The notes below the pieces were generated by a model. The model saw only the letters and a program-made list of their open reading frames with translations. It made no database searches and was not told the origin of the DNA. The position numbers and the translations under genes are program-made. Below are positions 1-64,000 of a DNA stretch of 64,000 bases, piece by piece (position 1 is the first letter of the stretch; each line of letters starts with the position of its first letter). Source of the DNA: Leptothermofonsia sichuanensis E412 (lineage in GTDB: Bacteria > Cyanobacteriota > Cyanobacteriia > Leptolyngbyales > Leptolyngbyaceae); assembly GCF_019891175.1 (NCBI RefSeq), contig NZ_CP072600.1, forward strand, positions 1,178,001 to 1,242,000, in the 5' to 3' direction.

Positions 1-1017
1 CGCGCTTCTCCAGAGTGCCTGGACCCGTTGCCACTCGGTGACTGAAAGCGGCAGACTTCGTCCCTGGTGCATGGCCTCATCGGCTTTGCTTTCCGCTGAC
101 AGCACCCCATCAATCTGGCTCATCTGGGTCTGGTCATTCCGTAAGATTGCCTGAGCTGCCCCATATTGCCCGGACCAGAGGGGAATTTTGGTCAAGCGTT
201 GACTTGCCAGGTTTAACTGCTGCTTTGCCTGCCGCAAGTCCTGTTCAGATGCGGCAGCAAGTAACAGGCGGTTGGCATCCTGGCTGGTTGCCTCAGCTAC
301 CTCAAACGGTTCACAGGAACTGATGAAGCAGGGACGGGACACCATCAAGATACCGCCAATAAAGGAGACAAGGCTGACCCCTACTGCGGCTGCGCCCCAC
401 AGAATCCATTGCGATCGCCCCCCTCGCTCCTCAACCCCCTCAACTGGCGGCACAGGGTTCTCGGATTCCAGGGTTTCCCTGGCGATGTCTCTCGCTTCCA
501 GTCCAGATTCAGAGTCCAGAACAAGGAGCTGGTCCAGATCGATTTCGGTTTCCTGGCGATCCAGAGAGGAGTCCAGATCGGGTGAAACGCCAGCGGGTAG
601 TTCTGGCGTTTCAGAATCCCTAACGGCCTGATCGGCAAGCTCCGTGTCCGATGAATCAGAGGTAGCCAGGTTGAATTTATGAAATGCGTAGGGTTGCCGT
701 TGCCCCAACCGTCTGAGATAGAGTTTGACCTGGGCGGATGGCGACAACGGAGTAGACCCAACTCCAGTTTCAACAGATCCCGCTACAAAAACCTGAATTG
801 CCTGCTCCAGTGCGGCAAAAAGTGCTGGCTCACTGGGTTGCTCATCGGGGGCGTGCTGACTCAAGACCATAAGATCCCCCCGCCTGACCACACACTGGAC
901 CTGAAAGGGAATTCCCTGGGGCAGGGACAGCAAAAAATCCTGCAACTGGTGCGCCAATTGCGACAAGCCCTCCGGATGAGCCAGAGTTGCAGACCGGGTT
1001 AGAACGTCTGTAGTCAT
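1..1017 (-). CDS. Uncharacterised single-span membrane protein, 3' end cut by window
   Basis: An open minus-strand frame runs from ATG at 1017 to the window edge, giving 339 codons without a stop. It lies 87 bp downstream of pilQ and is probably the last gene of the pilus operon. The N-terminal ~110 residues look globular (first residues MTTDVLTRSATLAHPEG), followed by an acidic linker rich in Asp, Glu and Ser. One membrane span falls near residues 204-227. After it comes a helical segment that begins with a Cys pair (RPCFISSC) and is rich in Gln and Ala. I do not recognise the family. The position suggests a link to pilus assembly, but that is inference only. The reading frame and start are clear; the function is unknown. 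Confidence 0.75.
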   Translation of the reverse strand, partial: MTTDVLTRSATLAHPEGLSQLAHQLQDFLLSLPQGIPFQVQCVVRRGDLMVLSQHAPDEQPSEPALFAALEQAIQVFVAGSVETGVGSTPLSPSAQVKLYLRRLGQRQPYAFHKFNLATSDSSDTELADQAVRDSETPELPAGVSPDLDSSLDRQETEIDLDQLLVLDSESGLEARDIARETLESENPVPPVEGVEERGGRSQWILWGAAAVGVSLVSFIGGILMVSRPCFISSCEPFEVAEATSQDANRLLLAAASEQDLRQAKQQLNLASQRLTKIPLWSGQYGAAQAILRNDQTQMSQIDGVLSAESKADEAMHQGRSLPLSVTEWQRVQALWRSA

Positions 1018-1104
1018 ACTTGAGGGAAATGGAATGCAGCCAGGAAACAAAAAAACGGCTGAATGAGCTGAAAAGCAACCCATCCAGCCGGTTCGCAATA
1101 CCAG

Positions 1105-3348
1105 CTATCGTCGTGGTGGTTGAGGCTCCAGGATCTGGCGCACGCCTGGATCGGGTGTGTAATTGTAACCAAAGGTGGCGCGATCGCTGTCATCCAGAAT
1201 GCGCGGAGTCAGCACAACAATCACCTCTCGCCGCTCGTTGTTGCGCTCTGTCCGCCTAAACAGCGCGCCCAAAATTGGGATATCCCCCAGAATTGGGATT
1301 TTACGCACAGTCGCCCGGTCCGCATCCTGAATAATCCCCGCTGCAACCAGCGTTTGACCATCCCGCAGACGGATACGACCAGAGGCGAGCGATCGCTCCT
1401 GTAACAGCGTGATTACCTGAGAGGACGGTGGGCTACCACCAAAGCCAGGAATGTTGATGATAAAATTGCCAATGGGCGCAGACACGACCGGGTTCACTGC
1501 CAAAGTAATAAAGCCATTGTCATCAATCCGGTCAACCTCAACATTCAGCGTCACCCCAGCATTTGCCTTCTCTGTGGTGACTGTCACTGTTGCCGAATCT
1601 CCCGATCCAGTGGTTTCCACCTTAACGTTAGAGATAATTTCCTGGGTCAGTCTCACCGTTGCCTGTTGACCTTCCTGAACGACCAGGGTTGGGTCGGTCA
1701 GGATCTTGGCATTCCCCGAATCAATCTGAAGTTGCAACTGAGCAAAGAAATTACTGGCAAAGTTGTAACTCGGAATAGGGGGAACGGCCCCAAGCGGCGA
1801 AAGCCCAACCTGACTGCTATCAACAGTTCCCAACTGGGCTGGGGTGCGTGTCCCGAAATTGACGATGCCCAACCCCCCCTGGTTAATGGCGCGGTTTGCT
1901 CCCACCCCAAACGAGAAACTGAAACCAGCCCGTTCAATACTGTTGAGGTTGACATCAATCACTTTGACATTCATCGTCACCTGGCGACGACGGGCATCCA
2001 ACTGGCTTAAAAGTGCAGTTGCAATTTCCACCTTACGGGGGGTACCACTCACCACCACCGAGTTCAACCGGGCATCCACACTCACAGCCAGCCCAGATAA
2101 GGTCAGGGGTGCTTCCCCTCTTTGAGCACGAATGAGCTTGATGTCTGGCTCCTCAATGCGGGTTAGTACCTGGTTGGGACCGGCAGTCCCAATGGGCACA
2201 ACCGTGACCCGCGTAATCGGAATTTGAAATTCCGCCCCTTGAGAAACCAGGTAGTTGGCAGCTTCCGTAGCACTTGCCTGGTTTAACCTCAAAGTACGGG
2301 TTGTGATATTACGGGCATCGTCAGGCAGTCGAGGTCCCACATAAATCGTTGAAGCAACCCGATTAGCCTCCAGGCCTGTGATTTGCAGGATTGTGTTAAA
2401 CACATCCTGAACTGATTCATTTTCAATATCGAGGGTAACCCTGGGTCCCTCATCGGGTCCTGCTCCTGGCTGCTGGGCTGGTTGCGCCTGTTGCTGTTGC
2501 CCCGGTATAGCTCTGGGCGGCGCGTAGGCAAGGTTGAGTCCAGCAGCCCGTGCCAGGAGTGCCAGAACTTCCCGTGCCGGGGCATCTCGCAGCACCAGCC
2601 GGGGCACCCGCTCAGCCGTTCCCAGGTCAACCGTACTGGTTGCCGGATTGAACTGAGAAATGGCGATGTCACCCGTCGGGGGTGGCAGTGCCCGTGGTAG
2701 CGCAGGCAATGTGACTGGATTGACGGTTCCGGGAGGTCCCCCCTGAACCGTAACCCTGGGGTTGGGAACCAGGGGTGGGGTTGGGCTTTTCAGCTCAGGT
2801 AGGGGCGGTTGTGCCCCAGGAGCAGCCGGGGGGGGTGCCTGGGCGATTGGGGACTGGGATGGGGGTGGCGGGGTTCGGGTCGGTGTTGATGAAACCGTGG
2901 GCAGTGTTGCCGGGACTGAAGAGGCTGGCGGTTTGCCAGTTGAGCGACTCAGGTTCAGCATCAACCCACCGCTACTGGGACGGAGGACCTCGCCCATCAG
3001 CGCTCCCTTTTGCCCGATCGCCGTCACCCGCACACTATTGGCATCCAACTGGTCAACTGTGACCCGCGCAATGCCCGGTGCCGGGTTTTCCTGGCTGTAA
3101 CTTTTGCCATTGGGGAGACGAAGTTGGGTACTGGTAATATCCGCCGTCCAGCTATCACTTCGATTCACCGCAAACACATGGGGGCGCTCACCCGGATTCG
3201 TTTGCAGAAAAACGTTGACTCCTTCCTTCGTGGGATTGAGCTGAACAGCCGTTATCTGCGCTGATGGTGATGCAAAGGCAGGTTGTATCGCTACCAGGAC
3301 GGCTGCCCCACCAAGCACAATTCGACCGAATCCCTGAGACTGTTTCAC
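1105..3348 (-). CDS. pilQ: Type IV pilus secretin PilQ
   Basis: Outer-membrane secretin through which the type IV pilus leaves the cell; it also serves natural transformation. An N-terminal hydrophobic export signal is followed by an AMIN-type domain (about residues 30-130) and a long Pro-rich linker (to about 230). Then come the secretin short N domain (about 250-340), a NolW-like domain and the C-terminal secretin core, which carries the signature IPILGDIPILGALFR. About 747 residues is normal for the cyanobacterial form. I start at GTG 3348 because GAGGAAGGA lies just upstream; a TTG 18 bp earlier is possible. It is the fourth gene after pilM, pilN and pilO, 45 bp beyond pilO. Classical operons carry pilP between pilO and pilQ, and none is present here. 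Confidence 0.95.
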   Translation of the reverse strand: MKQSQGFGRIVLGGAAVLVAIQPAFASPSAQITAVQLNPTKEGVNVFLQTNPGERPHVFAVNRSDSWTADITSTQLRLPNGKSYSQENPAPGIARVTVDQLDANSVRVTAIGQKGALMGEVLRPSSGGLMLNLSRSTGKPPASSVPATLPTVSSTPTRTPPPPSQSPIAQAPPPAAPGAQPPLPELKSPTPPLVPNPRVTVQGGPPGTVNPVTLPALPRALPPPTGDIAISQFNPATSTVDLGTAERVPRLVLRDAPAREVLALLARAAGLNLAYAPPRAIPGQQQQAQPAQQPGAGPDEGPRVTLDIENESVQDVFNTILQITGLEANRVASTIYVGPRLPDDARNITTRTLRLNQASATEAANYLVSQGAEFQIPITRVTVVPIGTAGPNQVLTRIEEPDIKLIRAQRGEAPLTLSGLAVSVDARLNSVVVSGTPRKVEIATALLSQLDARRRQVTMNVKVIDVNLNSIERAGFSFSFGVGANRAINQGGLGIVNFGTRTPAQLGTVDSSQVGLSPLGAVPPIPSYNFASNFFAQLQLQIDSGNAKILTDPTLVVQEGQQATVRLTQEIISNVKVETTGSGDSATVTVTTEKANAGVTLNVEVDRIDDNGFITLAVNPVVSAPIGNFIINIPGFGGSPPSSQVITLLQERSLASGRIRLRDGQTLVAAGIIQDADRATVRKIPILGDIPILGALFRRTERNNERREVIVVLTPRILDDSDRATFGYNYTPDPGVRQILEPQPPRR

Positions 3349-3393
3349 GGTTCCTTCCTCACTCAAAAAAAATCACTTGAACTAGAGTGCAAA

Positions 3394-4311
3394 TTATGGT
3401 TTTACGAGCGATCGCCCCGGTGCTGGCGCATCCGTAGGTTTCCTCACGGCACTGGCTGGCACCATCAGATTTGCCTTTGCCGCCTCTGTCTGACTGGCGG
3501 GCAACAACGCCTCCAGCCGGAATGTTGTTGTAATCTTAGGCTCAGGCTGACAATTGGTTAAAAACCGGAGCATATTTCCCTGAATTTCGTACAAACGACT
3601 GGTGGCAACCTTACCTGGTGTCCCATCACCAACCACGAACTCAACATCTTTCAACACCAGCAGGGGTTGCAACCGTTCAATACTGCGCAAAATTGACTGC
3701 GTCTGGTTAAAGTTGCCCTCAACTGTGACATTGATCACCTCTCGCTTCAGCTTGTTATTGACTAGCGAACCATAGGAACCATCGGTGACCACTCCAGAGA
3801 GTTTGGGGTCAGGTGTAAACCGCTTTAACCGGGACCGAACCACCAGATCTCCGACAACCTCCTCCAGATCCCGGATATTGTTCCTGACCCAGGCCGGGCA
3901 GGTTGCCAACTTATCCTGGCGCAGCTTATCTACTCCAGCATTGCGCGCATCAATCTGACGGTTAATATCCAGCGGCAAGGTATCCAGTGCTGGCTCATCG
4001 GCAAATAACGATAACACGCTCTGGCGTTGTTGTTTGGCGGCTTCCAGGTCTTTCTGGGCGGCTTCAATTTGCTTGTTAATTTCCTCGGTCTGCTTAACCT
4101 GAGCTTCCTTTTCGGCAACCTGTGCCTGCAACTCCTGGTATTTCTGCCACTCAGGCTGCACAAGATTAAGCAAAATGTAAGCGGCTCCTCCCAAACCCAG
4201 CAGAGCCAGGAGAACACCACTGATCGTTGGGGTCAGCGGAATACCAAACACCACCGGATAAGCTGGTACCGGCTCTACATTGCTGGGAGCAAAATCATCA
4301 GTCATCGTCAT
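3394..4311 (-). CDS. pilO: Type IV pilus inner-membrane protein PilO
   Basis: Inner-membrane alignment-complex protein that dimerises with PilN and links PilM to the secretin. A short cytoplasmic N-terminus precedes one membrane span at about residues 30-52. A coiled coil rich in Gln, Glu and Lys follows (about 55-105), and then a periplasmic ferredoxin-like domain. Its ATG overlaps the pilN stop codon by 4 bp (ATGA), so the two are translationally coupled. At 305 residues it is longer than proteobacterial PilO (about 200), with extra sequence and two Cys in the periplasmic part; this is usual for cyanobacterial versions as far as I know. Identification rests on topology and on position between pilN and pilQ. 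Confidence 0.88.
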   Translation of the reverse strand: MTMTDDFAPSNVEPVPAYPVVFGIPLTPTISGVLLALLGLGGAAYILLNLVQPEWQKYQELQAQVAEKEAQVKQTEEINKQIEAAQKDLEAAKQQRQSVLSLFADEPALDTLPLDINRQIDARNAGVDKLRQDKLATCPAWVRNNIRDLEEVVGDLVVRSRLKRFTPDPKLSGVVTDGSYGSLVNNKLKREVINVTVEGNFNQTQSILRSIERLQPLLVLKDVEFVVGDGTPGKVATSRLYEIQGNMLRFLTNCQPEPKITTTFRLEALLPASQTEAAKANLMVPASAVRKPTDAPAPGRSLVKP

Positions 4312-5153
4312 TTTTGAATCACCCCTTTGCGCTGTAGTGCTTCAATTCGAGCTACCAGTCCAACGGCAGTCTTGCGCTCTAACTCTTGCAGTAAATCTGA
4401 CGCTGGAATATCGTTAAACGCTGTTTGCACCGTAAATTCAACCTGGCGGGGCAGAGTGGGCAGGGCGCTGGGATCCACCGAGGCCGTGGGAGCATTTCGG
4501 AGTTGAAGATTACCAAACTTGAGAGCCTCTTTCTGAAGTTCTGAGGACAGCAGTCTGGTTTCCGATGGATTCAGAAAGGGTGACCGTTGCAGCACGAGCA
4601 TAAAGTCATTCACATCATTGAACGAATTGGCAAGGCCGTTGATTTCAATCTTGCCCACCACTGGGGGAGTGGGTGGTGGTGCAGGCTGCCCTGGACTGGG
4701 ACTGGGACTGGGCTGTTGTTGCAGTGCCTGGGGATCGGGAGCCAGTTGCCGGATGCGCAGGATCTGTACACCAGGCGGTATGCGATCGCGAAAATCCTGC
4801 ATGACCGCAGACCAGGGCTTAATCGTGTTGAACACACTTGCCAGGGCATTGGTTTCATCCCTGACCTGGGTGACCTCAGCCTGAATACTTTCAATTTGTT
4901 TTTTCTTTGCTTCAATATCCCCCAACTGGCTATCCAGGGCTGCCTGTTGCTGCTCCAGCTCCCCATTTCTGGCTTGCAGAAAGAGCAGTAACCCCCCTGC
5001 CAGAGCAGGCAACAGGATCGCCGCCAGCAATCCTAAGATCAACGGTTGCCGACTATCACTCGGAACTGCCCTCATTCCCCGCCCCCGGGCAGCCGCACCA
5101 TCCGGTTTATACTCCGGGCGATCATTTAAGAAATTTACGTCCAGACTGTACAT
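4308..5153 (-). CDS. pilN: Type IV pilus assembly protein PilN
   Basis: Inner-membrane partner of PilO. Its cytoplasmic N-terminal segment normally docks into PilM, and here it reads YSLDVNFLNDRPEY, matching the PilN N-terminal LNLLP-type docking peptide in position. One membrane span lies at about residues 38-60, followed by a coiled coil to about 110. A Pro-rich loop (about 145-165) interrupts the periplasmic domain. The start lies 1 bp after the pilM stop and the end overlaps pilO by 4 bp, which marks a tight operon. Length (281) is in the range of cyanobacterial PilN. Confidence 0.88.
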   Translation of the reverse strand: MYSLDVNFLNDRPEYKPDGAAARGRGMRAVPSDSRQPLILGLLAAILLPALAGGLLLFLQARNGELEQQQAALDSQLGDIEAKKKQIESIQAEVTQVRDETNALASVFNTIKPWSAVMQDFRDRIPPGVQILRIRQLAPDPQALQQQPSPSPSPGQPAPPPTPPVVGKIEINGLANSFNDVNDFMLVLQRSPFLNPSETRLLSSELQKEALKFGNLQLRNAPTASVDPSALPTLPRQVEFTVQTAFNDIPASDLLQELERKTAVGLVARIEALQRKGVIQK

Positions 5154-5154
5154 G

Positions 5155-6273
5155 TCACATTGCCTCCCGCAAACCTAGACCCAACACAACTCCCAACCCC
5201 GGGCGCTGAGTTTGAGGAATCTCCTGATTCACCTCCAGCCCCAGTGCCGTAATCGGATCAATCTGGCTGCTTGGCAGACTCAGTCGCTGAGTGAAAAACT
5301 CATCCAACTGCCCGATTGCCCCACCTGGACCAGCCAGCAGCAGTTGGGCTACTTCCAGGTTGTCTCCCTGATTCAGGTAAAAATCGATGGAGCGCCTTAA
5401 TTCATCCGCCAGTTCCCCAATGATTCGCAGCATTGCTGCCGCTCCGGGATTAGTACCTCCCATTTTGCCGGGACCTCCCATGGTTGTGTCGGCAGGAGTG
5501 ACCGGGATTGTCATACTTTGTAATAAATCAGTACTTCGGGACGGCGGCAGATTCATTGCCCGCGACAGCGCACTCTGAATCTGATAGGTCCCAATCGGAA
5601 CAGTTCGCGAAAACTGTGGCACCCCATCCACCGCGATCGAAATCTCTGTACTTTCAAACTCAATATCGACAATGGCGACCGCTTCCTGGGGCGAAAACTG
5701 CCGCAATTGATCCCGAATCGTGCGAATCAAAGCAAAACTGCTAATCTCTAAAACATCAATTTGTAAGCCAGCTTGCTGAAAGGTTTGAATATAGGAATCG
5801 GTAATTTCCTTACGGGTTGCCACCAGTAAAACCTGAAACTTTTCGATGCCATCTTCATCAACAAACAGTCCAAGTTTTTGATAGTCAACATCTGCCTCTT
5901 CCCGAGGAAAGGGAAGATAAAGACCGGCTTCCTGATTCAGCACCATCTCCCGCAGCTCCTGATCATTCAGTTCTGCCGGAATTGGAATAATCCGGGTGAC
6001 TGTATCCCTGCCTCCGGTAACTGCGGTCGCCACCCGTTTGGCTTTGATCTTGTTTTCAGCCAGCAATGACTGAATCAGTTCTGCCATAGCTGGCGCATCC
6101 ATAATCTGTCCTTCCTGAAACAACCCCTCAGGCACTGGAATAGAACCCAGGGTTGCCAGTTTAAATCCTCCCCCCTGCTTCTTCAGTTGAGAGAGGTTAA
6201 TGCGATCAGCCGCGAGTTCAATCCCAACGCCTTTTGATTTTCCAGAAAACAAGCCTTTCAGAGAGTTAACCAC
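5155..6273 (-). CDS. pilM: Type IV pilus actin-like ATPase PilM
   Basis: Cytoplasmic actin/FtsA-like protein that binds the N-terminal peptide of PilN and couples the alignment complex to the motor ATPases. The N-terminal strand (VGIELAADRINLSQL) is the PilM version of the actin phosphate-1 region, and IVDIEFESTEISIAVDG is the phosphate-2 region. A C-terminal segment (LLLAGPGGAIGQLDEFF) matches the adenosine motif. Length (372) is normal. The start is GTG at 6273 with only a weak GCGGGA upstream. First gene of the pilMNOQ operon; its promoter must lie in the long spacer upstream. Confidence 0.93.
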   Translation of the reverse strand: MVNSLKGLFSGKSKGVGIELAADRINLSQLKKQGGGFKLATLGSIPVPEGLFQEGQIMDAPAMAELIQSLLAENKIKAKRVATAVTGGRDTVTRIIPIPAELNDQELREMVLNQEAGLYLPFPREEADVDYQKLGLFVDEDGIEKFQVLLVATRKEITDSYIQTFQQAGLQIDVLEISSFALIRTIRDQLRQFSPQEAVAIVDIEFESTEISIAVDGVPQFSRTVPIGTYQIQSALSRAMNLPPSRSTDLLQSMTIPVTPADTTMGGPGKMGGTNPGAAAMLRIIGELADELRRSIDFYLNQGDNLEVAQLLLAGPGGAIGQLDEFFTQRLSLPSSQIDPITALGLEVNQEIPQTQRPGLGVVLGLGLREAM

Positions 6274-7212
6274 AATCCCGCCTGCTCACTACTTGCTTAA
6301 AGGTTTAGAAGGTTCTCAAAAAACAGGTCAAAGCTATTGCTAATACGTTGCTAATACATAGTACTCAATCTAAATGGGATCGATAATCTTTAAGAGAAAG
6401 ATACAAACCTTCAACAGCCACGACAAGGGATTGTCGCCAGGGAAACCTGTTAAGGGATTTAATTAAATGTGTCTCGTCCTTAAAAAACGCTATGACTAAC
6501 GATGCACCCAATTTTTTTATTGACCCGTTCTCACCCAATGGATTGTCACCAACACTTTTTTCAAGCTGCTATGACTGGTCGCAATTGCGAGAGTAAAACG
6601 CCACTCCTTTGGGTTGAAATATGCTTACTCATCAGTGATGTTACACACAATTTCGAGAGTTGAACCAAAAAAATTAGAAAAAGAGGGAGAAAGGACAGGG
6701 ATAGGGAGCAATCGGTGAAGTGGTGTGCAATAATCCCCAGATCTTCAGTGTCTGGGAGAATGATTCAACTCGTTCAATTCGTTGCAACCAGACACCAAAA
6801 CATCTGGCTACCCGGTTGCCTGTCCCGTTACTGGTGAATGGAATCGATTTATGCTGACTAAAAGCAGTGATTAATTTAGTGTGCGACAATTCCCAGATCT
6901 CTGGCATCTGTGAAATTTACTTTAGTCAATTACACTCAAGCCAATTAGACTCAGAACAACGAGATGCCAGGGATTCTGGCTGCCAGGTTGCCTATCCCAT
7001 TAATCGATAGGGTTTGGCACAGGCAGGCGGGGGAGGTGAGGTCCAATAATTGCAAAGCCCATTATTCGCCGTAAGGTGGAAGACTATTTTTCAGAATCGA
7101 ATTCAAGCATCAGAAACTGGAATTTAGTTTCTTCCTGCACTGTCTCCTGTCTTCTGTCTTCTGTCTCCTGCCTCCCTCTCCCACCCAGACCGTCAATCTA
7201 ACCTTGAATCCC
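6274..7212. other. Long divergent spacer upstream of pilM
   Basis: About 940 bp separate the pil operon (minus) from the NurA-domain gene (plus). I see no convincing gene. A 77-codon minus frame at 6674-6907 has no coding character and lies over a degenerate direct repeat. The pilM-proximal 250 bp are AT-rich and are the likely promoter region, but I cannot place boxes with confidence. The last 70 bp before 7200 are a pyrimidine-rich tract of ctgtct/cttctg units. Confidence 0.6.
6724..7010. repeat. Degenerate direct repeat, two copies 156 bp apart
   Basis: The 21-mer at 6724-6744 and the one at 6880-6900 match at 18 of 21 positions (core cccagatct). Similarity continues at lower level downstream: both copies later carry a segment of the type ctggctRcCMggttgcctRtccc, then a short AT-rich gaatcgat or aatcgata stretch. 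This looks like an old tandem duplication of an intergenic element of about 130-150 bp. Confidence 0.5.
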
Positions 7213-8535
7213 ATGCTCGATCTGACCAAACTGGCTCAACAAATGCAAGGCATCAGTCAACAGTTGTCTCTGGAAGCAACGGCAACCCGCCAGCGGCTGG
7301 AACAGGCTCACAAACTGCTGGATCTGGCAGCTCAGAACCAGCCGCGTTTAACCGAGAATCAACAGACCTGGCGCGATCGCCTGAGTTTTACCGCGGCTGA
7401 ACCTGTGGAGCCTTTAAATCGTCGGCTTCCAATTCCCGTTGCACCCGCTGTTCACACCGTTCTGGCAACAGATGGCTCCCAGATTGCCCCCAGTCACCAT
7501 GAGATTGCCTATTGCTACTTAATTAATATTGGTCGCATTATCCTGTACTACGGACAAAACCGCCTGCCCCTGGTAGATAGCCAGCCCGAAATCTTCTATC
7601 GCCCTGAAGATCTGTACATTTCTCGCCAGTGGGGCATTCGGACCGAAGAGTGGATGGGCTACCAGCGAACAGTGTCGGAGGCGATGGTGTTGGCAGAATT
7701 GGGGGAAGCGGTGAGGCAGGAATGGGGTGCAGAGGATGGGATACAGGAGGTAAAGCGTGGGACAGGGTCCAGGGGCCAGGATCCAGCGTTGGAAAACGCA
7801 ACATCCAAAATAAAATCTTCGATTTCCGATCTTCAATCCTCGCTCCCCGATACCCTTGCCCTGGTCGATGGCTCTCTGATCTACTGGTTCCTGGAATCCT
7901 TGCCAGGAGAGGCCCGCGATCGCATCCTCCCCCCCATCCTGGCATCCTGGAATCGATTACGGGACCATAAAATTCCGCTGGTTGGCTATCTCAGTGCTTC
8001 CCGGAGCGGAGAATCGATTAATTTTCTCAGGCTCCAGTCCTGCCCTTACCATGAACCGGACTGTATCACCCATTGCCCCGGGCACCTCAATGGGGACGCA
8101 TCCTCCCCGCTAAAGCGTGCCCCCTGCCAGGTGCTTGACCCACTGAAGGACACCGCCCTCTGGGGAATGCATCTGGAACCAGGACAGCGTAGCCCCCTCT
8201 GGCGCAGTTCTGCCCGCATTCTAGATCTGTATGGCGACCACCACACCTACTTCTGCTATGTCCATGCAGGCACTGAGATTGCCCGGGTCGAATTCCCAGC
8301 ATGGGTAGCAGAGGATGTCCATCTGCTGGATGTCGCCCTCAGTCTAACCCTGGCGCAGGTTCAGAAAGGGTATGGCTACCCGATTGGATTGGCAGAGGCT
8401 CACAATCAGGCTGTTGTCAGAGGGGGCGATCGCGCCCGCTTTTTTGCCCTCCTGGAACAGCAAATGATTCGTGCTGGACTGCAAAATGTAGGGATTTCCT
8501 ACAAAGAAGCCCGCAAACGAGGAAGCATTGCCTAA
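7213..8535 (+). CDS. NurA-domain protein (5'-3' nuclease family)
   Basis: Member of the NurA nuclease family, which in archaea works with HerA in DNA end resection; many cyanobacteria carry a lone NurA-domain gene and its role there is unclear. The two Asp-containing motifs of the family are visible: LATDGSQIAP near residue 88 and ALVDGSLIYW near residue 220 (numbered from the upstream TTG). A C-terminal EFPAW...D motif precedes a conserved helix ending in PIGLAEAHNQAV. I place the start at ATG 7213; TTG at 7204 is in frame and also open. About 45 residues (7711-7849) between the first and second motifs look like intergenic sequence read in frame and are unlikely to be part of the fold. No HerA-type ATPase lies nearby. 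Confidence 0.78.
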   Translation: MLDLTKLAQQMQGISQQLSLEATATRQRLEQAHKLLDLAAQNQPRLTENQQTWRDRLSFTAAEPVEPLNRRLPIPVAPAVHTVLATDGSQIAPSHHEIAYCYLINIGRIILYYGQNRLPLVDSQPEIFYRPEDLYISRQWGIRTEEWMGYQRTVSEAMVLAELGEAVRQEWGAEDGIQEVKRGTGSRGQDPALENATSKIKSSISDLQSSLPDTLALVDGSLIYWFLESLPGEARDRILPPILASWNRLRDHKIPLVGYLSASRSGESINFLRLQSCPYHEPDCITHCPGHLNGDASSPLKRAPCQVLDPLKDTALWGMHLEPGQRSPLWRSSARILDLYGDHHTYFCYVHAGTEIARVEFPAWVAEDVHLLDVALSLTLAQVQKGYGYPIGLAEAHNQAVVRGGDRARFFALLEQQMIRAGLQNVGISYKEARKRGSIA

Positions 8536-8560
8536 TGGAATGACGGCAGAGAATTCAGGG

Positions 8561-8742
8561 TTAAGGATCTTGGATTAAATAAACCAAAGAACTCAAAACT
8601 CTACCACAGAGACACCGAGGGCACGAAGGAATCTCTCTGTGTTCTCCGTGGTGCAGTTTCAAGGTATAAACTCCTCACTTCTCACTCCTCACTCCTCACC
8701 CCTCACCCCTCACTCCTCACTCTTCACCCCTCACCCCTCACC
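8561..8742. repeat. CACAGAG hairpin repeat plus CTCACTC low-complexity tract
   Basis: Downstream of the NurA-domain gene, aaggatcttggattaaataaacc (8563-8585) leads into an imperfect hairpin from accacagagacacc (about 8602) to ctccgtggtg (about 8652). After it, 8660-8742 is a tract of ctcactcctc/acccctcac units. The same flank plus hairpin recurs near 22.4 kb, and in inverted form near 59.7 kb. Confidence 0.7.
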
Positions 8743-8743
8743 C

Positions 8744-10090
8744 CTAATTCCCCTGATAAGTATTCACTTCAACCGCCGATCGCACAGAATGGGTCCGGTT
8801 TGAGGCACCTAAACTGGCTGCCGCTGCCCGAGCAGAGGTCGAGGGGGCGATCGCCAGGGGCACCGATGGCACTGCTCCCCATCGATTAATCAGGGACTGG
8901 AGCAGCCCATCCTGTTGATCCCGTAAACCGTCCAGATTCGTGCCCCGGTTGATAATCGTAAACCAGACCAGTCCGCGATCTCGGGTCGGCAAAACCCCTG
9001 CCAGCGCACTGACATCATTCAGAGTGCCGGTTTTAACCACAGCAGCATTGGGGATTTTGCGGTAGTCGATCGTCCCACCATGATCTACTCCGGAGATGGG
9101 AAAAAGATCCGCGATCGTCTGGTTGCGGGGTTGCAGATAGCGCTGGAGGGCAGCAAACATGGCACAGACGGCTCTGGGAGAAATTCGATTTTCGACCCCC
9201 AGTCCAGAGCCATTCTTGAGCAATATTTCGTGGCGAGGGAATCCGGCCAGCAAGGCAGACTGGTGAGCTACCTGCTGGGCACCCCCCAGGGAATTAGCTA
9301 ACACATCCGCAATCACGTTGTTGCTGTAAACATTCATCAGCTTCAAGATCTGGCTCAGGGGCAGAGAATAGTGGCGCAGCAGTTGAGTCTGGGGGGGCAG
9401 CAGATCAATCCCATAGGTCACAACCTGAACAGGACCAGCAATTGCCACCTGAGGGCGGGCTGTGCCCCTGGGCATCGTACTGTACTGATATCGGGCTTCC
9501 TCAGACCAGGTGGTTGAGTTAAGCGCCTGCTTCAGTAATGCGCCTGCTTTCTGGGGATTGGTTTCAAAGTTCATCAAAAAATTGCCTGTCACAATCAGGC
9601 TACCCGTCACTCGACGGATGCCCAGACGGTTGAGGTCATTTCCAATGGCGATCGCCTCCTCCCACACCATCAGCGGGTCGCCCCCTCCGTGAACGACCAG
9701 ATCTCCCTGCAAAACCCCATTCTCAACTGGACCTGTGGCACTGACCTGCGTCTCAAACTGATGATTGGGTCCCCAGTGATGGAGAGCAACCAGGGATGTG
9801 GCAACCTTTGTCAGTGAAGCTGCCGGCAGTGGAGTGGTTCCCTGATTACTGGCAAGGAAGGCAGAACCCGTTTGCAGCCAGACGCCTTGAGACGATGCGG
9901 GCAGACCTGCTTTGGAAAGTTGCTGGAGATATTGCTGTAGCGTCAATTGAACCGTTGTATCCGGTTCACCCGGTGCCACCATCCAGGGAGTATCGGTAAC
10001 TGCCACCAGATTGACCGAACGCACGGGATCAGGGACACCTGCCATTCTCAGCCAGAGAGAAAACAGCCCAGAGCTAAACAGTTCCAGCAA
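8744..10090 (-). CDS. dacB: D-alanyl-D-alanine carboxypeptidase/endopeptidase (PBP4, peptidase S13)
   Basis: Periplasmic low-molecular-mass penicillin-binding protein that trims or cleaves peptidoglycan cross-links. All three S13 motifs are present: SLTK at residues 92-95 (nucleophile Ser92), SNN in YSNNVIADVLA, and KTGTLNDVSALAG near the C-terminus. The start is TTG at 10090, supported by a perfect AGGAGG 5-6 bp upstream (10096-10101 on the plus strand). The N-terminus is mildly hydrophobic (LFSSGLFSLWLRMAG) and could be a weak signal or anchor, but no clear cleavage site is seen. Length (448) is near the usual 460-490. It stands alone between convergent NurA-domain and divergent CCB-type genes. 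Confidence 0.9.
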   Translation of the reverse strand: MLELFSSGLFSLWLRMAGVPDPVRSVNLVAVTDTPWMVAPGEPDTTVQLTLQQYLQQLSKAGLPASSQGVWLQTGSAFLASNQGTTPLPAASLTKVATSLVALHHWGPNHQFETQVSATGPVENGVLQGDLVVHGGGDPLMVWEEAIAIGNDLNRLGIRRVTGSLIVTGNFLMNFETNPQKAGALLKQALNSTTWSEEARYQYSTMPRGTARPQVAIAGPVQVVTYGIDLLPPQTQLLRHYSLPLSQILKLMNVYSNNVIADVLANSLGGAQQVAHQSALLAGFPRHEILLKNGSGLGVENRISPRAVCAMFAALQRYLQPRNQTIADLFPISGVDHGGTIDYRKIPNAAVVKTGTLNDVSALAGVLPTRDRGLVWFTIINRGTNLDGLRDQQDGLLQSLINRWGAVPSVPLAIAPSTSARAAAASLGASNRTHSVRSAVEVNTYQGN

Positions 10091-10273
10091 TTTTGCCTCC
10101 TGTAATCCTGCCAGATGGGGTAAACATGAATGTTATACAACAGGTTGGGGGTGAATCGGCGGAGAGCATCCGGGAATCAGAGGTATTCCCCTCTCTCCTC
10201 CTCTTCCCCCTTACCTTGTACCCTAAAAGTAGTCTTCCCTGTCCATGATAGTTCAATTGAACTACTTTTCCCT

Positions 10274-10921
10274 ATGGGTCAGTCTGGTCAAAATCAGGTC
10301 TTGCGGGTGTTACCCATCGTAGTCGGAGGATTAGCCGGAACGTTGTTATTGCTAAATCGGTTGTTTACGCCAGACCTGACGAATTCTCAGGCACGCTCCG
10401 ATGTGCTGGGAGTCATCCTGAGTGCCGTCCTGATTCTAACGGGTTTGCTGTGGCAGCAAGTCCAGCCACGCCTGCCAGAAAGCGTGGAACTGATTGGTGA
10501 GGAGGGATTTGAACTCCTGCCAGAGTTGCCCGATGATGTGAAGACTGAGCTTGCCTGGGCATCCCATCTACTGCTGACCAATACAGCCACCCGATCGCTC
10601 CTGGTCTGGTACGACGGTCAGGTTCTCTTGCGCCGGGGCATCCTGCCTGAAACCCGTGAAGTCACCCCTGGACCCATTTTGCAGCGGGTTCTCGAAAAAC
10701 AGAAACCCGTTTATCTGGTAGCCCTGAAACTTTACCCAGGCAAAATTGAGTTTAATTATTTGCCGGAGAATACCCAGGGGTTAATTTGTCAGCCTATTGG
10801 CAACCGGGGCGCATTGATTCTGGGAGCTAACGCTCCCCGCAGCTATACCCGCCAGGACGAGAACTGGGTCGCGGCGATCGCCGATAAGTTGGACGACACC
10901 CTGAGTCAAAGCACCTGGTGA
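10274..10921 (+). CDS. Cofactor assembly of complex C subunit B (CCB2/CCB4 family)
   Basis: Predicted factor for covalent attachment of heme c(i) to cytochrome b6 in the b6f complex, by similarity to the plant/algal CCB2/CCB4 family. Two membrane spans near the N-terminus (about residues 8-30 and 40-60) precede a soluble domain starting LPESVELIGEEGFELL. The C-terminal GLICQPIGNRGALILGA block resembles the GAF-like part of the family. I choose ATG 10274 (MGQSGQNQ...) because the frame upstream has no coding character. Length 215. Family assignment is from recalled sequence features. Confidence 0.75.
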   Translation: MGQSGQNQVLRVLPIVVGGLAGTLLLLNRLFTPDLTNSQARSDVLGVILSAVLILTGLLWQQVQPRLPESVELIGEEGFELLPELPDDVKTELAWASHLLLTNTATRSLLVWYDGQVLLRRGILPETREVTPGPILQRVLEKQKPVYLVALKLYPGKIEFNYLPENTQGLICQPIGNRGALILGANAPRSYTRQDENWVAAIADKLDDTLSQSTW

Positions 10922-11133
10922 TAGATAAATTGCCACTCAAAATGCAGGCATCTGATAAAGATTGGGAACCCTAGTATCAGGTTTTGGTAAATGACAGGCC
11001 CCTCAAGCCAGAAGCCATTTATTCTTGGAGTGTCACACCCCACTGTCTGCTTACTATCCAGACATGCAAAAATCCACTCAATCTAAATACGCAAAGTCTG
11101 GTTTCTGGAATCCCTATTTTGGAGTCGAGCACT

Positions 11134-11367
11134 ATGATGGATCAGCGTCAGCAAGAACTGCGTCATGCTGCGGCCAGGGCATTTATGGAATCGCTCGACC
11201 AACTGCAAGATACGCTGCAAACGCCCCATAATCAGGCGGCTCAATTGACACCCCACCAGCGGGAGGCAAAACCATCTGCGTCTGTTCAGTTTGATCTGAA
11301 TACCTTTGAACAGGCTGTGGCAGATATTGAGGAGTTCATTGAGAGGCGGCATCAAAAGGGCGCATGA
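11134..11367 (+). CDS. Small conserved hypothetical protein
   Basis: A 77-78 residue protein starting MMDQRQQELRHAAARAFMES, with GGAG about 10 bp upstream of ATG 11134. It is mostly helical and charged, with a short Pro/Gln-rich middle and a C-terminal helix (FEQAVADIEEFIERR). No Cys, no membrane span. Its last 32 bp overlap the end of the convergent RNA methyltransferase gene. I do not recognise a function; similar short proteins occur in other cyanobacteria as far as I recall. Confidence 0.6.
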   Translation: MMDQRQQELRHAAARAFMESLDQLQDTLQTPHNQAAQLTPHQREAKPSASVQFDLNTFEQAVADIEEFIERRHQKGA

Positions 11368-12151
11368 GGTGTTGATCCTGAGTTCGCTGCCGGTTTGCTT
11401 CATAGAGGATAAGGGCGGCTGCGATCGCAACATTCAAAGATTCAACCCCTGGACTCAGGGGGATTTTGCAGGTGTGATCAGCCAGGGCAGCCAGTTGGGC
11501 AGAAAGCCCGGCTCCTTCATTACCCACCAAAATCAATGTGGGTGGGCGGAGGTCAATTTCCCAGTAAGTTTGAGTGGCGGTGGGCAGGGTAGCAATGAGC
11601 TGGATGCCCTGCTGCTGGTAGTGGTAAAGATCCTGCGCCAGGTTATTGCTGGCAGCCATTGGCACCTGAAACCACTGCCCTGCGGAAGCCCGCAACACTT
11701 TCGGGTGGTCAGGGTCAACACTGTCGGCACTCAGCAGTAAGCCATCGGCTCCCACAGCTGCAACTGTGCGGATCATGGTTCCCAGATTGCCAGGGTCTTG
11801 AATCGTTTCCAGAACCAGTCCCAGGCTCTTGAATACAGGGTTGGGCGTTGCAGTCCGCGCTACTGTTGCGGTCACTCCATCTGGCTCAACGGTGGTTGCG
11901 ATCGCCCGCAGCACCTCCGGACTGACCAACTCCAGCCGCTGAGCCTGCTGCCTCACCTGCTCCCAGAGGAGGGGATAACGTAACGGCCAGTCCTGTGTAT
12001 AACAGACCGTTTCCAGGGGGCAATTAGCCCCCAGGGCAGCCTCTATCAAATGAGTCCCCTCCAGCAGAAACAGGTGTTGCCGATGCCGTTCTTTGGCCTG
12101 GTGCAGCTTTCGTAGTTGTTTGACCAGCGGGTTTTGGAGACTGGTAAGCAT
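11336..12151 (-). CDS. SpoU/TrmH-family RNA 2'-O-methyltransferase
   Basis: SAM-dependent ribose methyltransferase of the SPOUT class acting on rRNA or tRNA. An N-terminal substrate-binding domain (SLQNPLVKQLRKLHQAKER...FLLEGTHL) is followed by the catalytic knot. Its three motifs are visible: ETIQDPGNLGTMIRTVAAVG (motif 1), LILVGNEGAGLS (motif 2) and CKIPLSPGVESLNVAIAAAL (motif 3). Length (271) fits the TrmH/RlmB-like group. The exact target nucleotide cannot be read from sequence. Its 3' end overlaps the convergent small gene by 32 bp. Confidence 0.9.
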   Translation of the reverse strand: MLTSLQNPLVKQLRKLHQAKERHRQHLFLLEGTHLIEAALGANCPLETVCYTQDWPLRYPLLWEQVRQQAQRLELVSPEVLRAIATTVEPDGVTATVARTATPNPVFKSLGLVLETIQDPGNLGTMIRTVAAVGADGLLLSADSVDPDHPKVLRASAGQWFQVPMAASNNLAQDLYHYQQQGIQLIATLPTATQTYWEIDLRPPTLILVGNEGAGLSAQLAALADHTCKIPLSPGVESLNVAIAAALILYEANRQRTQDQHLMRPFDAASQ

Positions 12152-12192
12152 GGGAATCGCGAACAGAAGACTGGATACATAGCAAGGAAACG

Positions 12193-14445
12193 CTATGGGA
12201 CTACCTTCATGTCTAAGACCCTGACCAGAAATGCCCAGCGATCGGCGGCTTCTTCGATCAGCTTGGTGGTTGGTTTACCCGCGCCGTGTCCAGCTTTGGT
12301 TTCTATCCGAATCAGGACGGGAGCGGAGCCTGTGTGAGCGGCTTGCAGGGCAGCGGCAAATTTGAAACTGTGGGCAGGAACCACGCGATCGTCATGGTCT
12401 GCTGTAGTAATCAGGGTTGCGGGATAGGCAGTCCCCGGTTTGAGGTTGTGCAGAGGGGAATAGGCATAGAGCGCCTTGAACTCCTCCGGATCGTCAGGCG
12501 AGCCATATTCTGAAGTCCATGCCCAGCCGATAGTGAATTGATGAAACCGGAGCATATCCATCACACCGACTGCCGGTAACGCTGCCCCAAACAGATCGGG
12601 GCGCTGGGTCATACAGGCACCAACCAGCAAACCGCCGTTACTGCCCCCCCCAATTGCCAGTTTTTTGGGTGTGGTGTACTGGTTTTCAATCAGCCACTCT
12701 GCGGCTGCTATAAAGTCGTCAAACACAGTCTGTTTGTTCAGTTTCATGCCTGCCTGGTGCCAGTCTTCACCATATTCACCCCCACCCCGCAGGTTGGGCA
12801 CTGCATAGACGCCCCCCATCTCCATCCACACCAGCAAGCTAACAGAGAAACTGGGCGTCAGGGAAACGTTGAACCCACCATAGCCATAGAGATAGGTAGG
12901 ATTGTTGCCATCCAGGGTTAACCCTTTTTTGTAAACGATGAACATGGGCACCCTGGTGCCATCTTTACTGTGGTAAAAGACCTGGCGGGTTTCGTAGTCC
13001 TCTGGGTTGAAATCGACCCTGGGCTGACGAAAGATCGTACTTTCACCTGTCACCATGTCGTAGCGGTAAATCGTCGGAGGCGTGGTAAAGCTGGTGAAGC
13101 TGTAGAAGGTTTCCGTATCTTCCCGTTTACCCCCAAAGCCCCCGACCGAACCGATTCCCGGCAATTCCACATCGCGGACAAATTCGCCCGTCAGGTCAAA
13201 AATCTTGACCTGGTCATAGGCATCTTTTAAGTAAGTAGCTACAAATTGATGGTTGAGAACACTGACCCCCTTCAAGGTTTCTGCGGATTGGGGAATCACT
13301 TCCTGCCAGTGGGTGCGATCGGGATTCCCAATGTCGATCGCAATGACCCGTCCCCTGGGGGCATCCAGATTGGTGCGAAACCAGAAGCGGCTACCCTCGT
13401 TGTCAATAAAGCTGAATTCCGCTTCAAAGGTATTAATTAACTCAATCACCGGCGCATCCGATACAGCCAGATCTTTGTAGAACACCAGGTTGCGACTGTC
13501 AGTTCCCAACCAGACAGAAATAATCAAATAGCGCCCATCTTCGGTGACCCCCCCACTGAACCCCCAATCTTTTTTGTCCGGGCGTTCATAAATCAGAATG
13601 TCTTCGGATTGAGGAGTGCCGAGGCGATGATAGAAGAGCTTCTGGTAGTAGTTGACATCTTCTAGCTTGCTCTTGCTCTGGGGTTCATCGTAGCGGGAGT
13701 AGAAGAACCCCTGATTGTCATGGGTCCAGGATGCGCCCGAAAACTTGACCCACTGCACCTGATCCTTGAGGTCGGTGCCCGACTCCACATCTCGCACCTT
13801 CCATTCCTGCCAGTCGGAACCGGAGGTAGACAAGCCGTAAGCCATCAGATTGCCGTCGTGGCTGATTGCCAGCCCCGAAAGGGCGACGGTGCCATCTTCA
13901 GAAAGGCGGTTGGGGTCCAGCAGGACCCGTGGCGGATCGTTCAGGGATTTAAGCGTGTAGAGGACGCTTTGATTCTGCAACCCATCATTTTTGAAATAAA
14001 AGTAGCGTTCAGTGGCGCTCCCCTCTCCAGAACTTCCCTCTTTGAATGGGATACTGAATTTCTCGAAGTTCCAGAGTTGGGTTAACCGTTCTCGCAGGCG
14101 ATCGCGTTCTGGAATTTGACTTAAGTAACTAAAGGTGAGCTGGTTCTGGGCCTCTATCCAGGTTTTTGTTTCGGGAGAGTCGGGATCTTCTAACCAGCGG
14201 TAGGGATCGGAAACTTTAATCCCGTGATATTCGTCAACCTGGTTGACTTTTTCACTCTGGGGGTAGGGAAGAGATTGGGCAACGGTCATAGGGAAAGATT
14301 CCAAGCAACTGTGTCCATAGTGCCAGATGAGCATGAGCAGTGTGGTAACCATGACCCAAAAAAACCGGGTTCTCCACCGTCTACCACTGCCCATTGAATG
14401 AACCATTCCCACCATTAGAGAAATTTTAAGATATGTTAAAGGCAT
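12193..14445 (-). CDS. Prolyl oligopeptidase (peptidase S9A)
   Basis: Serine peptidase that cleaves short peptides after proline. The N-terminal part (DEYHGIKVSDPYRWLEDPDS) starts the propeller domain. The C-terminal alpha/beta hydrolase carries the nucleophile in GGGSNGGLLVGA, the Asp in TTADHDDRVVP and the His in TKAGHGAGKPT. Start is uncertain. The long frame adds about 52 residues containing an Arg-rich stretch and one hydrophobic segment (FFWVMVTTLLMLIW), which could be an export signal or anchor. The internal ATG at 14289 gives the usual cytoplasmic form of 698 residues. Neither start has a strong ribosome binding site. Confidence 0.92.
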   Translation of the reverse strand: MPLTYLKISLMVGMVHSMGSGRRWRTRFFWVMVTTLLMLIWHYGHSCLESFPMTVAQSLPYPQSEKVNQVDEYHGIKVSDPYRWLEDPDSPETKTWIEAQNQLTFSYLSQIPERDRLRERLTQLWNFEKFSIPFKEGSSGEGSATERYFYFKNDGLQNQSVLYTLKSLNDPPRVLLDPNRLSEDGTVALSGLAISHDGNLMAYGLSTSGSDWQEWKVRDVESGTDLKDQVQWVKFSGASWTHDNQGFFYSRYDEPQSKSKLEDVNYYQKLFYHRLGTPQSEDILIYERPDKKDWGFSGGVTEDGRYLIISVWLGTDSRNLVFYKDLAVSDAPVIELINTFEAEFSFIDNEGSRFWFRTNLDAPRGRVIAIDIGNPDRTHWQEVIPQSAETLKGVSVLNHQFVATYLKDAYDQVKIFDLTGEFVRDVELPGIGSVGGFGGKREDTETFYSFTSFTTPPTIYRYDMVTGESTIFRQPRVDFNPEDYETRQVFYHSKDGTRVPMFIVYKKGLTLDGNNPTYLYGYGGFNVSLTPSFSVSLLVWMEMGGVYAVPNLRGGGEYGEDWHQAGMKLNKQTVFDDFIAAAEWLIENQYTTPKKLAIGGGSNGGLLVGACMTQRPDLFGAALPAVGVMDMLRFHQFTIGWAWTSEYGSPDDPEEFKALYAYSPLHNLKPGTAYPATLITTADHDDRVVPAHSFKFAAALQAAHTGSAPVLIRIETKAGHGAGKPTTKLIEEAADRWAFLVRVLDMKVVP

Positions 14446-14605
14446 TCATCCAATCAGTCCTGGGTATCCGTATTACGAATAGTTGCGAGTTCATGTTCCC
14501 TGTGGTTATCGATTGACCTGAAATGGCTCGAGCGGCAGAAGCTACTGCTCAGCATTCCGTTTACAGGTCCGAAGGTTTGAGTTTCAGTGTTGTCCACTGT
14601 GGAGA

Positions 14606-16864
14606 ATGCCCGTGACCACCAGACAGATTCGACGAAGAAATTCCTATCTTCCTAAATTACTCCAGCACCCCCAATGGGCAACCCTCTGGCTTCTGGGTGC
14701 AGCGACCTGCTTTGCCGCTATTTCTCTTGCCTGGTTTGCTGACGTGGGCGCAGTCACCTACCTGTTTGAGTGCCTCAATCACTGGCAACGAGATGCTGCC
14801 GCCTGGTTTCATGCCCCATCAGACAGTGTGGGCTGGAAGCTTTCTCTGGGACTGTTGCTGGGAGTGCAGGTGATTACGCGCCTTTGCCCCCAACCCAGGG
14901 GGTGGTCTCGATTTATTGTAATCACCATTCTACTGGTGTTGATTACACGCTACCTGTTGTGGCGATCGCTGACAACCCTCAACCTGTCTACACCACTGGA
15001 GGGGGTCATCAGCCTGGGCCTGTTTGGCATGGAAATGCTGATCATCGTGAGCTATGGAGTGCAGTTGTTCTTCATGTTGCGGGAGCGCGATCGCCGGCAT
15101 GAAGCAGATCGCTACTCCGTGGCAGTTGAAGCCGGTCACTTTGTGCCATCCGTCAGCATTTTGATTCCGACCTTTAATGAGCCAGCCGTCGTTTTGCGTC
15201 GCACCATCATTGGCTGTCAGGCACTGGATTATCCCCATAAGCAGGTTTATTTACTGGACGATGGTAACCGGGACGGGATTCGCCAACTGGCAGCAGATCT
15301 GGGCTGTCATTACATGGTGCGACCAGACAACCGCCATGCGAAGGCAGGCAATCTGAATTATGCGATCGCCCACACGGAAAGTGAACTGATTGTGGTATTT
15401 GATGCTGACTTTGTTCCAACCCGCAACTTTCTCACTCGTACCGTTGGCTTTTTTCAGAACCCACAAATTGGTATGGTGCAAACCCACCAGTACTTTTACA
15501 ATGCAGACCCCCCTGCCCGTAACCTGGGTCTGGAAAAGGAACTGACCCATGAAGTCGAGATTTTTTCCCGTCACTACCAGTTGGTTCGGGATGGGGCAAA
15601 TAGCGCCCTTTGCTATGGCAGTTCCTTTGTGGTTCGGCGCAGCGCCCTGGAAGCCGTCGGCGGGTTTGTGACCAACACTCTTTCCGAGGATTATTTTACG
15701 GGTATTCGCATTGCCGCCCAGGGACAGCAGGTGATTTATCTGGATGAGAACTTAAGTGCCGGGCTGGTTCCCGAAAATATGCCTGCCCATATTGCCCAGC
15801 GTCAGCGGTGGGCACGGGGAACCCTGCAAGCCTTTTTTATCCAGTCCAGCCCCATGACCATCAGCGGGCTTACCCTGCGACAACGGATTGCCCATTTGGA
15901 AGGAATTCTCCAGTGGTTCAACAGTCTCTGTCGAGCGGGATTTTTGCTGGTGCCGATCGCCACCGTGCTGCTGGGAATTATGCCGGTAGTTGCCACCATT
16001 CCTGATTGGGCATTTTTCTTCCTTCCACTCTATTTGACCCAGTTTTCTACCTTTGCCTGGTTGAACCATCGTTCACGGGCAGCGCTCATTTCTGACATTT
16101 ACTCGGTGATTCAATGTTTCCCGCTGTCTGTAACCGTTATACAGACGTTAATGCGCCCCTTCTCGAAGGGCTTTCAGGTAACACCCAAAGGAACGGTCAC
16201 CACGAAAACTGTGTTCCACTGGCAACTGGCTTCACCGCTGATCCTGTTGTGGCTTCTCACCCTCGCCTGCTTTGTTTGGGAGGCTTATATTCTGACAATG
16301 CATCCAGAATATTTGCACCCGGAGATGACTCAGTACTGGAAGTTTGGGCTGATCTGGTGTTTTTATAATCTGCTGGTCCTGGGAATTTCCATCCTCTGCT
16401 TCATCGATATTCCCAAGCCAGATACCTGTGAGTGGTTTGAGCAGCAACGAGCGGTACAGGTACAAATGGGTCGTCAGGTTATCTCTGGAGTAACCCGGCG
16501 AATTTCAGAAGCTGGGGCAGAAGTTATGCTCACCAGACCGGATGGGTTGCTGGTGCAGACAGATTGGGCACCCAATGGGGGGGCAATGCTGGCAAAAACG
16601 CGCAAATCCCCAGTCAAACTTCATCTCCCTGTTGAGCAGTTAACGCTTCAGGCAACCGTTGCCCATCTGGACTTGAGTGCTGAGCAACCAATCATGACGC
16701 TCATGTTTGAACCCCTCAACCTGATGCAGCAACGTCAACTGATTGAACTGCTGTTCTGCAATCCTGGTCAGTGGCAGCGTCAACCAGCTCCAGGAGAACT
16801 GCGAATGCTGTGGTTGTTGTGCCGCAGTTTGCTCCGCCCCCGGACCCTGTCAAAACCAGTCTGA
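14606..16864 (+). CDS. BcsA-like family 2 glycosyltransferase (cellulose synthase type)
   Basis: Membrane processive glycosyltransferase that probably makes and extrudes a beta-glucan. Spans lie at the N-terminus (about residues 23-45, 75-90, 100-118, 130-155), and another set follows the GT domain. All catalytic motifs are present: LLDDGNRDG, VFDADFVP, LSEDYFTG and QRQRWARGTLQ. The C-terminal part after the last span is PilZ-like, but its c-di-GMP motifs are degenerate: RAVQV where RxxxR is expected, and RRISEAG where D/NxSxxG is expected. No bcsB, bcsC or bcsZ-type gene lies next to it. Start at ATG 14606 with GGAG only 1-2 bp before; GTG at 14612 is an alternative. Confidence 0.88.
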   Translation: MPVTTRQIRRRNSYLPKLLQHPQWATLWLLGAATCFAAISLAWFADVGAVTYLFECLNHWQRDAAAWFHAPSDSVGWKLSLGLLLGVQVITRLCPQPRGWSRFIVITILLVLITRYLLWRSLTTLNLSTPLEGVISLGLFGMEMLIIVSYGVQLFFMLRERDRRHEADRYSVAVEAGHFVPSVSILIPTFNEPAVVLRRTIIGCQALDYPHKQVYLLDDGNRDGIRQLAADLGCHYMVRPDNRHAKAGNLNYAIAHTESELIVVFDADFVPTRNFLTRTVGFFQNPQIGMVQTHQYFYNADPPARNLGLEKELTHEVEIFSRHYQLVRDGANSALCYGSSFVVRRSALEAVGGFVTNTLSEDYFTGIRIAAQGQQVIYLDENLSAGLVPENMPAHIAQRQRWARGTLQAFFIQSSPMTISGLTLRQRIAHLEGILQWFNSLCRAGFLLVPIATVLLGIMPVVATIPDWAFFFLPLYLTQFSTFAWLNHRSRAALISDIYSVIQCFPLSVTVIQTLMRPFSKGFQVTPKGTVTTKTVFHWQLASPLILLWLLTLACFVWEAYILTMHPEYLHPEMTQYWKFGLIWCFYNLLVLGISILCFIDIPKPDTCEWFEQQRAVQVQMGRQVISGVTRRISEAGAEVMLTRPDGLLVQTDWAPNGGAMLAKTRKSPVKLHLPVEQLTLQATVAHLDLSAEQPIMTLMFEPLNLMQQRQLIELLFCNPGQWQRQPAPGELRMLWLLCRSLLRPRTLSKPV

Positions 16865-17205
16865 GAAACTGTTTGTAAATAAAAATAAACGCCCTGACAA
16901 ACGAGGAATTCGAGGTCTTGTCGAACAAAATCCAGGCTGAAAGAGATACCCATAACTTTCACCCCTTTCCTTCCCACCTCCTCACTCTTGATTTCTCACG
17001 TCTGATTTCTCACTTCTCACTCCTCATTTCTCACTCCTCATTTCTCACTCCTCACTCCTACCTCCCTTCTATCCCTGTTTCCTGCAACATTTTTTCGCCA
17101 GAATATATCCAGCTTGCTACCTGAGATAGGTCTGTGAAACAGGGTTCATTCGATAAAACAGAATCAGGAAAGCATTTTCCCGATTTGTCAGGGATGGAGT
17201 GAACT
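16865..17205. other. Intergenic region with ctcactc/atttctcac low-complexity tract
   Basis: No gene seen. From about 16970 to 17060 the sequence is built of repeated ctcatttctcactc-type units, the same class of tract found at 8.7 kb and 22.7 kb and inside prmC. The last 70 bp before 17206 probably hold the promoter of the receiver gene. Confidence 0.6.
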
Positions 17206-17616
17206 ATGGATCGAATTGCGATCGTTGACGATAATGAGACATGGTGTTTCGTCGTTTCTCAGCTGTTCGAGCAACACGGTTACGCTGTTTCAACCTTTAC
17301 GGAGCCGGCTTCCTTTCTGCAGGAAGCCGGGAAATATGATGTGGTCCTGGTGGACTTTTCGATCCCTCCCCGACGCTATCAGAAGGAGATGAACGGTCCC
17401 GACCTGATTCGGCAGTTGAAGGAAAATCTGGAGGAACCCCCTGTAATGATTTTGATCTCTGCCTTTTTTACGGAAGACATTCTGCCAAGCGTCGAGACAA
17501 TTTGTCCTCAGGCAGATGGCTGCCTCAGTAAGGGGATGGATTTGCAGGAGATTTTGCAGCAAGTGCAGCAAATTATAGCTACCAGAATTCCAACAGGCAG
17601 TGCCGGTTTGCACTGA
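17206..17616 (+). CDS. Stand-alone response regulator receiver protein
   Basis: Single receiver domain of 136 residues with no output domain. The acidic pair is in IAIVDDNETW, the phospho-acceptor Asp in VVLVDFSIPP, the Thr/Ser position in MILISAFF and the conserved Lys in GCLSKGMD. All key residues are kept, so it should be phosphorylated. The loop after the acceptor Asp is longer than usual (RRYQKEMNGPDL). GGATGGAG lies 6-7 bp before ATG 17206. No histidine kinase is adjacent; the partner is unknown. Confidence 0.85.
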   Translation: MDRIAIVDDNETWCFVVSQLFEQHGYAVSTFTEPASFLQEAGKYDVVLVDFSIPPRRYQKEMNGPDLIRQLKENLEEPPVMILISAFFTEDILPSVETICPQADGCLSKGMDLQEILQQVQQIIATRIPTGSAGLH

Positions 17617-17722
17617 AACCCTTACTGGAGGCAACATTGCGAAAGCGATTCAGTCGGTACCGGCATCCGGGCCTCTGGCAACCCACAGACGTTTCAATTG
17701 TCGGGCAGAAAATACCTTACCC

Positions 17723-18565
17723 ATGGCGACCAAATTCACTAAATCCTGGTGGGGGCAGAAATTCATCGACGCACTGGAACCCTTCAGTGATGCGGGCCGG
17801 TTAAGTCGAGGACGCTCCTACGCCAGCGGCGGTAAAGTCAAACGTTTTGAGATCAAAGATGGGATTGTCTCTGCCCAGGTGAGAGGGTCGGTGAATCCCT
17901 ATTTTGGAGTCTATGAGGAACCGCTCTATACGACCACGATTGAGTTTCAACCTATCAGTGCAGCAAAATGGGCAGCGGCGATCGCCCTCATCGCCTCCAA
18001 AGCCAGCCTCATTTCCCGCCTGTTACTCAACGAAATTCCTGACAATATTGAAGACAGCTTCGCCACTCTGGGCATTCACCTGCTGCCCCACAGCAAAAAA
18101 GACTTTGATGCAAACTGTTCCTGCCCGGACTGGGGTAATCCCTGCAAACACATTGCTGGTGTCTATTACCTGGTTGCCGCCGAACTCGATCGCGATCCTT
18201 TCCTGCTGTTTGAACTACGAGGACTGTCACGGGATGACCTGCTCCAGGAGCTTGCCAAATCACCCTTGGGCCAGGCACTCTCTGCCGAACTGCAACTGGA
18301 ACAACGCCCTCCCCAACGCAGTTCGTCCTACTATACCCGGCCTGCCACAGTACCCGCGGGCAGTGGAGCAGACTTGCGGGCCTTCTGGCAGGGGGCCAAA
18401 CGCCTCCCTCAGACCATGGAACCTTTACCCCAAACCATTGTCTCCGGCATTCCTGTGAAAAAGCAGGGCGATCACCCTGCCTTCTGGCACCGGGATAATT
18501 CCTTTATTGAAGCGATGGAAGCCCTGTACGATCTGGTCAAAACCAAAAACCAGAACGTACTTTGA
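17723..18565 (+). CDS. SWIM zinc-finger protein
   Basis: Protein of 281 residues starting MATKFTKSWWGQKFIDALE, a typical start for this family. The SWIM motif CSCPDWGNPCKH (CxC then CxH) at about residues 130-142 binds zinc and is thought to contact DNA or protein. In many bacteria such proteins stand next to an SNF2 helicase; here none is nearby. ATG 17723 is preferred to the upstream frame, whose sequence has no family likeness. It follows the receiver gene by 106 bp and may be co-transcribed with it. Function in the cell is not established. Confidence 0.82.
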   Translation: MATKFTKSWWGQKFIDALEPFSDAGRLSRGRSYASGGKVKRFEIKDGIVSAQVRGSVNPYFGVYEEPLYTTTIEFQPISAAKWAAAIALIASKASLISRLLLNEIPDNIEDSFATLGIHLLPHSKKDFDANCSCPDWGNPCKHIAGVYYLVAAELDRDPFLLFELRGLSRDDLLQELAKSPLGQALSAELQLEQRPPQRSSSYYTRPATVPAGSGADLRAFWQGAKRLPQTMEPLPQTIVSGIPVKKQGDHPAFWHRDNSFIEAMEALYDLVKTKNQNVL

Positions 18566-18584
18566 GGAGAGGCGAAAAAGGGCA

Positions 18585-20498
18585 TTAGCCCACCAGTTCT
18601 TTCACCTTCTTCATAATGCTCTCTGGGTCAAGTCCCTGATGGGGATACTGTTCCCATAAGCCACCGCAGCCTTCTTCGTGGGTACCCAGGTAGGCAAATT
18701 TGGGGGAATAACCCCGTTCCAGTAACCAGGAACCAAAGCGGCTGCCTAAGCCAGTCCTGCGGTTGAAAGGTTCAACCACCAGGACAAAAGGAGATTTGCC
18801 CACCGTGGCGATCGCCGCTTCATCCACCACATTTAGCGTTGGTTTGTTGATCAAACCCACATCAATGCCTTCCTGCTTCAGGCGTTCCACAGCATCCAGT
18901 GCCCGATACAGGGCATCCCCAAAGCTGACGATGTAACCAGCAGAACCTTCGCGCACGACTTCATCCTGGCCGGGAACAAACGTGTAACCGCTGCCAAATA
19001 GTTCCTCGCCTTTTGCGTTGAGAATCAGGGGCGTCTTCGAGCGGGTAGAAAAGATGAAACGCAGACCCGGATCAAAGAAGACGGCTTCTACCACGGCTTT
19101 CATCTGGTTAGCATCCGCCGGGAAATAGAGCTTTGTATCGTAGCCATCATCCAGACCATTGTCGGCAAAGAAATTGTTTAAGCCGAAGTGGCAGGTATTG
19201 TCTGCCATGTCATCAATGCCAGAGTGAGAGAAATGGCAGAGCAGGTTGGAGTAGTTCAACCGGGCCATTGTGATTTCAGAAATGCACATCTCCAGGAAAG
19301 CGGCGAAGGTAGCAAAAATCCCCTGTTTTCCTTCCTCCATGCCAAACCCAGCCGCCGCAGACAGGTTCCCCCGCTCCATAATGCCAGAGGGAATGAAAAC
19401 TTCGGGATGAGCATCGTGGATTTTCTTCAGACCGCAGGAACCTTCCAGGTCGCTGTCGATCACAACCACTTTAGCTTTCCGCTCTGCCTCACTCATCCGG
19501 TCCAGCACTCCATTCACTGCATCCCCAAACACATTCCGGCTGGAATCCCATTTGCTGCTACTGCCCAGGAACGTGTAGGTATTTTTAGGCGGTTGCAGGC
19601 TTTTCAGATGTTCAACGGCAGCCGTCTGTCCCCGCTTCTCCAGATATTGCAGGGCCAGTTTGACTGAGATCACATCGTGCCCGTGGTTGGAGCCTTCCAA
19701 CCCATCGATACCGGGACACATGGGACGCTTGTTAATGACAGCAACTGGTCCAGGGGTGTTAATTGCCTCAACGATACGGGCATAAAGACCATCCAGGTCT
19801 TCCCCGTCCCCTTCTAAGACTTTGACCCCGTGACCTTCCAGGGTTTTAGCAACGCTGAAGCCGGGAAGATATTTGGAGGGATGACCGGCGATCGTGACAT
19901 CGTTATCATCGATAATCAGCTTGACGTTCAGGTGTTGAGCAACCGCAAGACGGGCGGCTTCGGCATCATTCCCCTCCTGCTGGGAGCCATCCGAACCCAG
20001 GCAAAATACCGTTTTCCCTGGATGCGCCAGTGCCACTCCGTTGACATAGGGCCACATGTGACCGAGGCGACCAGAACTAAATTTAACTCCGGGAGTTAAT
20101 CCCAGTTCCGGATGTCCGGGTAGCTTAGAGTGGGCAAGCCGATAGCTCATTAACTGTTCAGCCGGTAGCTCGCCATGCAAAGCAGCCATCAGGTACTGGG
20201 TGCCAACCCGATGCCCCGCTTCGTCGAAGAAAATGGGGACAAATTTTTCGGGTGCGCTCCGGAACAGAGCATCCAGAATCATCACTTCCGGCACCGTATC
20301 GTAGGGTCCCCCAGTGTGACCACCCACTCCATGAGCTGCACCTGTTGCGGTAAAGAACACAATCGCGTCCCGGCAAAGCTGGATATTAGCACTGAGTGCT
20401 TCGCGTTGCTCAGTAGAAAGGGTGGGACTGATAGGATCCAGTGCAACAGGTTTGTAAGCACTGAGGTCAATGGGAAAGCGAGCTGTGGTCGTTGTCAT
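18585..20498 (-). CDS. Transketolase-like thiamine diphosphate enzyme (atypical)
   Basis: Three-domain transketolase-fold protein of 637 residues. The ThDP site is visible as GSDGSQQEGNDAEAARL...DDND. The pyrimidine domain (about residues 345-500) and the C-terminal domain (VVREGSAGYIVSFGDALYRA) follow in normal order. The N-terminus differs from housekeeping TktA: GGHTGGPYDTVPEV stands where the usual SGHPG motif would be. It lies downstream of acpP and fabF on the same strand, the place where many cyanobacteria carry tktA. It could be the working Calvin-cycle enzyme or a paralogue with other sugar substrates; sequence alone does not decide. Confidence 0.8.
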   Translation of the reverse strand: MTTTTARFPIDLSAYKPVALDPISPTLSTEQREALSANIQLCRDAIVFFTATGAAHGVGGHTGGPYDTVPEVMILDALFRSAPEKFVPIFFDEAGHRVGTQYLMAALHGELPAEQLMSYRLAHSKLPGHPELGLTPGVKFSSGRLGHMWPYVNGVALAHPGKTVFCLGSDGSQQEGNDAEAARLAVAQHLNVKLIIDDNDVTIAGHPSKYLPGFSVAKTLEGHGVKVLEGDGEDLDGLYARIVEAINTPGPVAVINKRPMCPGIDGLEGSNHGHDVISVKLALQYLEKRGQTAAVEHLKSLQPPKNTYTFLGSSSKWDSSRNVFGDAVNGVLDRMSEAERKAKVVVIDSDLEGSCGLKKIHDAHPEVFIPSGIMERGNLSAAAGFGMEEGKQGIFATFAAFLEMCISEITMARLNYSNLLCHFSHSGIDDMADNTCHFGLNNFFADNGLDDGYDTKLYFPADANQMKAVVEAVFFDPGLRFIFSTRSKTPLILNAKGEELFGSGYTFVPGQDEVVREGSAGYIVSFGDALYRALDAVERLKQEGIDVGLINKPTLNVVDEAAIATVGKSPFVLVVEPFNRRTGLGSRFGSWLLERGYSPKFAYLGTHEEGCGGLWEQYPHQGLDPESIMKKVKELVG

Positions 20499-20592
20499 GG
20501 CTAGTGTTCTGTGGGGAGCTGTGTTTAATTCCCGCTTTGATCAGCAGAGTTAAACGCTTAACAGCTTACCACTTTAGTATCCTAATTGCCGA

Positions 20593-21846
20593 TTACGGAC
20601 GATACTTCTTGAACGCCAGGGTGACATTGTGCCCACCAAAGCCAAAGGAATTAGATAGGGCTGCTTCAACGAGCATCTCACGGCTCTGATGGGGTACGTA
20701 GTCGAGATCACAGTCCGGGTCTGGATTCTCTAAGTTGATGGTTGGGGGTACCCGATCGCTGGCAATTGACATTACTGTAGCGACTGCTTCAATCCCCCCA
20801 GAACCGCCGAGCAGATGTCCTGTCATGGATTTGGTCGAGCTAACTGCCACGTTATAGGCGTGATCGCCCAGTACTTTCTTAATCGCTGCCGTTTCAGTGG
20901 AGTCATTGGCAGGGGTGCTGGTACCGTGGGCATTGATATAGTTGATCTGGGCAGGAGTCAGGCTACCGTCCTTTAATGCCAGAGAAATTGCCCGCGCTGC
21001 CCCTTCACCGCCAGGAACCGGAGAGGTCATGTGGTAGGCGTCACAGGTCATGCCATAGCCCACCATCTCAGCATAGATACGGGCACCTCGTGCTAAAGCG
21101 TGTTCCAGTTCTTCAAGCACTAAAATACCGCAGCCCTCACCCAGGACAAACCCATCCCGGTCTTTGTCAAATGGGCGGCTGGCATGAGCCGGGTCATCAT
21201 TCCGGGTAGACATGGCTTTGCAGGCCGCGAAACCAGCAACCGAGAGGGGAGTGACGGCAGCTTCTGTCCCCCCACAAATCATGGCCTGGGCATAGCCTTG
21301 CTGTACCAGTCGGAAGGCATCCCCAATGGCGTTGGAACCGGCTGCACAGGCTGTCACAGAGCAGGAATTAGGACCCTTTGCCCCAATATGGATAGCAGTT
21401 AACCCTGCCGCCATGTTGGCAATCATCATCGGAATCATAAAGGGGCTACAGCGATCAGGTCCCTTAGTCAGATAAATTTCCTGTTGATCTTCCAGTACTT
21501 TCAATCCACCAATCCCTGTACCAATCAAAACACCAACCTGCTCTGCGTTCAGGTCATTAATCACAAACTGGGCATCGGCGATCGCCTGCTTACTGGCAGA
21601 AACCGCAAACTGGGCAAACCGATCCATCCGTTTGGCATCCTTCTTCTCCAGATAGGCGTGGGGGTCAAATCCTTTGACCTCTCCAGCAATCCGGCAATCG
21701 TGCCGGGATGCATCAAACAAAGTAATGGGACCAATCCCATTCCGTCCGCCCATCAACCCTTCCCAATATTCAGTCAGGGTATTTCCAATCGGGGTTATTG
21801 CGGCAAGCCCTGTAACAACGACTCGCTTACGGTCAACACTGGTCAT
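20593..21846 (-). CDS. fabF: 3-oxoacyl-[acyl-carrier-protein] synthase II
   Basis: Condensing enzyme of fatty acid elongation, using malonyl-ACP. Catalytic Cys lies in SVTACAAGSNAIGDA, the two His in NAHGTSTPAND and MTGHLLGGSGG, giving the Cys-His-His triad. The GFGGHN glycine-rich C-terminal motif is present (SFGFGGHNVTLAF). The start is ATG 21846 (MTSVDRKRVVVTGL); the longer frame to 21906 reads intergenic sequence. Length 417 is standard. It follows acpP by 134 bp and precedes the transketolase by 94 bp, all on the minus strand. Confidence 0.97.
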   Translation of the reverse strand: MTSVDRKRVVVTGLAAITPIGNTLTEYWEGLMGGRNGIGPITLFDASRHDCRIAGEVKGFDPHAYLEKKDAKRMDRFAQFAVSASKQAIADAQFVINDLNAEQVGVLIGTGIGGLKVLEDQQEIYLTKGPDRCSPFMIPMMIANMAAGLTAIHIGAKGPNSCSVTACAAGSNAIGDAFRLVQQGYAQAMICGGTEAAVTPLSVAGFAACKAMSTRNDDPAHASRPFDKDRDGFVLGEGCGILVLEELEHALARGARIYAEMVGYGMTCDAYHMTSPVPGGEGAARAISLALKDGSLTPAQINYINAHGTSTPANDSTETAAIKKVLGDHAYNVAVSSTKSMTGHLLGGSGGIEAVATVMSIASDRVPPTINLENPDPDCDLDYVPHQSREMLVEAALSNSFGFGGHNVTLAFKKYRP

Positions 21847-21911
21847 GATTTCAAAGGATGGTAGGGAAGATACCTGGAAGTGGAAATGAAGTATAAAGTA
21901 TAACAATTAAA

Positions 21912-21972
21912 GTTGAGAGTTAAGAGTTTGGGTTGCATGTCCAACTCAACACTCTTAACTCAACACTCCTGA
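21912..21972. repeat. Inverted repeat between acpP and fabF
   Basis: The arms gttgagagttaagagt (from about 21912) and actcttaactcaac (to about 21965) are complementary and enclose about 25 bp. There is no T-run on the minus-strand side, so it is more likely a processing or attenuation hairpin in the acpP-fabF transcript than a full terminator. Confidence 0.45.
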
Positions 21973-21980
21973 CAGACGGG

Positions 21981-22232
21981 CTAAGCAGATGCCGCCACTT
22001 TGTTGCTGATATAGTCCACCGCTGCCTGGACCGTTGCAATTTCCTCAGCGGCTTCGTCTGGAATTTCGATGTCAAACTCTTCTTCCAGCGCCATGACCAG
22101 CTCAACCGTATCCAGGGAATCGGCTCCCAGATCGTTGGCAAAACTGGCTTCGGGTGTTACCTCACTGGTTTCAACACCCAGTTGTTCAGCTACAATCTTC
22201 TGAACTTTATCAAAAATCTCTGTGTCGGTCAT
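21981..22232 (-). CDS. acpP: Acyl carrier protein
   Basis: Carries growing acyl chains on a 4'-phosphopantetheine arm attached to Ser in [19 protein letters not shown]. It is 83 residues, strongly acidic and helical, as usual. Start is ATG 22232 ([14 protein letters not shown]), with GAGGAAG 5 bp upstream; the longer frame to 22274 reads the leader. First gene of the acpP-fabF-transketolase group. Confidence 0.97.
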
Positions 22233-22756
22233 AAGCTTCCTCGATGGATGCAGCGGCAAAAATAGTCTGAACATTTGCTCTGACGCCCGTACCCATCCAA
22301 GACCCCAATGATCCCTTCAGAGGCACACTACGATCTGAGCATTCTTTATCTTAATCTGAAAGCGCGATCTCCCGACCGCCTCCCACGAATTGAAGGAATG
22401 CCAGGGATTGTGGATTAAATAAACCGAAAAACCTGGTGCATTGTGGCAGAAGTTTTTCACCACAAAAGCACGAAGGGACACAAAGTTTCTTAGTGTGCTT
22501 TGTGTCTTTGTGGTTCAACCTGAAACTGGCGGGTTATTTTCGCCAACCTGCACTAGGGGCTTTACCACAGAGACACAGAGATGAGAGAGGAATTGCTCTG
22601 TGTTCTCCGTGCCTCTGTGGTGAAAGTTCAAAGTATAAAATTCTCCTTCTTAAGAATTGAAGCCAGGTTCTGTACGCCAGGTTCTACACTGATAACTAAC
22701 AACCAACAACTAACAACCACCCCTCACCCCTCACTCCTTCTCTCCTCCTCCCTCCT
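22233..22756. other. Intergenic region upstream of HdrB-like gene, repeat-rich
   Basis: About 520 bp between divergent acpP and the HdrB-like gene. No gene seen. The acpP promoter should lie within 22240-22390. The rest is occupied by two CACAGAG-class hairpins and, from about 22680, by low-complexity ctaacaacc and cctcacccctc units running up to the start codon. Confidence 0.65.
22399..22625. repeat. Two CACAGAG-class hairpins with conserved flank
   Basis: The flank agggattgtggattaaataa begins at 22402. Hairpin 1 runs from caccacaaaagcacg (about 22458) to gtctttgtggttc (about 22518). Hairpin 2 runs from accacagagacacagag (about 22564) to ctctgtggtg (about 22622). Both have arms of roughly 17-25 bp with mismatches. 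Same family as at 8.6 kb and 59.6-59.8 kb. Confidence 0.7.
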
Positions 22757-23662
22757 ATGCCTTCCTTCCCTCTCAAATATGCCTACTTTCCCGGTTGTGT
22801 TGCCCAGGGAGCCTGCCGGGAACTATACCAATCGACCCAGGCGCTCACCCAGGCATTGGGTATTGAACTGATTGAGTTGAAAAAGGCTGCTTGCTGCGGC
22901 TCTGGCACGTTTAAGGAAGACTCCCAACTGCTGGAAGACACCGTTAATGCCCGTAACATTGCTCTGGCAGAAGAACTGAACCTGTCTCTGCTAACCCATT
23001 GCAGCACCTGCCAGGGGGTAATTGGACGGGTGGATGAGCGGCTGAAAGAACGGCAAACATCCAACCCAGCCTATGTTGAGCAGGTGAATAGGCTGCTTCA
23101 ACAAGAAAACTGCTCACCTTACCAGGGGACGACGACTGTTAAGCATTTGCTCTGGGCGCTGGTTGGTGATTATGGTCTGGACGCCCTGGAGAAGCAGGTA
23201 ACGCGCAAACTCTCTGGTCTCAAATGTGCCGCTTTTTACGGTTGCTACTTGCTGAGAACTCAATCCCATCTTCCCTTTGACGATCCCTACAATCCTCAAT
23301 CTCTGGAGAATGTATTTCGGGCAGTGGGTGCCACCCCTGTTTACTACCGGGGACGGACCCAATGCTGTGGCTGGCCCCTTTCCAGCTACGCCACTGAGCA
23401 GTCATTTAAGATGGCAGGAATGCATATCCAGGAGGCGATCGCCCAGGGAGCCGATTGTATCGTTACACCCTGCCCCCTCTGCCATCTGAACCTGGACTCT
23501 CGCCAGCCTGAAGTTGAGCAAGTGATTGGACAAACCCTGGGACTACCGATTTTGCATCTGCCCCAACTGGTCGCGCTGGCCCTGGGGATTCGCCCGCAGG
23601 ATCTGGGTCTACATCGTCACATTGTCTCGACCCGCCCGGTACTGGAAAAGCTTGGACTGTGA
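22757..23662 (+). CDS. HdrB-like CCG-domain iron-sulfur protein
   Basis: Protein of 301 residues with two complete CCG domains, annotated in cyanobacteria as heterodisulfide reductase subunit B-like. Domain 1 ligands: FPGC, KKAACCGSG and HCSTC. Domain 2: FYGCY, TQCCGW and TPCPLC. In methanogens such domains hold non-cubane clusters that cleave disulfides. Cyanobacteria have no CoB-CoM system, and a role as a membrane-anchor or quinone-side subunit of a type-E succinate dehydrogenase has been proposed for this class; that is not shown by this sequence. It overlaps the next gene by 4 bp (GTGA). Confidence 0.82.
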   Translation: MPSFPLKYAYFPGCVAQGACRELYQSTQALTQALGIELIELKKAACCGSGTFKEDSQLLEDTVNARNIALAEELNLSLLTHCSTCQGVIGRVDERLKERQTSNPAYVEQVNRLLQQENCSPYQGTTTVKHLLWALVGDYGLDALEKQVTRKLSGLKCAAFYGCYLLRTQSHLPFDDPYNPQSLENVFRAVGATPVYYRGRTQCCGWPLSSYATEQSFKMAGMHIQEAIAQGADCIVTPCPLCHLNLDSRQPEVEQVIGQTLGLPILHLPQLVALALGIRPQDLGLHRHIVSTRPVLEKLGL

Positions 23663-24318
23663 CGGAAACCAAAATGAATTCTGCAATCGCCAAAAGAATT
23701 TTTATCTGCATAAGTTCCGCTGCCATTTTTTCAGGCTGTGCCCTGAATCCTCCTGCTTCCACGGAGTCTCCTGAGGTTTCAACCAGCCCCACGCCTGGTA
23801 GCCCACCGACTGCTCCCAGCCCAGCCAGTCCTGCTCCAGCAACCCCTCCAGCCACAGCCACTCCAGTGTCCCCGACACCGGGGGCAGGCAGTCCTTCCCC
23901 TGTTCAAGCTTTAGAAACCCGGTTGAGCCAGGTCGTCACTGCGGCGATCGGCGTTCCTATTCAATCGGTCAAATGTCCGGCAGGGGCAGATGTGGCTGTT
24001 GATAGCCGCTTTGACTGTGAGGCAGTTTCGGATGGGCAACCATTCACGATCGCGGTTGAAGTGACCAACGCCACGGTGCCTCAGTTCAGGTGGAGGACGA
24101 AAGGGCTATTGGTGATCTCAAAGCTGGAAGCCTACCTCCAGAAGGAAATCAAAGACAGAGGCGGAATTGATGTTACAGCCAGTTGCGGCAGCAACATTCG
24201 AGTTGTGCAGTCTGGGGAAACCTTTGAATGCCAGATTACAGATGCCAGAGGCAAGGAACGCTCAGCCAGAGTGACCGTCAAAGACGAGCAGGGTAATGTG
24301 GAAGTGTCGCTAATGTGA
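23659..24318 (+). CDS. Lipoprotein with DUF4333-like repeats
   Basis: Signal peptide with lipobox SGCA near residue 27 points to a membrane-anchored, probably periplasmic, lipoprotein. A Pro/Ser/Thr-rich linker follows (about residues 30-75). The C-terminal part contains two similar units, each with a Cys pair (VKCPAG...FDCEAV and ASCGSN...FECQIT), in the manner of DUF4333. Start GTG 23659 overlaps the HdrB-like stop; ATG at 23674 is an alternative and leaves a normal signal peptide. Coupling to the HdrB-like gene suggests co-expression; function unknown. Confidence 0.72.
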   Translation: MTETKMNSAIAKRIFICISSAAIFSGCALNPPASTESPEVSTSPTPGSPPTAPSPASPAPATPPATATPVSPTPGAGSPSPVQALETRLSQVVTAAIGVPIQSVKCPAGADVAVDSRFDCEAVSDGQPFTIAVEVTNATVPQFRWRTKGLLVISKLEAYLQKEIKDRGGIDVTASCGSNIRVVQSGETFECQITDARGKERSARVTVKDEQGNVEVSLM

Positions 24319-24320
24319 GC

Positions 24321-24414
24321 TATAGCCCTTTTCAAGGGTGTGAAGTACAGTGGGGTGCGCCGCACCCCACTGTACTTCACACTCCCGTACTTTACTCAAT
24401 TGAAAAACGCTATA
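24321..24414. repeat. MITE-like palindromic repeat, copy 1
   Basis: A 94-bp element that starts 3 bp after the lipoprotein stop. Terminal inverted repeats: tatagcccttttcaa and ttgaaaaacgctata (13 of 15 match). Inside is a perfect 22-bp inverted repeat (24338-24359 and 24361-24382) with one unpaired base. Related copies lie at 38093-38187 (inverted) and 39038-39129. No coding capacity. It may act as a 3' hairpin for the upstream transcript. Confidence 0.8.
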
Positions 24415-24753
24415 AAAGCTGATCGGGGTGACAGGACTGAGAGAACCTGGATAGAGAAAAGAAGCGGAACAGACAGAAAAATGACCTCACGATTTAAAGT
24501 ATAGAAATTTTTCTTAATCAAATTTAATGCCAGACTTGCAATCCTTGATATGCGACCACTTGATACTTTACCTTTGGTTTCATTCTTGCCTTCCCCAATC
24601 AGCCCCAACTCGGTTCTGAGATCGCGTTTCATTACTTGATCCTGTGTTAACGTAAGAGTCGAGTATTTGATTCGGCTGCGTCGTTTGTTTTATGTCCAAC
24701 AGGCTTCTCTCCGGATTTAAATCTCTACAACATGTCAATTTCCGGAGATCTCC
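24415..24753. other. Leader region of the RRM gene
   Basis: About 340 bp with no gene; a 78-codon minus frame here has no family likeness. Cold-inducible RRM genes of cyanobacteria often have long leaders, and this spacer could hold one. The last 25 bp contain a duplicated catgtcaattt around the Shine-Dalgarno sequence. Confidence 0.5.
24743..24752 (+). promoter_or_regulatory. Palindromic ribosome binding site of the RRM gene
   Basis: ggagatctcc is a perfect 10-bp palindrome that contains the Shine-Dalgarno GGAG and ends 1 bp before ATG 24754. An upstream copy of catgtcaattt (24731) offers a competing ATG at 24732 in another frame, giving a 13-codon peptide that ends beyond the true start. 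Confidence 0.45.
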
Positions 24754-25056
24754 ATGTCAATTTATGTAGGTAACCTTTCCTACGCTGTTACCCAGGAAGA
24801 ACTTTCTGCCATTTTTGCTGAATATGGAACCGTCAAGCGGGTTCAGTTGCCAACCGACCGTGAAACCGGTCGTCCGCGGGGCTTTGGCTTTGTGGAAATG
24901 TCAACTGACGATGAAGAGACGGCGGCTATTGAAGCTCTAGATGGTGCTGAATGGATGGGTCGCGACCTGAAAGTGAATAAAGCCAGACCCCGTGAAGAGC
25001 GTAAGCCCGGTGGCAGTTTTGGAGGAAATAGTAGAGGTTATTCACGCCGCTACTAA
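24754..25056 (+). CDS. Cyanobacterial RRM RNA-binding protein (Rbp type)
   Basis: Single RNA-recognition motif of about 80 residues: RNP2 is IYVGNL at residues 3-8 and RNP1 is RGFGFVEM at about 43-50. A short Gly/Arg/Ser-rich tail follows (GGSFGGNSRGYSRRY). This is the layout of the RbpA-type, cold-responsive RNA-binding proteins of cyanobacteria, which bind mRNA. Length is 100. No rpsU follows, as it does in some genomes. Confidence 0.93.
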   Translation: MSIYVGNLSYAVTQEELSAIFAEYGTVKRVQLPTDRETGRPRGFGFVEMSTDDEETAAIEALDGAEWMGRDLKVNKARPREERKPGGSFGGNSRGYSRRY

Positions 25057-25098
25057 GCTGTTCTCAACCATTTCTAAACTATTTGAATGATGGACTTG

Positions 25099-25176
25099 GA
25101 CTTTGGACTTCAGGCTGTTTGAGATCTCCGGCATTGGAGCTAAGTTTCTCTGGTCGAAGTCCAGAGTCTATTTTTT
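25099..25176 (+). terminator. Terminator-like hairpin after the RRM gene
   Basis: gactttggacttc (25099-25111) pairs with gaagtccagagtc (25156-25168), 12 of 13 positions, and a run of six T follows. The loop is long (about 44 nt), so efficiency is uncertain. Confidence 0.5.
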
Positions 25177-25289
25177 ATCAGTGTTGAATTCAGGGTTCAT
25201 CCTGGGAACGTTGCCTGCTAATCTAAACCTGGAAACATGAATTTGCGGGGTTTTGAAGGGGGACAATCCTTCAAGATTTGCCTGGCAGA

Positions 25290-26123
25290 CTACTGTCCAA
25301 ACCGTTTCTGCTCACCCCGGAAGCGAATATATTCTGCGACTATAAAGACAATTCCTGTCGCCAGGATTAACACCACACTGAGGGCATTGATATCAGGCTT
25401 GACGCCTGTGCGAATGCGACTGAAGATTTCCATGGGTAATGTGGTCACTCCGCCTCCAGCCGTGAAGCTGGCAATCAGAAAGTCATCCAGACTCAGAACA
25501 AATGCCAGCAGGCAACCCGAAATAATTGCGGGCATCAGTTCTGGCAACAATACCTTCAGAAATGCCTGAGTCGGGTTTGCGCCCAGATCCAGAGCAGCTT
25601 CTTCCAGGTTCGGGTTGAGGTTGGTAATCCGAGTCGATACAACCCAGGCAATATAGGACAGGCAGAACACCACATGGGCTGCCACAACTGTCCATAAGCT
25701 AAGTTGGATGGCTCCCCCAGTCAGGGGAATTGCGATCGCCGCCAGAAACACCAGGGTGGAAACTGCCATTGCAATATCTGGAACAATTAACGGCAGGTAA
25801 GCCACTCCCTGGTAAAGCCTTTTCCCTCGAAACTGGTAACGGGCCAAACCGACTGCCATTAAGGTGCCAATTACAGCCGCAATCGCAACAGCAAACACGG
25901 CAACCTGCAAGCTGGTCAGTAATGAATTCAGAATGCGCCCATCTCTAAAGAATTTCAGATACCACTCCCAGGTAAACCCTTTCCAGGTAGCGCTGTAGGG
26001 TGATTGATTGAAACTGTAAAATGCCAGGACAGCGATCGGCAGATACATAAACCCAAACATTAGCAAGGCAAAGAGGGTTTGCCAGGCAAAGGGAAACTGG
26101 GGTTTGGGGTGGGGTCTGGGCAT
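25290..26123 (-). CDS. potC: Spermidine/putrescine ABC transporter permease PotC
   Basis: Inner-membrane permease of the polyamine importer. Six predicted spans, with the EAA loop EEAALDLGANPTQAFLKVLLPELMPAI (shown here in part of its length) at about residues 175-200 contacting the ATPase. The C-terminal FLIASF...LPMEIFS block is typical of PotC. Length 277 is usual. Last gene of potA-potD-potB-potC on the minus strand; the spacer to potB (148 bp) is filled by low-complexity sequence. Confidence 0.92.
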   Translation of the reverse strand: MPRPHPKPQFPFAWQTLFALLMFGFMYLPIAVLAFYSFNQSPYSATWKGFTWEWYLKFFRDGRILNSLLTSLQVAVFAVAIAAVIGTLMAVGLARYQFRGKRLYQGVAYLPLIVPDIAMAVSTLVFLAAIAIPLTGGAIQLSLWTVVAAHVVFCLSYIAWVVSTRITNLNPNLEEAALDLGANPTQAFLKVLLPELMPAIISGCLLAFVLSLDDFLIASFTAGGGVTTLPMEIFSRIRTGVKPDINALSVVLILATGIVFIVAEYIRFRGEQKRFGQ

Positions 26124-26221
26124 CGGTGGAGGAGTCAGGAGTTGTGAGTTGTTAGAAGTTGTTAGAAGTTTTTAGAGGGGGAGCGCAGGCGATGAACCGA
26201 TCAGGGAAGAGGACAGTGGTT

Positions 26222-26249
26222 TAGAAGAATAATTTGCTCTGCCTTCTGC
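26222..26249. repeat. Left arm of inverted repeat flanking potB
   Basis: The 28 bp here match the reverse complement of 27273-27300 at 26 of 28 positions (core gaataatttgctctg). The two arms enclose potB and about 1.08 kb in all. The arm continues into a ctgccttctgccctctgcc tract. Confidence 0.7.
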
Positions 26250-26271
26250 CCTCTGCCTCCCATTCAACTGG

Positions 26272-27165
26272 CTACTTCTTTAAACTGGAGTCGCCATACC
26301 GGATCTGGAGTGCGATCGCGATGCTGACGATCAAGATCAACATGGTGCTGAGAGCTGATCCAAATCCCCAATTTTGAGTGGCTCCCAGGAAGTAGTTATA
26401 GATCAAACGGGCAACAGTCATGCTGGAGGCACCCCCCAGTAATTCGGGGTTGATAAAGTCTCCCATACAGGTGATAAACACCAGCAGGGAACCTGCCGTA
26501 ATGCCCGCCATTGACTGAGGAATAGTCACCTTCCAAAATGCCTGTTGGGGATTGGCACCCAGATCGGCAGCCGCTTCCAGCAATCGCCTGTCCAGCTTTT
26601 CCAGAGAGGCATACAGAATCAGCACCATGTAAGGCAATAATCCATAGGTCATGCCAATCAGGACAGCGGGTTCTCGATTAAGAATATCCAGAGGGGGGAT
26701 ATTCACCAGACCCAACAAGCTATTGAGGACTCCGGTTGGGCGCAAAATTGTAATCCAGGCATAGGATCGCAACAGGGAAGAAGTCCATAAGGGCAACACA
26801 AACCCCAGTAGTGCCAGGTTTTGCCAGCGTTTTGGTACCATCAGGGCAATCCAGTAGGCAACTGGAAAGCCTAACAGCAGGCAAAGAGCCGTTGAACTGA
26901 TGGAGAAGAACAGCGATCGCCACAAAACAGGTAAATAGTCAGGCTGAAAAATTCGGAAGTAGTTATCAAGCCCCGATGGGTTTACCACATCTCCCGGCTT
27001 AATGCCTGGCACCAGGCTGAGTTGAACAATTAACAGAATCGGAATCACCAGTAGCAGGGTCAGCCACACCCCCGCTGGAGCCAGCATCACCACAGGTTCA
27101 ACCCATTTCGGGGGAGAAGGAATTGGCTTGGATTCAGAACTGCCGATGAGAGGGGAGGAAGACAT
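26272..27165 (-). CDS. potB: Spermidine/putrescine ABC transporter permease PotB
   Basis: Second permease of the polyamine importer, with six spans and the EAA loop EAAADLGANPQQAFWKVTIP. I start at ATG 27165 (MSSSPLIGSSESKPIPS), giving 297 residues. The open frame continues to 27288, but those 41 codons translate the purine-rich low-complexity tract (residues such as SFPPYPSLLSSISLPLPPLP) and are unlikely to be protein. The gene is set between inverted repeats (26222-26249, 27273-27300). Confidence 0.9.
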   Translation of the reverse strand: MSSSPLIGSSESKPIPSPPKWVEPVVMLAPAGVWLTLLLVIPILLIVQLSLVPGIKPGDVVNPSGLDNYFRIFQPDYLPVLWRSLFFSISSTALCLLLGFPVAYWIALMVPKRWQNLALLGFVLPLWTSSLLRSYAWITILRPTGVLNSLLGLVNIPPLDILNREPAVLIGMTYGLLPYMVLILYASLEKLDRRLLEAAADLGANPQQAFWKVTIPQSMAGITAGSLLVFITCMGDFINPELLGGASSMTVARLIYNYFLGATQNWGFGSALSTMLILIVSIAIALQIRYGDSSLKK

Positions 27166-27272
27166 ACGAGGAAGCGGAGGGAGGGGTAAGGAGATAGAGC
27201 TGAGGAGGGAGGGGTAAGGAGGAAAAGAGAAGGCAGAAGGCAGAGGGCAGCAGGGGAGTCTAAAATCCAATC

Positions 27273-27300
27273 GCAGAAGCCAGAGCAAATTATTCCTCTA
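27273..27300. repeat. Right arm of inverted repeat flanking potB
   Basis: Reverse complement of 26222-26249 with two mismatches. It is joined on its left by an inverted gcagaaggcagagggcag tract, so the low-complexity tracts are inverted too. Confidence 0.7.
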
Positions 27301-27403
27301 AATTATCTTCGGCATTCCCTCTCTAATAACCAACAACTAATAACTAATAACGCAATGTGCAATTTACTGGCTGAAACCCCTGAGGTCTCTTTGCCAACAA
27401 CCA

Positions 27404-28525
27404 TCAACTGCTGGTTAATCTTGTCCAATACTGGTCATACAAATCAGTGGTTGCCGGATCAACGGGAACAATAGGTTCGCAGATATCAATGATTTCATCG
27501 GGAGGAAACAGGCTCTGGTCGTCGCGGAGGGGAGCCGGAAGCTGGTCATAGGCAGCCTGGTTGGGAGTGGCAAAAAACAGACGCTCGGTGACATCTACAG
27601 CGATCGCGGGTTGCAACATGAAGTTAATCCAGGCATAGGCAGCATCAGGATTAGGGGAAGTTTTAGGAATCACCATGGTGTCACTCCAGAGGGATGCACC
27701 GCTTTTCGGAACCACATATTTCAGAGGCAAACCCGGGTTTTCTCGCATCAGTCGGACAGCATCCGCAGAGTAAGCCATAGCAAGGTAAAGGTCGCCTGCC
27801 AGCAGCCGTTCTCGCCAGCCATCAGTGGTAAAGTTGGTAATCGCGGGCTTCAGTTCAACCAGTTTCTCATAGGCCTGTTTAATCTCATCAGGATTTGTAG
27901 TGTTGTATGAATAGCCCAGGGACTTTAGCGCCGCTCCAAGCACTTCTCGGACATCGTCCAGTAAGGTAATGCGGCGAGTCAATTTCGGCTGATTTCGCCA
28001 GAGGTAGTCCCAATCCTCTGGACCCGGATCAAGCTGATTGGCATTGTAGATCAGACCGGTTGTTCCCCAACTGATTGGGATGCTGTGGCGGTTGCCGGGA
28101 TCATAGGCCGGGTTTTGAAACTTGGGCAATATGTTCTCAATGCCCAGCAGTCGAGAGTGGTCAAGCTCACTCAGAAAGCCCTTTTCAATCATTTCCGCGA
28201 CTTTGTAGTCTGACGGGTAAATGACACTGTAGATGACCCCTTTCCCCGCCTGGAAAGTTGCCAGCATTGTCTCATTGGAGTTGAAAATAGCTGGAATCAC
28301 CCGGATCCCGGTTTGGGTTCTGAAGCTCTCCAGGAGAGGATCATCTACATAGCTGGACCAGGTGTAGATGTGTAGTTCATCTTTGGCTCCGCGAGGGCGG
28401 GTGGCAGGTCTGACTTCTGCCAGCGTCCAGCCACAACCAGAGAGTGCCATGCCTGTCAGAGCCTCAGACGAGACTTGCAGAAACTGGCGACGAGTTAGTC
28501 TGGAATGGAAAATGGTTGGCAGCAC
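27404..28525 (-). CDS. potD: Polyamine ABC transporter substrate-binding lipoprotein PotD
   Basis: Periplasmic binding protein of the PotD/PotF group. The N-terminus holds a twin-arginine motif (LTRRQFLQ, residues 10-17) and a lipobox-like LSGC at about 28-31, so export through Tat and lipid anchoring are likely. The mature domain opens with ELHIYTWSSYVDDPLLESF, typical of spermidine-binding proteins, and includes ISWGTTGLIYN. Length 373. It lies 9 bp after potA and 238 bp before potB. Confidence 0.92.
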   Translation of the reverse strand: MLPTIFHSRLTRRQFLQVSSEALTGMALSGCGWTLAEVRPATRPRGAKDELHIYTWSSYVDDPLLESFRTQTGIRVIPAIFNSNETMLATFQAGKGVIYSVIYPSDYKVAEMIEKGFLSELDHSRLLGIENILPKFQNPAYDPGNRHSIPISWGTTGLIYNANQLDPGPEDWDYLWRNQPKLTRRITLLDDVREVLGAALKSLGYSYNTTNPDEIKQAYEKLVELKPAITNFTTDGWRERLLAGDLYLAMAYSADAVRLMRENPGLPLKYVVPKSGASLWSDTMVIPKTSPNPDAAYAWINFMLQPAIAVDVTERLFFATPNQAAYDQLPAPLRDDQSLFPPDEIIDICEPIVPVDPATTDLYDQYWTRLTSS

Positions 28526-28534
28526 AGGAAGTCC

Positions 28535-29659
28535 TCAGGTTGCAATTGCCAGACAATCATCAAATGCCCAGTAGACGTAAATTGGGGTGTCAGCGTCGGG
28601 CAGGTTGAGGACACTGGGCTGCATCACAGTCAGGCGATCACCCGAATCCAGTTCCACCAGATAATGAACATGGGTTCCAAGGTACATAACATTCACGAAC
28701 CGCCCCTTAAACCAGTTCACCTGATCACCGGGTTGAGTGTGGCTGACCTGAATTCTTTCTGGACGCACACTAATTACCACTCGACCAGAAGAGGGAGTAT
28801 TGCCCATCTCTGAAGGCTTTACTTTCATCTTTAAGCCTTTTTCGGTGATGACCCAGAGCATGGCTGGATGTGACCCTTCAATTTTGCCAGGAAACAGATT
28901 GGTATCGCCGATAAAGTCAGCCACAAAGGGAGTCAACGGTTGCTCATAAATTCGGCTGGGCGTGTCAACTTGCTCAACCCTGCCCTGGTTCATGACGGCA
29001 ATCCGGTCAGACAGGCTGAGGGCTTCTTCCTGATCGTGGGTGACCATCACAAAGGTCAGCCCCAATTCCCGATGCAGATTCGTTAGCTCGACCTGCATTT
29101 CTTTGCGCAACTTTAAGTCCAGTGCCCCCAGAGGTTCATCCAGTAGCACGACTGCTGGCCGATTGACCAGTGCCCTGGCCAGAGCAACCCGCTGTTGTTG
29201 CCCCCCAGAAAGCTGCCCTGGAAAGCGGTTTGCAAAGGATTCCATCTTGACCAGGTTGAGTGCCTCTTTCACCCGAGTTTCAATTTCAGCTTTGCTCCGC
29301 TTTTTCAGTCGCAAGCCAAAGGCAATATTTTCCTGAACCGTTAAATGATTGAACAGGGCATAGCTTTGAAAAACCGTGTTGACGGGGCGACGATAGGGCG
29401 GCACCTGGGTCATGGGTTGCCCCTGGATCAGCACTTCGCCAGCAGAGGGGGTTTCAAATCCAGCAATCAGTCTTAATGTGGTTGTTTTGCCACATCCCGA
29501 AGGACCCAGGATGCTAAAAAACTCCCCACGAAGAATGTTAAGGTCAACGCTACGCACGACGGTTTCGCCAGCGAATACCTTAAAGACTTTCCGCAGCTCA
29601 ACATCAAAGCCGGTATCGGCTCTTGTAACCTGCTGATTCTGGGTGAGAATTTGAGACAT
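28535..29659 (-). CDS. potA: Spermidine/putrescine ABC transporter ATPase PotA
   Basis: ATPase that powers the importer. Walker A is GPSGCGKTT, the signature is [15 protein letters not shown], Walker B is [12 protein letters not shown], and the switch His is in [11 protein letters not shown]-terminal TOBE domain follows (about residues 285-370). Length 374 is standard. First gene of the pot operon, divergent from mrdA across about 420 bp. Confidence 0.95.
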
Positions 29660-30079
29660 AATGGCGATTCCCTATGAGAACTCCACCAGCTTCCTGGATC
29701 TTCATGGTAGAGTGACTGATTGAACATGACGTTTATTTTATCGACCTGACATTCATTTAGAAATTTGAGCGGATCTTAAAGAAAAACTTGAAATTATAGA
29801 TTGCATTATTGGGAGGCTTTGGGGCAGCTCTGATTGAACAGAGTGATCAGGAACCCTGTACTGACATCCGTAAACCCATACCCACCCAACCCCTGAATCA
29901 GAATCATCCCTGATCCTGCTATCTAGACTACCCAATGCGATTCAACCTTTCCAGAACGAGTGCCCCATATTCTGAACCTAGATTGCCCAATTATTCATGA
30001 ATAGAGACTATCTCTTTCAGGTCTTCTAGATTTTTCTTTTTCATCCTTTTGTTAAAGGATTTTGACTGACGGTGGATGT
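29660..30079. other. Divergent promoter region between potA and mrdA
   Basis: About 420 bp of AT-rich unique sequence with no convincing gene or repeat. It must hold promoters for both the pot operon and mrdA, but I cannot assign boxes with confidence. Confidence 0.5.
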
Positions 30080-31897
30080 ATGACTCTGACTCAGCCTTCT
30101 TCAAGGACAGCACAAAAAACAGCCCGCACGGTTGGCCGTGGGTATCAGTCTGTTGCCATCATGTTGGGTATTTCTATCGTGATGCTGGGCGGAATTTGCA
30201 CCCGGCTGGGCTATCTGCAACTGCTAGAGGGCGATCGCAACCGACAACTGGCAGACAACAATCGCATCCGACTGATCCCAAAACAGCCAGAACGGGGCAC
30301 AATCAGAGATCGCAAAGGCAAGGTGCTGGCAGTCAGCCGCTTATCTCACTCCGTCTATTTGTGGCCCCTGGCGCAGAAAAAGGCAGAGTGGAATCAGACC
30401 TTCAAACGGCTTGCCCAGTTGTTGAATATTCCCGAAAGTTATCTCCAGAAACGGATTGAGCAGGCAGGTTATAACTCCCCCTATTTGATCCGGGTGATGC
30501 GAAGTATCAGCCCTGCCCAGGTCACTGTGCTGTCTGAATATGCCAGTGAACTGGAAGGGGTGCAGGTTGAGCCGGAGGCTGTTCGCTATTACCCCAATGG
30601 CGACCTGGCAGCTCATGTGCTGGGCTACACGGGAGAAATGAGTGACCAGGATCTGGAACGGCGACAGAAGAAGGGGTATCGCCTGGGAGATGTGATTGGT
30701 CAAATGGGAATTGAGTCTGCCTATGAAGACTTGCTGCGGGGTGAGTGGGGCGGGCAACAGGTTGAGGTGGATGGCCTGGGGCAGGTGGTGCGGATTCTGG
30801 GTCGGAAAGAAACTCAATCTGGCAAAAACGTTAACCTGACTCTGGATGTAGACCTGCAAAAGGCTGCCGAGGTGGCATTGGGGGATCGTAAGGGGGCGAT
30901 CGTTGCTATGGACCCTAATAACGGAGCAGTGCTGGCAATGGTCAGCCGTCCAGCATTTGACCCAAACCTGTTCTCGGCCCGGATTAGTGATGAACAGTGG
31001 AAAAGGTTACAGAGTGAAGACCATCCGTTTGTTAACCGCGCGTTACAGGGATTTCCGCCCGCCAGTACATTCAAGATTGTGACAACGGCTGCCGCCATCG
31101 AAACTGGCAAATTCAGTCCAGATACAGTATTGCAAACCTACCCTTCCCTGACCATTGGCGGTATTGAGTTTGGGGATTGGAACCGGGCCGGGTTTGGGCC
31201 GCTCAATTTTGTCGGAGCAATGGCCTGGAGTAGTGACACTTTCTTTTACCAGATTGCCATGGGAGTGGGAGATAGGGATCTGATTCAGTGGACGCGCCGG
31301 TTTGGGTTTGGTAGAAAAACTGGAATTGAGCTATCCTCTGAGGAGGCAGCGGGGCTGGTACCAGACGAAAACTGGAAGCAAAAAGAGATTGGAGAAGGCT
31401 GGTTTTTGGGCGACACGGTCAATATGTCAATTGGACAGGGATATTTGCAGACCTCTCCCCTCCAGGTTGCTGTGATGTTTGCCGCTGTTGCTAATGGCGG
31501 CTATCTGGTCAAACCCCATCTGTTGAAGGATAACGAAGCAGCCAAAAACTGGCGAGAGCCGTTGAACCTCAAGCCAGAAACCATCCGGATTTTGCAGGAG
31601 GGGTTAAGGGCAGTCGTTGTAAGCGGTACAGGAACAGCCCTTAACGTACCCAACCTGCCTCCGATTGCTGGCAAAAGTGGCACCGCAGAGGACTTCGGCC
31701 GGAAGTCCCATACCTGGTTTGGAGGGTATGCTCCGGCAAATAAACCAGAGATTTTGGTAGTTGCTTTTGGTGAAAACTCTGGCGGCGGTGGCGGTTCATT
31801 AACTGGTCCAATGGTGCGCCAGGTGATTGAATCTTATTTCAACCCCAGCAAGAAGCTCGTGAAGCAGGCAGAGATTGAGCAGGTCTTGACCGATTAA
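30080..31897 (+). CDS. mrdA: Penicillin-binding protein 2 (cell elongation transpeptidase)
   Basis: Class B PBP that cross-links peptidoglycan during side-wall growth. One N-terminal span (about residues 25-47) precedes the dimerisation domain, which begins PERGTIRDRKGKVLAVS. The transpeptidase domain has STFK (PPASTFKIVTTAA), SSD (MAWSSDTFFYQIA) and KSGT (IAGKSGTAEDF). Start at ATG 30080 (MTLTQPSSRTAQ) with GGTGGA upstream; TTG 30062 would add six residues. Length 605. It overlaps the convergent DUF2358 gene by 4 bp. Confidence 0.95.
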   Translation: MTLTQPSSRTAQKTARTVGRGYQSVAIMLGISIVMLGGICTRLGYLQLLEGDRNRQLADNNRIRLIPKQPERGTIRDRKGKVLAVSRLSHSVYLWPLAQKKAEWNQTFKRLAQLLNIPESYLQKRIEQAGYNSPYLIRVMRSISPAQVTVLSEYASELEGVQVEPEAVRYYPNGDLAAHVLGYTGEMSDQDLERRQKKGYRLGDVIGQMGIESAYEDLLRGEWGGQQVEVDGLGQVVRILGRKETQSGKNVNLTLDVDLQKAAEVALGDRKGAIVAMDPNNGAVLAMVSRPAFDPNLFSARISDEQWKRLQSEDHPFVNRALQGFPPASTFKIVTTAAAIETGKFSPDTVLQTYPSLTIGGIEFGDWNRAGFGPLNFVGAMAWSSDTFFYQIAMGVGDRDLIQWTRRFGFGRKTGIELSSEEAAGLVPDENWKQKEIGEGWFLGDTVNMSIGQGYLQTSPLQVAVMFAAVANGGYLVKPHLLKDNEAAKNWREPLNLKPETIRILQEGLRAVVVSGTGTALNVPNLPPIAGKSGTAEDFGRKSHTWFGGYAPANKPEILVVAFGENSGGGGGSLTGPMVRQVIESYFNPSKKLVKQAEIEQVLTD

Positions 31898-32340
31898 GGC
31901 ATGTAGGAAGCCCCAGGTTGAATAAACTGCTTGAGGATAGTGGAGGGGGAACGATCCCAGGTGTCAATATGTTCGTAGATCAGGGCTTCTGAGTTGAGTT
32001 TGTAGAGAGAGTAGCCATTGAAAAAAATGGTTGCCTTCCACGGGACTCGCAGGGTACCGCGAACAGTCCAGTCAGCCCGAATGGCATCTGGACCACACGG
32101 CTGAACGTCATGTAAGTCAAAATCGAGTTCGGTGAAGAACAATCTGCCGTGGAAGCGTAAGGTCCAGAAGATGATGCGGTAGTTGAATTTGCCTTTGAAC
32201 TGGTTAACCGGGTCACGGAAGAAAATATCCCGGCTGTAGATGTCATAGGAAATGTCTTTCTGGAAGAGGTTTGGCAGATCATGTTTGAGAATGGCGATCG
32301 CTCGCTCAACCTGTTCATTGTATTGGGTTTCCGTCATCAT
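31894..32340 (-). CDS. DUF2358 family protein
   Basis: A 148-residue soluble protein of a family shared by cyanobacteria and plant plastids. The start (ERAIAILKHDLPNLFQKDI) and the IYSRDIFFRDPVNQFKG block fit DUF2358, thought to adopt an NTF2-like fold. No signal peptide. Stop overlaps the mrdA stop by 4 bp. No function is known. Confidence 0.78.
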   Translation of the reverse strand: MMTETQYNEQVERAIAILKHDLPNLFQKDISYDIYSRDIFFRDPVNQFKGKFNYRIIFWTLRFHGRLFFTELDFDLHDVQPCGPDAIRADWTVRGTLRVPWKATIFFNGYSLYKLNSEALIYEHIDTWDRSPSTILKQFIQPGASYMP

Positions 32341-32414
32341 AAAGGGGGGGAGGGGCAGGGAAGAGGTTGTTAGTTGTTAGAACTGAGTTGTTAGAACTGA
32401 AGCCAGAGTTACTG

Positions 32415-32451
32415 GTACTTTCAACATTCAACGTACTTTCAACATTCAACG
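32415..32451. repeat. Short tandem duplication, two 18-bp units
   Basis: tactttcaacattcaacg occurs twice in tandem in the 135-bp spacer upstream of the DUF2358 gene. A second near-duplication, ttgttagaactga, lies about 40 bp before it. Probably slippage in non-coding DNA. Confidence 0.6.
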
Positions 32452-32475
32452 CTTAACCTCTCAACCTTCAGCCCC

Positions 32476-33105
32476 TTAAAACATGGTCAGAATGTAAAGC
32501 AGTGTAAATAGCACAATCCAGATAATGTCTACAAAGTGCCAGTAGATTTCTGCCATCTCCACTCCGGTATGCTTGGTGGCGTTGTAGTGATTGGGGCGGC
32601 GCGATCGCCACAACACCCCTAAGATCAACAACAGTCCAATAAACACGTGCAGTCCATGAAACCCGGTCATCAGATAGAAGCAGTTTGAGAAGACATTGGT
32701 TCTAAGTCCATAACCCAGGGTCGAGTACTCATACACCTGCCCTGCAAGGAACACCGCTCCCATCAATGCGGTCACGATGTACCACTTGCGTAAGCCTTTA
32801 ACATCATTCTTCTTAATAGCTGTATCCCCCAGGTGAATCACAAAACTACTGGATACCAGGATGATGGTGTTAATCGCAGGTACCAGTAGTTCCACTTCTG
32901 TTCCTTCGGGGGGCCACTCATAGGCAAGCCCCCGTAAAAACAGGTAAGCGGCAAAAAAACCGCCAAACATGAGGGATTCCGAAACCAGAAAAGTCAGCAA
33001 TCCCCAAACCCGCAAGTCGGCATGTTCTTCATGATGCCCAGCCACGGTGACAGCTTGGACTGGGGGAGTCAGGGAGTCAGGTGTTTCGATGGTTGATCCT
33101 TGCAT
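32476..33105 (-). CDS. ctaE: Cytochrome c oxidase subunit III
   Basis: Membrane subunit III of the aa3-type terminal oxidase. It has five or so spans, with the conserved Glu and His regions in SESLMFGGFFAAYLF and MTGFHGLHVFIGLLL, and the C-terminal WHFVDIIWIVLF motif. Length 209 is typical of the short bacterial form. Last gene of ctaC-ctaD-ctaE; 90 bp separate it from ctaD. Confidence 0.96.
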   Translation of the reverse strand: MQGSTIETPDSLTPPVQAVTVAGHHEEHADLRVWGLLTFLVSESLMFGGFFAAYLFLRGLAYEWPPEGTEVELLVPAINTIILVSSSFVIHLGDTAIKKNDVKGLRKWYIVTALMGAVFLAGQVYEYSTLGYGLRTNVFSNCFYLMTGFHGLHVFIGLLLILGVLWRSRRPNHYNATKHTGVEMAEIYWHFVDIIWIVLFTLLYILTMF

Positions 33106-33195
33106 GGTGTGACTCTTGTAGTAAGGACAGGGGAAGGATGGAGGATGGACAGCTCTGTCGTTCCCGGAGGGTAGGATGAAATAATTTCCCCCGAT

Positions 33196-34863
33196 CTAGC
33201 TGACTGAAGCGGGGGGTCTTTCTTCGGACATGGGACTGCGTCCATTTAAACCATAGTCATAGGGTCCATGGGTGACAACGGGCAATATCTCCCAGTTTTC
33301 GATAATCGGGGGCGACTCCGTTGTCCATTCCAGCGTCATAGCTTTCCAGGGATTATCGCCAGCTTTTTCGCCAGCAATCCAGCTCCAGATGACATTGACT
33401 GTAAAGGGAATCACCGAAATTGCCAGCACATAAGCCCCAATGGTGCAAAGCTGGTTGATGGGTTCAAATTGAGGATCGTACATGGCCACCCGACGGGGCA
33501 TTCCCTGTAAACCCAGTTGGTGCATGGGCAAGAAGGTAAGGTGTGTGCCAATGAACGTTAGAACGAAGTGAATTTTGCCCAGGGTTTCATTCATCATCCG
33601 CCCGGTCATTTTGGGAAACCAGTGGTAAATTCCCGCATAGATGCCGAATACCGAACCTCCGAACAAGACATAGTGGAAATGAGCCACGATGTAGTAAGTA
33701 TCGTGGACATGGACATCAAAGGGAACCACACCCAGCGTGACGCCGCTCAGTCCCCCAATCACAAACATAGACAGCAGACCGAGGGCAAACAACATGGCAC
33801 TGGTGTAGCGGATCTTGCCACCCCAGAGGGTTGCCACCCAGCTAAAAATCTTAATGCCGGTGGGAACAGCCACAATCAGTGTAGAAATGGTGAAGAATAG
33901 CCGCATCCAGGGAGGGGTACCACTGGTAAACATATGGTGAACCCAGACGAACAGACCTACCAGACAGATGGCCAGACTGGAGTAGGCGATCGCCTTATAG
34001 CCAAAAATTGATTTACGGGAATGGACTGGGATCACTTCAGACATGATCCCAAAAATGGGCAGGATCATCAGATACACTGCCGGGTGGGAGTAAAACCAGA
34101 ACAGATGCTGATAAAGCACAACATTACCATTGGCATCGGGCTTAAAGAAGGACGTGCCAAAGTTGATATCAAACAACAACAGGACTAAACCAGCCGCCAA
34201 TACAGGAGTAGACACCAGGGCCAGCAGGGAAGTTGCCAGAATCGCCCAGCAAAACAGGGGGAGCTGATCCCACCGCATACTGGGAACCTTCATCTTGAGG
34301 GTTGTCACGATGAAGTTGATGGAACCCAGAATGGAAGAGGTTCCCACCAGGACAATGCTGAGAATCCAGAAACTCTGGGCAGTGGGGGCAGTAATTTCAC
34401 TCAGGGGAGGGTAAGAAGTCCACCCTGCCTGGGCACCCCCAAACAGAAAGCTTGCCAGCAACAATGCCCCGGCAGGAGGATTCAGCCAGAAGGCGATCGC
34501 ATTTAGCCTGGGAAATGCCATATCCCTGGCACCCACCATCAGCGGCACCAGGAAGTTACCAAACCCACCAATGGCACTAGGGACGATCCACAGAAAAATC
34601 ATGATCGTGCCGTGGTTAGTCATGAAAGCATTGTAGAGACTGGGGTCGATAAAATCAGAGTCTGCCGTAGCCAGTTCTGTCCGCATGGCAACGGCCATCA
34701 GTCCCCCAATCAGATAAAAGAAGAAAGCAGTAACCAGATATTGAATCCCAATGACCTTATGGTCGATGTTGAAGGTAAAGTATTCGTACCATTTCCACGC
34801 TTTCTTATGCGCACTGGATTCAATAACTGGCGGGTTTTGGACAGGGATTTGTGCTTGAGTCAT
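33196..34863 (-). CDS. ctaD: Cytochrome c oxidase subunit I
   Basis: Catalytic subunit with heme a and the heme a3-CuB site. Twelve spans. Ligand regions: MTNHGTIMIFLW (low-spin heme His), WFYSHPAVYLMILP (CuB His and the Tyr-linked region), WVHHMFTSG (two CuB His) and HDTYYIVAHFHYVL (heme His pair). Length 555 is normal. Transfers electrons from the CuA subunit to oxygen in respiration, in thylakoid or cytoplasmic membrane. Confidence 0.97.
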   Translation of the reverse strand: MTQAQIPVQNPPVIESSAHKKAWKWYEYFTFNIDHKVIGIQYLVTAFFFYLIGGLMAVAMRTELATADSDFIDPSLYNAFMTNHGTIMIFLWIVPSAIGGFGNFLVPLMVGARDMAFPRLNAIAFWLNPPAGALLLASFLFGGAQAGWTSYPPLSEITAPTAQSFWILSIVLVGTSSILGSINFIVTTLKMKVPSMRWDQLPLFCWAILATSLLALVSTPVLAAGLVLLLFDINFGTSFFKPDANGNVVLYQHLFWFYSHPAVYLMILPIFGIMSEVIPVHSRKSIFGYKAIAYSSLAICLVGLFVWVHHMFTSGTPPWMRLFFTISTLIVAVPTGIKIFSWVATLWGGKIRYTSAMLFALGLLSMFVIGGLSGVTLGVVPFDVHVHDTYYIVAHFHYVLFGGSVFGIYAGIYHWFPKMTGRMMNETLGKIHFVLTFIGTHLTFLPMHQLGLQGMPRRVAMYDPQFEPINQLCTIGAYVLAISVIPFTVNVIWSWIAGEKAGDNPWKAMTLEWTTESPPIIENWEILPVVTHGPYDYGLNGRSPMSEERPPASVS

Positions 34864-35067
34864 AAACCGTTGATTAATCTTGGGGGAATTGCAAGGTGCC
34901 TGGGTATTAAGATCTGTCAGTTTGGAAAAGTCGTCAGTTGCTGGTTAATTGGTTGTTAGGCGTCATTAACTGGAGATTGGTCGTCAGTTACAAGATGGAA
35001 AACACATACAGGGTGGGAACTCGACGAAAAATACTAATCCAGACTCTAACAACGAACCAACGAACCA

Positions 35068-36108
35068 TTACTGATGAGGATGGAGTTGTTTCAACATTTC
35101 AGCATTGATCCCCATTTCCTCACCGTAAGGAGTCAGAAATTCAGACACCGACATTTCAGCCGGGTTTGCCGCAATTGCCTGGTTCAAGGAATTCGCCTGG
35201 GCAACCTTATTTTCTTCCAACCACTGCTGATAGTCTTCAGGCGTATGCACGATTACCTGGGTTCTCATGCTGCCGTGATAGGAGCCACACAGTTCAGCAC
35301 AAACAATCGGATAAGTTCCCGTCTTGGTGGCGACAAAGTTTAGCTGTGACTTTTCCCCTGGCAGAGCATCCTGCTTCAGGCGGAACTGGGGCAACCACAG
35401 AGAGTGGATCACATCCTGAGCCGTGATGTTAAGCTGCACACTTTTACCAACGGGAATATGAAGTTCCCCTGTAGTCAGCCCATCATCCGGGTAGGTAAAC
35501 AGCCAGGCGTACTGCAATCCCACGACATTGACAGTGACATCGGCTTTATTCTTGGCTTCAGGTGGAGCGCCAAAGCCGTAAATCGGAAGCTTATACGCCT
35601 TTTCAGAGTCTGGGTCCATTACAGAAGCGGAAGCGGGATCAGCCGCATCGGCAACCAGGGGAGCCGCGATCGCACTCCCTGGAGGGTGACCAGGCTGATG
35701 GGCAACATGGGCAGAAGGGTGACTGTGGGCCATCATCCCGGTGGAGGGTGCAAAGCCCCCCATGCGCTGGTACACATCCACGCTGTAAATCCCCAAACCA
35801 ATCACAATCAGTGCTGGGATTGCTGTCCAAACAATTTCCAGCGGGAAGTTGCCTTCCAGAAAGACACCGTCGGTATCATCTCCTGGGGGACGGCGGTACT
35901 TGATGACAAAAATCAAAATTGCTCCCTGAACGACCAGGAAAAGGGCGAAAGCGATACCCAGCATAATGCTGAACAGGTTATCAACCAGAGGTGCCTGTTC
36001 CGACACCTGTTCGGGTAACAGCCCATGATTTAAACTCACCCAAACGCTCAGAAGCGTAATGACGATACCAGCGATCAGGGTCAGTAATGAAGCTGGAACT
36101 TGTGACAT
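35068..36108 (-). CDS. ctaC: Cytochrome c oxidase subunit II
   Basis: Carries the CuA centre that takes electrons from cytochrome c6 or plastocyanin. N-terminal hydrophobic segment (about 8-28) plus two spans (about 44-70 and 92-112) precede the cupredoxin domain. CuA ligands are in DVIHSLWLP and CAELCGSYHGSM. Residues 125-141 form a His-rich insert (five His) between the last span and the CuA domain, longer than in most homologues I know. Length 346. First gene of ctaCDE, 204 bp before ctaD. Confidence 0.96.
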   Translation of the reverse strand: MSQVPASLLTLIAGIVITLLSVWVSLNHGLLPEQVSEQAPLVDNLFSIMLGIAFALFLVVQGAILIFVIKYRRPPGDDTDGVFLEGNFPLEIVWTAIPALIVIGLGIYSVDVYQRMGGFAPSTGMMAHSHPSAHVAHQPGHPPGSAIAAPLVADAADPASASVMDPDSEKAYKLPIYGFGAPPEAKNKADVTVNVVGLQYAWLFTYPDDGLTTGELHIPVGKSVQLNITAQDVIHSLWLPQFRLKQDALPGEKSQLNFVATKTGTYPIVCAELCGSYHGSMRTQVIVHTPEDYQQWLEENKVAQANSLNQAIAANPAEMSVSEFLTPYGEEMGINAEMLKQLHPHQ

Positions 36109-36889
36109 AGGTTATCTGTAACAGCGATGAAGACAAATGAAATAGCGATCGCAACTCAAAAGCAAGTTTCTCGAAAATCCTACCCCTGAGACCATCCAGC
36201 AAATTCAATCATTGAGACTGCTCTAAGGTTCAGCGGACGCAGGATGCCGGGTATATGCCATCAGTAAATCACATGGACTTTTTTCAAAGGGTATTCTTTG
36301 TCTTCTTTAAAGAAGAATCAGAGACCAGGCTGACAGCCATCACGACCCTGAACCTGGACTTTTTACATCGAAACAGCTAACAGTCAAAATCGTTGTAGCG
36401 TCAGTTACCTGAAGGTCAAACTGGAAGAAATAGCCAATCCAGTTAATCAGGGAGGATTGATCCAGAGAAAAGTTGAAATTAGTTCCTTAAAATGATTTAA
36501 GAAATGGTTATGGTTCTCTGGTGTGAAACCTTTAACCTGAAATTTTCACCAAACATGGCCAGGAAAATCGTTGACGGGTGAAGAGTTGCTGATGAGCTGT
36601 TGTTGAATAGCTATAGCGATCCTATCTGAATTGTGAGAAAGGAATTGTGAGAAAGGATTCCTGGAGAATCGTTTCTCACAAAGCCTCTCACTTTCACAAC
36701 TGATTCAGACTGCCATATATGAATATGAATTGGGACGGAGTTTCAATTCCATACGACTTTATAATTCATACCTAGAATCAGCAACTCGTTGATGGATCAG
36801 ATGCAGGGATTTGGAGAATGATTCGTTTGCACTGAAATTCTAACGTAGACCAGAGACTTTATGGAGGCTATTCAGGGACAACATTCGCC
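36109..36889. other. Long intergenic region upstream of a small gene
   Basis: About 780 bp with no convincing gene on either strand. The first 200 bp upstream of ctaC probably hold its promoter. A hairpin-rich element lies at 36611-36718 and a tatgaattg/caattccata inverted repeat near 36722-36753. The rest appears unique. Confidence 0.55.
36611..36718. repeat. Hairpin-forming intergenic element
   Basis: The inner stem pairs 36646-36661 with 36667-36682 (15 of 16 positions, 5-nt loop). Outer sequences ctatagcgatcc...ctgaattgtgag and ctttcacaactgattcag...gccata are also imperfectly complementary. A 14-bp unit gaattgtgagaaag is tandemly doubled on the left. MITE-like in form, but unrelated to the tatagccc family except for the first bases. 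Confidence 0.55.
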
Positions 36890-37150
36890 ATGTTCAAAGT
36901 CATCACAACCAATTTCTCCCAGGAATTTGAGCGCTGGACGGATGCTCTCCATACCGCCAAATCTCTGATACCTCAATGCAAAAGCCTGACTCAGGATATT
37001 CGGATTTACCTGTGCGATGAACTGATCTGGCTGTATAGCCGGGAATATAAATATCCTCAATACATTGGTGCCGGCACCTACAATCGCCTGGCACGGTTAT
37101 TTATCCAGGAAGCGATCGAAGCCGAGGAGGGTGCGGTCGGAGAAAATTAA
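36890..37150 (+). CDS. Small conserved hypothetical protein
   Basis: An 86-residue protein starting MFKVITTNFSQEFERWTDALHTA. It is helical, has aromatic-rich middle sequence (ELIWLYSREYKYPQYIG) and an acidic C-terminus. No membrane span or known motif. The ribosome binding site is weak. It precedes the PilP-like gene by 120 bp. Composition and a clear charged/hydrophobic pattern favour a real gene, but I do not recognise it. Confidence 0.6.
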   Translation: MFKVITTNFSQEFERWTDALHTAKSLIPQCKSLTQDIRIYLCDELIWLYSREYKYPQYIGAGTYNRLARLFIQEAIEAEEGAVGEN

Positions 37151-37270
37151 CATTTACAGAAGTGCCTGCACGACTTCGTTGAACGACTGCACCCGCATCA
37201 AAGTTTTTGACATCATTTCTATAAATTAGAGCTATCTTGGAGTAGATTTATAAGTTTGGGGAGATTGGGT

Positions 37271-38080
37271 ATGCGTCCACGTCTGTTGCTGGTCGTTCTT
37301 GGTGCGATCGCGATTGCGGTCGCTGGTTGTGCATCTGAGGAAGCTGTAGAGACTTCTCCCTCTCCATCACCTCCATCACCAGAAGCCTCTGCACCATCTC
37401 CGTCTCCTTCACCTGGAGCCGTGGGACAACCCTTCGCCCAACCCCTAGTGGCTCAAAAACCGGGTACAGCTCAGGCGGTTCCGGGACTGATCCAGCCAAC
37501 GAATGCTGATGAACGGGCAAAAGAAGTTCAGGCTCGCATTAATGCCCAGCAAGTAAAGAAAGACCCCTTTTCCGGTCTTCCTCCCGTATTGCAGAAACCG
37601 ATGATACCCCGTGCAACTGGCACATCCCCTCAGCAAACCCTTACCGGGCAGAGTGTTCCTCCTCTGCCTGGCGCGCCACAACCTGCACTACCCCCAATCA
37701 CCACCGCCACGGCGCCGCCTCGTCCCAGCAGTCCCTTTCCACCCGGCAGAACACCAGCAGGACCAGCGACTCCTCCTGGTGTTCCAGCCAGGCCAGTGCC
37801 ACCACCCCCCACAGCTAATCTGGCGAATGCTGTCGAGGTTTCAGGTGTGGTATACGTAGGTGGCAAAGCCCAGGCCATTGTTAAGGCTCCCAATGAAGCC
37901 ACCAGTCGTCATGTGCGAGTTGGACAACGGCTTTCTGACGGTCAGGTGCTGGTGAAGCGCATAGAAATTAATCGGGGATCTGACCCAATTGTTGTTCTGG
38001 AAGAAAATGGCATTGAAGTCCCCAGAGCTGTGGGTGAAGGGGGAGCACCATCCCAACAGGCTGGTGGACAATCTGCCTGA
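37271..38080 (+). CDS. Pro-rich lipoprotein with PilP-like C-terminal domain
   Basis: Lipoprotein signal peptide MRPRLLLVVLGAIAIAVAGC, cleaved before the Cys. Two Pro-rich linkers (about residues 25-50 and 115-180) surround a middle segment that contains KKDPFSGLPP. The C-terminal ~75 residues (VEVSGVVYVGG...VRVGQRLSDGQVLVKRIEI...IVVLEENGIEV) follow the PilP plan of a beta-domain ending in a G-Q-L-G-V-I-E pattern. Start ATG 37271 with GGGGAGA 6 bp upstream; TTG 37256 is less likely. It could be the missing pilotin-like partner of PilMNOQ, or an unrelated lipoprotein with an SH3-like domain; this is inference from pattern only. Confidence 0.7.
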   Translation: MRPRLLLVVLGAIAIAVAGCASEEAVETSPSPSPPSPEASAPSPSPSPGAVGQPFAQPLVAQKPGTAQAVPGLIQPTNADERAKEVQARINAQQVKKDPFSGLPPVLQKPMIPRATGTSPQQTLTGQSVPPLPGAPQPALPPITTATAPPRPSSPFPPGRTPAGPATPPGVPARPVPPPPTANLANAVEVSGVVYVGGKAQAIVKAPNEATSRHVRVGQRLSDGQVLVKRIEINRGSDPIVVLEENGIEVPRAVGEGGAPSQQAGGQSA

Positions 38081-38092
38081 CAGGATCAGCAA

Positions 38093-38187
38093 ACTCCAGA
38101 TTTCTCAATTGCGTGATATAGGGGAGCGTGAGGTAGATAAGGGTGCAAAGTAACCTCATCTACCTCACACCCTTGCAAAGGGCTATA
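38093..38187. repeat. MITE-like palindromic repeat, copy 2 (inverted)
   Basis: On the minus strand it reads tatagccctttgcaagggtg, followed by gaggtagatgaggt and its imperfect complement, and ends caattgagaaa. It begins about 13 bp after the PilP-like stop. The end nearest that gene has lost its clear terminal repeat. Confidence 0.7.
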
Positions 38188-38340
38188 TACACAACAATTT
38201 GCAAAGACTGACCTGGAGTTGTCATCCCAGGGGCTAGAGTGAATAAATATCTCTATGGTGGGTTGGGTTTCTCTTGCCCCAAAACCCGGCTCTCCAGGAA
38301 TGGATGATTTACGAACTCAAGCACTCGGACTCAATTCAGT

Positions 38341-39021
38341 ATGACCCACTCAACCTCCGGGCAAACGGCAGCAGGCTTCTGGCAAACTGACCTGATCGAC
38401 TTTTTCTTTTCGCCTACCCAACAGCAGGACCCGATTCAAACCCAGGATGCGGATCTGTTGCATCAATTTGGCTTTGTTCCAGGGCTGAAAGAACTGTTAA
38501 TGGTGCGCCAGGTTCATGCGCTGGAACATGCGACGGTCTGGGTTTTGAGCGAAAAAGCGCCTTTCAAACGTCATCAAAATTGGCGTTCGTCAGACAATGA
38601 TTCGTCAGACAATGAATTGTTAGGAGGCATGTCTACTGATCGGGGGTTTTACCTGTACGGACGGGTTAACTCGGAGGAATTAAAGCAGGCCGTTAAATTG
38701 GCGCTCCGCCGAATTACATCGGGAGAGTGGGATCTGGCCGTCCATCCCCGCTGCGGTACCAACCTGTCGGTGGGGATGTTGCTGGCGGCAGGATTTGCTG
38801 TTGGAGCATCCATGCTGCTACCCCGCGAACCAATCGGTCAAATCATTGGGTTGGGGCTTGCCGCTACTACGGCTGCCCAGCTTGCTCCTGACCTGGGTAG
38901 CCTGGCTCAACGGTATGTGACGACGGCGATTCCTTTTAATCTGGCTGTGGATAGTATTCAACCCATTCGGGATTCCTTTGGGCGATCTGCACATTTTGTT
39001 CAGGTTCGGTGGGTGGAATAA
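38341..39021 (+). CDS. DUF6391-like conserved cyanobacterial protein
   Basis: A 226-residue protein with a conserved-looking core VRQVHALEHATVWVLSE, then GGMSTDRGFYLYGRV and HPRCGTNLSVGMLLAAG. A hydrophobic Gly/Ala-rich segment (about residues 140-180) may be one or two spans. The HALEHAT and HPRCGTN motifs recall a metal site, but no function is known. A 14-bp micro-duplication (tcgtcagacaatga twice, about 38586-38613) adds the residues SDNDSSDNE. MITE-like copies 2 and 3 flank the gene in opposite orientation. Confidence 0.65.
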   Translation: MTHSTSGQTAAGFWQTDLIDFFFSPTQQQDPIQTQDADLLHQFGFVPGLKELLMVRQVHALEHATVWVLSEKAPFKRHQNWRSSDNDSSDNELLGGMSTDRGFYLYGRVNSEELKQAVKLALRRITSGEWDLAVHPRCGTNLSVGMLLAAGFAVGASMLLPREPIGQIIGLGLAATTAAQLAPDLGSLAQRYVTTAIPFNLAVDSIQPIRDSFGRSAHFVQVRWVE

Positions 39022-39037
39022 CGGATAGGGCAGACAA

Positions 39038-39129
39038 TATAGCCCTTTTCAGGAGTATGAGGTGCAGTGGGGGTTCTGCACCCTCTCTGTACCTCAACTT
39101 TCATACCTCACTCAATTGAGAACTGCTAC
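39038..39129. repeat. MITE-like palindromic repeat, copy 3
   Basis: Same orientation as copy 1: tatagcccttttcaggagtatgaggtgcagtgg (first 20 bp diagnostic) with an imperfect complement gtacctcaactttcatacctc, then ctcaattgagaactgcta. It begins 16 bp after the stop of the DUF6391-like gene. Confidence 0.75.
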
Positions 39130-39144
39130 AGAAAGGGATGAATA

Positions 39145-39189
39145 AAAAAGCGATCGCTCTCGTTGAGTCTGCGATCGCTCCTTTTTTTA
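39145..39189. terminator. Bidirectional terminator-like hairpin made of two HIP1 sites
   Basis: aaaaaagcgatcgc (39145-39158 region) and gcgatcgctcctttttt (39172-39189) pair through a 9-bp agcgatcgc/gcgatcgct stem around a 13-nt loop. An A-run precedes it and a run of seven T follows, so it could stop transcription in both directions. Confidence 0.6.
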
Positions 39190-39274
39190 ACCACTTTTCC
39201 TATTAGGGATTATCCTTACATAGATCCGGTCGAAGCGGTATGGAAAGTGGTGCCAGAGGTATAAAAACTTATCA

Positions 39275-41728
39275 ATGTCCAGGGTGGCGCTGCTGATAGG
39301 AGTGAGCAAGTATCCACCAGGTTTGAACCCGCTACTGAGGGCGCAGAAAGACGTGGAGGTCATGAGGCGCGTTTTGAGGCAGCCACAGTTTGGGTTTGAG
39401 GTGGTGGAGTGTTATTGTGATGCATCCCTGCAAGAGATGCAGGAGGGAATCGAAACCTTTTTTAAGAACCGGATTCCAGATGACCAAGTTTTGTTCTTGT
39501 TTACTGGGTACGGCATTCAGGATAGGGATGGCAAACTCTATTTCGCGACACCAGAAACCGCACCAGATAGTCAGGGCAGGCTGATTAAATCGAGAGCAAT
39601 TCCAGCCAGCTTTGTGCGGGATGTCATGAATAGCAGCCCGGCAAGGCACCAGGTGATGATTTTGGATTGCCATTTGCAACAGGGCTTCGATCAGTTTGTT
39701 CAGGATAACAACCCGATTGACCTGTTTGCGCAGCTCGATGGCAGAGGCAGAGTAATTCTGGCAGCTTCTATCTTTACCCATCCTGCCGTGGAAACCAGTG
39801 ACATTGATGTCTGGAGTTACACGCGCTATCTGATAGAGGGCATTGAAACGTCTGTTGCGGATAGAGATAGTGATGGCCTGGTGTCAGCGGAGGATCTGCA
39901 CGAGTATGCTCGCCGCAAAATGGCGATCGCGGCTCCGGCCATGAATCCTCAAATCTACGGTAGTCCAGAATCGGCACGCTTTCCGCTGTTAACAGTGCCG
40001 GTACACGATGCCCGTGTGATCTACCATAAGGTACTCGATGATCTGGTTGAACGCGGACAGACCGATGCGACGGCTACCATGTTGTTGGAGCACCGTAGTT
40101 TGCTCGATGAGATCAAACATGGCCTCAAGTTGTCTCCCCAGGAGGCGGAAGACATTGAAGCTCGTAGCCTTCGACCCTTGCGGGATTACCGACAAAGGCT
40201 ACAGTCTTACCAGGAAAAATTTTCAGAGACTAAACTGGGAAACGTGGGACCTAATCACCAGAACAATGACGGTTTAAGACGGTATCGGCAGGCACTTGGC
40301 CTGACGAACGATGATACTGCTGCCATTGAAGCAGTGCCTGACATTGTGCAGCAACAGCAGCAGCGAGAGCAGTATCAACGGAACCTCGTAAAGTACGAAC
40401 AGGTATTACTGGCCGTTATGCAGCGCCAGTACCCCATTGCAGAGGGCGATCGCCGGCTTCTGCATCACCTCCAAACGTCCCTCCAGCTCAGAGGCAACGA
40501 TGTCCAGATGATTGAAACTGAGCTTGCCACCCGACTACACCGCCGGGGAACACCCCCTCCCGACCCTGCAACCACCCCAGCATCCGTGACCCAGCCGCCG
40601 GCTGAACTCTATCCCACTCAGCCAGGCCCCCCATCACCATCTGCTTCGGGCTGGACGCCTGCACCATCCTACCAGCCTCCAAATGCAGGCGTTTCTCCCC
40701 AGCCAGTGCCTGCCTCCTACAGTCCATCGGGAACAAGCCCTCCACCCGGACAACCTGCAAGCCCTCCACCACTTGCTCAGTCCCCTCCCAGTCCTTCCCC
40801 AGTTCCACCTGTGGATACCAACCAGGGTCCAGTGACGACGGTTCAACCTTCGGATGCCACCGCCAATCCACCTGCCTCTGCCCCTATGAGTAAGTCACCG
40901 AATCACTCAAGATGGAGTTACGGTGTATTCATTATTCCAGCCCTATTGCTGGCTGCCATGATTGGGGTAGGGGTAGCGCTTTGGTCTTCCTCCAGGAACA
41001 TGGTTAATCCCTTCAACCAATCAACCATGTCTCCAGGTGTCGATAGCCAGAACCCCCCGTCTCCGGTTCAGCAAGCCGCCGGGGATATTAACCTGGGGGT
41101 CACCGCTCATGGGATTGGCGACTTCAATGGTGCCATCCGGTACTACAATCAGGCGATTAAGGTTTTAACGGACATCTGTCAGGCAAACAAAAACAGCCAG
41201 CCATCATCATGCCAACTGCTGGCAAAAGCTTACAGTAACCGCAGCTATTCTTACTTCCGGTTGCAGAATTATAATCAGGCACTGGAGGATGCTAATTCAG
41301 CGGTTGTTTTGGACTCCAATCTGGTGGAAGCGAGGATCAACCTGGCAAACGCCCGATTTATGCAGGGCGATCGCGCTGAAGCCATTCAAGACTATAATCG
41401 GGCACTGGAACTGAAGCCCAGCCCCTCTTTACAGGCAGGTATTTACAACAACAGGGGTAACGTTTACTTCTCTCAAAATAGCCTCCAGACTGCTCTAAAG
41501 GACTATGACCAGGCACTGGCATTGAGAAATGATTATGCAGATGCTTACTTTAACCGGGGGCTGGTGCATGAGCGGCAGAATAACATTAACAATGCCATCA
41601 GTGATTTCCAGAATGCGGCAAAGTTTTATCGGGAACAAAATGCCCTGGACCTGGCACAGGAAGCTGAAAAACGAGCAACCAATCTTCAGCAGAATGCACC
41701 AAAAAGCACGGCATTGCCACCCGGATAG
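39275..41728 (+). CDS. Caspase-fold (orthocaspase-like) TPR protein with substituted catalytic dyad
   Basis: 817 residues. N-terminal caspase-like p20 domain (about residues 1-240): VALLIGVSKY start, then FLFTGYG (76-80) where FSGHG is expected, and MILDCHLQQ (128-136) where DCCHSG/DSCHSG is expected. The catalytic His is therefore Tyr79 and the Cys position is His133 (Cys132 is one residue early). An EF-hand-like loop DRDSDGLVSAED lies at 196-207. A helical region with repeated L-Y-L units (about 245-420), a Pro-rich linker (about 425-535), a membrane span (about 550-572) and TPR repeats (about 603-800) follow. Probably a non-proteolytic, membrane-anchored scaffold with the caspase part on one side and TPRs on the other. 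Confidence 0.82.
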   Translation: MSRVALLIGVSKYPPGLNPLLRAQKDVEVMRRVLRQPQFGFEVVECYCDASLQEMQEGIETFFKNRIPDDQVLFLFTGYGIQDRDGKLYFATPETAPDSQGRLIKSRAIPASFVRDVMNSSPARHQVMILDCHLQQGFDQFVQDNNPIDLFAQLDGRGRVILAASIFTHPAVETSDIDVWSYTRYLIEGIETSVADRDSDGLVSAEDLHEYARRKMAIAAPAMNPQIYGSPESARFPLLTVPVHDARVIYHKVLDDLVERGQTDATATMLLEHRSLLDEIKHGLKLSPQEAEDIEARSLRPLRDYRQRLQSYQEKFSETKLGNVGPNHQNNDGLRRYRQALGLTNDDTAAIEAVPDIVQQQQQREQYQRNLVKYEQVLLAVMQRQYPIAEGDRRLLHHLQTSLQLRGNDVQMIETELATRLHRRGTPPPDPATTPASVTQPPAELYPTQPGPPSPSASGWTPAPSYQPPNAGVSPQPVPASYSPSGTSPPPGQPASPPPLAQSPPSPSPVPPVDTNQGPVTTVQPSDATANPPASAPMSKSPNHSRWSYGVFIIPALLLAAMIGVGVALWSSSRNMVNPFNQSTMSPGVDSQNPPSPVQQAAGDINLGVTAHGIGDFNGAIRYYNQAIKVLTDICQANKNSQPSSCQLLAKAYSNRSYSYFRLQNYNQALEDANSAVVLDSNLVEARINLANARFMQGDRAEAIQDYNRALELKPSPSLQAGIYNNRGNVYFSQNSLQTALKDYDQALALRNDYADAYFNRGLVHERQNNINNAISDFQNAAKFYREQNALDLAQEAEKRATNLQQNAPKSTALPPG

Positions 41729-41746
41729 GTGTTCCTGATTTTGGGT

Positions 41747-41770
41747 ATGAATTGAAGACTTTCAATTCAT
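41747..41770. terminator. Hairpin between caspase-like gene and prmC
   Basis: atgaattgaa (41747-41756), loop gact, ttcaattcat (41761-41770): a perfect 10-bp stem with a 4-nt loop, between convergent genes. It lacks a long T-run, but its place suggests a transcript end. A related hairpin stands on the other side of prmC. Confidence 0.5.
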
Positions 41771-41809
41771 CGGGCTGTTCAGCAGCACCTCCAGGTAAGA
41801 ATCGGATAA

Positions 41810-42940
41810 TTAAATTCGGTAGGCGAGGGCAAAGCGACTAATCCCCGCCAGATCGGCGTGGATCTGGATCGAATGATAACTGTTTTGCTGGTGGAGTAGT
41901 TGGGTAACGATGGCTGCCTGACCTGCCATCATTTCCAATAGGAGAATGCCATCAGTCTGTAGATAAGTGGGGGCTGTTCTCACTAAATGGCGAATAAAGT
42001 CTAACCCATCGGTTCCCCCATCTAAAGCCAGGTGAGGTTCATGCCGGGCAACTTCTGGCTGTAGTTCCGGCACGATCGCGCTGGGAATATAGGGAGGATT
42101 GGAAACAATGCCACTGAGTTTGCCTTTCAGGGCGGCCAGCGGCTCAAACCAGGAACCTTGATAGAACCGGATGCGCTCTTGCAGTTGATAGGCGGCAGCA
42201 TTCAATTGAGCCATTTCCAGGGCAGTTTCGCTACAGTCCACCGCGTGAATGGTCGCCTGGGGAAAGGCGGTTGCTAATCCAAGGGCGATCGCACCGCTGC
42301 CTGTACCCAGGTCTGCCCAGTGGGGAGAGGGGGGAGGAGTGAGAGGAGAGGAGTGAGGGGAGAGGAGTGAGGAGTGAGGAGTGAGGGGAGAGGGGAGAGG
42401 AGTGAGGGGTGAGATGGGTGGGTGAACTGTTGTCAGTGGTTGGTTGTCAGGTGATTGAGTGGATGTTTCTGTCCTGCTTTGGCTTTCCGGCGTTCCTGCC
42501 CCTTTAATCTTTTGCTCCTCTGCCCAGATTGCCAGATCAATCAAACACTCGGTTTCTGGTCGGGGAATCAGTACAGCGGGTGAAACCTGGAGTAAAAATT
42601 GTCGCCAGGGAGCGGCACCGATCAGGTACTGGACGGGTACCCGTGCTTCAACGCGCTGACGCCAGAGCTGTTGTAATTCTTCAAAAGGGAGCTTGAGTCG
42701 AATTGCTGGTCGGGTCTGAAAGGACTCCAGGCGCAGGGCTAAGGAGTCAAGGTCGGTCAATTCTCGCAAAAGCCAGTCAACCTCGGTCAGCGAAATAGCC
42801 GCTGCGATCGCGTCTTCGCGTGCTGCTTTCCGCCAGTTCCATAAAGTTGCCCCGGTAGTAGAAAACTCTCGCTCCACTGATGGAGGCGAGAGTTGGTTGA
42901 AAGAAGACTGTGAAGAAACCATCATTTTGCAGGGCACCAT
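41810..42940 (-). CDS. prmC: Peptide chain release factor N5-glutamine methyltransferase with low-complexity insert
   Basis: Methylates the Gln of the GGQ motif in release factors RF1/RF2. An N-terminal helical domain (about residues 33-115) contains the PVQYLIG motif. The SAM site is in LGTGSGAIALGLA and the catalytic NPPY in GIVSNPPYIPS. Between them, residues 145-207 are extra: a Ser/Pro/Thr-rich run encoded by gagtgagg/gagaggag units (42320-42508). Without it the protein would be near the usual 290-310 residues. ATG 42940, 42925 and 42922 are all possible starts. Confidence 0.93.
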   Translation of the reverse strand: MVPCKMMVSSQSSFNQLSPPSVEREFSTTGATLWNWRKAAREDAIAAAISLTEVDWLLRELTDLDSLALRLESFQTRPAIRLKLPFEELQQLWRQRVEARVPVQYLIGAAPWRQFLLQVSPAVLIPRPETECLIDLAIWAEEQKIKGAGTPESQSRTETSTQSPDNQPLTTVHPPISPLTPLPSPLTPHSSLLSPHSSPLTPPPSPHWADLGTGSGAIALGLATAFPQATIHAVDCSETALEMAQLNAAAYQLQERIRFYQGSWFEPLAALKGKLSGIVSNPPYIPSAIVPELQPEVARHEPHLALDGGTDGLDFIRHLVRTAPTYLQTDGILLLEMMAGQAAIVTQLLHQQNSYHSIQIHADLAGISRFALAYRI

Positions 42941-43002
42941 TTGAGCCGTAAACTGAACCCTGGCAACGTATAGGGCGCTACTGGTTCTGGGAATGAATGC
43001 AG

Positions 43003-43035
43003 GCTGGATAAATTGAAGCCGTTCAATTCATCCAG
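43003..43035. repeat. Hairpin upstream of prmC, same class as 41747-41770
   Basis: ctggataaattgaa (43003-43016) pairs with ttcaattcatccag (43022-43035), 13 of 14 positions. The core aattgaa/ttcaatt and the flanking catc are shared with the hairpin at 41747. It lies between the Tic22-like stop and the prmC start. Confidence 0.55.
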
Positions 43036-43098
43036 CAATTCCGCAACATCATCTATGGCTCAGAACTTAATATATGGCTCAGAATTTATAGCTCAGAC

Positions 43099-43890
43099 TT
43101 ATTTCTTGGGAGCATTAGCCGGAGCTGGTGCCGGTGCAGGTTTTTGACCAGCGGGAGCCAGCGATCGCACATAATCAATGGACTCTTGAGCAGGCACCAG
43201 CACAATCTGATTCAGTTGTGGATCGTTTTTCTCTTGCAGTACCTGGATCAACCCTTCTAAATTAAGAACCTGGATCTCGATTGTAGAAGCCATATTGGGT
43301 TCCTGCTTCTTAAACTGATCCAGCAGAGTCTGAAGTTCTTCTTTTTTGAAGAACATGGGAATGACCGCCTGGTTGCCCTGCTGAATCGTCAGGTAGCCCT
43401 TCTCTTTGCCACCGCGAGCAACAAACAGCGGGGTTCCATTGAACTGCTGCACCTGCTGCCCGGTTTGTTTGAGCAGATTGGTGGCAGAGGCAACCTGCTG
43501 CTGAGAGGGGACAAACGCAAAACCCAACCCATCAGGCTTGCCTTTGTTATCTAACCCAAGCTGATAGATCTCAGCCAGAGAAACCGGCACCACACTTACA
43601 CCCTTAGCCAATTCAGGATTTCTAGTTTTGAGATTGTCGAGAAATGCCTGAGCATCTTTCTGGCTGATGAAGACACCTGCCACAGGCTGACCTTTCTCTC
43701 CCTGCCGTGGCGAGGCAACCAGCGGCGCACCCTGGGAATTGGCAATGGTAAACACAGGGATGGGGCGCAACTTTTGAAGAATCTGCTCCTTGGGTAGCGC
43801 AAGTACCTGCATGGCCCCTGCCAGGACTGAACCTAACAGGGCACTTCCAACTAATCCAGCCGTTACGCTCCGACGAACAAATGATTTCAT
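43099..43890 (-). CDS. Tic22-like protein
   Basis: Periplasmic or thylakoid-lumen protein related to the plastid Tic22 import factor. In cyanobacteria such proteins are thought to support outer-membrane biogenesis with Omp85. Signal peptide at residues 1-32 (MKSFVRRSVTAGLVGSALL...). The family core VPVFTI-type block appears as RPIPVFTIANSQGAPLV, then PVAGVFISQKDAQAFL and GTPLFVARGG. Start at ATG 43890 with AGGAG 7 bp upstream; the frame upstream to 43914 is leader. Length 263. Confidence 0.85.
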   Translation of the reverse strand: MKSFVRRSVTAGLVGSALLGSVLAGAMQVLALPKEQILQKLRPIPVFTIANSQGAPLVASPRQGEKGQPVAGVFISQKDAQAFLDNLKTRNPELAKGVSVVPVSLAEIYQLGLDNKGKPDGLGFAFVPSQQQVASATNLLKQTGQQVQQFNGTPLFVARGGKEKGYLTIQQGNQAVIPMFFKKEELQTLLDQFKKQEPNMASTIEIQVLNLEGLIQVLQEKNDPQLNQIVLVPAQESIDYVRSLAPAGQKPAPAPAPANAPKK

Positions 43891-44411
43891 GACTGCTCCT
43901 GGCATTTGACACACTAAGGGTTAAACAGGGAACCGGACTGAACGCCTATCCAAAAACGTCTTCAGTCTGGGTTTGGACTTTGGCCGTTGAGACTGTAGAG
44001 AAACTTGTTGTCTGGATAAACTCGATAGAACCTTGGGAATTTCTAGCACACCCGGAACCAGATTGACCGGCATGGTCAACGAAAACTTAACTAAAAAATC
44101 TAACTGCGCAGATTTGCCTACCCATTCTGATGCATTCCCTCCATTTTGTAAATTGATTGCAATATTTGCCCTGAATCGGAAAAGTATTCCGACATCAGTC
44201 ACCGATCCTTCCAGTTTGACGGGTGATATTCCGGGAAGTGTTCGGTCTTCCTATACCTGAATAAAATCCCGTTTTAGCTCATCCAGACCACATGATTGGA
44301 TTTTGAAAATCTGAATGAGCCTGAATCCCTGTTTGGGGGGACATTCTACACGGACGCGATGGAGGAATGAGAGTTCCCTGATTAATGGAAGTCCCCCACG
44401 CCTGAGCAAGA
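43891..44411. other. Intergenic region between Tic22-like and M16 genes
   Basis: About 520 bp. A 93-codon minus frame at 43921-44202 is present, but it has no recognisable motif or ribosome binding site and I do not call it. No repeat stands out. It should hold the promoter for the Tic22-like gene. Confidence 0.5.
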
Positions 44412-47243
44412 TTATTTTCCCGAAGTCGTCATGGGAGGACCAGCCGTTACGATGACCATGTGATTGGGATGCAGTAGCTCGGTAATCGCCTGTTTCACCT
44501 GGGCTGGTGTCACCGCCGAGAGGCGATTGGTGTACTGGCGCAATTCGTTGATGCTCAAGCCATACACAGCATTCATGAGAATAGTGGAGGCGAGGTTATC
44601 GGGGTCTGCCAGTTCGACCGGGTAGCTGTTAGTCAGCGATCGCTTTGCTGCCGTCACTTCATTGTCAGTCACTCCCTGTTTTCGGATCTGTTCCAGTAGA
44701 CTCAGGGTACTGGTGATTGCCCGTTCGGTGTCTTCGGGTGAAGTCTGCATGGTCACCAGGAATGGTCCCTGGTTTACCCCCGCCTGAAAGTAACTGTAGA
44801 TGCCATAGGTCAGTCCCAGGCGATCGCGAATTTCAGTCCCCAGACGGCTCGACAGGGTATCTCCCCCCAAAATCTGGTTCAGCACCGCAGCGGCATAATA
44901 GCGAGGATCGGTACGACTGATGCCGTTATAGCCCAGAAAGGTCACTGATTGGGTCTTTCCGGGTAGCGCCGGATTTACTCGTACCGTGGTTTCAGGCAAG
45001 GGAACCGGCGGGAAGACAAGCGGAGGAGGTTGAGTATCATCCTGCCAGGTACCCAGTTCCTGGTTGAGCAAATTTCGTACCTGGACCGGGTCAAAATCCC
45101 CCAGTAACGTCAACACTGTATTGCTGGGGTGGTAATGCTGCTGATAAAACTGCACCACCTGGTCACGGGTGATCCGGTTCAGGCTTTCCTCCGTAGGGAA
45201 AACATGAAACGGATGACTTTCTGGATAAACCGTTTGCTGAAAGACTCGTCGTGCCAGTCGAGCTGGATTATCCAGTTCCAGCTTAAGCGCTGTCAGGGCC
45301 TGCTGGCGACTCAACTCCAGTTCATCCGCTGGAAAGCTGGCAGTTTTCAGGACCTCTGCCAGCACCTGAGTCAGGGTGGGCAAATCGGATGCCAGGGCAC
45401 TGCCAGAAATGCCAACCCCTTCCCGCCCGGCACTGAAGGAGAGGCTGGCTCCCTTATTTTCCAGAGTTTTAGCCAGTTCCAGGGCATCCTTGGTTTGAGT
45501 TCCATTCATTAGGTTGGCAGCTGTTAAGCCTGCCAGTCCAGCCGTCTGGGGCTGGTCATAGGCACTGCCAGCCGTAATGAACCCGCTGAGGGTAACCGTA
45601 GGAGTGCTGCGATCGCGCAACAGCAGGACCTGCAAACCATTGGCCAGCGTCAGTTTTTCAGGCAGTGGGGGTTCCGCCTGGGGAGTTGCAGGCAAGGGGG
45701 GAGGCAGGTATTTGGCAACTTCTGCCGGATCTACAGGTTCTCCAGGGCTAAAGTTTTCACTGGTCTGGGAGAAACTGCCGGAGGCTCCTCCATTTTCTTG
45801 AATCTGCGTCGGTTCAAAGAAGCCAACGGTTCCTCTGGCAGGGGCAAGATAGGTCTGGGCAACCCGCTGTACATCGGCTGTTGTCACATTGGTAATGGCA
45901 TTCAGGAGGCGATCAGTGAAACGATAATCCCCTGTTGTGGTGTAGTCATCTCCAAGCTGAAATGCCTGACTGACAATATCCCGATTGCGGAGCAAAACAG
46001 AAGCCCGGAACTGAGTCTTTGCCCGCTCCAGTTCTTCTGGAGTAATCCCCTGCTCCCGCAGGTCGGTCAGCGTTTTCTGCAAAACCCGATCAATTTGTTT
46101 GAGATCTTTACCAGGAGACGCGGTTACCGAAAACTCATACCAGCCCCCACCGATCAAGTTGGCAGCGTAGCCACTGGCCCCACTGGCCAGTCCCGTTTCT
46201 ACCAGTGCCTGATACAGACGAGAACTGCGTCCTCCGGTCAGAATATAGTCCATCACCTGTAACGCAGGCACATCAGGATGACGGGCGTCTGGCAGGGGAT
46301 AGACCTGATGCAACAGAGCCGCGCTTCCCGGTTGCCGCAGAATAATTGGAGCGTTTGATGAACCCGCTGTAGCAGGGGTAGCTTCAATCGGTTGAGCGGC
46401 TGGCTCAGGGGGGAGGGGGGTATTTTCCGGCGGAATTTTGCCAAAGGTCTCTCGCACCATGGCCAGGGTTGGCTCTGTTTGGAAGTTCCCCACAATAATC
46501 AACGTGGCATTATCCGGACGGTAGTAGCGCTGGTAATAGTCTCGTACCTGCTCGACCGTAAACCGTTCGACATCTGCCTTGGTGCCGCCCACCGGCAACC
46601 CATAGGGACTGTTGGGGAAAGCCGCCTTCATAACGGCTCGACCCAGCCGGTAGCCTGGGTTGTTTTCATACCCCTGCAATTCTGAAATCACCACCCGCTT
46701 TTCGGTGGCCAGCTCTTTGTCGTCAATGATGGAGTTTTTCATCCGATCTGCTTCCAGGACGAGCAAGGCCTTCAACTGGTCTTGCTTGACTGTGCCAAAG
46801 TAGGCTGTCTGGTCGTAGCTGGTAAAGGCATTTGAGTCGCTTCCCAGGGCGCTGAAAAATCGACCAAACTGAATGGGGCGCTCCGCTGTGCCCTTAAACA
46901 TCAGATGTTCTAACTGGTGGGCAATGCCGCTAATACCCGGAGTTTCATTACGAGAACCAACCCGATACCACACCTGCACGGTGACAACGGGGGCTGTATT
47001 GACCTCTTTTGTGAACACCGTCAGTCCGTTTTCCAGCACCGTTTTACGGACATTCTGGGTCAAAAATTTTGAGGAACTGGTTGGTTCTACCGATACCTGA
47101 GTTGCCTCACGGTCCTGGGCAAAACGCTCTGGGGTAATGAATTGAGAACCAGCGGGAAGTCCTGAAACCAGGACAAGGGTGAGACAAAGACTGAACAGAA
47201 ACCCAAGCATACTGTAGCGATTGAACCGTTTTGGCAAGGACAT
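44412..47243 (-). CDS. Double-domain M16 zinc metallopeptidase
   Basis: Exported pitrilysin-type peptidase of 943 residues with a hydrophobic N-terminal signal (MLGFLFSLCLTLVLVSGL). The first M16 half carries the inverted zinc motif HQLEH (in GIAHQLEHLMFKG), with a downstream Glu in ELQGYENNPG, and should be active. The second half, starting near LPEKLTLANGLQVLLLRD, lacks HxxEH and is the usual structural partner. Start ATG 47243 is preferred to 47297, whose extra residues are not signal-like. Substrate is unknown. Confidence 0.92.
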   Translation of the reverse strand: MSLPKRFNRYSMLGFLFSLCLTLVLVSGLPAGSQFITPERFAQDREATQVSVEPTSSSKFLTQNVRKTVLENGLTVFTKEVNTAPVVTVQVWYRVGSRNETPGISGIAHQLEHLMFKGTAERPIQFGRFFSALGSDSNAFTSYDQTAYFGTVKQDQLKALLVLEADRMKNSIIDDKELATEKRVVISELQGYENNPGYRLGRAVMKAAFPNSPYGLPVGGTKADVERFTVEQVRDYYQRYYRPDNATLIIVGNFQTEPTLAMVRETFGKIPPENTPLPPEPAAQPIEATPATAGSSNAPIILRQPGSAALLHQVYPLPDARHPDVPALQVMDYILTGGRSSRLYQALVETGLASGASGYAANLIGGGWYEFSVTASPGKDLKQIDRVLQKTLTDLREQGITPEELERAKTQFRASVLLRNRDIVSQAFQLGDDYTTTGDYRFTDRLLNAITNVTTADVQRVAQTYLAPARGTVGFFEPTQIQENGGASGSFSQTSENFSPGEPVDPAEVAKYLPPPLPATPQAEPPLPEKLTLANGLQVLLLRDRSTPTVTLSGFITAGSAYDQPQTAGLAGLTAANLMNGTQTKDALELAKTLENKGASLSFSAGREGVGISGSALASDLPTLTQVLAEVLKTASFPADELELSRQQALTALKLELDNPARLARRVFQQTVYPESHPFHVFPTEESLNRITRDQVVQFYQQHYHPSNTVLTLLGDFDPVQVRNLLNQELGTWQDDTQPPPLVFPPVPLPETTVRVNPALPGKTQSVTFLGYNGISRTDPRYYAAAVLNQILGGDTLSSRLGTEIRDRLGLTYGIYSYFQAGVNQGPFLVTMQTSPEDTERAITSTLSLLEQIRKQGVTDNEVTAAKRSLTNSYPVELADPDNLASTILMNAVYGLSINELRQYTNRLSAVTPAQVKQAITELLHPNHMVIVTAGPPMTTSGK

Positions 47244-47315
47244 ATCTGCGATATTGTCATCCTGTGGTGTGTGCAGCGAAATTTGATCGTAGCTCAACTC
47301 GATCGCAACCGTTCT

Positions 47316-48119
47316 CTAGTCCCCAACAGGAGCATGGTCAAGCTGGCAGTAGGGGCGACTGTAGCTCAGGGGTAGCTCTAAAGAATAGTTTTCCAGCCGT
47401 TCCGAGTCACTCAGGATAGTTTCGGTAGGGCCATCGTAAACAATCCGCCCCTGACTTAACACCACTGTGCGATCGCACAACTCCAGTGCCAGATCCAGGT
47501 CATGGGTGGCAATCAACTGGGTCAGTGGCAGACGATCCAGCAGTTGAATCAGTTGCCGACGGTTGCGCGGGTCAAGCTGGGCAGATGGTTCATCCAGCAG
47601 TAAGAGATGAGGATTCATGGCCAGCACTCCGGCGATCGCCACCCGTTTTTTCTCTCCACCAGAAAGATGGTGTGGCGGGCGGTGAGCCAGAGTCTGGACA
47701 TTGGTCAGCGCCAGCGCTATGGCGACTCGTTCTTCTACCTCCCCTGGGGCCAGTCCCATATTCTGCGGTCCAAATGCCACATCCTCCCAGACTGAGGCGG
47801 AAAAAAGCTGATCATCAGGGTTCTGAAACACCAGTCCCACATCCGAGCGAAAGACTCCGGGCACTACGGGTTTGCCAAACAACACAATTTCTCCCGCAGT
47901 CGGTACCAGCGCACCGCAGAGCAACCTGAACAGCGTAGTTTTGCCACAACCATTGGCACCAATGACACCAACGCGCTCTCCGGGCTGAATGCTTAGATTG
48001 ATCTGGTGCAATACATCGGGTAGATCGGGGTAGGAAAAACTAACCTGGGTGACCGTAATCGCGGATTCCATCACGGATGCTTGCCGTTCTCGCTCAAGCA
48101 ATTGGTTTGTGTGTACCAT
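47316..48119 (-). CDS. cbiO: Nickel/cobalt ECF transporter ATPase
   Basis: Energises the CbiMQO metal importer. Walker A GANGCGKTT, signature LSGGEKKRVAIAGVLA, Walker B HLLLLDEPSAQLD and switch His in IATHDLDL. The start is either MVHTNQLLE at 48119 or MESAITVTQ at 48071; the second matches the family better. Last gene of the cluster, 10 bp after cbiQ. Confidence 0.93.
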   Translation of the reverse strand: MVHTNQLLERERQASVMESAITVTQVSFSYPDLPDVLHQINLSIQPGERVGVIGANGCGKTTLFRLLCGALVPTAGEIVLFGKPVVPGVFRSDVGLVFQNPDDQLFSASVWEDVAFGPQNMGLAPGEVEERVAIALALTNVQTLAHRPPHHLSGGEKKRVAIAGVLAMNPHLLLLDEPSAQLDPRNRRQLIQLLDRLPLTQLIATHDLDLALELCDRTVVLSQGRIVYDGPTETILSDSERLENYSLELPLSYSRPYCQLDHAPVGD

Positions 48120-48129
48120 GTATTGCCGC

Positions 48130-48945
48130 CTAAAGCAGAATCTCAGCTATTACAAAACCAGCCGCCACCAGAAGTGTCACCCAGAGGGCGATTGTACTCC
48201 AGGAAGTCAGGCATTTACCGCCCTCCCCCGCTCCCTCGTGCCCCATACCCTGCACCCCGTACCCTGCCCTCCGTACCCCGTACCCCCGCAGCCGCATCGC
48301 CTGATAAACCTGCTCAGATTGTTCATAACTGCGGATCAGTAGGGTTCCAGCCAGGGCAGCCAGTTGTTTCAAGGTTTGCCAGTTTGGGTGTAAAAAGAAC
48401 CATTTTCGGGATTGGTCAAAGCCACGCAGTCGCATCGCCGTTTGCATTGTCGCCAGATTATCGGCTGTGTCGTATAAATAGCGATAGCTGAGCAGCGTCA
48501 TATCTGCCAGGACGGGAGGCAACCCCAGCGATCGCAGCACCTGAATTAAGACCACAAATCGTGTTGTCGCCAACAAAATTAGCCCCAGGGTGAGAATAGA
48601 GAAGAACCGGGCAGCAATCAACGCCACCGCTATCCCTCCCTCCTTGTAAAGAGAAAGAAGGCCCCATTGCCAGATCACCGTCTCCCCTGACAGAAACGGT
48701 AACAACGAAACCATCCCGAATAGGAATAAGCCAGGATAGCGCAGGCGGTTGAGCAGAAAGGAAGCTGGCAGGTTGGAACTGGCATAGAAAACCGCAGTCA
48801 CCATCAGCATGGCAGGCACCAATCTCAAGTCATGGACGGACGCAAAGGCAAAGATCACGCCGCCCAAACCAATCAACTTTTGCTTTGGTTGCCAGCGATG
48901 AATCCAGGAATCTCCAGAGGAGTAGACATCCAGGTTTAATCTCAT
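48130..48945 (-). CDS. cbiQ: Nickel/cobalt ECF transporter transmembrane protein
   Basis: T-component that couples CbiO to CbiM. Hydrophobic with about five spans, and the coupling motif is seen in AMRLRGFDQ and again AMRLRGYGV. Between the second motif and the last span, about 25 residues (GYGVRRAGYGVQGMGHEGAG and so on) are encoded by a low-complexity ccccgtaccc tract (about 48222-48297) that looks intergenic in origin. Length 271 is slightly long for that reason. It starts 7 bp after cbiM ends. Confidence 0.9.
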   Translation of the reverse strand: MRLNLDVYSSGDSWIHRWQPKQKLIGLGGVIFAFASVHDLRLVPAMLMVTAVFYASSNLPASFLLNRLRYPGLFLFGMVSLLPFLSGETVIWQWGLLSLYKEGGIAVALIAARFFSILTLGLILLATTRFVVLIQVLRSLGLPPVLADMTLLSYRYLYDTADNLATMQTAMRLRGFDQSRKWFFLHPNWQTLKQLAALAGTLLIRSYEQSEQVYQAMRLRGYGVRRAGYGVQGMGHEGAGEGGKCLTSWSTIALWVTLLVAAGFVIAEILL

Positions 48946-48952
48946 GCCGGCC

Positions 48953-49603
48953 TTACCCCTCGTTCTGTAACAGTTCTGGCTTCACCCGCTCCAGAAACAG
49001 CACCAGCATCACCGTAAAAATCCCCTCCAGGACTGCCAGCGGAATATGGGCCAGCAACAATGCCAGAACGGCGGCCCGTTCCGTTGCAGCATCCAGGTTG
49101 GCGGGAATGGTCGTTACCACAATGGTGAAAAAGAGCAGCGCTGAAAGGGTCAACCCGGTGGCACCCGCCAAAAAAGCAAAGATTCCAGAAGCCATACTCG
49201 ATTTAACCCGGCCATTCAATTTTTGCCGCAGTCGAAAAATATGATAAGCCAGTAATGCTGGAATACCCATAATCACAGCATTAACCCCCAACGTACTGAG
49301 ACCACCGTGCCCAAAGGTCGCTGCCTGAAAGAACAACCCAATCAAAATGGCTGGGAAGGCGTAGTAACCTAAAACACAACCCAAAAGCCCATTTAACACC
49401 AGATGAACACTGGCCGGGGGAATTGGAATATGAATCAGGGAAGCGACAAAGAATGCCGCCGTCAGCAGGGCCGCTTTGGGAACTCCCTGGGTGGGGTCCT
49501 GCATCCGATTGATCTGACGTAAGGAATACCAGGTGACCAGACCGGTTATAGCGTAGCCACCAATGCAAACCTGAGCGGGCAAAATACCATCGGGAACGTG
49601 CAT
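48953..49603 (-). CDS. cbiM: Nickel/cobalt ECF transporter substrate-specific protein
   Basis: S-component that binds the metal. The N-terminus MHVPDGILPAQVCIGGY is diagnostic: Met1 and His2 bind Ni or Co. About six spans follow, with HLVLNGLLGCVLGYYAFPAI typical of the family. Length 216. The start codon lies directly after the stop of the NikL-like gene, so translation is coupled. Nickel versus cobalt cannot be told from sequence. Confidence 0.95.
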   Translation of the reverse strand: MHVPDGILPAQVCIGGYAITGLVTWYSLRQINRMQDPTQGVPKAALLTAAFFVASLIHIPIPPASVHLVLNGLLGCVLGYYAFPAILIGLFFQAATFGHGGLSTLGVNAVIMGIPALLAYHIFRLRQKLNGRVKSSMASGIFAFLAGATGLTLSALLFFTIVVTTIPANLDAATERAAVLALLLAHIPLAVLEGIFTVMLVLFLERVKPELLQNEG

Positions 49604-50056
49604 CTACTTCCTCCGGGCGAAGAAGAGAGCAGTCCCCACCAGTCCCCAGATGACGGACAGGGTCATGACTCCCTGTTGCAAGGGAGTGTAGCCAGTATGC
49701 TTCTGAGCGATCGCAGTCCCTCCCTGATTGGCTCCTCCCTGATTGGCGGCTACCGGAATTGCCAGGATTCCCCCATGCCCTGCCAGACGAACTTTTACCT
49801 CCCAGTTTCCGGGTTGGGAGGTATCTGGGGCAAAGGTGAACCGTCCCTGGTCATTTGTGGTTCCAGTTAACCAGGGGGTATCTTTGCCCGGTGCATAAAC
49901 GCTAACCTGAGCATTTTTCATCGGTTCACCCGTGTCGTATGTCGCCTGAATATCCAGTGCCTGGGTGGATTGATATTCAATCTCAACCCCGTGGGCATGA
50001 ACCCGTCCCACCAGCCCCATCAGCATCAGGCAAGTCATCGGAATCAACCACTTCAC
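49604..50056 (-). CDS. NikL-like accessory protein of the Ni/Co importer
   Basis: Exported, C-terminally anchored protein. Signal peptide MKWLIPMTCLMLMGLVGRVHA leaves a mature N-terminus starting HGVEIEY, with His near the end (HAHG) suited to metal binding. A carboxypeptidase-regulatory-like beta domain follows (DTGEPMKNAQVSVYAPG...GRFTFAPD), and then a C-terminal span before ARRK. I start at GTG 50056 because AGGAGG lies 8 bp upstream; ATG 50110 would add 18 non-signal residues. Located directly before cbiM. Confidence 0.8.
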   Translation of the reverse strand: MKWLIPMTCLMLMGLVGRVHAHGVEIEYQSTQALDIQATYDTGEPMKNAQVSVYAPGKDTPWLTGTTNDQGRFTFAPDTSQPGNWEVKVRLAGHGGILAIPVAANQGGANQGGTAIAQKHTGYTPLQQGVMTLSVIWGLVGTALFFARRK

Positions 50057-50276
50057 AGCCTCAGCCTCCTGGCATTTTCCACATTCCAATCGTTTGCCAA
50101 TCCAATTCACGACCTGTCTAAAAATATTTCCTGAGTTTAGTTCTCAGGGTTGGGGGCAAGACCTGGCGCAAGGCATCCAGTCTGAATTGGCCTTAAAAGC
50201 CTATCTGAAAAGCCCCAACTGATAAAGCGCAAACTCTCAAGCCCAAACTCAAACTAAGAAAGTTTTCAGATAAGCT

Positions 50277-51137
50277 TTACGTCTGAAGCAGGATTTCCTT
50301 ACAGTGTCCTTCACCCACATGTCCCAAAGACGGCAAAATCGTTTTTAGCTTGTTAAAATCCTCCGGGGTAAGCTTTTGCTTCAATGTCGTCATATCAACA
50401 TCCAGCCTGTCAGCCTCAGCGATCGCCGCCAGCGGTTCAAACCCAAGTGCCTTTTGATTTAACTCATCGGTTGCGGCTGCCTCTCCATCCCCAAACAGGT
50501 GATCAAAGTGGAAGGTTGCTTCCAGATCTGCCTGTCCCCCTGGAGTTAAGGTGCCCTTGCGATCGTCCCCCACAAAATCACCACAACTAAACGCCATTTC
50601 CTGATCGATTTTTAGACTGAAGTCTATCGTTCTTCCCTCCTTAACGGCTTTGCCCTTGAGCAACAGAGGATACCCCTGAGCGGGTCCCTCTAATGGTTTC
50701 ACCATCCTCCAGGAAAGCGCATTGTAGCGCCCGGCAGGTGCTTTCACCTCACCGATCAGAACGGGATCTGCCTTTTCATCCCCAGCCGCCAGATCGACCG
50801 TCTGCACTTTCTCTAAGCTCACCTGCTGGGTTGCTTTCAGCGCCTGATCCTTTCGCGGATCATAGGGGGGATCGGTCTGATAAGCGGTCACATCACTCAA
50901 GGTAACGTAAACATTTTCAAAGCTGATTTGCCAGCCATCTTTAGAAGTGAACCCCTGGCGTGCAAAGTCTTCACCGTTAGCGCGAATTTCCAGAGTGCCA
51001 CTATCGGCAGACGAAGCTGTGGTTGGCGAGGTGGCGGCAGGGGAGGGAGTCATCGCCGTCTGATTGTTTGCACACCCTGAAACACCGCCCAAGATAATTA
51101 ATCCTGCACCTGCCAGAACCACTAAACACTGCTTCAT
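50277..51137 (-). CDS. Uncharacterised lipoprotein upstream of the Ni/Co importer
   Basis: Signal peptide with lipobox GVSGC at about residues 18-22, then a Thr/Ser/Pro linker. The mature domain of about 240 residues contains FENVYVTLSDVTAY, a free Cys in MAFSCGDFVG, ATFHFDHLFGDGEA (possible metal site FHFDH) and a C-terminal HVGEGHCKE. It is on the same strand, 220 bp before the NikL-like start. I do not recognise the family with certainty. Position and the His/Cys motifs suggest a periplasmic metal-binding helper; that is inference. Confidence 0.7.
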   Translation of the reverse strand: MKQCLVVLAGAGLIILGGVSGCANNQTAMTPSPAATSPTTASSADSGTLEIRANGEDFARQGFTSKDGWQISFENVYVTLSDVTAYQTDPPYDPRKDQALKATQQVSLEKVQTVDLAAGDEKADPVLIGEVKAPAGRYNALSWRMVKPLEGPAQGYPLLLKGKAVKEGRTIDFSLKIDQEMAFSCGDFVGDDRKGTLTPGGQADLEATFHFDHLFGDGEAAATDELNQKALGFEPLAAIAEADRLDVDMTTLKQKLTPEDFNKLKTILPSLGHVGEGHCKEILLQT

Positions 51138-51392
51138 GGGAACTCAAACCTCACTGAACATCATCTGAACAAACTGGTCTGACAACCTGGTGTCCACCGT
51201 CAGTAAATCGCTCTACCGATGGGATTACAATCCTCCAAGGGGGGATGTGGCGCGGAGATTTAGCCGGGGACAGGGCACAGGGAAAACAGGGCACAGGGAA
51301 ACAAGGACAGCATGACCTGATCCCCCTGGCTATGGAAATCGTTACAGCCGAAACAACTGGTTGACCTCTAGACTTTTCAGCACATCTCACGC

Positions 51393-51398
51393 TATAGT
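51393..51398 (+). promoter_or_regulatory. Possible -10 box of the rplS transcript
   Basis: tatagt lies 27 bp before the rplS ATG. No good -35 is at 17 bp; ttgacc at 51361 is 26 bp upstream, too far for a standard promoter. Low confidence. Confidence 0.3.
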
Positions 51399-51425
51399 TA
51401 TGGACTGTGAGTTTTTGCCAGACCT

Positions 51426-51788
51426 ATGCACGCCCAGGAAATTATCCGCTCGATTGAAGCGGAGCAAATGAAAACGGATTTGCCGGTGATCTACATCGGT
51501 GACACAGTTAAAGTCGGTGTCATCATTCAGGAAGGGGGTAAGGAGCGGACCCAGCCCTACGAAGGCGTTGTCATTTCCAAGAAGGGATCTGGCATCAATC
51601 AGAACATCACTGTTCGACGCACTTTCCAGGGGGTTGGGGTAGAACGGGTCTTCCTGGTTCACTCTCCTCGAATTGAGAGCATTAAGGTGTTACGTCGGGC
51701 GAAAGTCCGTCGTGCCAAGCTTTATTACCTGCGCGATCGCGTCGGTAAGGCAACCCGCCTCAAGCAGCGATTTGATCGGGCACTTTAG
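51426..51788 (+). CDS. rplS: Ribosomal protein L19
   Basis: Large-subunit protein at the 30S-50S interface. The 120-residue sequence starts [20 protein letters not shown] and has the family block [20 protein letters not shown] and the basic C-terminus [19 protein letters not shown]. First gene of the rplS-trnW-secE-nusG-rplKAJL group, an order common in cyanobacteria. Confidence 0.97.
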
Positions 51789-51915
51789 AGCGGAACAGGC
51801 TTCGGCATGAAGGCTGGCCAGGAAGTGGCAGGTAGTAGATAATTTTTTGCTGCTTGTCACCCTGCACTCCGCAAATTGGTAGACTGGATAGGTAGGCCCA
51901 AAGGGCCAAGTTTGT

Positions 51916-51988
51916 GCGCTCTTAGTTCAGTTGGTAGAACGCAGGTCTCCAAAACCTGATGTCGGGGGTTCAAGTCCTCCAGGGCGCG
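51916..51988 (+). tRNA. trnW: tRNA-Trp (CCA anticodon)
   Basis: The 73-nt cloverleaf closes: acceptor gcgctct with agggcgc (one G-T pair), D arm gttc/gaac, anticodon stem caggt/acctg with loop ctccaaa (anticodon CCA), and T arm ggggg ttcaagt cctcc. Discriminator base is G. CCA is not encoded. It lies between rplS and secE. Confidence 0.95.
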
Positions 51989-52057
51989 CTGAAGCTTTTG
52001 GTGAACCAGCCAGGGATTGGGTTGAGAAAGCGGTATCTGAACGGGAGGAAAGTGGCT

Positions 52058-52279
52058 GTGGCAAAAGAGGACGCAAAGGTGCAGGAAGCAAATTCCGGGT
52101 TTAACCCCTCCGCTTTCCTGCAAGAAACCAAGGATGAGCTGGATAAAGTAGTCTGGCCCAGCCGCCAGCAACTGATTAGCGAGTCAATCGCGGTCATTTT
52201 GATGGTTATCCTTTCAGCCAGCCTCATTTACCTGGTTGACAATCTGTTTGTATGGGCAGCCCAGAAGGTGTTTGGATGA
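52058..52279 (+). CDS. secE: Preprotein translocase subunit SecE
   Basis: Small single-span subunit of SecYEG. The conserved amphipathic segment FLQETKDELDKVVWPSRQQLISE precedes the span (about residues 45-68), here given in part; WPSR is the hallmark. Start codons GTG 52052 and GTG 52058 are both possible; GGGAGG at 52043-52048 is better spaced for 52058. The frame further upstream overlaps tRNA-Trp. Overlaps nusG by 4 bp (ATGA). Confidence 0.92.
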   Translation: MAKEDAKVQEANSGFNPSAFLQETKDELDKVVWPSRQQLISESIAVILMVILSASLIYLVDNLFVWAAQKVFG

Positions 52280-52914
52280 CATATACCTCAGACGAATTCC
52301 AGGATTTTGCTCAGACGGATACCGAAGATGGGGAGCAGGTATACTCTCGTGAAAGTGGTCGCTGGTATGCGGTTCAGGTTGCTTCTGGTTGCGAAAAGCG
52401 CGTCAAGGCAAGTTTGGAGCAGCGGATTGAAACGCTCGATGTAGCAGACCGTATCTTTCAGATTGAGATCCCCCAAACTCCTGCGGTCAAGCTTCGCAAA
52501 GACGGCTCTCGTCAGAATACTGAGGAGAAAGTTTTTCCTGGCTATGTCCTGGTCAACATGATTATGGATGACGACACCTGGCAGGTGGTCAAAAATACCC
52601 CAAACGTAATTAACTTCGTTGGGGCGGAGCAAAAACGTCGCTATGGACGAGGACGGGGCCACGTCAAACCGATGCCACTGGGTCCTTCAGAAGTTGAACG
52701 CATCTTTAAGCAGACTCAGGAGCAGGAGCCAGTCGTTAAGATTGACATGGCGGCTGGAGACAAGATTCTGGTGCTTTCTGGTCCCTTTAAGGATTTTGAA
52801 GGGGAAGTAATTGAGGTCAGCCCAGAACGCAGTAAGCTGAAAGCTCTGCTGTCCATATTTGGGCGTGACACCCCCGTAGAGTTAGAGTTCAATCAGGTTC
52901 AGAAAGAGAGCTAA
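52276..52914 (+). CDS. nusG: Transcription termination/antitermination factor NusG
   Basis: Binds the RNA polymerase clamp and supports processivity. After an acidic N-terminal extension of about 28 residues, the NGN domain starts [15 protein letters not shown] and holds FPGYVLVNM. The KOW domain is at about residues 155-205 ([20 protein letters not shown]). ATG 52276 overlaps the secE stop. Length 212. Confidence 0.97.
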
Positions 52915-52922
52915 CAGAGTCA

Positions 52923-53348
52923 ATGGCTAAGAAAGTAGTTGCAGTGATTAAGCTGGCGATTTCCGCTGGCAAGGCAAACCCTGCCCCTCCAATTGGTCCC
53001 GCGCTGGGGCAACATGGGGTCAATATCATGATGTTTTGTAAGGAGTATAACGCCAGAACTGCTGACCAGGCAGGAATGGTTGTTCCGGTAGAAATTTCGG
53101 TCTATGAAGATCGGAGTTTTACCTTTGTCCTCAAAACGCCCCCCGCTTCAAAGCTGATTGCCAAAGCTGCCGGAGTGGAACGAGGGTCTGGCGAACCCAA
53201 CCGCAAGAAAGTGGGTTCAATCACCCGCTCTCAGTTGCAGGAAATCGCCCAGGCGAAAATGCCTGACCTGAACGCAAACGACATCGAAGCTGCGATGAAG
53301 ATTGTGGAAGGGACAGCCCGCAATATGGGCATTACCGTAAAAGACTAG
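52923..53348 (+). CDS. rplK: Ribosomal protein L11
   Basis: Part of the GTPase-associated centre of the 50S subunit. It has the family N-terminus [20 protein letters not shown] and the RNA-binding C-terminal domain with [20 protein letters not shown]. Length 141 is standard. It lies 8 bp after nusG. Confidence 0.98.
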
Positions 53349-53414
53349 TGTCTGACGAACACCTATTCAAGGGGGAGAGGTTGACCCTCGTTAGTGACCC
53401 CAGGAGATAAAACG

Positions 53415-54128
53415 ATGCGTAAATTATCCAAACGACTGCAAGAACTTCATCAGAAAGTCGAAGACCGCCCCTACCAGCCACTTGAAGCCCTGAATCTATT
53501 GAAGGAAACCGCAACCGCAAAGTTTCCCGAATCCGCTGAAGCCCATATCCGTCTGGGCATTGACCCCAAGTATACTGATCAGCAATTGAGAACAACCGTT
53601 GTCCTGCCTAAGGGGACTGGTCAGACTGTTCGGGTTGCCGTCATTGCCCGGGGTGAGAAAGTAACCGAAGCCACTAATGCCGGAGCAGACATTGCTGGTT
53701 CGGAAGAGTTGATTAATGAGATCCAGCAGGGGATGATGGATTTTGACCTGCTGATTGCGACCCCCGATATGATGCCTCAGGTGGCAAAGCTGGGTAAGTT
53801 GCTGGGCCCGCGTGGTTTGATGCCATCTCCTAAGGGCGGTACTGTCACCTTTGATCTGCCCCAGGCAATTTCCGAATTTAAGGCTGGTAAGCTGGAGTTT
53901 CGGGCAGACCGGACAGGGATTGTTCATGTTATGTTTGGAAAGGCATCCTTTCCGGCAGAAGATTTGCTGATTAATTTGAAGGCATTGCAGGAAACCATTG
54001 ATCGCAACCGACCATCCGGTGCTAAGGGTCGCTACTGGCGCAGTGTGTTTGTTGCTGCCACAATGGGTCCTTCCATTCAGGTAGACATTAATGGTTTGCG
54101 CGATTTGAAACTTGGAGAAGCCGCATGA
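53415..54128 (+). CDS. rplA: Ribosomal protein L1
   Basis: Forms the mobile L1 stalk near the E site and in many bacteria represses its own operon. Family motifs: [32 protein letters not shown] and [21 protein letters not shown] start at ATG 53415 ([12 protein letters not shown]), with AGGAG about 9 bp upstream. Length 237. It lies 66 bp after rplK. Confidence 0.97.
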
Positions 54129-54189
54129 AATTAGGGGAAGGTTTTGAGGTATGAGTGCTTGCCTGATTACTCAAACTCAAAGCCCCATA

Positions 54190-54335
54190 ACTGAATAGCG
54201 GAGCCAGAGACGGCAGGTGCTTGGTGCTTAATATCCTGCCCAGGTTTCTTCTCAATCCAGAGTGCTGCGTTCGTAAAGTAGCGTCGCGGTTTCTGGATTT
54301 GGAGGTTAACCCTGGCACTGTGTCAGGGTTTTTTT
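54190..54335 (+). promoter_or_regulatory. Probable L10 leader / attenuator upstream of rplJ
   Basis: The 265-bp gap between rplA and rplJ is a leader rather than a gene. Its last part folds into a terminator-like hairpin (54308-54335), and the upstream stretch ggtttcttctc...gtttctggattt could form the competing or L10-binding structure. Cyanobacterial rplJ leaders are known targets of L10(L12)4, but I cannot confirm the fold by eye. Confidence 0.5.
54308..54335 (+). terminator. Intrinsic terminator/attenuator before rplJ
   Basis: aaccctggca pairs with tgtcagggtt around a ctg loop (one G-T), followed by a run of T to 54335. It lies 59 bp before the rplJ start, so it would split rplKA from rplJL unless read through. 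Confidence 0.75.
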
Positions 54336-54393
54336 AATGGGTTTCCCAATCAAGCTTGAAAACGAACCACCCGGTTAAGGAGGTGAGAAATCA

Positions 54394-54927
54394 ATGGGTA
54401 GAACGTTGGAAGAAAAAAAGGCAATGGTGGAGGAACTCAAGGAAAGCTTGCGTCAATCTCAGCTAGCCGTGGTCATTGACTATAAGGGCCTGACGGTGGC
54501 TGAGATTACGGATCTGCGTAAGCGGTTGCTGGCAACTGGGAGTACCTGCACGGTGGCAAAGAACACCCTGATGCGAATTGCCGTTGAGGGGGATGAAAAC
54601 TGGCAACCGATGAATGAGTTCTTGAAAGGCTCGTCTGCCTTTTTGCTGATCAAGGATGACATTGGAGGTGCCCTGAAGGCATACCAGGACTTCCAGAAGG
54701 CATCCAAGAAGACTGAGCTGCGCGGTGGTGTGATGGAGGGACGCGCTCTATCTAACGCCGATGTGAAAGCGATTGCTGATCTGCCATCGAAGGAGCAACT
54801 GATGGCTCAGGTTGCCGGTGCCATCAACGGTGTGGCAACCAAGCTGGCCGTAGGCATCAACCAGGTGCCTGCGTCTCTGGCGCGTGCCATTCAGGCGATC
54901 GCGGACAAAGAGAAAGATGCTGCCTGA
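54394..54927 (+). CDS. rplJ: Ribosomal protein L10
   Basis: Base of the L7/L12 stalk. Starts MGRTLEEKKAMVEELKESL and contains VIDYKGLTVAEITDLRKRL and VAKNTLMRIA. The C-terminal helix that binds L7/L12 dimers follows (about residues 130-175). AAGGAGGTGA lies 6 bp before the ATG, one of the strongest ribosome binding sites in the window. Length 177. Confidence 0.97.
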   Translation: MGRTLEEKKAMVEELKESLRQSQLAVVIDYKGLTVAEITDLRKRLLATGSTCTVAKNTLMRIAVEGDENWQPMNEFLKGSSAFLLIKDDIGGALKAYQDFQKASKKTELRGGVMEGRALSNADVKAIADLPSKEQLMAQVAGAINGVATKLAVGINQVPASLARAIQAIADKEKDAA

Positions 54928-55071
54928 GAATCACAGTTCATTTGCAGCTAATACCCTTGTAGCTAATACCGTTGTAACTAACACTGTGGGCGACAACCGA
55001 CCAGGCTGCCCATTGCGTAGCTAGTTGGATGACCACTGACCACTGATCACTGACCAAAAAGGAGTTAACCC

Positions 55072-55464
55072 ATGTCCGCAGTCACTGATGAAATTCTGGA
55101 AAAGTTAAAAACGCTGACTCTGCTGGAAGCCGCTGATCTGGTGAAGCAAATTGAAGAAGCCTTTGGGGTCAGCGCGGCTGCACCCGTTGGTGGATTTGCA
55201 ATGGCGGCTCCTGTGGGTGCCACCGCTCCAGCGGAAGAAGTGGAAGAGAAGACCGAATTTGATGTTGTTCTGGAAGAAGTTCCGGCTGACAAAAAGATTG
55301 CTATTCTAAAGGTCGTTCGTACCCTGACTGGTCTGGGCTTGAAGGAAGCCAAAGACCTGGTGGAAGCTGCACCAAAAGCCGTTAAAGAAGGTATCGCTAA
55401 GGCTGACGCTGAAGATGCCAAAAAGCAGCTAGAGGAAGCTGGTGCAAAGGTATCGGTGAAGTAG
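55072..55464 (+). CDS. rplL: Ribosomal protein L7/L12
   Basis: Acidic stalk protein that recruits translation GTPases. N-terminal dimerisation part ([19 protein letters not shown]), Ala/Gly/Pro hinge (about residues 35-60) and C-terminal domain with [20 protein letters not shown]. Length 130. AAGGAG lies 7-8 bp upstream of ATG 55072. Last gene of the cluster. Confidence 0.98.
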
Positions 55465-55476
55465 CATAAACAACGA

Positions 55477-55510
55477 AGCTCCCCGACTTTGTGCACAGAG
55501 TCGGGGAGCT
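55477..55510 (+). terminator. Terminator hairpin after rplL
   Basis: agctccccgact (55477-55488) and agtcggggagct (55499-55510) form a perfect 12-bp stem with a 10-nt loop, 12 bp after the rplL stop. There is no T-run (aaatcc follows), so it may act as a stabilising or factor-dependent end. Confidence 0.7.
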
Positions 55511-55551
55511 AAATCCAGCCGTTTATGAATATCGAATGGGGCCTTCAAACA

Positions 55552-55827
55552 TTAAGCCGCGCGGCGAGTAACCAGTCCCCACAGCCAGATGGCAATGATC
55601 GCGCCAAGAACAGCAATTACAACCCCCAAAAAGTTAAAGGGAGCCGTTGCTGAAACGGCTATTGTCCCTGTGGTGATTAAGGAATACAGTGCCCCACCAA
55701 TAAAGGCACCGACAATACCCAACAGGATGGTGGCCAGAATGCCACCTCCCTGAGTCCCAGGGTAAATGGCTTTTGCGATCGCCCCTGCTAACAGACCCAA
55801 AATAGCCCAAGCAATGAGGTTCCACAT
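55552..55827 (-). CDS. GlsB/YeaQ/YmgE family membrane protein
   Basis: A 91-residue, very hydrophobic protein with three spans and Gly-rich motifs (WAILGLLAGAIAKAIYPG, LGIVGAFIGGALYSL). This is the transglycosylase-associated/GlsB family, often stress-induced. It ends in a basic TRRAA tail. Convergent with rplL; single gene. Confidence 0.9.
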   Translation of the reverse strand: MWNLIAWAILGLLAGAIAKAIYPGTQGGGILATILLGIVGAFIGGALYSLITTGTIAVSATAPFNFLGVVIAVLGAIIAIWLWGLVTRRAA

Positions 55828-56153
55828 AATAGGATTCTCCTAAGTGTTTTAAAGTCAAGAATGTCTGGTGATTTGGTCAATTTATTTGATCAATCAATCA
55901 GCAGATTTTCATGCACTATGTAGTATAGGATTTAACATAATTTTGACATAAAACCAAAGGTTAGCGATGAGTTGTAACACTCTGACTTTAAGTGTGCTGG
56001 CAGGGCATTTATCGCTTTCTTAAAGGCTCCCTCATAGTTTGCAGGATTAACCTGGCAGGATTTCCGTCGTCACGGTAGAGTCAATAGGACAGGAGTTACG
56101 TTAGAAAAGAATTCTCCACCTCAGTGGAGAATCGGCTGTTCTCTGTGATTGAG
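55828..56153. other. Divergent spacer between GlsB-type and kinase genes
   Basis: About 325 bp of AT-rich sequence with no gene or clear repeat. It should hold the promoters of both flanking genes. Confidence 0.5.
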
Positions 56154-58535
56154 ATGCTGGGTGAACTTCTTGGTGCACGCTACAAAGTAATTGAAATTCT
56201 GGGATCGGGAGGCTTTGGGCACACCTACATTGCCGAAGACACTCAGCGTCCGGGTAATCCTCGCTGTGTGCTAAAACACCTCACCTTTGCCAGCCCCAAT
56301 ACGGCGATTTTAGACCAGGTGCGGCGACTCTTTCGGGCTGAAGCAGAAACCCTGGAAAAGTTAGGTAAGCACGATCAAATTCCCCAACTCCTGGCCTATT
56401 TTGAAGAAAACCGGGAGTTTTACCTGGTTCAAGAATTTATTGAAGGGCGATCGCTCAGTCAGGAGTTTGCGGACGGAATCCGCTTTAATGAAAGCCAGGT
56501 CATTGCTCTGCTGGAGGATGTACTGGCAGTCTTGGTATTTGTCCATAGTCAGGGAGTCATCCATCGAGACATTAAGCCAGAGAACCTGATTCGGCGTCAT
56601 CAGGATGGCAAGCTTGTCTTGATTGACTTTGGAGCGGTGAAGACGATCAGCAACACAGTGGCAGAGGCAATCGGGGAAACAAGTCTGAGTGTACCAATTT
56701 ACACTTCTGGCTATGGGGCGAGTGAGCAGTGCCTTGGTAAACCCCGATTTAGCAGCGACCTCTACTCCCTGGGTATGGTTGCGATTCAGGCACTGACCGG
56801 GCTTCGTCCTTCCCAGATTCCCCAGGATTTCAACACCTCTGAGGTGATCTGGCGGGACCAGGTAGAGGTGAGTGATGCGCTGGCGGCCTTTCTCGACAGG
56901 ATGGTAGCCTATCACTTTCTTCATCGCTACCAGACAGCCTCCGAAGCACTGCAAGCCCTCCGCCAAATTATTTCTGGTGCACCAACGGTGATGACTCACC
57001 TGTCAACTTCTACCAGTCGGGTCGGTGCAACGGTGATTCCGTCACCAGATACCCAGCCACAACCAGCGGGACATAGGCAGGGTCAGCATGCAGGGCGAAG
57101 ACTCTCTAAGGCCGAGAAGGCAATTGTGATTGCCGGGAGTGCGATCGCCGCCACCGCTGCGATTGCTTTCTTTTCCCGCAATCTGTCCCAGTCTCCCCTA
57201 TTTCCAGAATTACCTTCCATTGGCGAATCCCCACTTTCCATACTCTCTCCTGAGGAAGCGGCACTTTTGACAGAGCGTGCCAGCCGAGGAGAAAAAATAT
57301 TGAACAAATGGCAGACCAATCTGCAAAAGCAGGAGGGGACGGAACAGTTTGCAGCGGGGAACTATGCAGCGGCAACCGCCGCCTTTCAAGCATCTCTCAA
57401 GGCAGACCCCACGGATCCAGAGACGCTCATTTATCTTAACAACGCTCGTATTGGGGCAAACCCCTCCTACGAAATTGCTGCCGTTGCGATTCCCCTGGGG
57501 GATGATGCTTTACGATCAGCCCTGGAAGTACTGCGGGGAGTCGCTCAGGCTCAGGATGAAGTGAATCGAGCCGGGGGCATTAACGGGGTACCGCTTAAAG
57601 TCAGGCTGGTGGACGATGGAAATCAGCCTGAAACGGCTCGTCAACTGGCAAAAGCCCTGTCTGGTGACCCTGCTATTCTGGGGGTGGTGGGGCACACCAT
57701 CAGTGATACCACGATCGCCGCCGCCGAGATTTACCAGAAACAGCGCTTGGTGATGGTTGCTCCCATCAGTTCAGCCGTTCAGCTCTCCAATCTCGGTAAT
57801 TACGTGTTTCGGACGATTCCCAGTGACCAGCTCACCGCAAGGGCTTTGGTCAATCACCTGCTAAATCGGTTGAAGCAGCGGAAAGTGGTTGTTTTTTTCA
57901 ACTCAGCCAGTGAATATAGCACTTCCCTCAAAAATGAATTTAGAAATGCCCTGTTCTATAGTGCGGGCATTGAACCAATGGAAGAGTTTGACCTTGCCCG
58001 CCCTGATTTTGATCCGGCTGAGAGCGTCAATCGGGCGATCGCAGCGGGAGCAGAAGCGATTATGCTGGCATCGGATCACACGCGAGCAGACCGGGCGATT
58101 CAGGTGATCTGGGTGAATGGAAAACGACTGCAACTGCTGGCGGGCGAAAGTCTGTTTTCCCAAAACATGCTGAGACTGGCTGGAAAATATGCCACCGATA
58201 TGGTGATCGCGGTACCGGCTGATCTCACCCAACCTGCCTTTCGGCAGAGCTTTGCTGCCCTCTGGGGAACAACCATTCCCTTAAGCTGGCGCACAGCCCT
58301 GGGGTATGATGCAACAGCGGTACTGATTAAAGCCCTGGAGAAAGAGACCACCCGCGCCGGAATTCAACGGGTCATAAGTCAGGCTGACTTTACAGCTAGA
58401 GGTTCAACGGGCACCATCCGTTTCCTGCCCACGGGCGATCGCAAAGGCGGCGTTGAACTGATGACCGTCGCTCCGGTCGCTTCCCAGAAATCTATTCGCT
58501 ACGATTTCAAACCCCTGCTTTCTCAAGGCTTGTGA
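56154..58535 (+). CDS. Fused Ser/Thr protein kinase and ABC-type substrate-binding protein
   Basis: N-terminal Hanks-type kinase (about residues 5-280): GSGGFG loop, VLKHL with the catalytic Lys, HRDIKPENLI and LIDFGAVK, then SGYGASEQ in place of APE. One membrane span (AIVIAGSAIAATAAIAFF) lies near residue 325, then a short TPR-like stretch (GNYAAATAAFQASLKADPTD). The C-terminal 350 residues form a branched-chain amino acid/ANF-type periplasmic binding domain (IPLGDDALRSALEVLRGVAQ...VVGHTISDTTIAAAEIY). This layout suggests a receptor kinase that senses a solute outside and signals inside. Start ATG 56154 is chosen; GTG 56124 would add ten residues. Ligand and targets unknown. Confidence 0.9.
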   Translation: MLGELLGARYKVIEILGSGGFGHTYIAEDTQRPGNPRCVLKHLTFASPNTAILDQVRRLFRAEAETLEKLGKHDQIPQLLAYFEENREFYLVQEFIEGRSLSQEFADGIRFNESQVIALLEDVLAVLVFVHSQGVIHRDIKPENLIRRHQDGKLVLIDFGAVKTISNTVAEAIGETSLSVPIYTSGYGASEQCLGKPRFSSDLYSLGMVAIQALTGLRPSQIPQDFNTSEVIWRDQVEVSDALAAFLDRMVAYHFLHRYQTASEALQALRQIISGAPTVMTHLSTSTSRVGATVIPSPDTQPQPAGHRQGQHAGRRLSKAEKAIVIAGSAIAATAAIAFFSRNLSQSPLFPELPSIGESPLSILSPEEAALLTERASRGEKILNKWQTNLQKQEGTEQFAAGNYAAATAAFQASLKADPTDPETLIYLNNARIGANPSYEIAAVAIPLGDDALRSALEVLRGVAQAQDEVNRAGGINGVPLKVRLVDDGNQPETARQLAKALSGDPAILGVVGHTISDTTIAAAEIYQKQRLVMVAPISSAVQLSNLGNYVFRTIPSDQLTARALVNHLLNRLKQRKVVVFFNSASEYSTSLKNEFRNALFYSAGIEPMEEFDLARPDFDPAESVNRAIAAGAEAIMLASDHTRADRAIQVIWVNGKRLQLLAGESLFSQNMLRLAGKYATDMVIAVPADLTQPAFRQSFAALWGTTIPLSWRTALGYDATAVLIKALEKETTRAGIQRVISQADFTARGSTGTIRFLPTGDRKGGVELMTVAPVASQKSIRYDFKPLLSQGL

Positions 58536-58685
58536 GCGAATCAACCTGGTAATCTGTCAAATTAAATTTGATGGGTAGCTGAATGACGAAAAGCTGATTA
58601 CGGTTAAATTTTGAGGTCTGCGACTCGTCAAAATTTTCCTGACGGAACACTAACAATACCAATCAGAACCATTAATCAGAAGCCA

Positions 58686-59594
58686 GTGCCTAAACAACGA
58701 CTTGATATTTTGTTGGTAGAGCTTAATCTTTGCCCGACTCGTCAACAGGCGCAGCGGTGGATTCGAGCCGGTGAAGTGATGGTTAATCAGCGGGTAGTAG
58801 ACAAGCCGGGGACCGAGGTGGAGGTTTCATCCGAGGTTCAGGTCAAGCCGCGATCGCCTTATGTTTCCAGAGGGGGTGAAAAGCTGGCAAAAGCGCTGAC
58901 AGAATTTGCCATTCCAGTTGCTGGACGCATTTGCCTCGATGGGGGCATTTCCACTGGCGGATTTACGGATTGTCTGTTGCAGGCAGGAGCCATCCATGTT
59001 TACGGAGTGGATGTTGGCTATGGGCAGGTTGCCTGGAGCCTGCGCCAGGATCCCCGTGTGACTCTGCGGGAGCGTACCAACCTGCGCCATCTGACGCCCT
59101 CAGAACTCTATGGTACCGAGCAACCCAGACCCGATCTGGGCGTAGCCGATGTATCGTTTATTTCCCTGACCAAGATATTGCCTGCCCTCTGGTCCTTGCT
59201 GCAACCGCCCCGTGAAGTCATTCTCTTGGTCAAACCCCAATTTGAAGTTGGGCGCGCCAAAGTAAGCAAGCATGGTGTGGTGCGTAATTCTGACGATCAG
59301 GCGATCGCCATCCTGAACGTCTGGCAGGCTGCTCAAGCTCTGGGTTGGAACTATCAGGGCGTGACCTGGTCGCCAATACTGGGTCCAGCCGGCAATATTG
59401 AGTATTTACTATGGCTGAAAAGCCCCGAAAACCACTCAAACCAGTCTGCCTTAAACGCCTCAATAGACCTACGATCTGAGCCTGTTCAAACTCCAACCGT
59501 TGACTTCCCAACTTCTGGCTTAACCGTTGATCTGGCCACCCTTCAGGCAATGACTCAAACTGCCCACCGGGCTTTAGGGATGAGGAGTTTGTAA
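58686..59594 (+). CDS. tlyA: TlyA-family rRNA 2'-O-methyltransferase
   Basis: Has an N-terminal S4 RNA-binding domain (RLDILLVELNLCPTRQQAQR) and an FtsJ-type methyltransferase domain. The SAM motif is LDGGISTGGFTDCLLQAGA, and the catalytic Lys is in VKPQFEVG. Members methylate rRNA ribose; older annotation as haemolysin is misleading. Start GTG 58686 (PKQRLDI...) is preferred over TTG 58611. The last 45 or so residues are an extension rich in Asn, Ser and Thr. Its stop codon region is part of a downstream tandem duplication. Confidence 0.9.
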   Translation: MPKQRLDILLVELNLCPTRQQAQRWIRAGEVMVNQRVVDKPGTEVEVSSEVQVKPRSPYVSRGGEKLAKALTEFAIPVAGRICLDGGISTGGFTDCLLQAGAIHVYGVDVGYGQVAWSLRQDPRVTLRERTNLRHLTPSELYGTEQPRPDLGVADVSFISLTKILPALWSLLQPPREVILLVKPQFEVGRAKVSKHGVVRNSDDQAIAILNVWQAAQALGWNYQGVTWSPILGPAGNIEYLLWLKSPENHSNQSALNASIDLRSEPVQTPTVDFPTSGLTVDLATLQAMTQTAHRALGMRSL

Positions 59595-59851
59595 CCTGAT
59601 TTGTAACCTGAAAATTCACCACAGAGTCACGCAGAACACAGAGCCATTCCTTTGTGCCCTTTGTGCCTTTGTGGTAGATCGTCTCTGTGGTAGATCGCTC
59701 AGTTGTCCAGTTGATTAAATCCACGATCCTTAGGAATGAGGAGTTTGTAACCCGCAATTTCACCACAGAGTCACGCAGAACACAGAGCCATTCCTTTGTG
59801 CCCTTTGTGTCTTTGTGGTAGATCGCTAAGTTGTCCAGTTGATTAAATCCA
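59578..59851. repeat. Tandem duplication of a CACAGAG repeat, including tlyA 3' end
   Basis: Two copies, offset 144 bp. Each contains ggRatgaggagtttgtaacc, then caccacagagtcacgcagaa, then a cctttgtgccctttgtg to tggtagatcg segment, then gttgtccagttgattaaatcc. Copy 1 begins inside the last codons of tlyA (stop at 59594). The end gattaaatccacgatcctta is the inverted form of the flank seen at 8563 and 22402. Confidence 0.8.
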
Positions 59852-59889
59852 GGTTCCTTGAATTGGTATTTCTATTGCCGGAAATTTCT

Positions 59890-60291
59890 TTATTCACTAA
59901 ATTGATATCGGGACAGATGTCTTGCCGTTTTAAGATTCAACCCCAGTTCCCTCGCGATCGCGGCTTCCACCTCTGCAACCTCCGTCAGTGGAAATTCAAG
60001 TTCCAGAGCTTTCAAAGGAGAGTTGGTTGTCTTGACGATCGCCTTAGTGAACTTTAATCGCTGTTTGATTTCAACCTCGATCGCTAACACCGAGGCACTG
60101 AGCTGAATTCTGGGAGGCTCATCCGTTTGCAAGTGGCGATTGGGATGGTAAGCATAACTTAAAAGTTGTCGATTCACAATATCTCCGCCAACCCAAAACA
60201 AGAGAGCAATGCAGGGTAACGGCAGCCAAAACTCTAAGCCTAAGCGTTTGAGATGGAGCTTTTTTAGAAAGGATGGGCAGGGAAACACCAT
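59890..60291 (-). CDS. Uncharacterised single-span membrane protein
   Basis: About 133 residues from ATG 60291 (MVFPCPSFLKKLHLKRLG); the frame is open to 60327. A basic N-terminus precedes one span (EFWLPLPCIALLFWVGGDIV), then a soluble domain with VLAIEVEIKQRLKFTKAIVK and a C-terminal helix (VEAAIARELGLNLKTARHL). Divergent from the response regulator gene across about 130 bp. Possibly linked to that system, as such small proteins are sometimes next to RppAB-type pairs; I have no proof. Confidence 0.6.
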   Translation of the reverse strand: MVFPCPSFLKKLHLKRLGLEFWLPLPCIALLFWVGGDIVNRQLLSYAYHPNRHLQTDEPPRIQLSASVLAIEVEIKQRLKFTKAIVKTTNSPLKALELEFPLTEVAEVEAAIARELGLNLKTARHLSRYQFSE

Positions 60292-60417
60292 AGCTAAAAT
60301 TGCAATCTGTTGCAGGCAGGCCCTCAATAGTTGAGAAATTATTTCATTAGTATATAGTAAGTTTTATTCTGTTTAGCCAATCCCCAGTGAGACAAGCGCA
60401 ATCCCAAAGGGAAGTCT

Positions 60418-61110
60418 ATGAAAATCTTAGTGGTGGAAGATGATCCAGAGTTGCTAGAGCCACTCAATACGGCATTATCCCAGATTGGGCATGTGGTGGA
60501 TGGGGTGGAGACGGCTGAAGTGGCAACCTGGTTGTTGGAGCAGCAGGACTATGATCTGCTGATTCTGGACTGGATGTTGCCTGCTGGCAGCGGTATTGAC
60601 CTGTGTCAGCACTATCGCACGATTGGCAAAACAGCCCCGGTTCTGATGCTGACCGCCAGAGACAGCACTGGGGATAAGGTGATGGGGTTGGATGCGGGAG
60701 CAGATGACTATTTAGTCAAACCCGTCGATATGCTGGAATTGCTGGCGCGGGTGCGGGCCTTGGGACGGCGATCGCCCCAATGGCAGGGTTCTGTTTTGCG
60801 CCTGGGAGACCTGGGGCTGGACTTATCGACCCTGACCGCAGACTTTCAGGGACGGCAAGTTTCCCTTTCGCACCGTGAAGCGCAATTACTGGAATTGTTT
60901 TTGCGTCATCCCCGCCAAATTCTTACCCGCGATCAGATCGAGCAGGCCCTCTGGAATTGGGAAGCAGAGCCGGGACACAACGCCATCACGGTGCAGATCC
61001 GGCGATTGCGCCAGCGGTTGCAGGTGATTGGCTGCGATCGCTGGGTTGAGACAGTGTACGGGGTTGGCTATCGACTCCGGGAACTCCCCCCAGATGCTCT
61101 TTATGGCTAA
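60418..61110 (+). CDS. OmpR-family response regulator
   Basis: Receiver domain (about residues 1-120): acidic pair in LVVEDDPEL, acceptor Asp in LLILDWMLPAGSG, Thr in LMLTARDS, Lys in YLVKPVDM. The C-terminal winged helix (about 130-225) has LSHREAQLLELFLRHP and the end motif WVETVYGVGYRL. Resembles RppA/NrsR of cyanobacteria. ATG 60418 has a weak upstream AAAGGGAAG. Overlaps the histidine kinase start by 17 or 8 bp. Confidence 0.93.
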   Translation: MKILVVEDDPELLEPLNTALSQIGHVVDGVETAEVATWLLEQQDYDLLILDWMLPAGSGIDLCQHYRTIGKTAPVLMLTARDSTGDKVMGLDAGADDYLVKPVDMLELLARVRALGRRSPQWQGSVLRLGDLGLDLSTLTADFQGRQVSLSHREAQLLELFLRHPRQILTRDQIEQALWNWEAEPGHNAITVQIRRLRQRLQVIGCDRWVETVYGVGYRLRELPPDALYG

Positions 61111-62392
61111 CCTGTTTCAACAAAGCCGTCGCAACTTAGCCCGTTGGTTCACGTTGTCAATGGGCAGCATTCTGGTGGTGTTTGCAGCCAGCATATACGT
61201 CCTGGACGTGCGGGGTCGGCTACACGCCTTTGACACTGAGTTAGAAAATAAAGCCCGTGTCATGGCGGGAGGCATTCAATATCGCTTGCGTCAGGGACGG
61301 TTGCAACCCCGGTTGGATCATGTGCCCATGCTGGGTAGTAACACACTTCCGCTAGACAGCAAGATTGCCTACGCCCGTTGGTATACCAGCAATGGTAAGC
61401 TGGCGCGATTTGTTAAGCGCCAACCACCCAGTCAGCAACTGACGACTATGGGGTTTGAAACGCTAACCCTGCCAGATTCGCCAACTCAAGAACAGTCTCT
61501 ACTCCTGCGCCAACTGACCTTTCCTGTTAAGCATGAAGGAGTATTGATTGGGTATCTACAAATTGCCGTACCACTGACTTCCCTCCAGCAAACACTTGAT
61601 CAATTGCGACTCTTGCTAACGCTGGGTGTTCCCATGGGGCTGGGTCTGATTGCGCTAACCGGTTGGTGGTTGGGGGGGGTGGCGATGCAGCCATTGCAGC
61701 AGTCCTACCAGCGGTTACACCACTTCACTACGAATGCTTCGCACGAACTTCGCACCCCCCTGGCCAAGGTGTTAGGCCATGCCCAACTTGGATTAATGCC
61801 TGCTTCAGATATTGAGTCTGGCGCTCGTTTGCGGTTGGAAAAGATTGTGCATGTTACCAGGGGAATGAGTCGTTTGGTGGGAGATTTGCTGTTTCTTGCC
61901 CGCCACGAGGGGCGACTCAACTCAGAGGATCTGGAGTTGATTGATTTGACGAAGCTTGTGCAGGAATTAGCCTGGGATGTGGCATCTCTGGCACAAACCA
62001 AAACCATCACGGTGGACTGTGACCTGCCTGATCAAGCCGTCATGGTTGTTGCCGATCCCGATTTACTGGGTCAGGCAATCACGAACCTGACCGATAATGC
62101 GATTAAATATTCGCCTCCCAGTAGCAGGGTGCAACTGCGGTTGATAACTCAGGGGCGTTGGGCCGTGGTTCAAGTGAATGATAATGGATCCGGTATTCCT
62201 GCCGACGCATTGCCCTATATTTTCGATCGCTTTTATCGGGTCAATGCCACCCGATCGCATTCAGAAGGATTTGGGTTAGGGCTGGCGATCGCCCAACAAA
62301 TTGCTCAGGCTCACGGCGGGCAGATCACCGTTCGGAGTGAACCTGGTAAAGGTTCCTGTTTTGAACTTGCCTTACCCCGTCAAACGCTCTAA
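61094..62392 (+). CDS. Sensor histidine kinase partner
   Basis: Membrane kinase of 430 or so residues. Two spans (about residues 20-42 and 180-205) enclose a periplasmic sensor region of about 135 residues. Then come the H box SHELRTPLAKVLGH, N box LLGQAITNLTDNAIKYS, G1 NDNGSGIP, F box IFDRFYRV and G2 GFGLGLAIA. It overlaps the regulator gene, so the pair is translated together. Start is ATG 61094 (MLFMANLF) or 61103 (MANLFQQSRR). Similar to RppB/NrsS; the signal is not known here. Confidence 0.93.
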   Translation: MLFMANLFQQSRRNLARWFTLSMGSILVVFAASIYVLDVRGRLHAFDTELENKARVMAGGIQYRLRQGRLQPRLDHVPMLGSNTLPLDSKIAYARWYTSNGKLARFVKRQPPSQQLTTMGFETLTLPDSPTQEQSLLLRQLTFPVKHEGVLIGYLQIAVPLTSLQQTLDQLRLLLTLGVPMGLGLIALTGWWLGGVAMQPLQQSYQRLHHFTTNASHELRTPLAKVLGHAQLGLMPASDIESGARLRLEKIVHVTRGMSRLVGDLLFLARHEGRLNSEDLELIDLTKLVQELAWDVASLAQTKTITVDCDLPDQAVMVVADPDLLGQAITNLTDNAIKYSPPSSRVQLRLITQGRWAVVQVNDNGSGIPADALPYIFDRFYRVNATRSHSEGFGLGLAIAQQIAQAHGGQITVRSEPGKGSCFELALPRQTL

Positions 62393-62448
62393 TCGATGCG
62401 CGATCGCCATTTCACCCAAGAAGTTTCCCTCAGGTAGCTAGTAGCTTG

Positions 62449-62835
62449 TCAAGAAAGAATTGAGGGATAGAGTCGCTTAAGTTTGATGCGAGCATCTTCA
62501 GTCGTAAATTGCCAATCAATGGTGCGAGATTGATCATTTCTGCGTTCTTCCCAAGCAGCAATTTCCCGTTTCAACGTATCTTGATCTGGGATGCGACGAT
62601 CCAAGCACTGACGGGCTAAAACACTGAGTTCAATTTCTGCCATGTTAAGCCAACTGCCATGTTTTGGTGTGTAATGAATCTCTAATTTGTCTAGAATCCG
62701 CTTGGCTTCTTGAGGTGCAAACGTCTCATACAAGGCAGATGGGTCATGAATATTGAGTTGGTCATGCACGATGGTAATCCATTCGGCATCGGGGTAACGC
62801 ACATCCACCAGATATACTTTGCCGGGGTATAGATT
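62449..62835 (-). pseudogene. IS630-family transposase fragment, C-terminal part
   Basis: The minus-strand frame encodes the second and third parts of the DDE site: VHDQLNIHDPSALYETF and HGSWLNMAEIELSVL. The first Asp region and the N-terminal HTH are missing, and an in-frame stop lies at about 62836. It is a dead remnant. The codons up to a GTG at 62808 could be translated but would not be active. Confidence 0.85.
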
Positions 62836-62896
62836 TTACCCTCTAGATAAAGTAGAAATGAGGTAGACCGTTGAGTGTTGAGCACGGTGCCTCCCA

Positions 62897-63170
62897 ATGA
62901 TCCAACTGAGCTTTAGTGCCGAAGAGATTGAGCAACTACATTACGAACGCTTTCACCATCCACATCCGCGTGTGCAACAAAAAATGGAAGCGTTGTATCT
63001 CAAAAGTCAAGGATACTCGCATCAGGAAATTACCCGGTTGCTTCGGGTGACAAAACCAACGTTGTTGAGCTATCTGCGAGATTATGAAACTGGGGGGATC
63101 GGCAATCTCAAAGAATTGACCTTTTATCGACCCCAGAGTGAACTGAAACAACATCAACAGACTTTGGAAG
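62897..63170 (+). pseudogene. IS630-type transposase N-terminal HTH fragment
   Basis: Starts MIQLSFSAEEIEQLHYERFH and has a helix-turn-helix (SHQEITRLLRVTKPTLLSYL), followed by the typical GGIGNLKELTFYRPQSEL. The protein stops matching at TLE, exactly where an IS66-type end (gtaa) begins at 63171. It is on the opposite strand to the DDE fragment 62 bp away, so they are not one simple element. Confidence 0.8.
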
Positions 63171-64000
63171 GTAATTGCTCAACTCAGCGGGAATAGGGAT
63201 TGGTGAGGGTTTAAGGCCGCAGAAATGGACTCAAAAGCAGAAAGCCCTTGACGCTTACCCGTATTCACCACAGAACGAATATCGGCGAACAAATCTTTGC
63301 CCCACTCGGAGCGAAACCCATTGGTCACCTTGCGAAAAATCACACTCATCCGCAGCGCCTGTTCACTGGCATTATTGGTCGGCGCAATCGTTGTGTCTGC
63401 CAAAAATAGAAACAGATGCTCCCGCAAGTTTCGGTAGCGCGTTTGCAGCCGAATGCCATCGGCTTGAGTCGGACACAGGGCGAGTGCTTGGTCTAATTCT
63501 CGGTTGATCCGGCAGCGATATTGATATTGCGTCGAAGCAGACAATTGCTCCCAGCGTCGATGCCAAGCACAAGCGCGTAAGACTAACCGCTTCATCCGAG
63601 GCGAAAAGATCGTATCCCCGGCATCAATGCCATACTGACAATCGCGCAACTGATGGGCTAAGCAGACTTGCCAATCTGACGCAGGATGTTTCTTTTGAGC
63701 GCTGAACAAATCCGACACCCAAATCTCAGGACGATGCCCTGCCATCACGTGCTCAATCACCTCTGCCCCACGGGACGGGCGAATCACATGCAAGCAGACT
63801 TGAGCATTTTGAAACACCCATTCCCATACCGTCTTGCCTCTCAGCCGCGCACTGGTTTCATCGCTGCCGACCAGTCGGGAACTGCGTAAGCGCTGCACAA
63901 TCGCCGCAATCGATGGGTCTAATTGCGTTTTGACTCGTTGAAAGAGACTTGCCAAAGCACCTTCGGAAATCGCTAAATTGAACACCTCCGACATCAGTTG
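63171..64000 (-). mobile_element. IS66-family insertion sequence, one end inside window
   Basis: The element runs off the right edge. Its end at 63171 starts gtaattgctcaactcagcgg; IS66 ends begin GTAA. The 8 bp before it (tttggaag) are the candidate target duplication. It interrupts the IS630 HTH gene, so it came later. Confidence 0.7.
63179..64000 (-). CDS. IS66-family transposase, 5' end outside window
   Basis: 274 codons are visible; no stop is met upstream to the window edge, so the N-terminus is missing. It has the IS66 core: SSRLVGSDETSARLRGKTVW (first catalytic Asp), WVSDLFSAQKKHPASDWQVC with CLAHQLRD, and the C-terminal TTIAPTNNASEQALR with the Glu, then RKVTNGFRSEWG. All look intact. 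The frame ends 8 bp inside the element. Confidence 0.9.
   Translation of the reverse strand, partial: QLMSEVFNLAISEGALASLFQRVKTQLDPSIAAIVQRLRSSRLVGSDETSARLRGKTVWEWVFQNAQVCLHVIRPSRGAEVIEHVMAGHRPEIWVSDLFSAQKKHPASDWQVCLAHQLRDCQYGIDAGDTIFSPRMKRLVLRACAWHRRWEQLSASTQYQYRCRINRELDQALALCPTQADGIRLQTRYRNLREHLFLFLADTTIAPTNNASEQALRMSVIFRKVTNGFRSEWGKDLFADIRSVVNTGKRQGLSAFESISAALNPHQSLFPLS

Follow-up and report, generated by a model that had tools for sequence, protein, structure and literature searches.

A lipoprotein gene lying apart from pilMNOQ as the very probable pilP of Leptothermofonsia sichuanensis, with a second paralogue in the genome and a sigF neighbourhood in other genomes

The lipoprotein gene described here, located in a window of 64,000 nucleotides (the whole stretch of DNA that was analysed) from Leptothermofonsia sichuanensis E412, very probably encodes PilP of the type IV pilus in this cyanobacterium. 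PilP is a lipoprotein thought to join the inner-membrane pilus base with the outer-membrane pore. From its sequence, the protein had been read as PilP-like in a preliminary description, and this reading is supported by the match of its C-terminal domain to the HR fold and by the co-occurrence of its family with pilM. PilP has long been reported missing from cyanobacteria, and the papers disagree: it was called absent in a 2015 review (PMC4390875) and in a 2024 paper (PMC11407516), while a 2025 review treats it as present, encoded apart from pilMNOQ, and regards the meaning of this separation as enigmatic (PMC12288463). The fold match, the phylum-wide spread and the single secretin of the genome constitute strong computational support for PilP identity in filamentous cyanobacteria. 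The features are collected in Table 1.

Table 1. Features of the pilP and pilMNOQ regions, in window coordinates
Feature	Position	Strand	Basis or remark
Cyanobacterial PilP-type lipoprotein gene	37271..38080	+	269 aa; start ATG at 37271, stop at 38080
Signal peptide with lipobox AVAGC (Cys20 as lipid anchor)	37271..37330	+	Sequence; Cys invariant in 46/46 members
Conserved segment PGLIQPTNADER, residues 71-82, overlapping predicted helix 79-94	37481..37516	+	
KKDPF motif, residues 96-100	37556..37570	+	P99 and F100 invariant; equivalent to RDPF of E. coli HofP
Predicted C-terminal HR-type beta domain, residues 184-253	37820..38029	+	AlphaFold2; Foldseek; VIA-align
DUF6391 protein	38341..39021	+	Pfam PF19928, 4e-52; directly downstream of pilP in 30/57 loci
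pilM	5155..6273	-	TIGR01175, 6.5e-106
pilN	4308..5153	-	PF05137, 9e-9
pilO	3394..4311	-	Place in cluster; weak PilO/GspM model matches
pilQ secretin (AMIN, STN/N0, N1, secretin)	1105..3366	-	Sole secretin of the genome

The open reading frame is no chance frame, as a 73% identical homologue is found in the same genus and homologues occur in 232 of the 291 cyanobacterial genomes of the host's class that were searched. Between the lipid anchor and the C-domain there is a linker of 163 residues, 26% of them proline, where the full-length model has a pLDDT mostly below 60 (residues 21-180), corresponding to a disordered linker; the ordered parts of this model are helix 79-94, just N-terminal to the DPF, and the C-domain, both structure predictions having been made from alignments of three sequences only. 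In the alignment of 46 members, the residues M1, C20, P99, F100, G192, I203, G224, P239 and G247 are invariant, and the segment PGL..TN..ER...[R/K].[D/N]PF is conserved, located before the second Pro-rich linker. The C-domain of the window protein carries VRVGQRL at residue 215 and ENGIEV at 245. The organization proposed earlier, a lipoprotein with Pro-rich linker, KKDPF and C-terminal beta domain, is therefore borne out by the sequence, the 46-member alignment and the models.

Regarding the pilus cluster, the gap between pilO and pilQ is only 27 bp, therefore there is no room for pilP there, and the window gene lies outside that interval, at 31.0 kb from pilM; the lack of pilP within pilMNOQ and the presence of a lipoprotein about 31 kb away, as first noted, were thus confirmed. 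Because cyanobacterial pilP is known to be unlinked to pilMNOQ (PMC12288463), gene location was not treated as defining for PilP. The genome holds one pilM gene and one secretin gene, pilQ. In addition, genes for the cytochrome oxidase subunits I and II are found upstream of pilP, on the opposite strand (33196-36108).

The AlphaFold2 model of the C-domain, built from three sequences, has a pLDDT close to 90 across residues 20-90 of the modelled piece, and two structural comparisons match it to the HR domain of PilP/GspC. When compared with the PDB by Foldseek, ranks 1-8 are all PilP (2ivw, 2y4y, 3jc8, 2y4x, 2lc4), with a probability of 0.92-1.00 and weak E-values of 0.02-0.09. In VIA-align, rows 1-10 (Z 8.5 to 6.5) contain GspC HR, PilP and GspB HR domains only: 3oss GspC (chain C; Z 8.5, rmsd 2.6 over 65 residues), the PilP structures 3jc8 (7.8), 2y4y (7.8), 2lc4 (7.5), 2y4x (7.1) and 2ivw (7.0), and 4wfw GspB (7.0), the PilP structures as a whole spanning Z 6.5-7.8. 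After row 10 there is another GspC HR at 4.6, and the first unrelated structure, a pyruvate carboxylase, appears at 4.2. The predicted fold of the C-domain is thus HR-type, and PilP and GspC HR tie in VIA-align, so that the modelled fold by itself cannot tell them apart.

Given that VIA-align ranks a GspC HR first, the protein could be conceived as a type II secretion subunit resembling GspC; in GspC (3oss, 6hcg) the HR domain interacts with a secretin by binding its N0 domain. However, GspC is a transmembrane-anchored part of that system, whereas the window protein has a lipobox and lacks a PDZ domain, and the only secretin of the genome is the PilQ of pilMNOQ, with no GspD of its own, which makes this assignment hardly credible. 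As PilQ is the one secretin present, an HR protein here has no other secretin partner.

At the sequence level, searches of Pfam, NCBIfam and PDB sequences with the window protein recognised no relative, a search of the whole genome with PF04351 gave zero matches, and the family profile retrieved only signal-peptide look-alikes among PDB sequences. When 46 members were scanned singly, none reached the Pfam PilP cut-off; PF04351 (PilP) was nevertheless the Pfam family matched most often, weakly and in 3 of the 46 (best E 0.048), the T2SSC and GspC models giving weak matches too. Sequence by itself is therefore no proof of membership in PilP, and the sub-threshold PF04351 result is taken as a sensitivity limit, not as the absence of a defining trait.

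The PilP proteins of Pseudomonas aeruginosa, Neisseria meningitidis and Myxococcus xanthus (2y4y, 2ivw, 3jc8) are likewise lipoproteins with a disordered linker and an HR-type beta domain, but their gene lies between pilO and pilQ (PMC4390875), unlike that of cyanobacteria, and the cyanobacterial protein is longer and remains below the Pfam PilP cut-off. Similarly, HofP of E. coli has, in its sequence, an RDPF motif and then a small C-domain, but it comprises 134 aa and is encoded inside the hofMNOPQ cluster; among 25 E. coli proteins compared by hhalign it ranked first, with a negligible probability and without significance.

It had also been proposed that the genome pattern of the lipoprotein should follow pilMNOQ, and this holds for pilM. 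Across the 291 genomes, pilM (by TIGR01175) is found in 250; with the joint counts tallied by hand, 224 genomes have both the family and pilM, 26 pilM only, 8 the family only and 33 neither (Fisher p 5e-20, genome relatedness ignored). Several of the 8 family-only genomes are incomplete drafts, and those listed among the 33 with neither are nearly all of the family coded f2, with genomes of 1.6-3 Mb. Of the 26 pilM-only genomes, 10 yielded members in profile searches (two of these, G057 and G083, being rows of the second profile), and in the other 16 pilM-positive genomes no member was found by the family profiles.

Some unusual forms were seen during these searches. In a small f2 genome without detected PilM, one ORF (L133:1246-1893, minus strand) has a GGC lipobox, GRNDPF and a short C-domain and, judged by its sequence, may be a very divergent PilP. 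Meanwhile, a 95% complete genome (G230, locus L014) carries two family members and no PilM match, due either to an assembly gap or to pilM loss. In two genomes of f14 (L088/L121 and L126), an apparent transmembrane segment replaces the lipobox and is followed by DPF and an HR-like C-domain, so this lineage apparently holds a transmembrane-anchored, GspC-like form of PilP, which is new as far as found. In several f5 genomes (L122-L125), putative divergent members show additional sequence N-terminal to the DPF linker and no obvious lipobox. Weak profile matches in f14 g28, f30 and part of f5 were not members where inspected, being of signal-peptide length and directed to cytochrome-like or fasciclin-like proteins.

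A link to the published cyanobacterial PilP is provided by genome G031, whose KaiC has the same sequence as the one in PDB 2gbl/3dvl, which we take to be from Synechococcus elongatus. This genome has a single family member (profile E 1.1e-11), which adjoins a gene for a type III glutamine synthetase. This member is, almost certainly, Synpcc7942_0168, because it adjoins glnN, which is Synpcc7942_0169 (PMC4973221), and is the sole member there; family and glnN neighbour together establish the orthology with the S. elongatus PilP. Synpcc7942_0168 is a published, predicted PilP (PMC9260433), the prediction being attributed to Taton et al. 2020 in a 2020 review (PMC7690835). Consequently, the preliminary suggestion that the lipoprotein fills an open gap in the cyanobacterial pilus alignment complex cannot be kept as new, as this was already in print (PMC7690835, PMC9260433, PMC12288463). 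Both proteins have a lipobox, a Pro-rich linker (with GRTDPF in S. elongatus) and an HR-type C-domain and are unlinked from pilQ; however, Synpcc7942_0168 has about 230 aa, is very divergent and adjoins glnN instead of DUF6391.

Mutants of Synpcc7942_0168, pilQ and sigF all form strong biofilms (PMC9260433). This bears on the idea of an envelope lipoprotein with the same small beta fold and no pilus role, which would agree with a similarity to PilP sequences that lies below every cut-off. Such a protein would have to share the co-occurrence with pilM, the DPF-HR order and the linkage to sigF described below, as well as an orthologue whose mutant phenotype is like that of pilQ (PMC9260433), and we regard it as very improbable.

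As to the binding partners and mechanical role of PilP, we infer that Cys20 would be lipidated after export, tethering the protein to a membrane, by analogy the inner membrane at its periplasmic face. The PGL..TN..ER...DPF segment may bind the PilN-PilO dimer, like the N-terminal linker of proteobacterial PilP, while the long Pro-rich linker would cross the thick cyanobacterial peptidoglycan, and the HR domain would bind PilQ at N0 and in this way connect the secretin with the motor side. The points against the PilP assignment are the weak Foldseek E-values, the sub-cut-off Pfam scores, the negligible hhalign probability for HofP, the tie with GspC, the 16 pilM-positive genomes where the profiles detect no member, and the position of the gene outside the pil cluster; a further one is a paralogue in the same genome, so PilQ could be served by either copy or both.

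This second PilP-type lipoprotein is located at G000:C1:1120992-1121651 (minus strand; L033:1504-2280), outside the window and about 56 kb before its first base, with 39% identity to the window PilP over 232 residues. In the family tree, which comprises 111 columns only and has weak deep support, the second type forms a single nested branch (15 rows, support 98/87) within the family. It was seen in the sampled families f1, f3, f18 and f25, and in 12 of 13 of its loci the gene is followed by a conserved ORF whose product has paired CxxC motifs and two hydrophobic segments. Many other genomes besides this one carry the second paralogue, which is new as far as found; in five sampled f32 genomes only the window's type was seen, and no second paralogue was found in the S. 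elongatus genome. The presence of two PilPs and one secretin here prompts the question whether labour is divided between the copies.

Among the 57 examined loci of the window's PilP type with at least 900 bases upstream, sigF immediately precedes pilP in the same orientation, with a gap below 600 bp, in 30 (L002, L011-L013, L015, L016, L018-L020, L023, L025-L027, L029, L031, L032, L042, L048, L051, L053, L054, L057, L058, L060-L064, L073, L111). These cover eight family codes (f1, f6, f19, f25, f27, f32, f36, f38) plus one uncoded record, and the four of the 30 that were scanned with NCBIfam pass NF005644 as SigF (384-424 bits; cut-off 261). Upstream of the second-paralogue loci, sigF was found in 0 of 14 (p 2e-4 against the 30 of 57, relatedness ignored). 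Beside the window pilP, sigF is absent, the best match in the genome being elsewhere (G000:C1:4156495), so in the window's genus the linkage was either lost or never present. In a limited check of the literature, no mention of the sigF-pilP linkage was found, and this adjacency over at least eight families is new as far as found.

Both copies in this genome share lipobox, DPF linker and HR domain, as would be expected if the window gene were a specialised second PilP and the copy at G000:C1:1120992-1121651 the main one serving PilQ. However, the window copy belongs to the broadly distributed group and the other copy to a nested later branch (98/87), and the linkage to sigF occurs only in the window's group (30/57 vs 0/14), making this arrangement improbable, and the window gene is preferred as the PilP of the pilus.

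In Synechocystis and N. punctiforme the major pilin gene is under the control of SigF, and other pilus genes of N. punctiforme are SigJ-dependent (PMC7690835, PMC6495340). It might be, although we hold this only tentatively, that pilP is paired with sigF, and not with pilMNOQ, so that motor and secretin become connected under the major-pilin sigma factor or along with it, and that in lineages with two PilPs both connect to a single PilQ, either interchangeably or each at its own stage. If true, this would answer whether the genomic uncoupling of pilP, enigmatic according to the 2025 review, has a regulatory meaning. Testable leads on the regulation of the alignment complex are provided by the adjacency of sigF and pilP and by the second paralogue.

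Downstream of the DUF6391 gene, the region 39275-41728 encodes a protein in which a caspase domain (Peptidase_C14) at the N-terminus is combined with TPR repeats at the C-terminus, and among the loci compared this gene adjoins the pilP-DUF6391 pair only in this genus.
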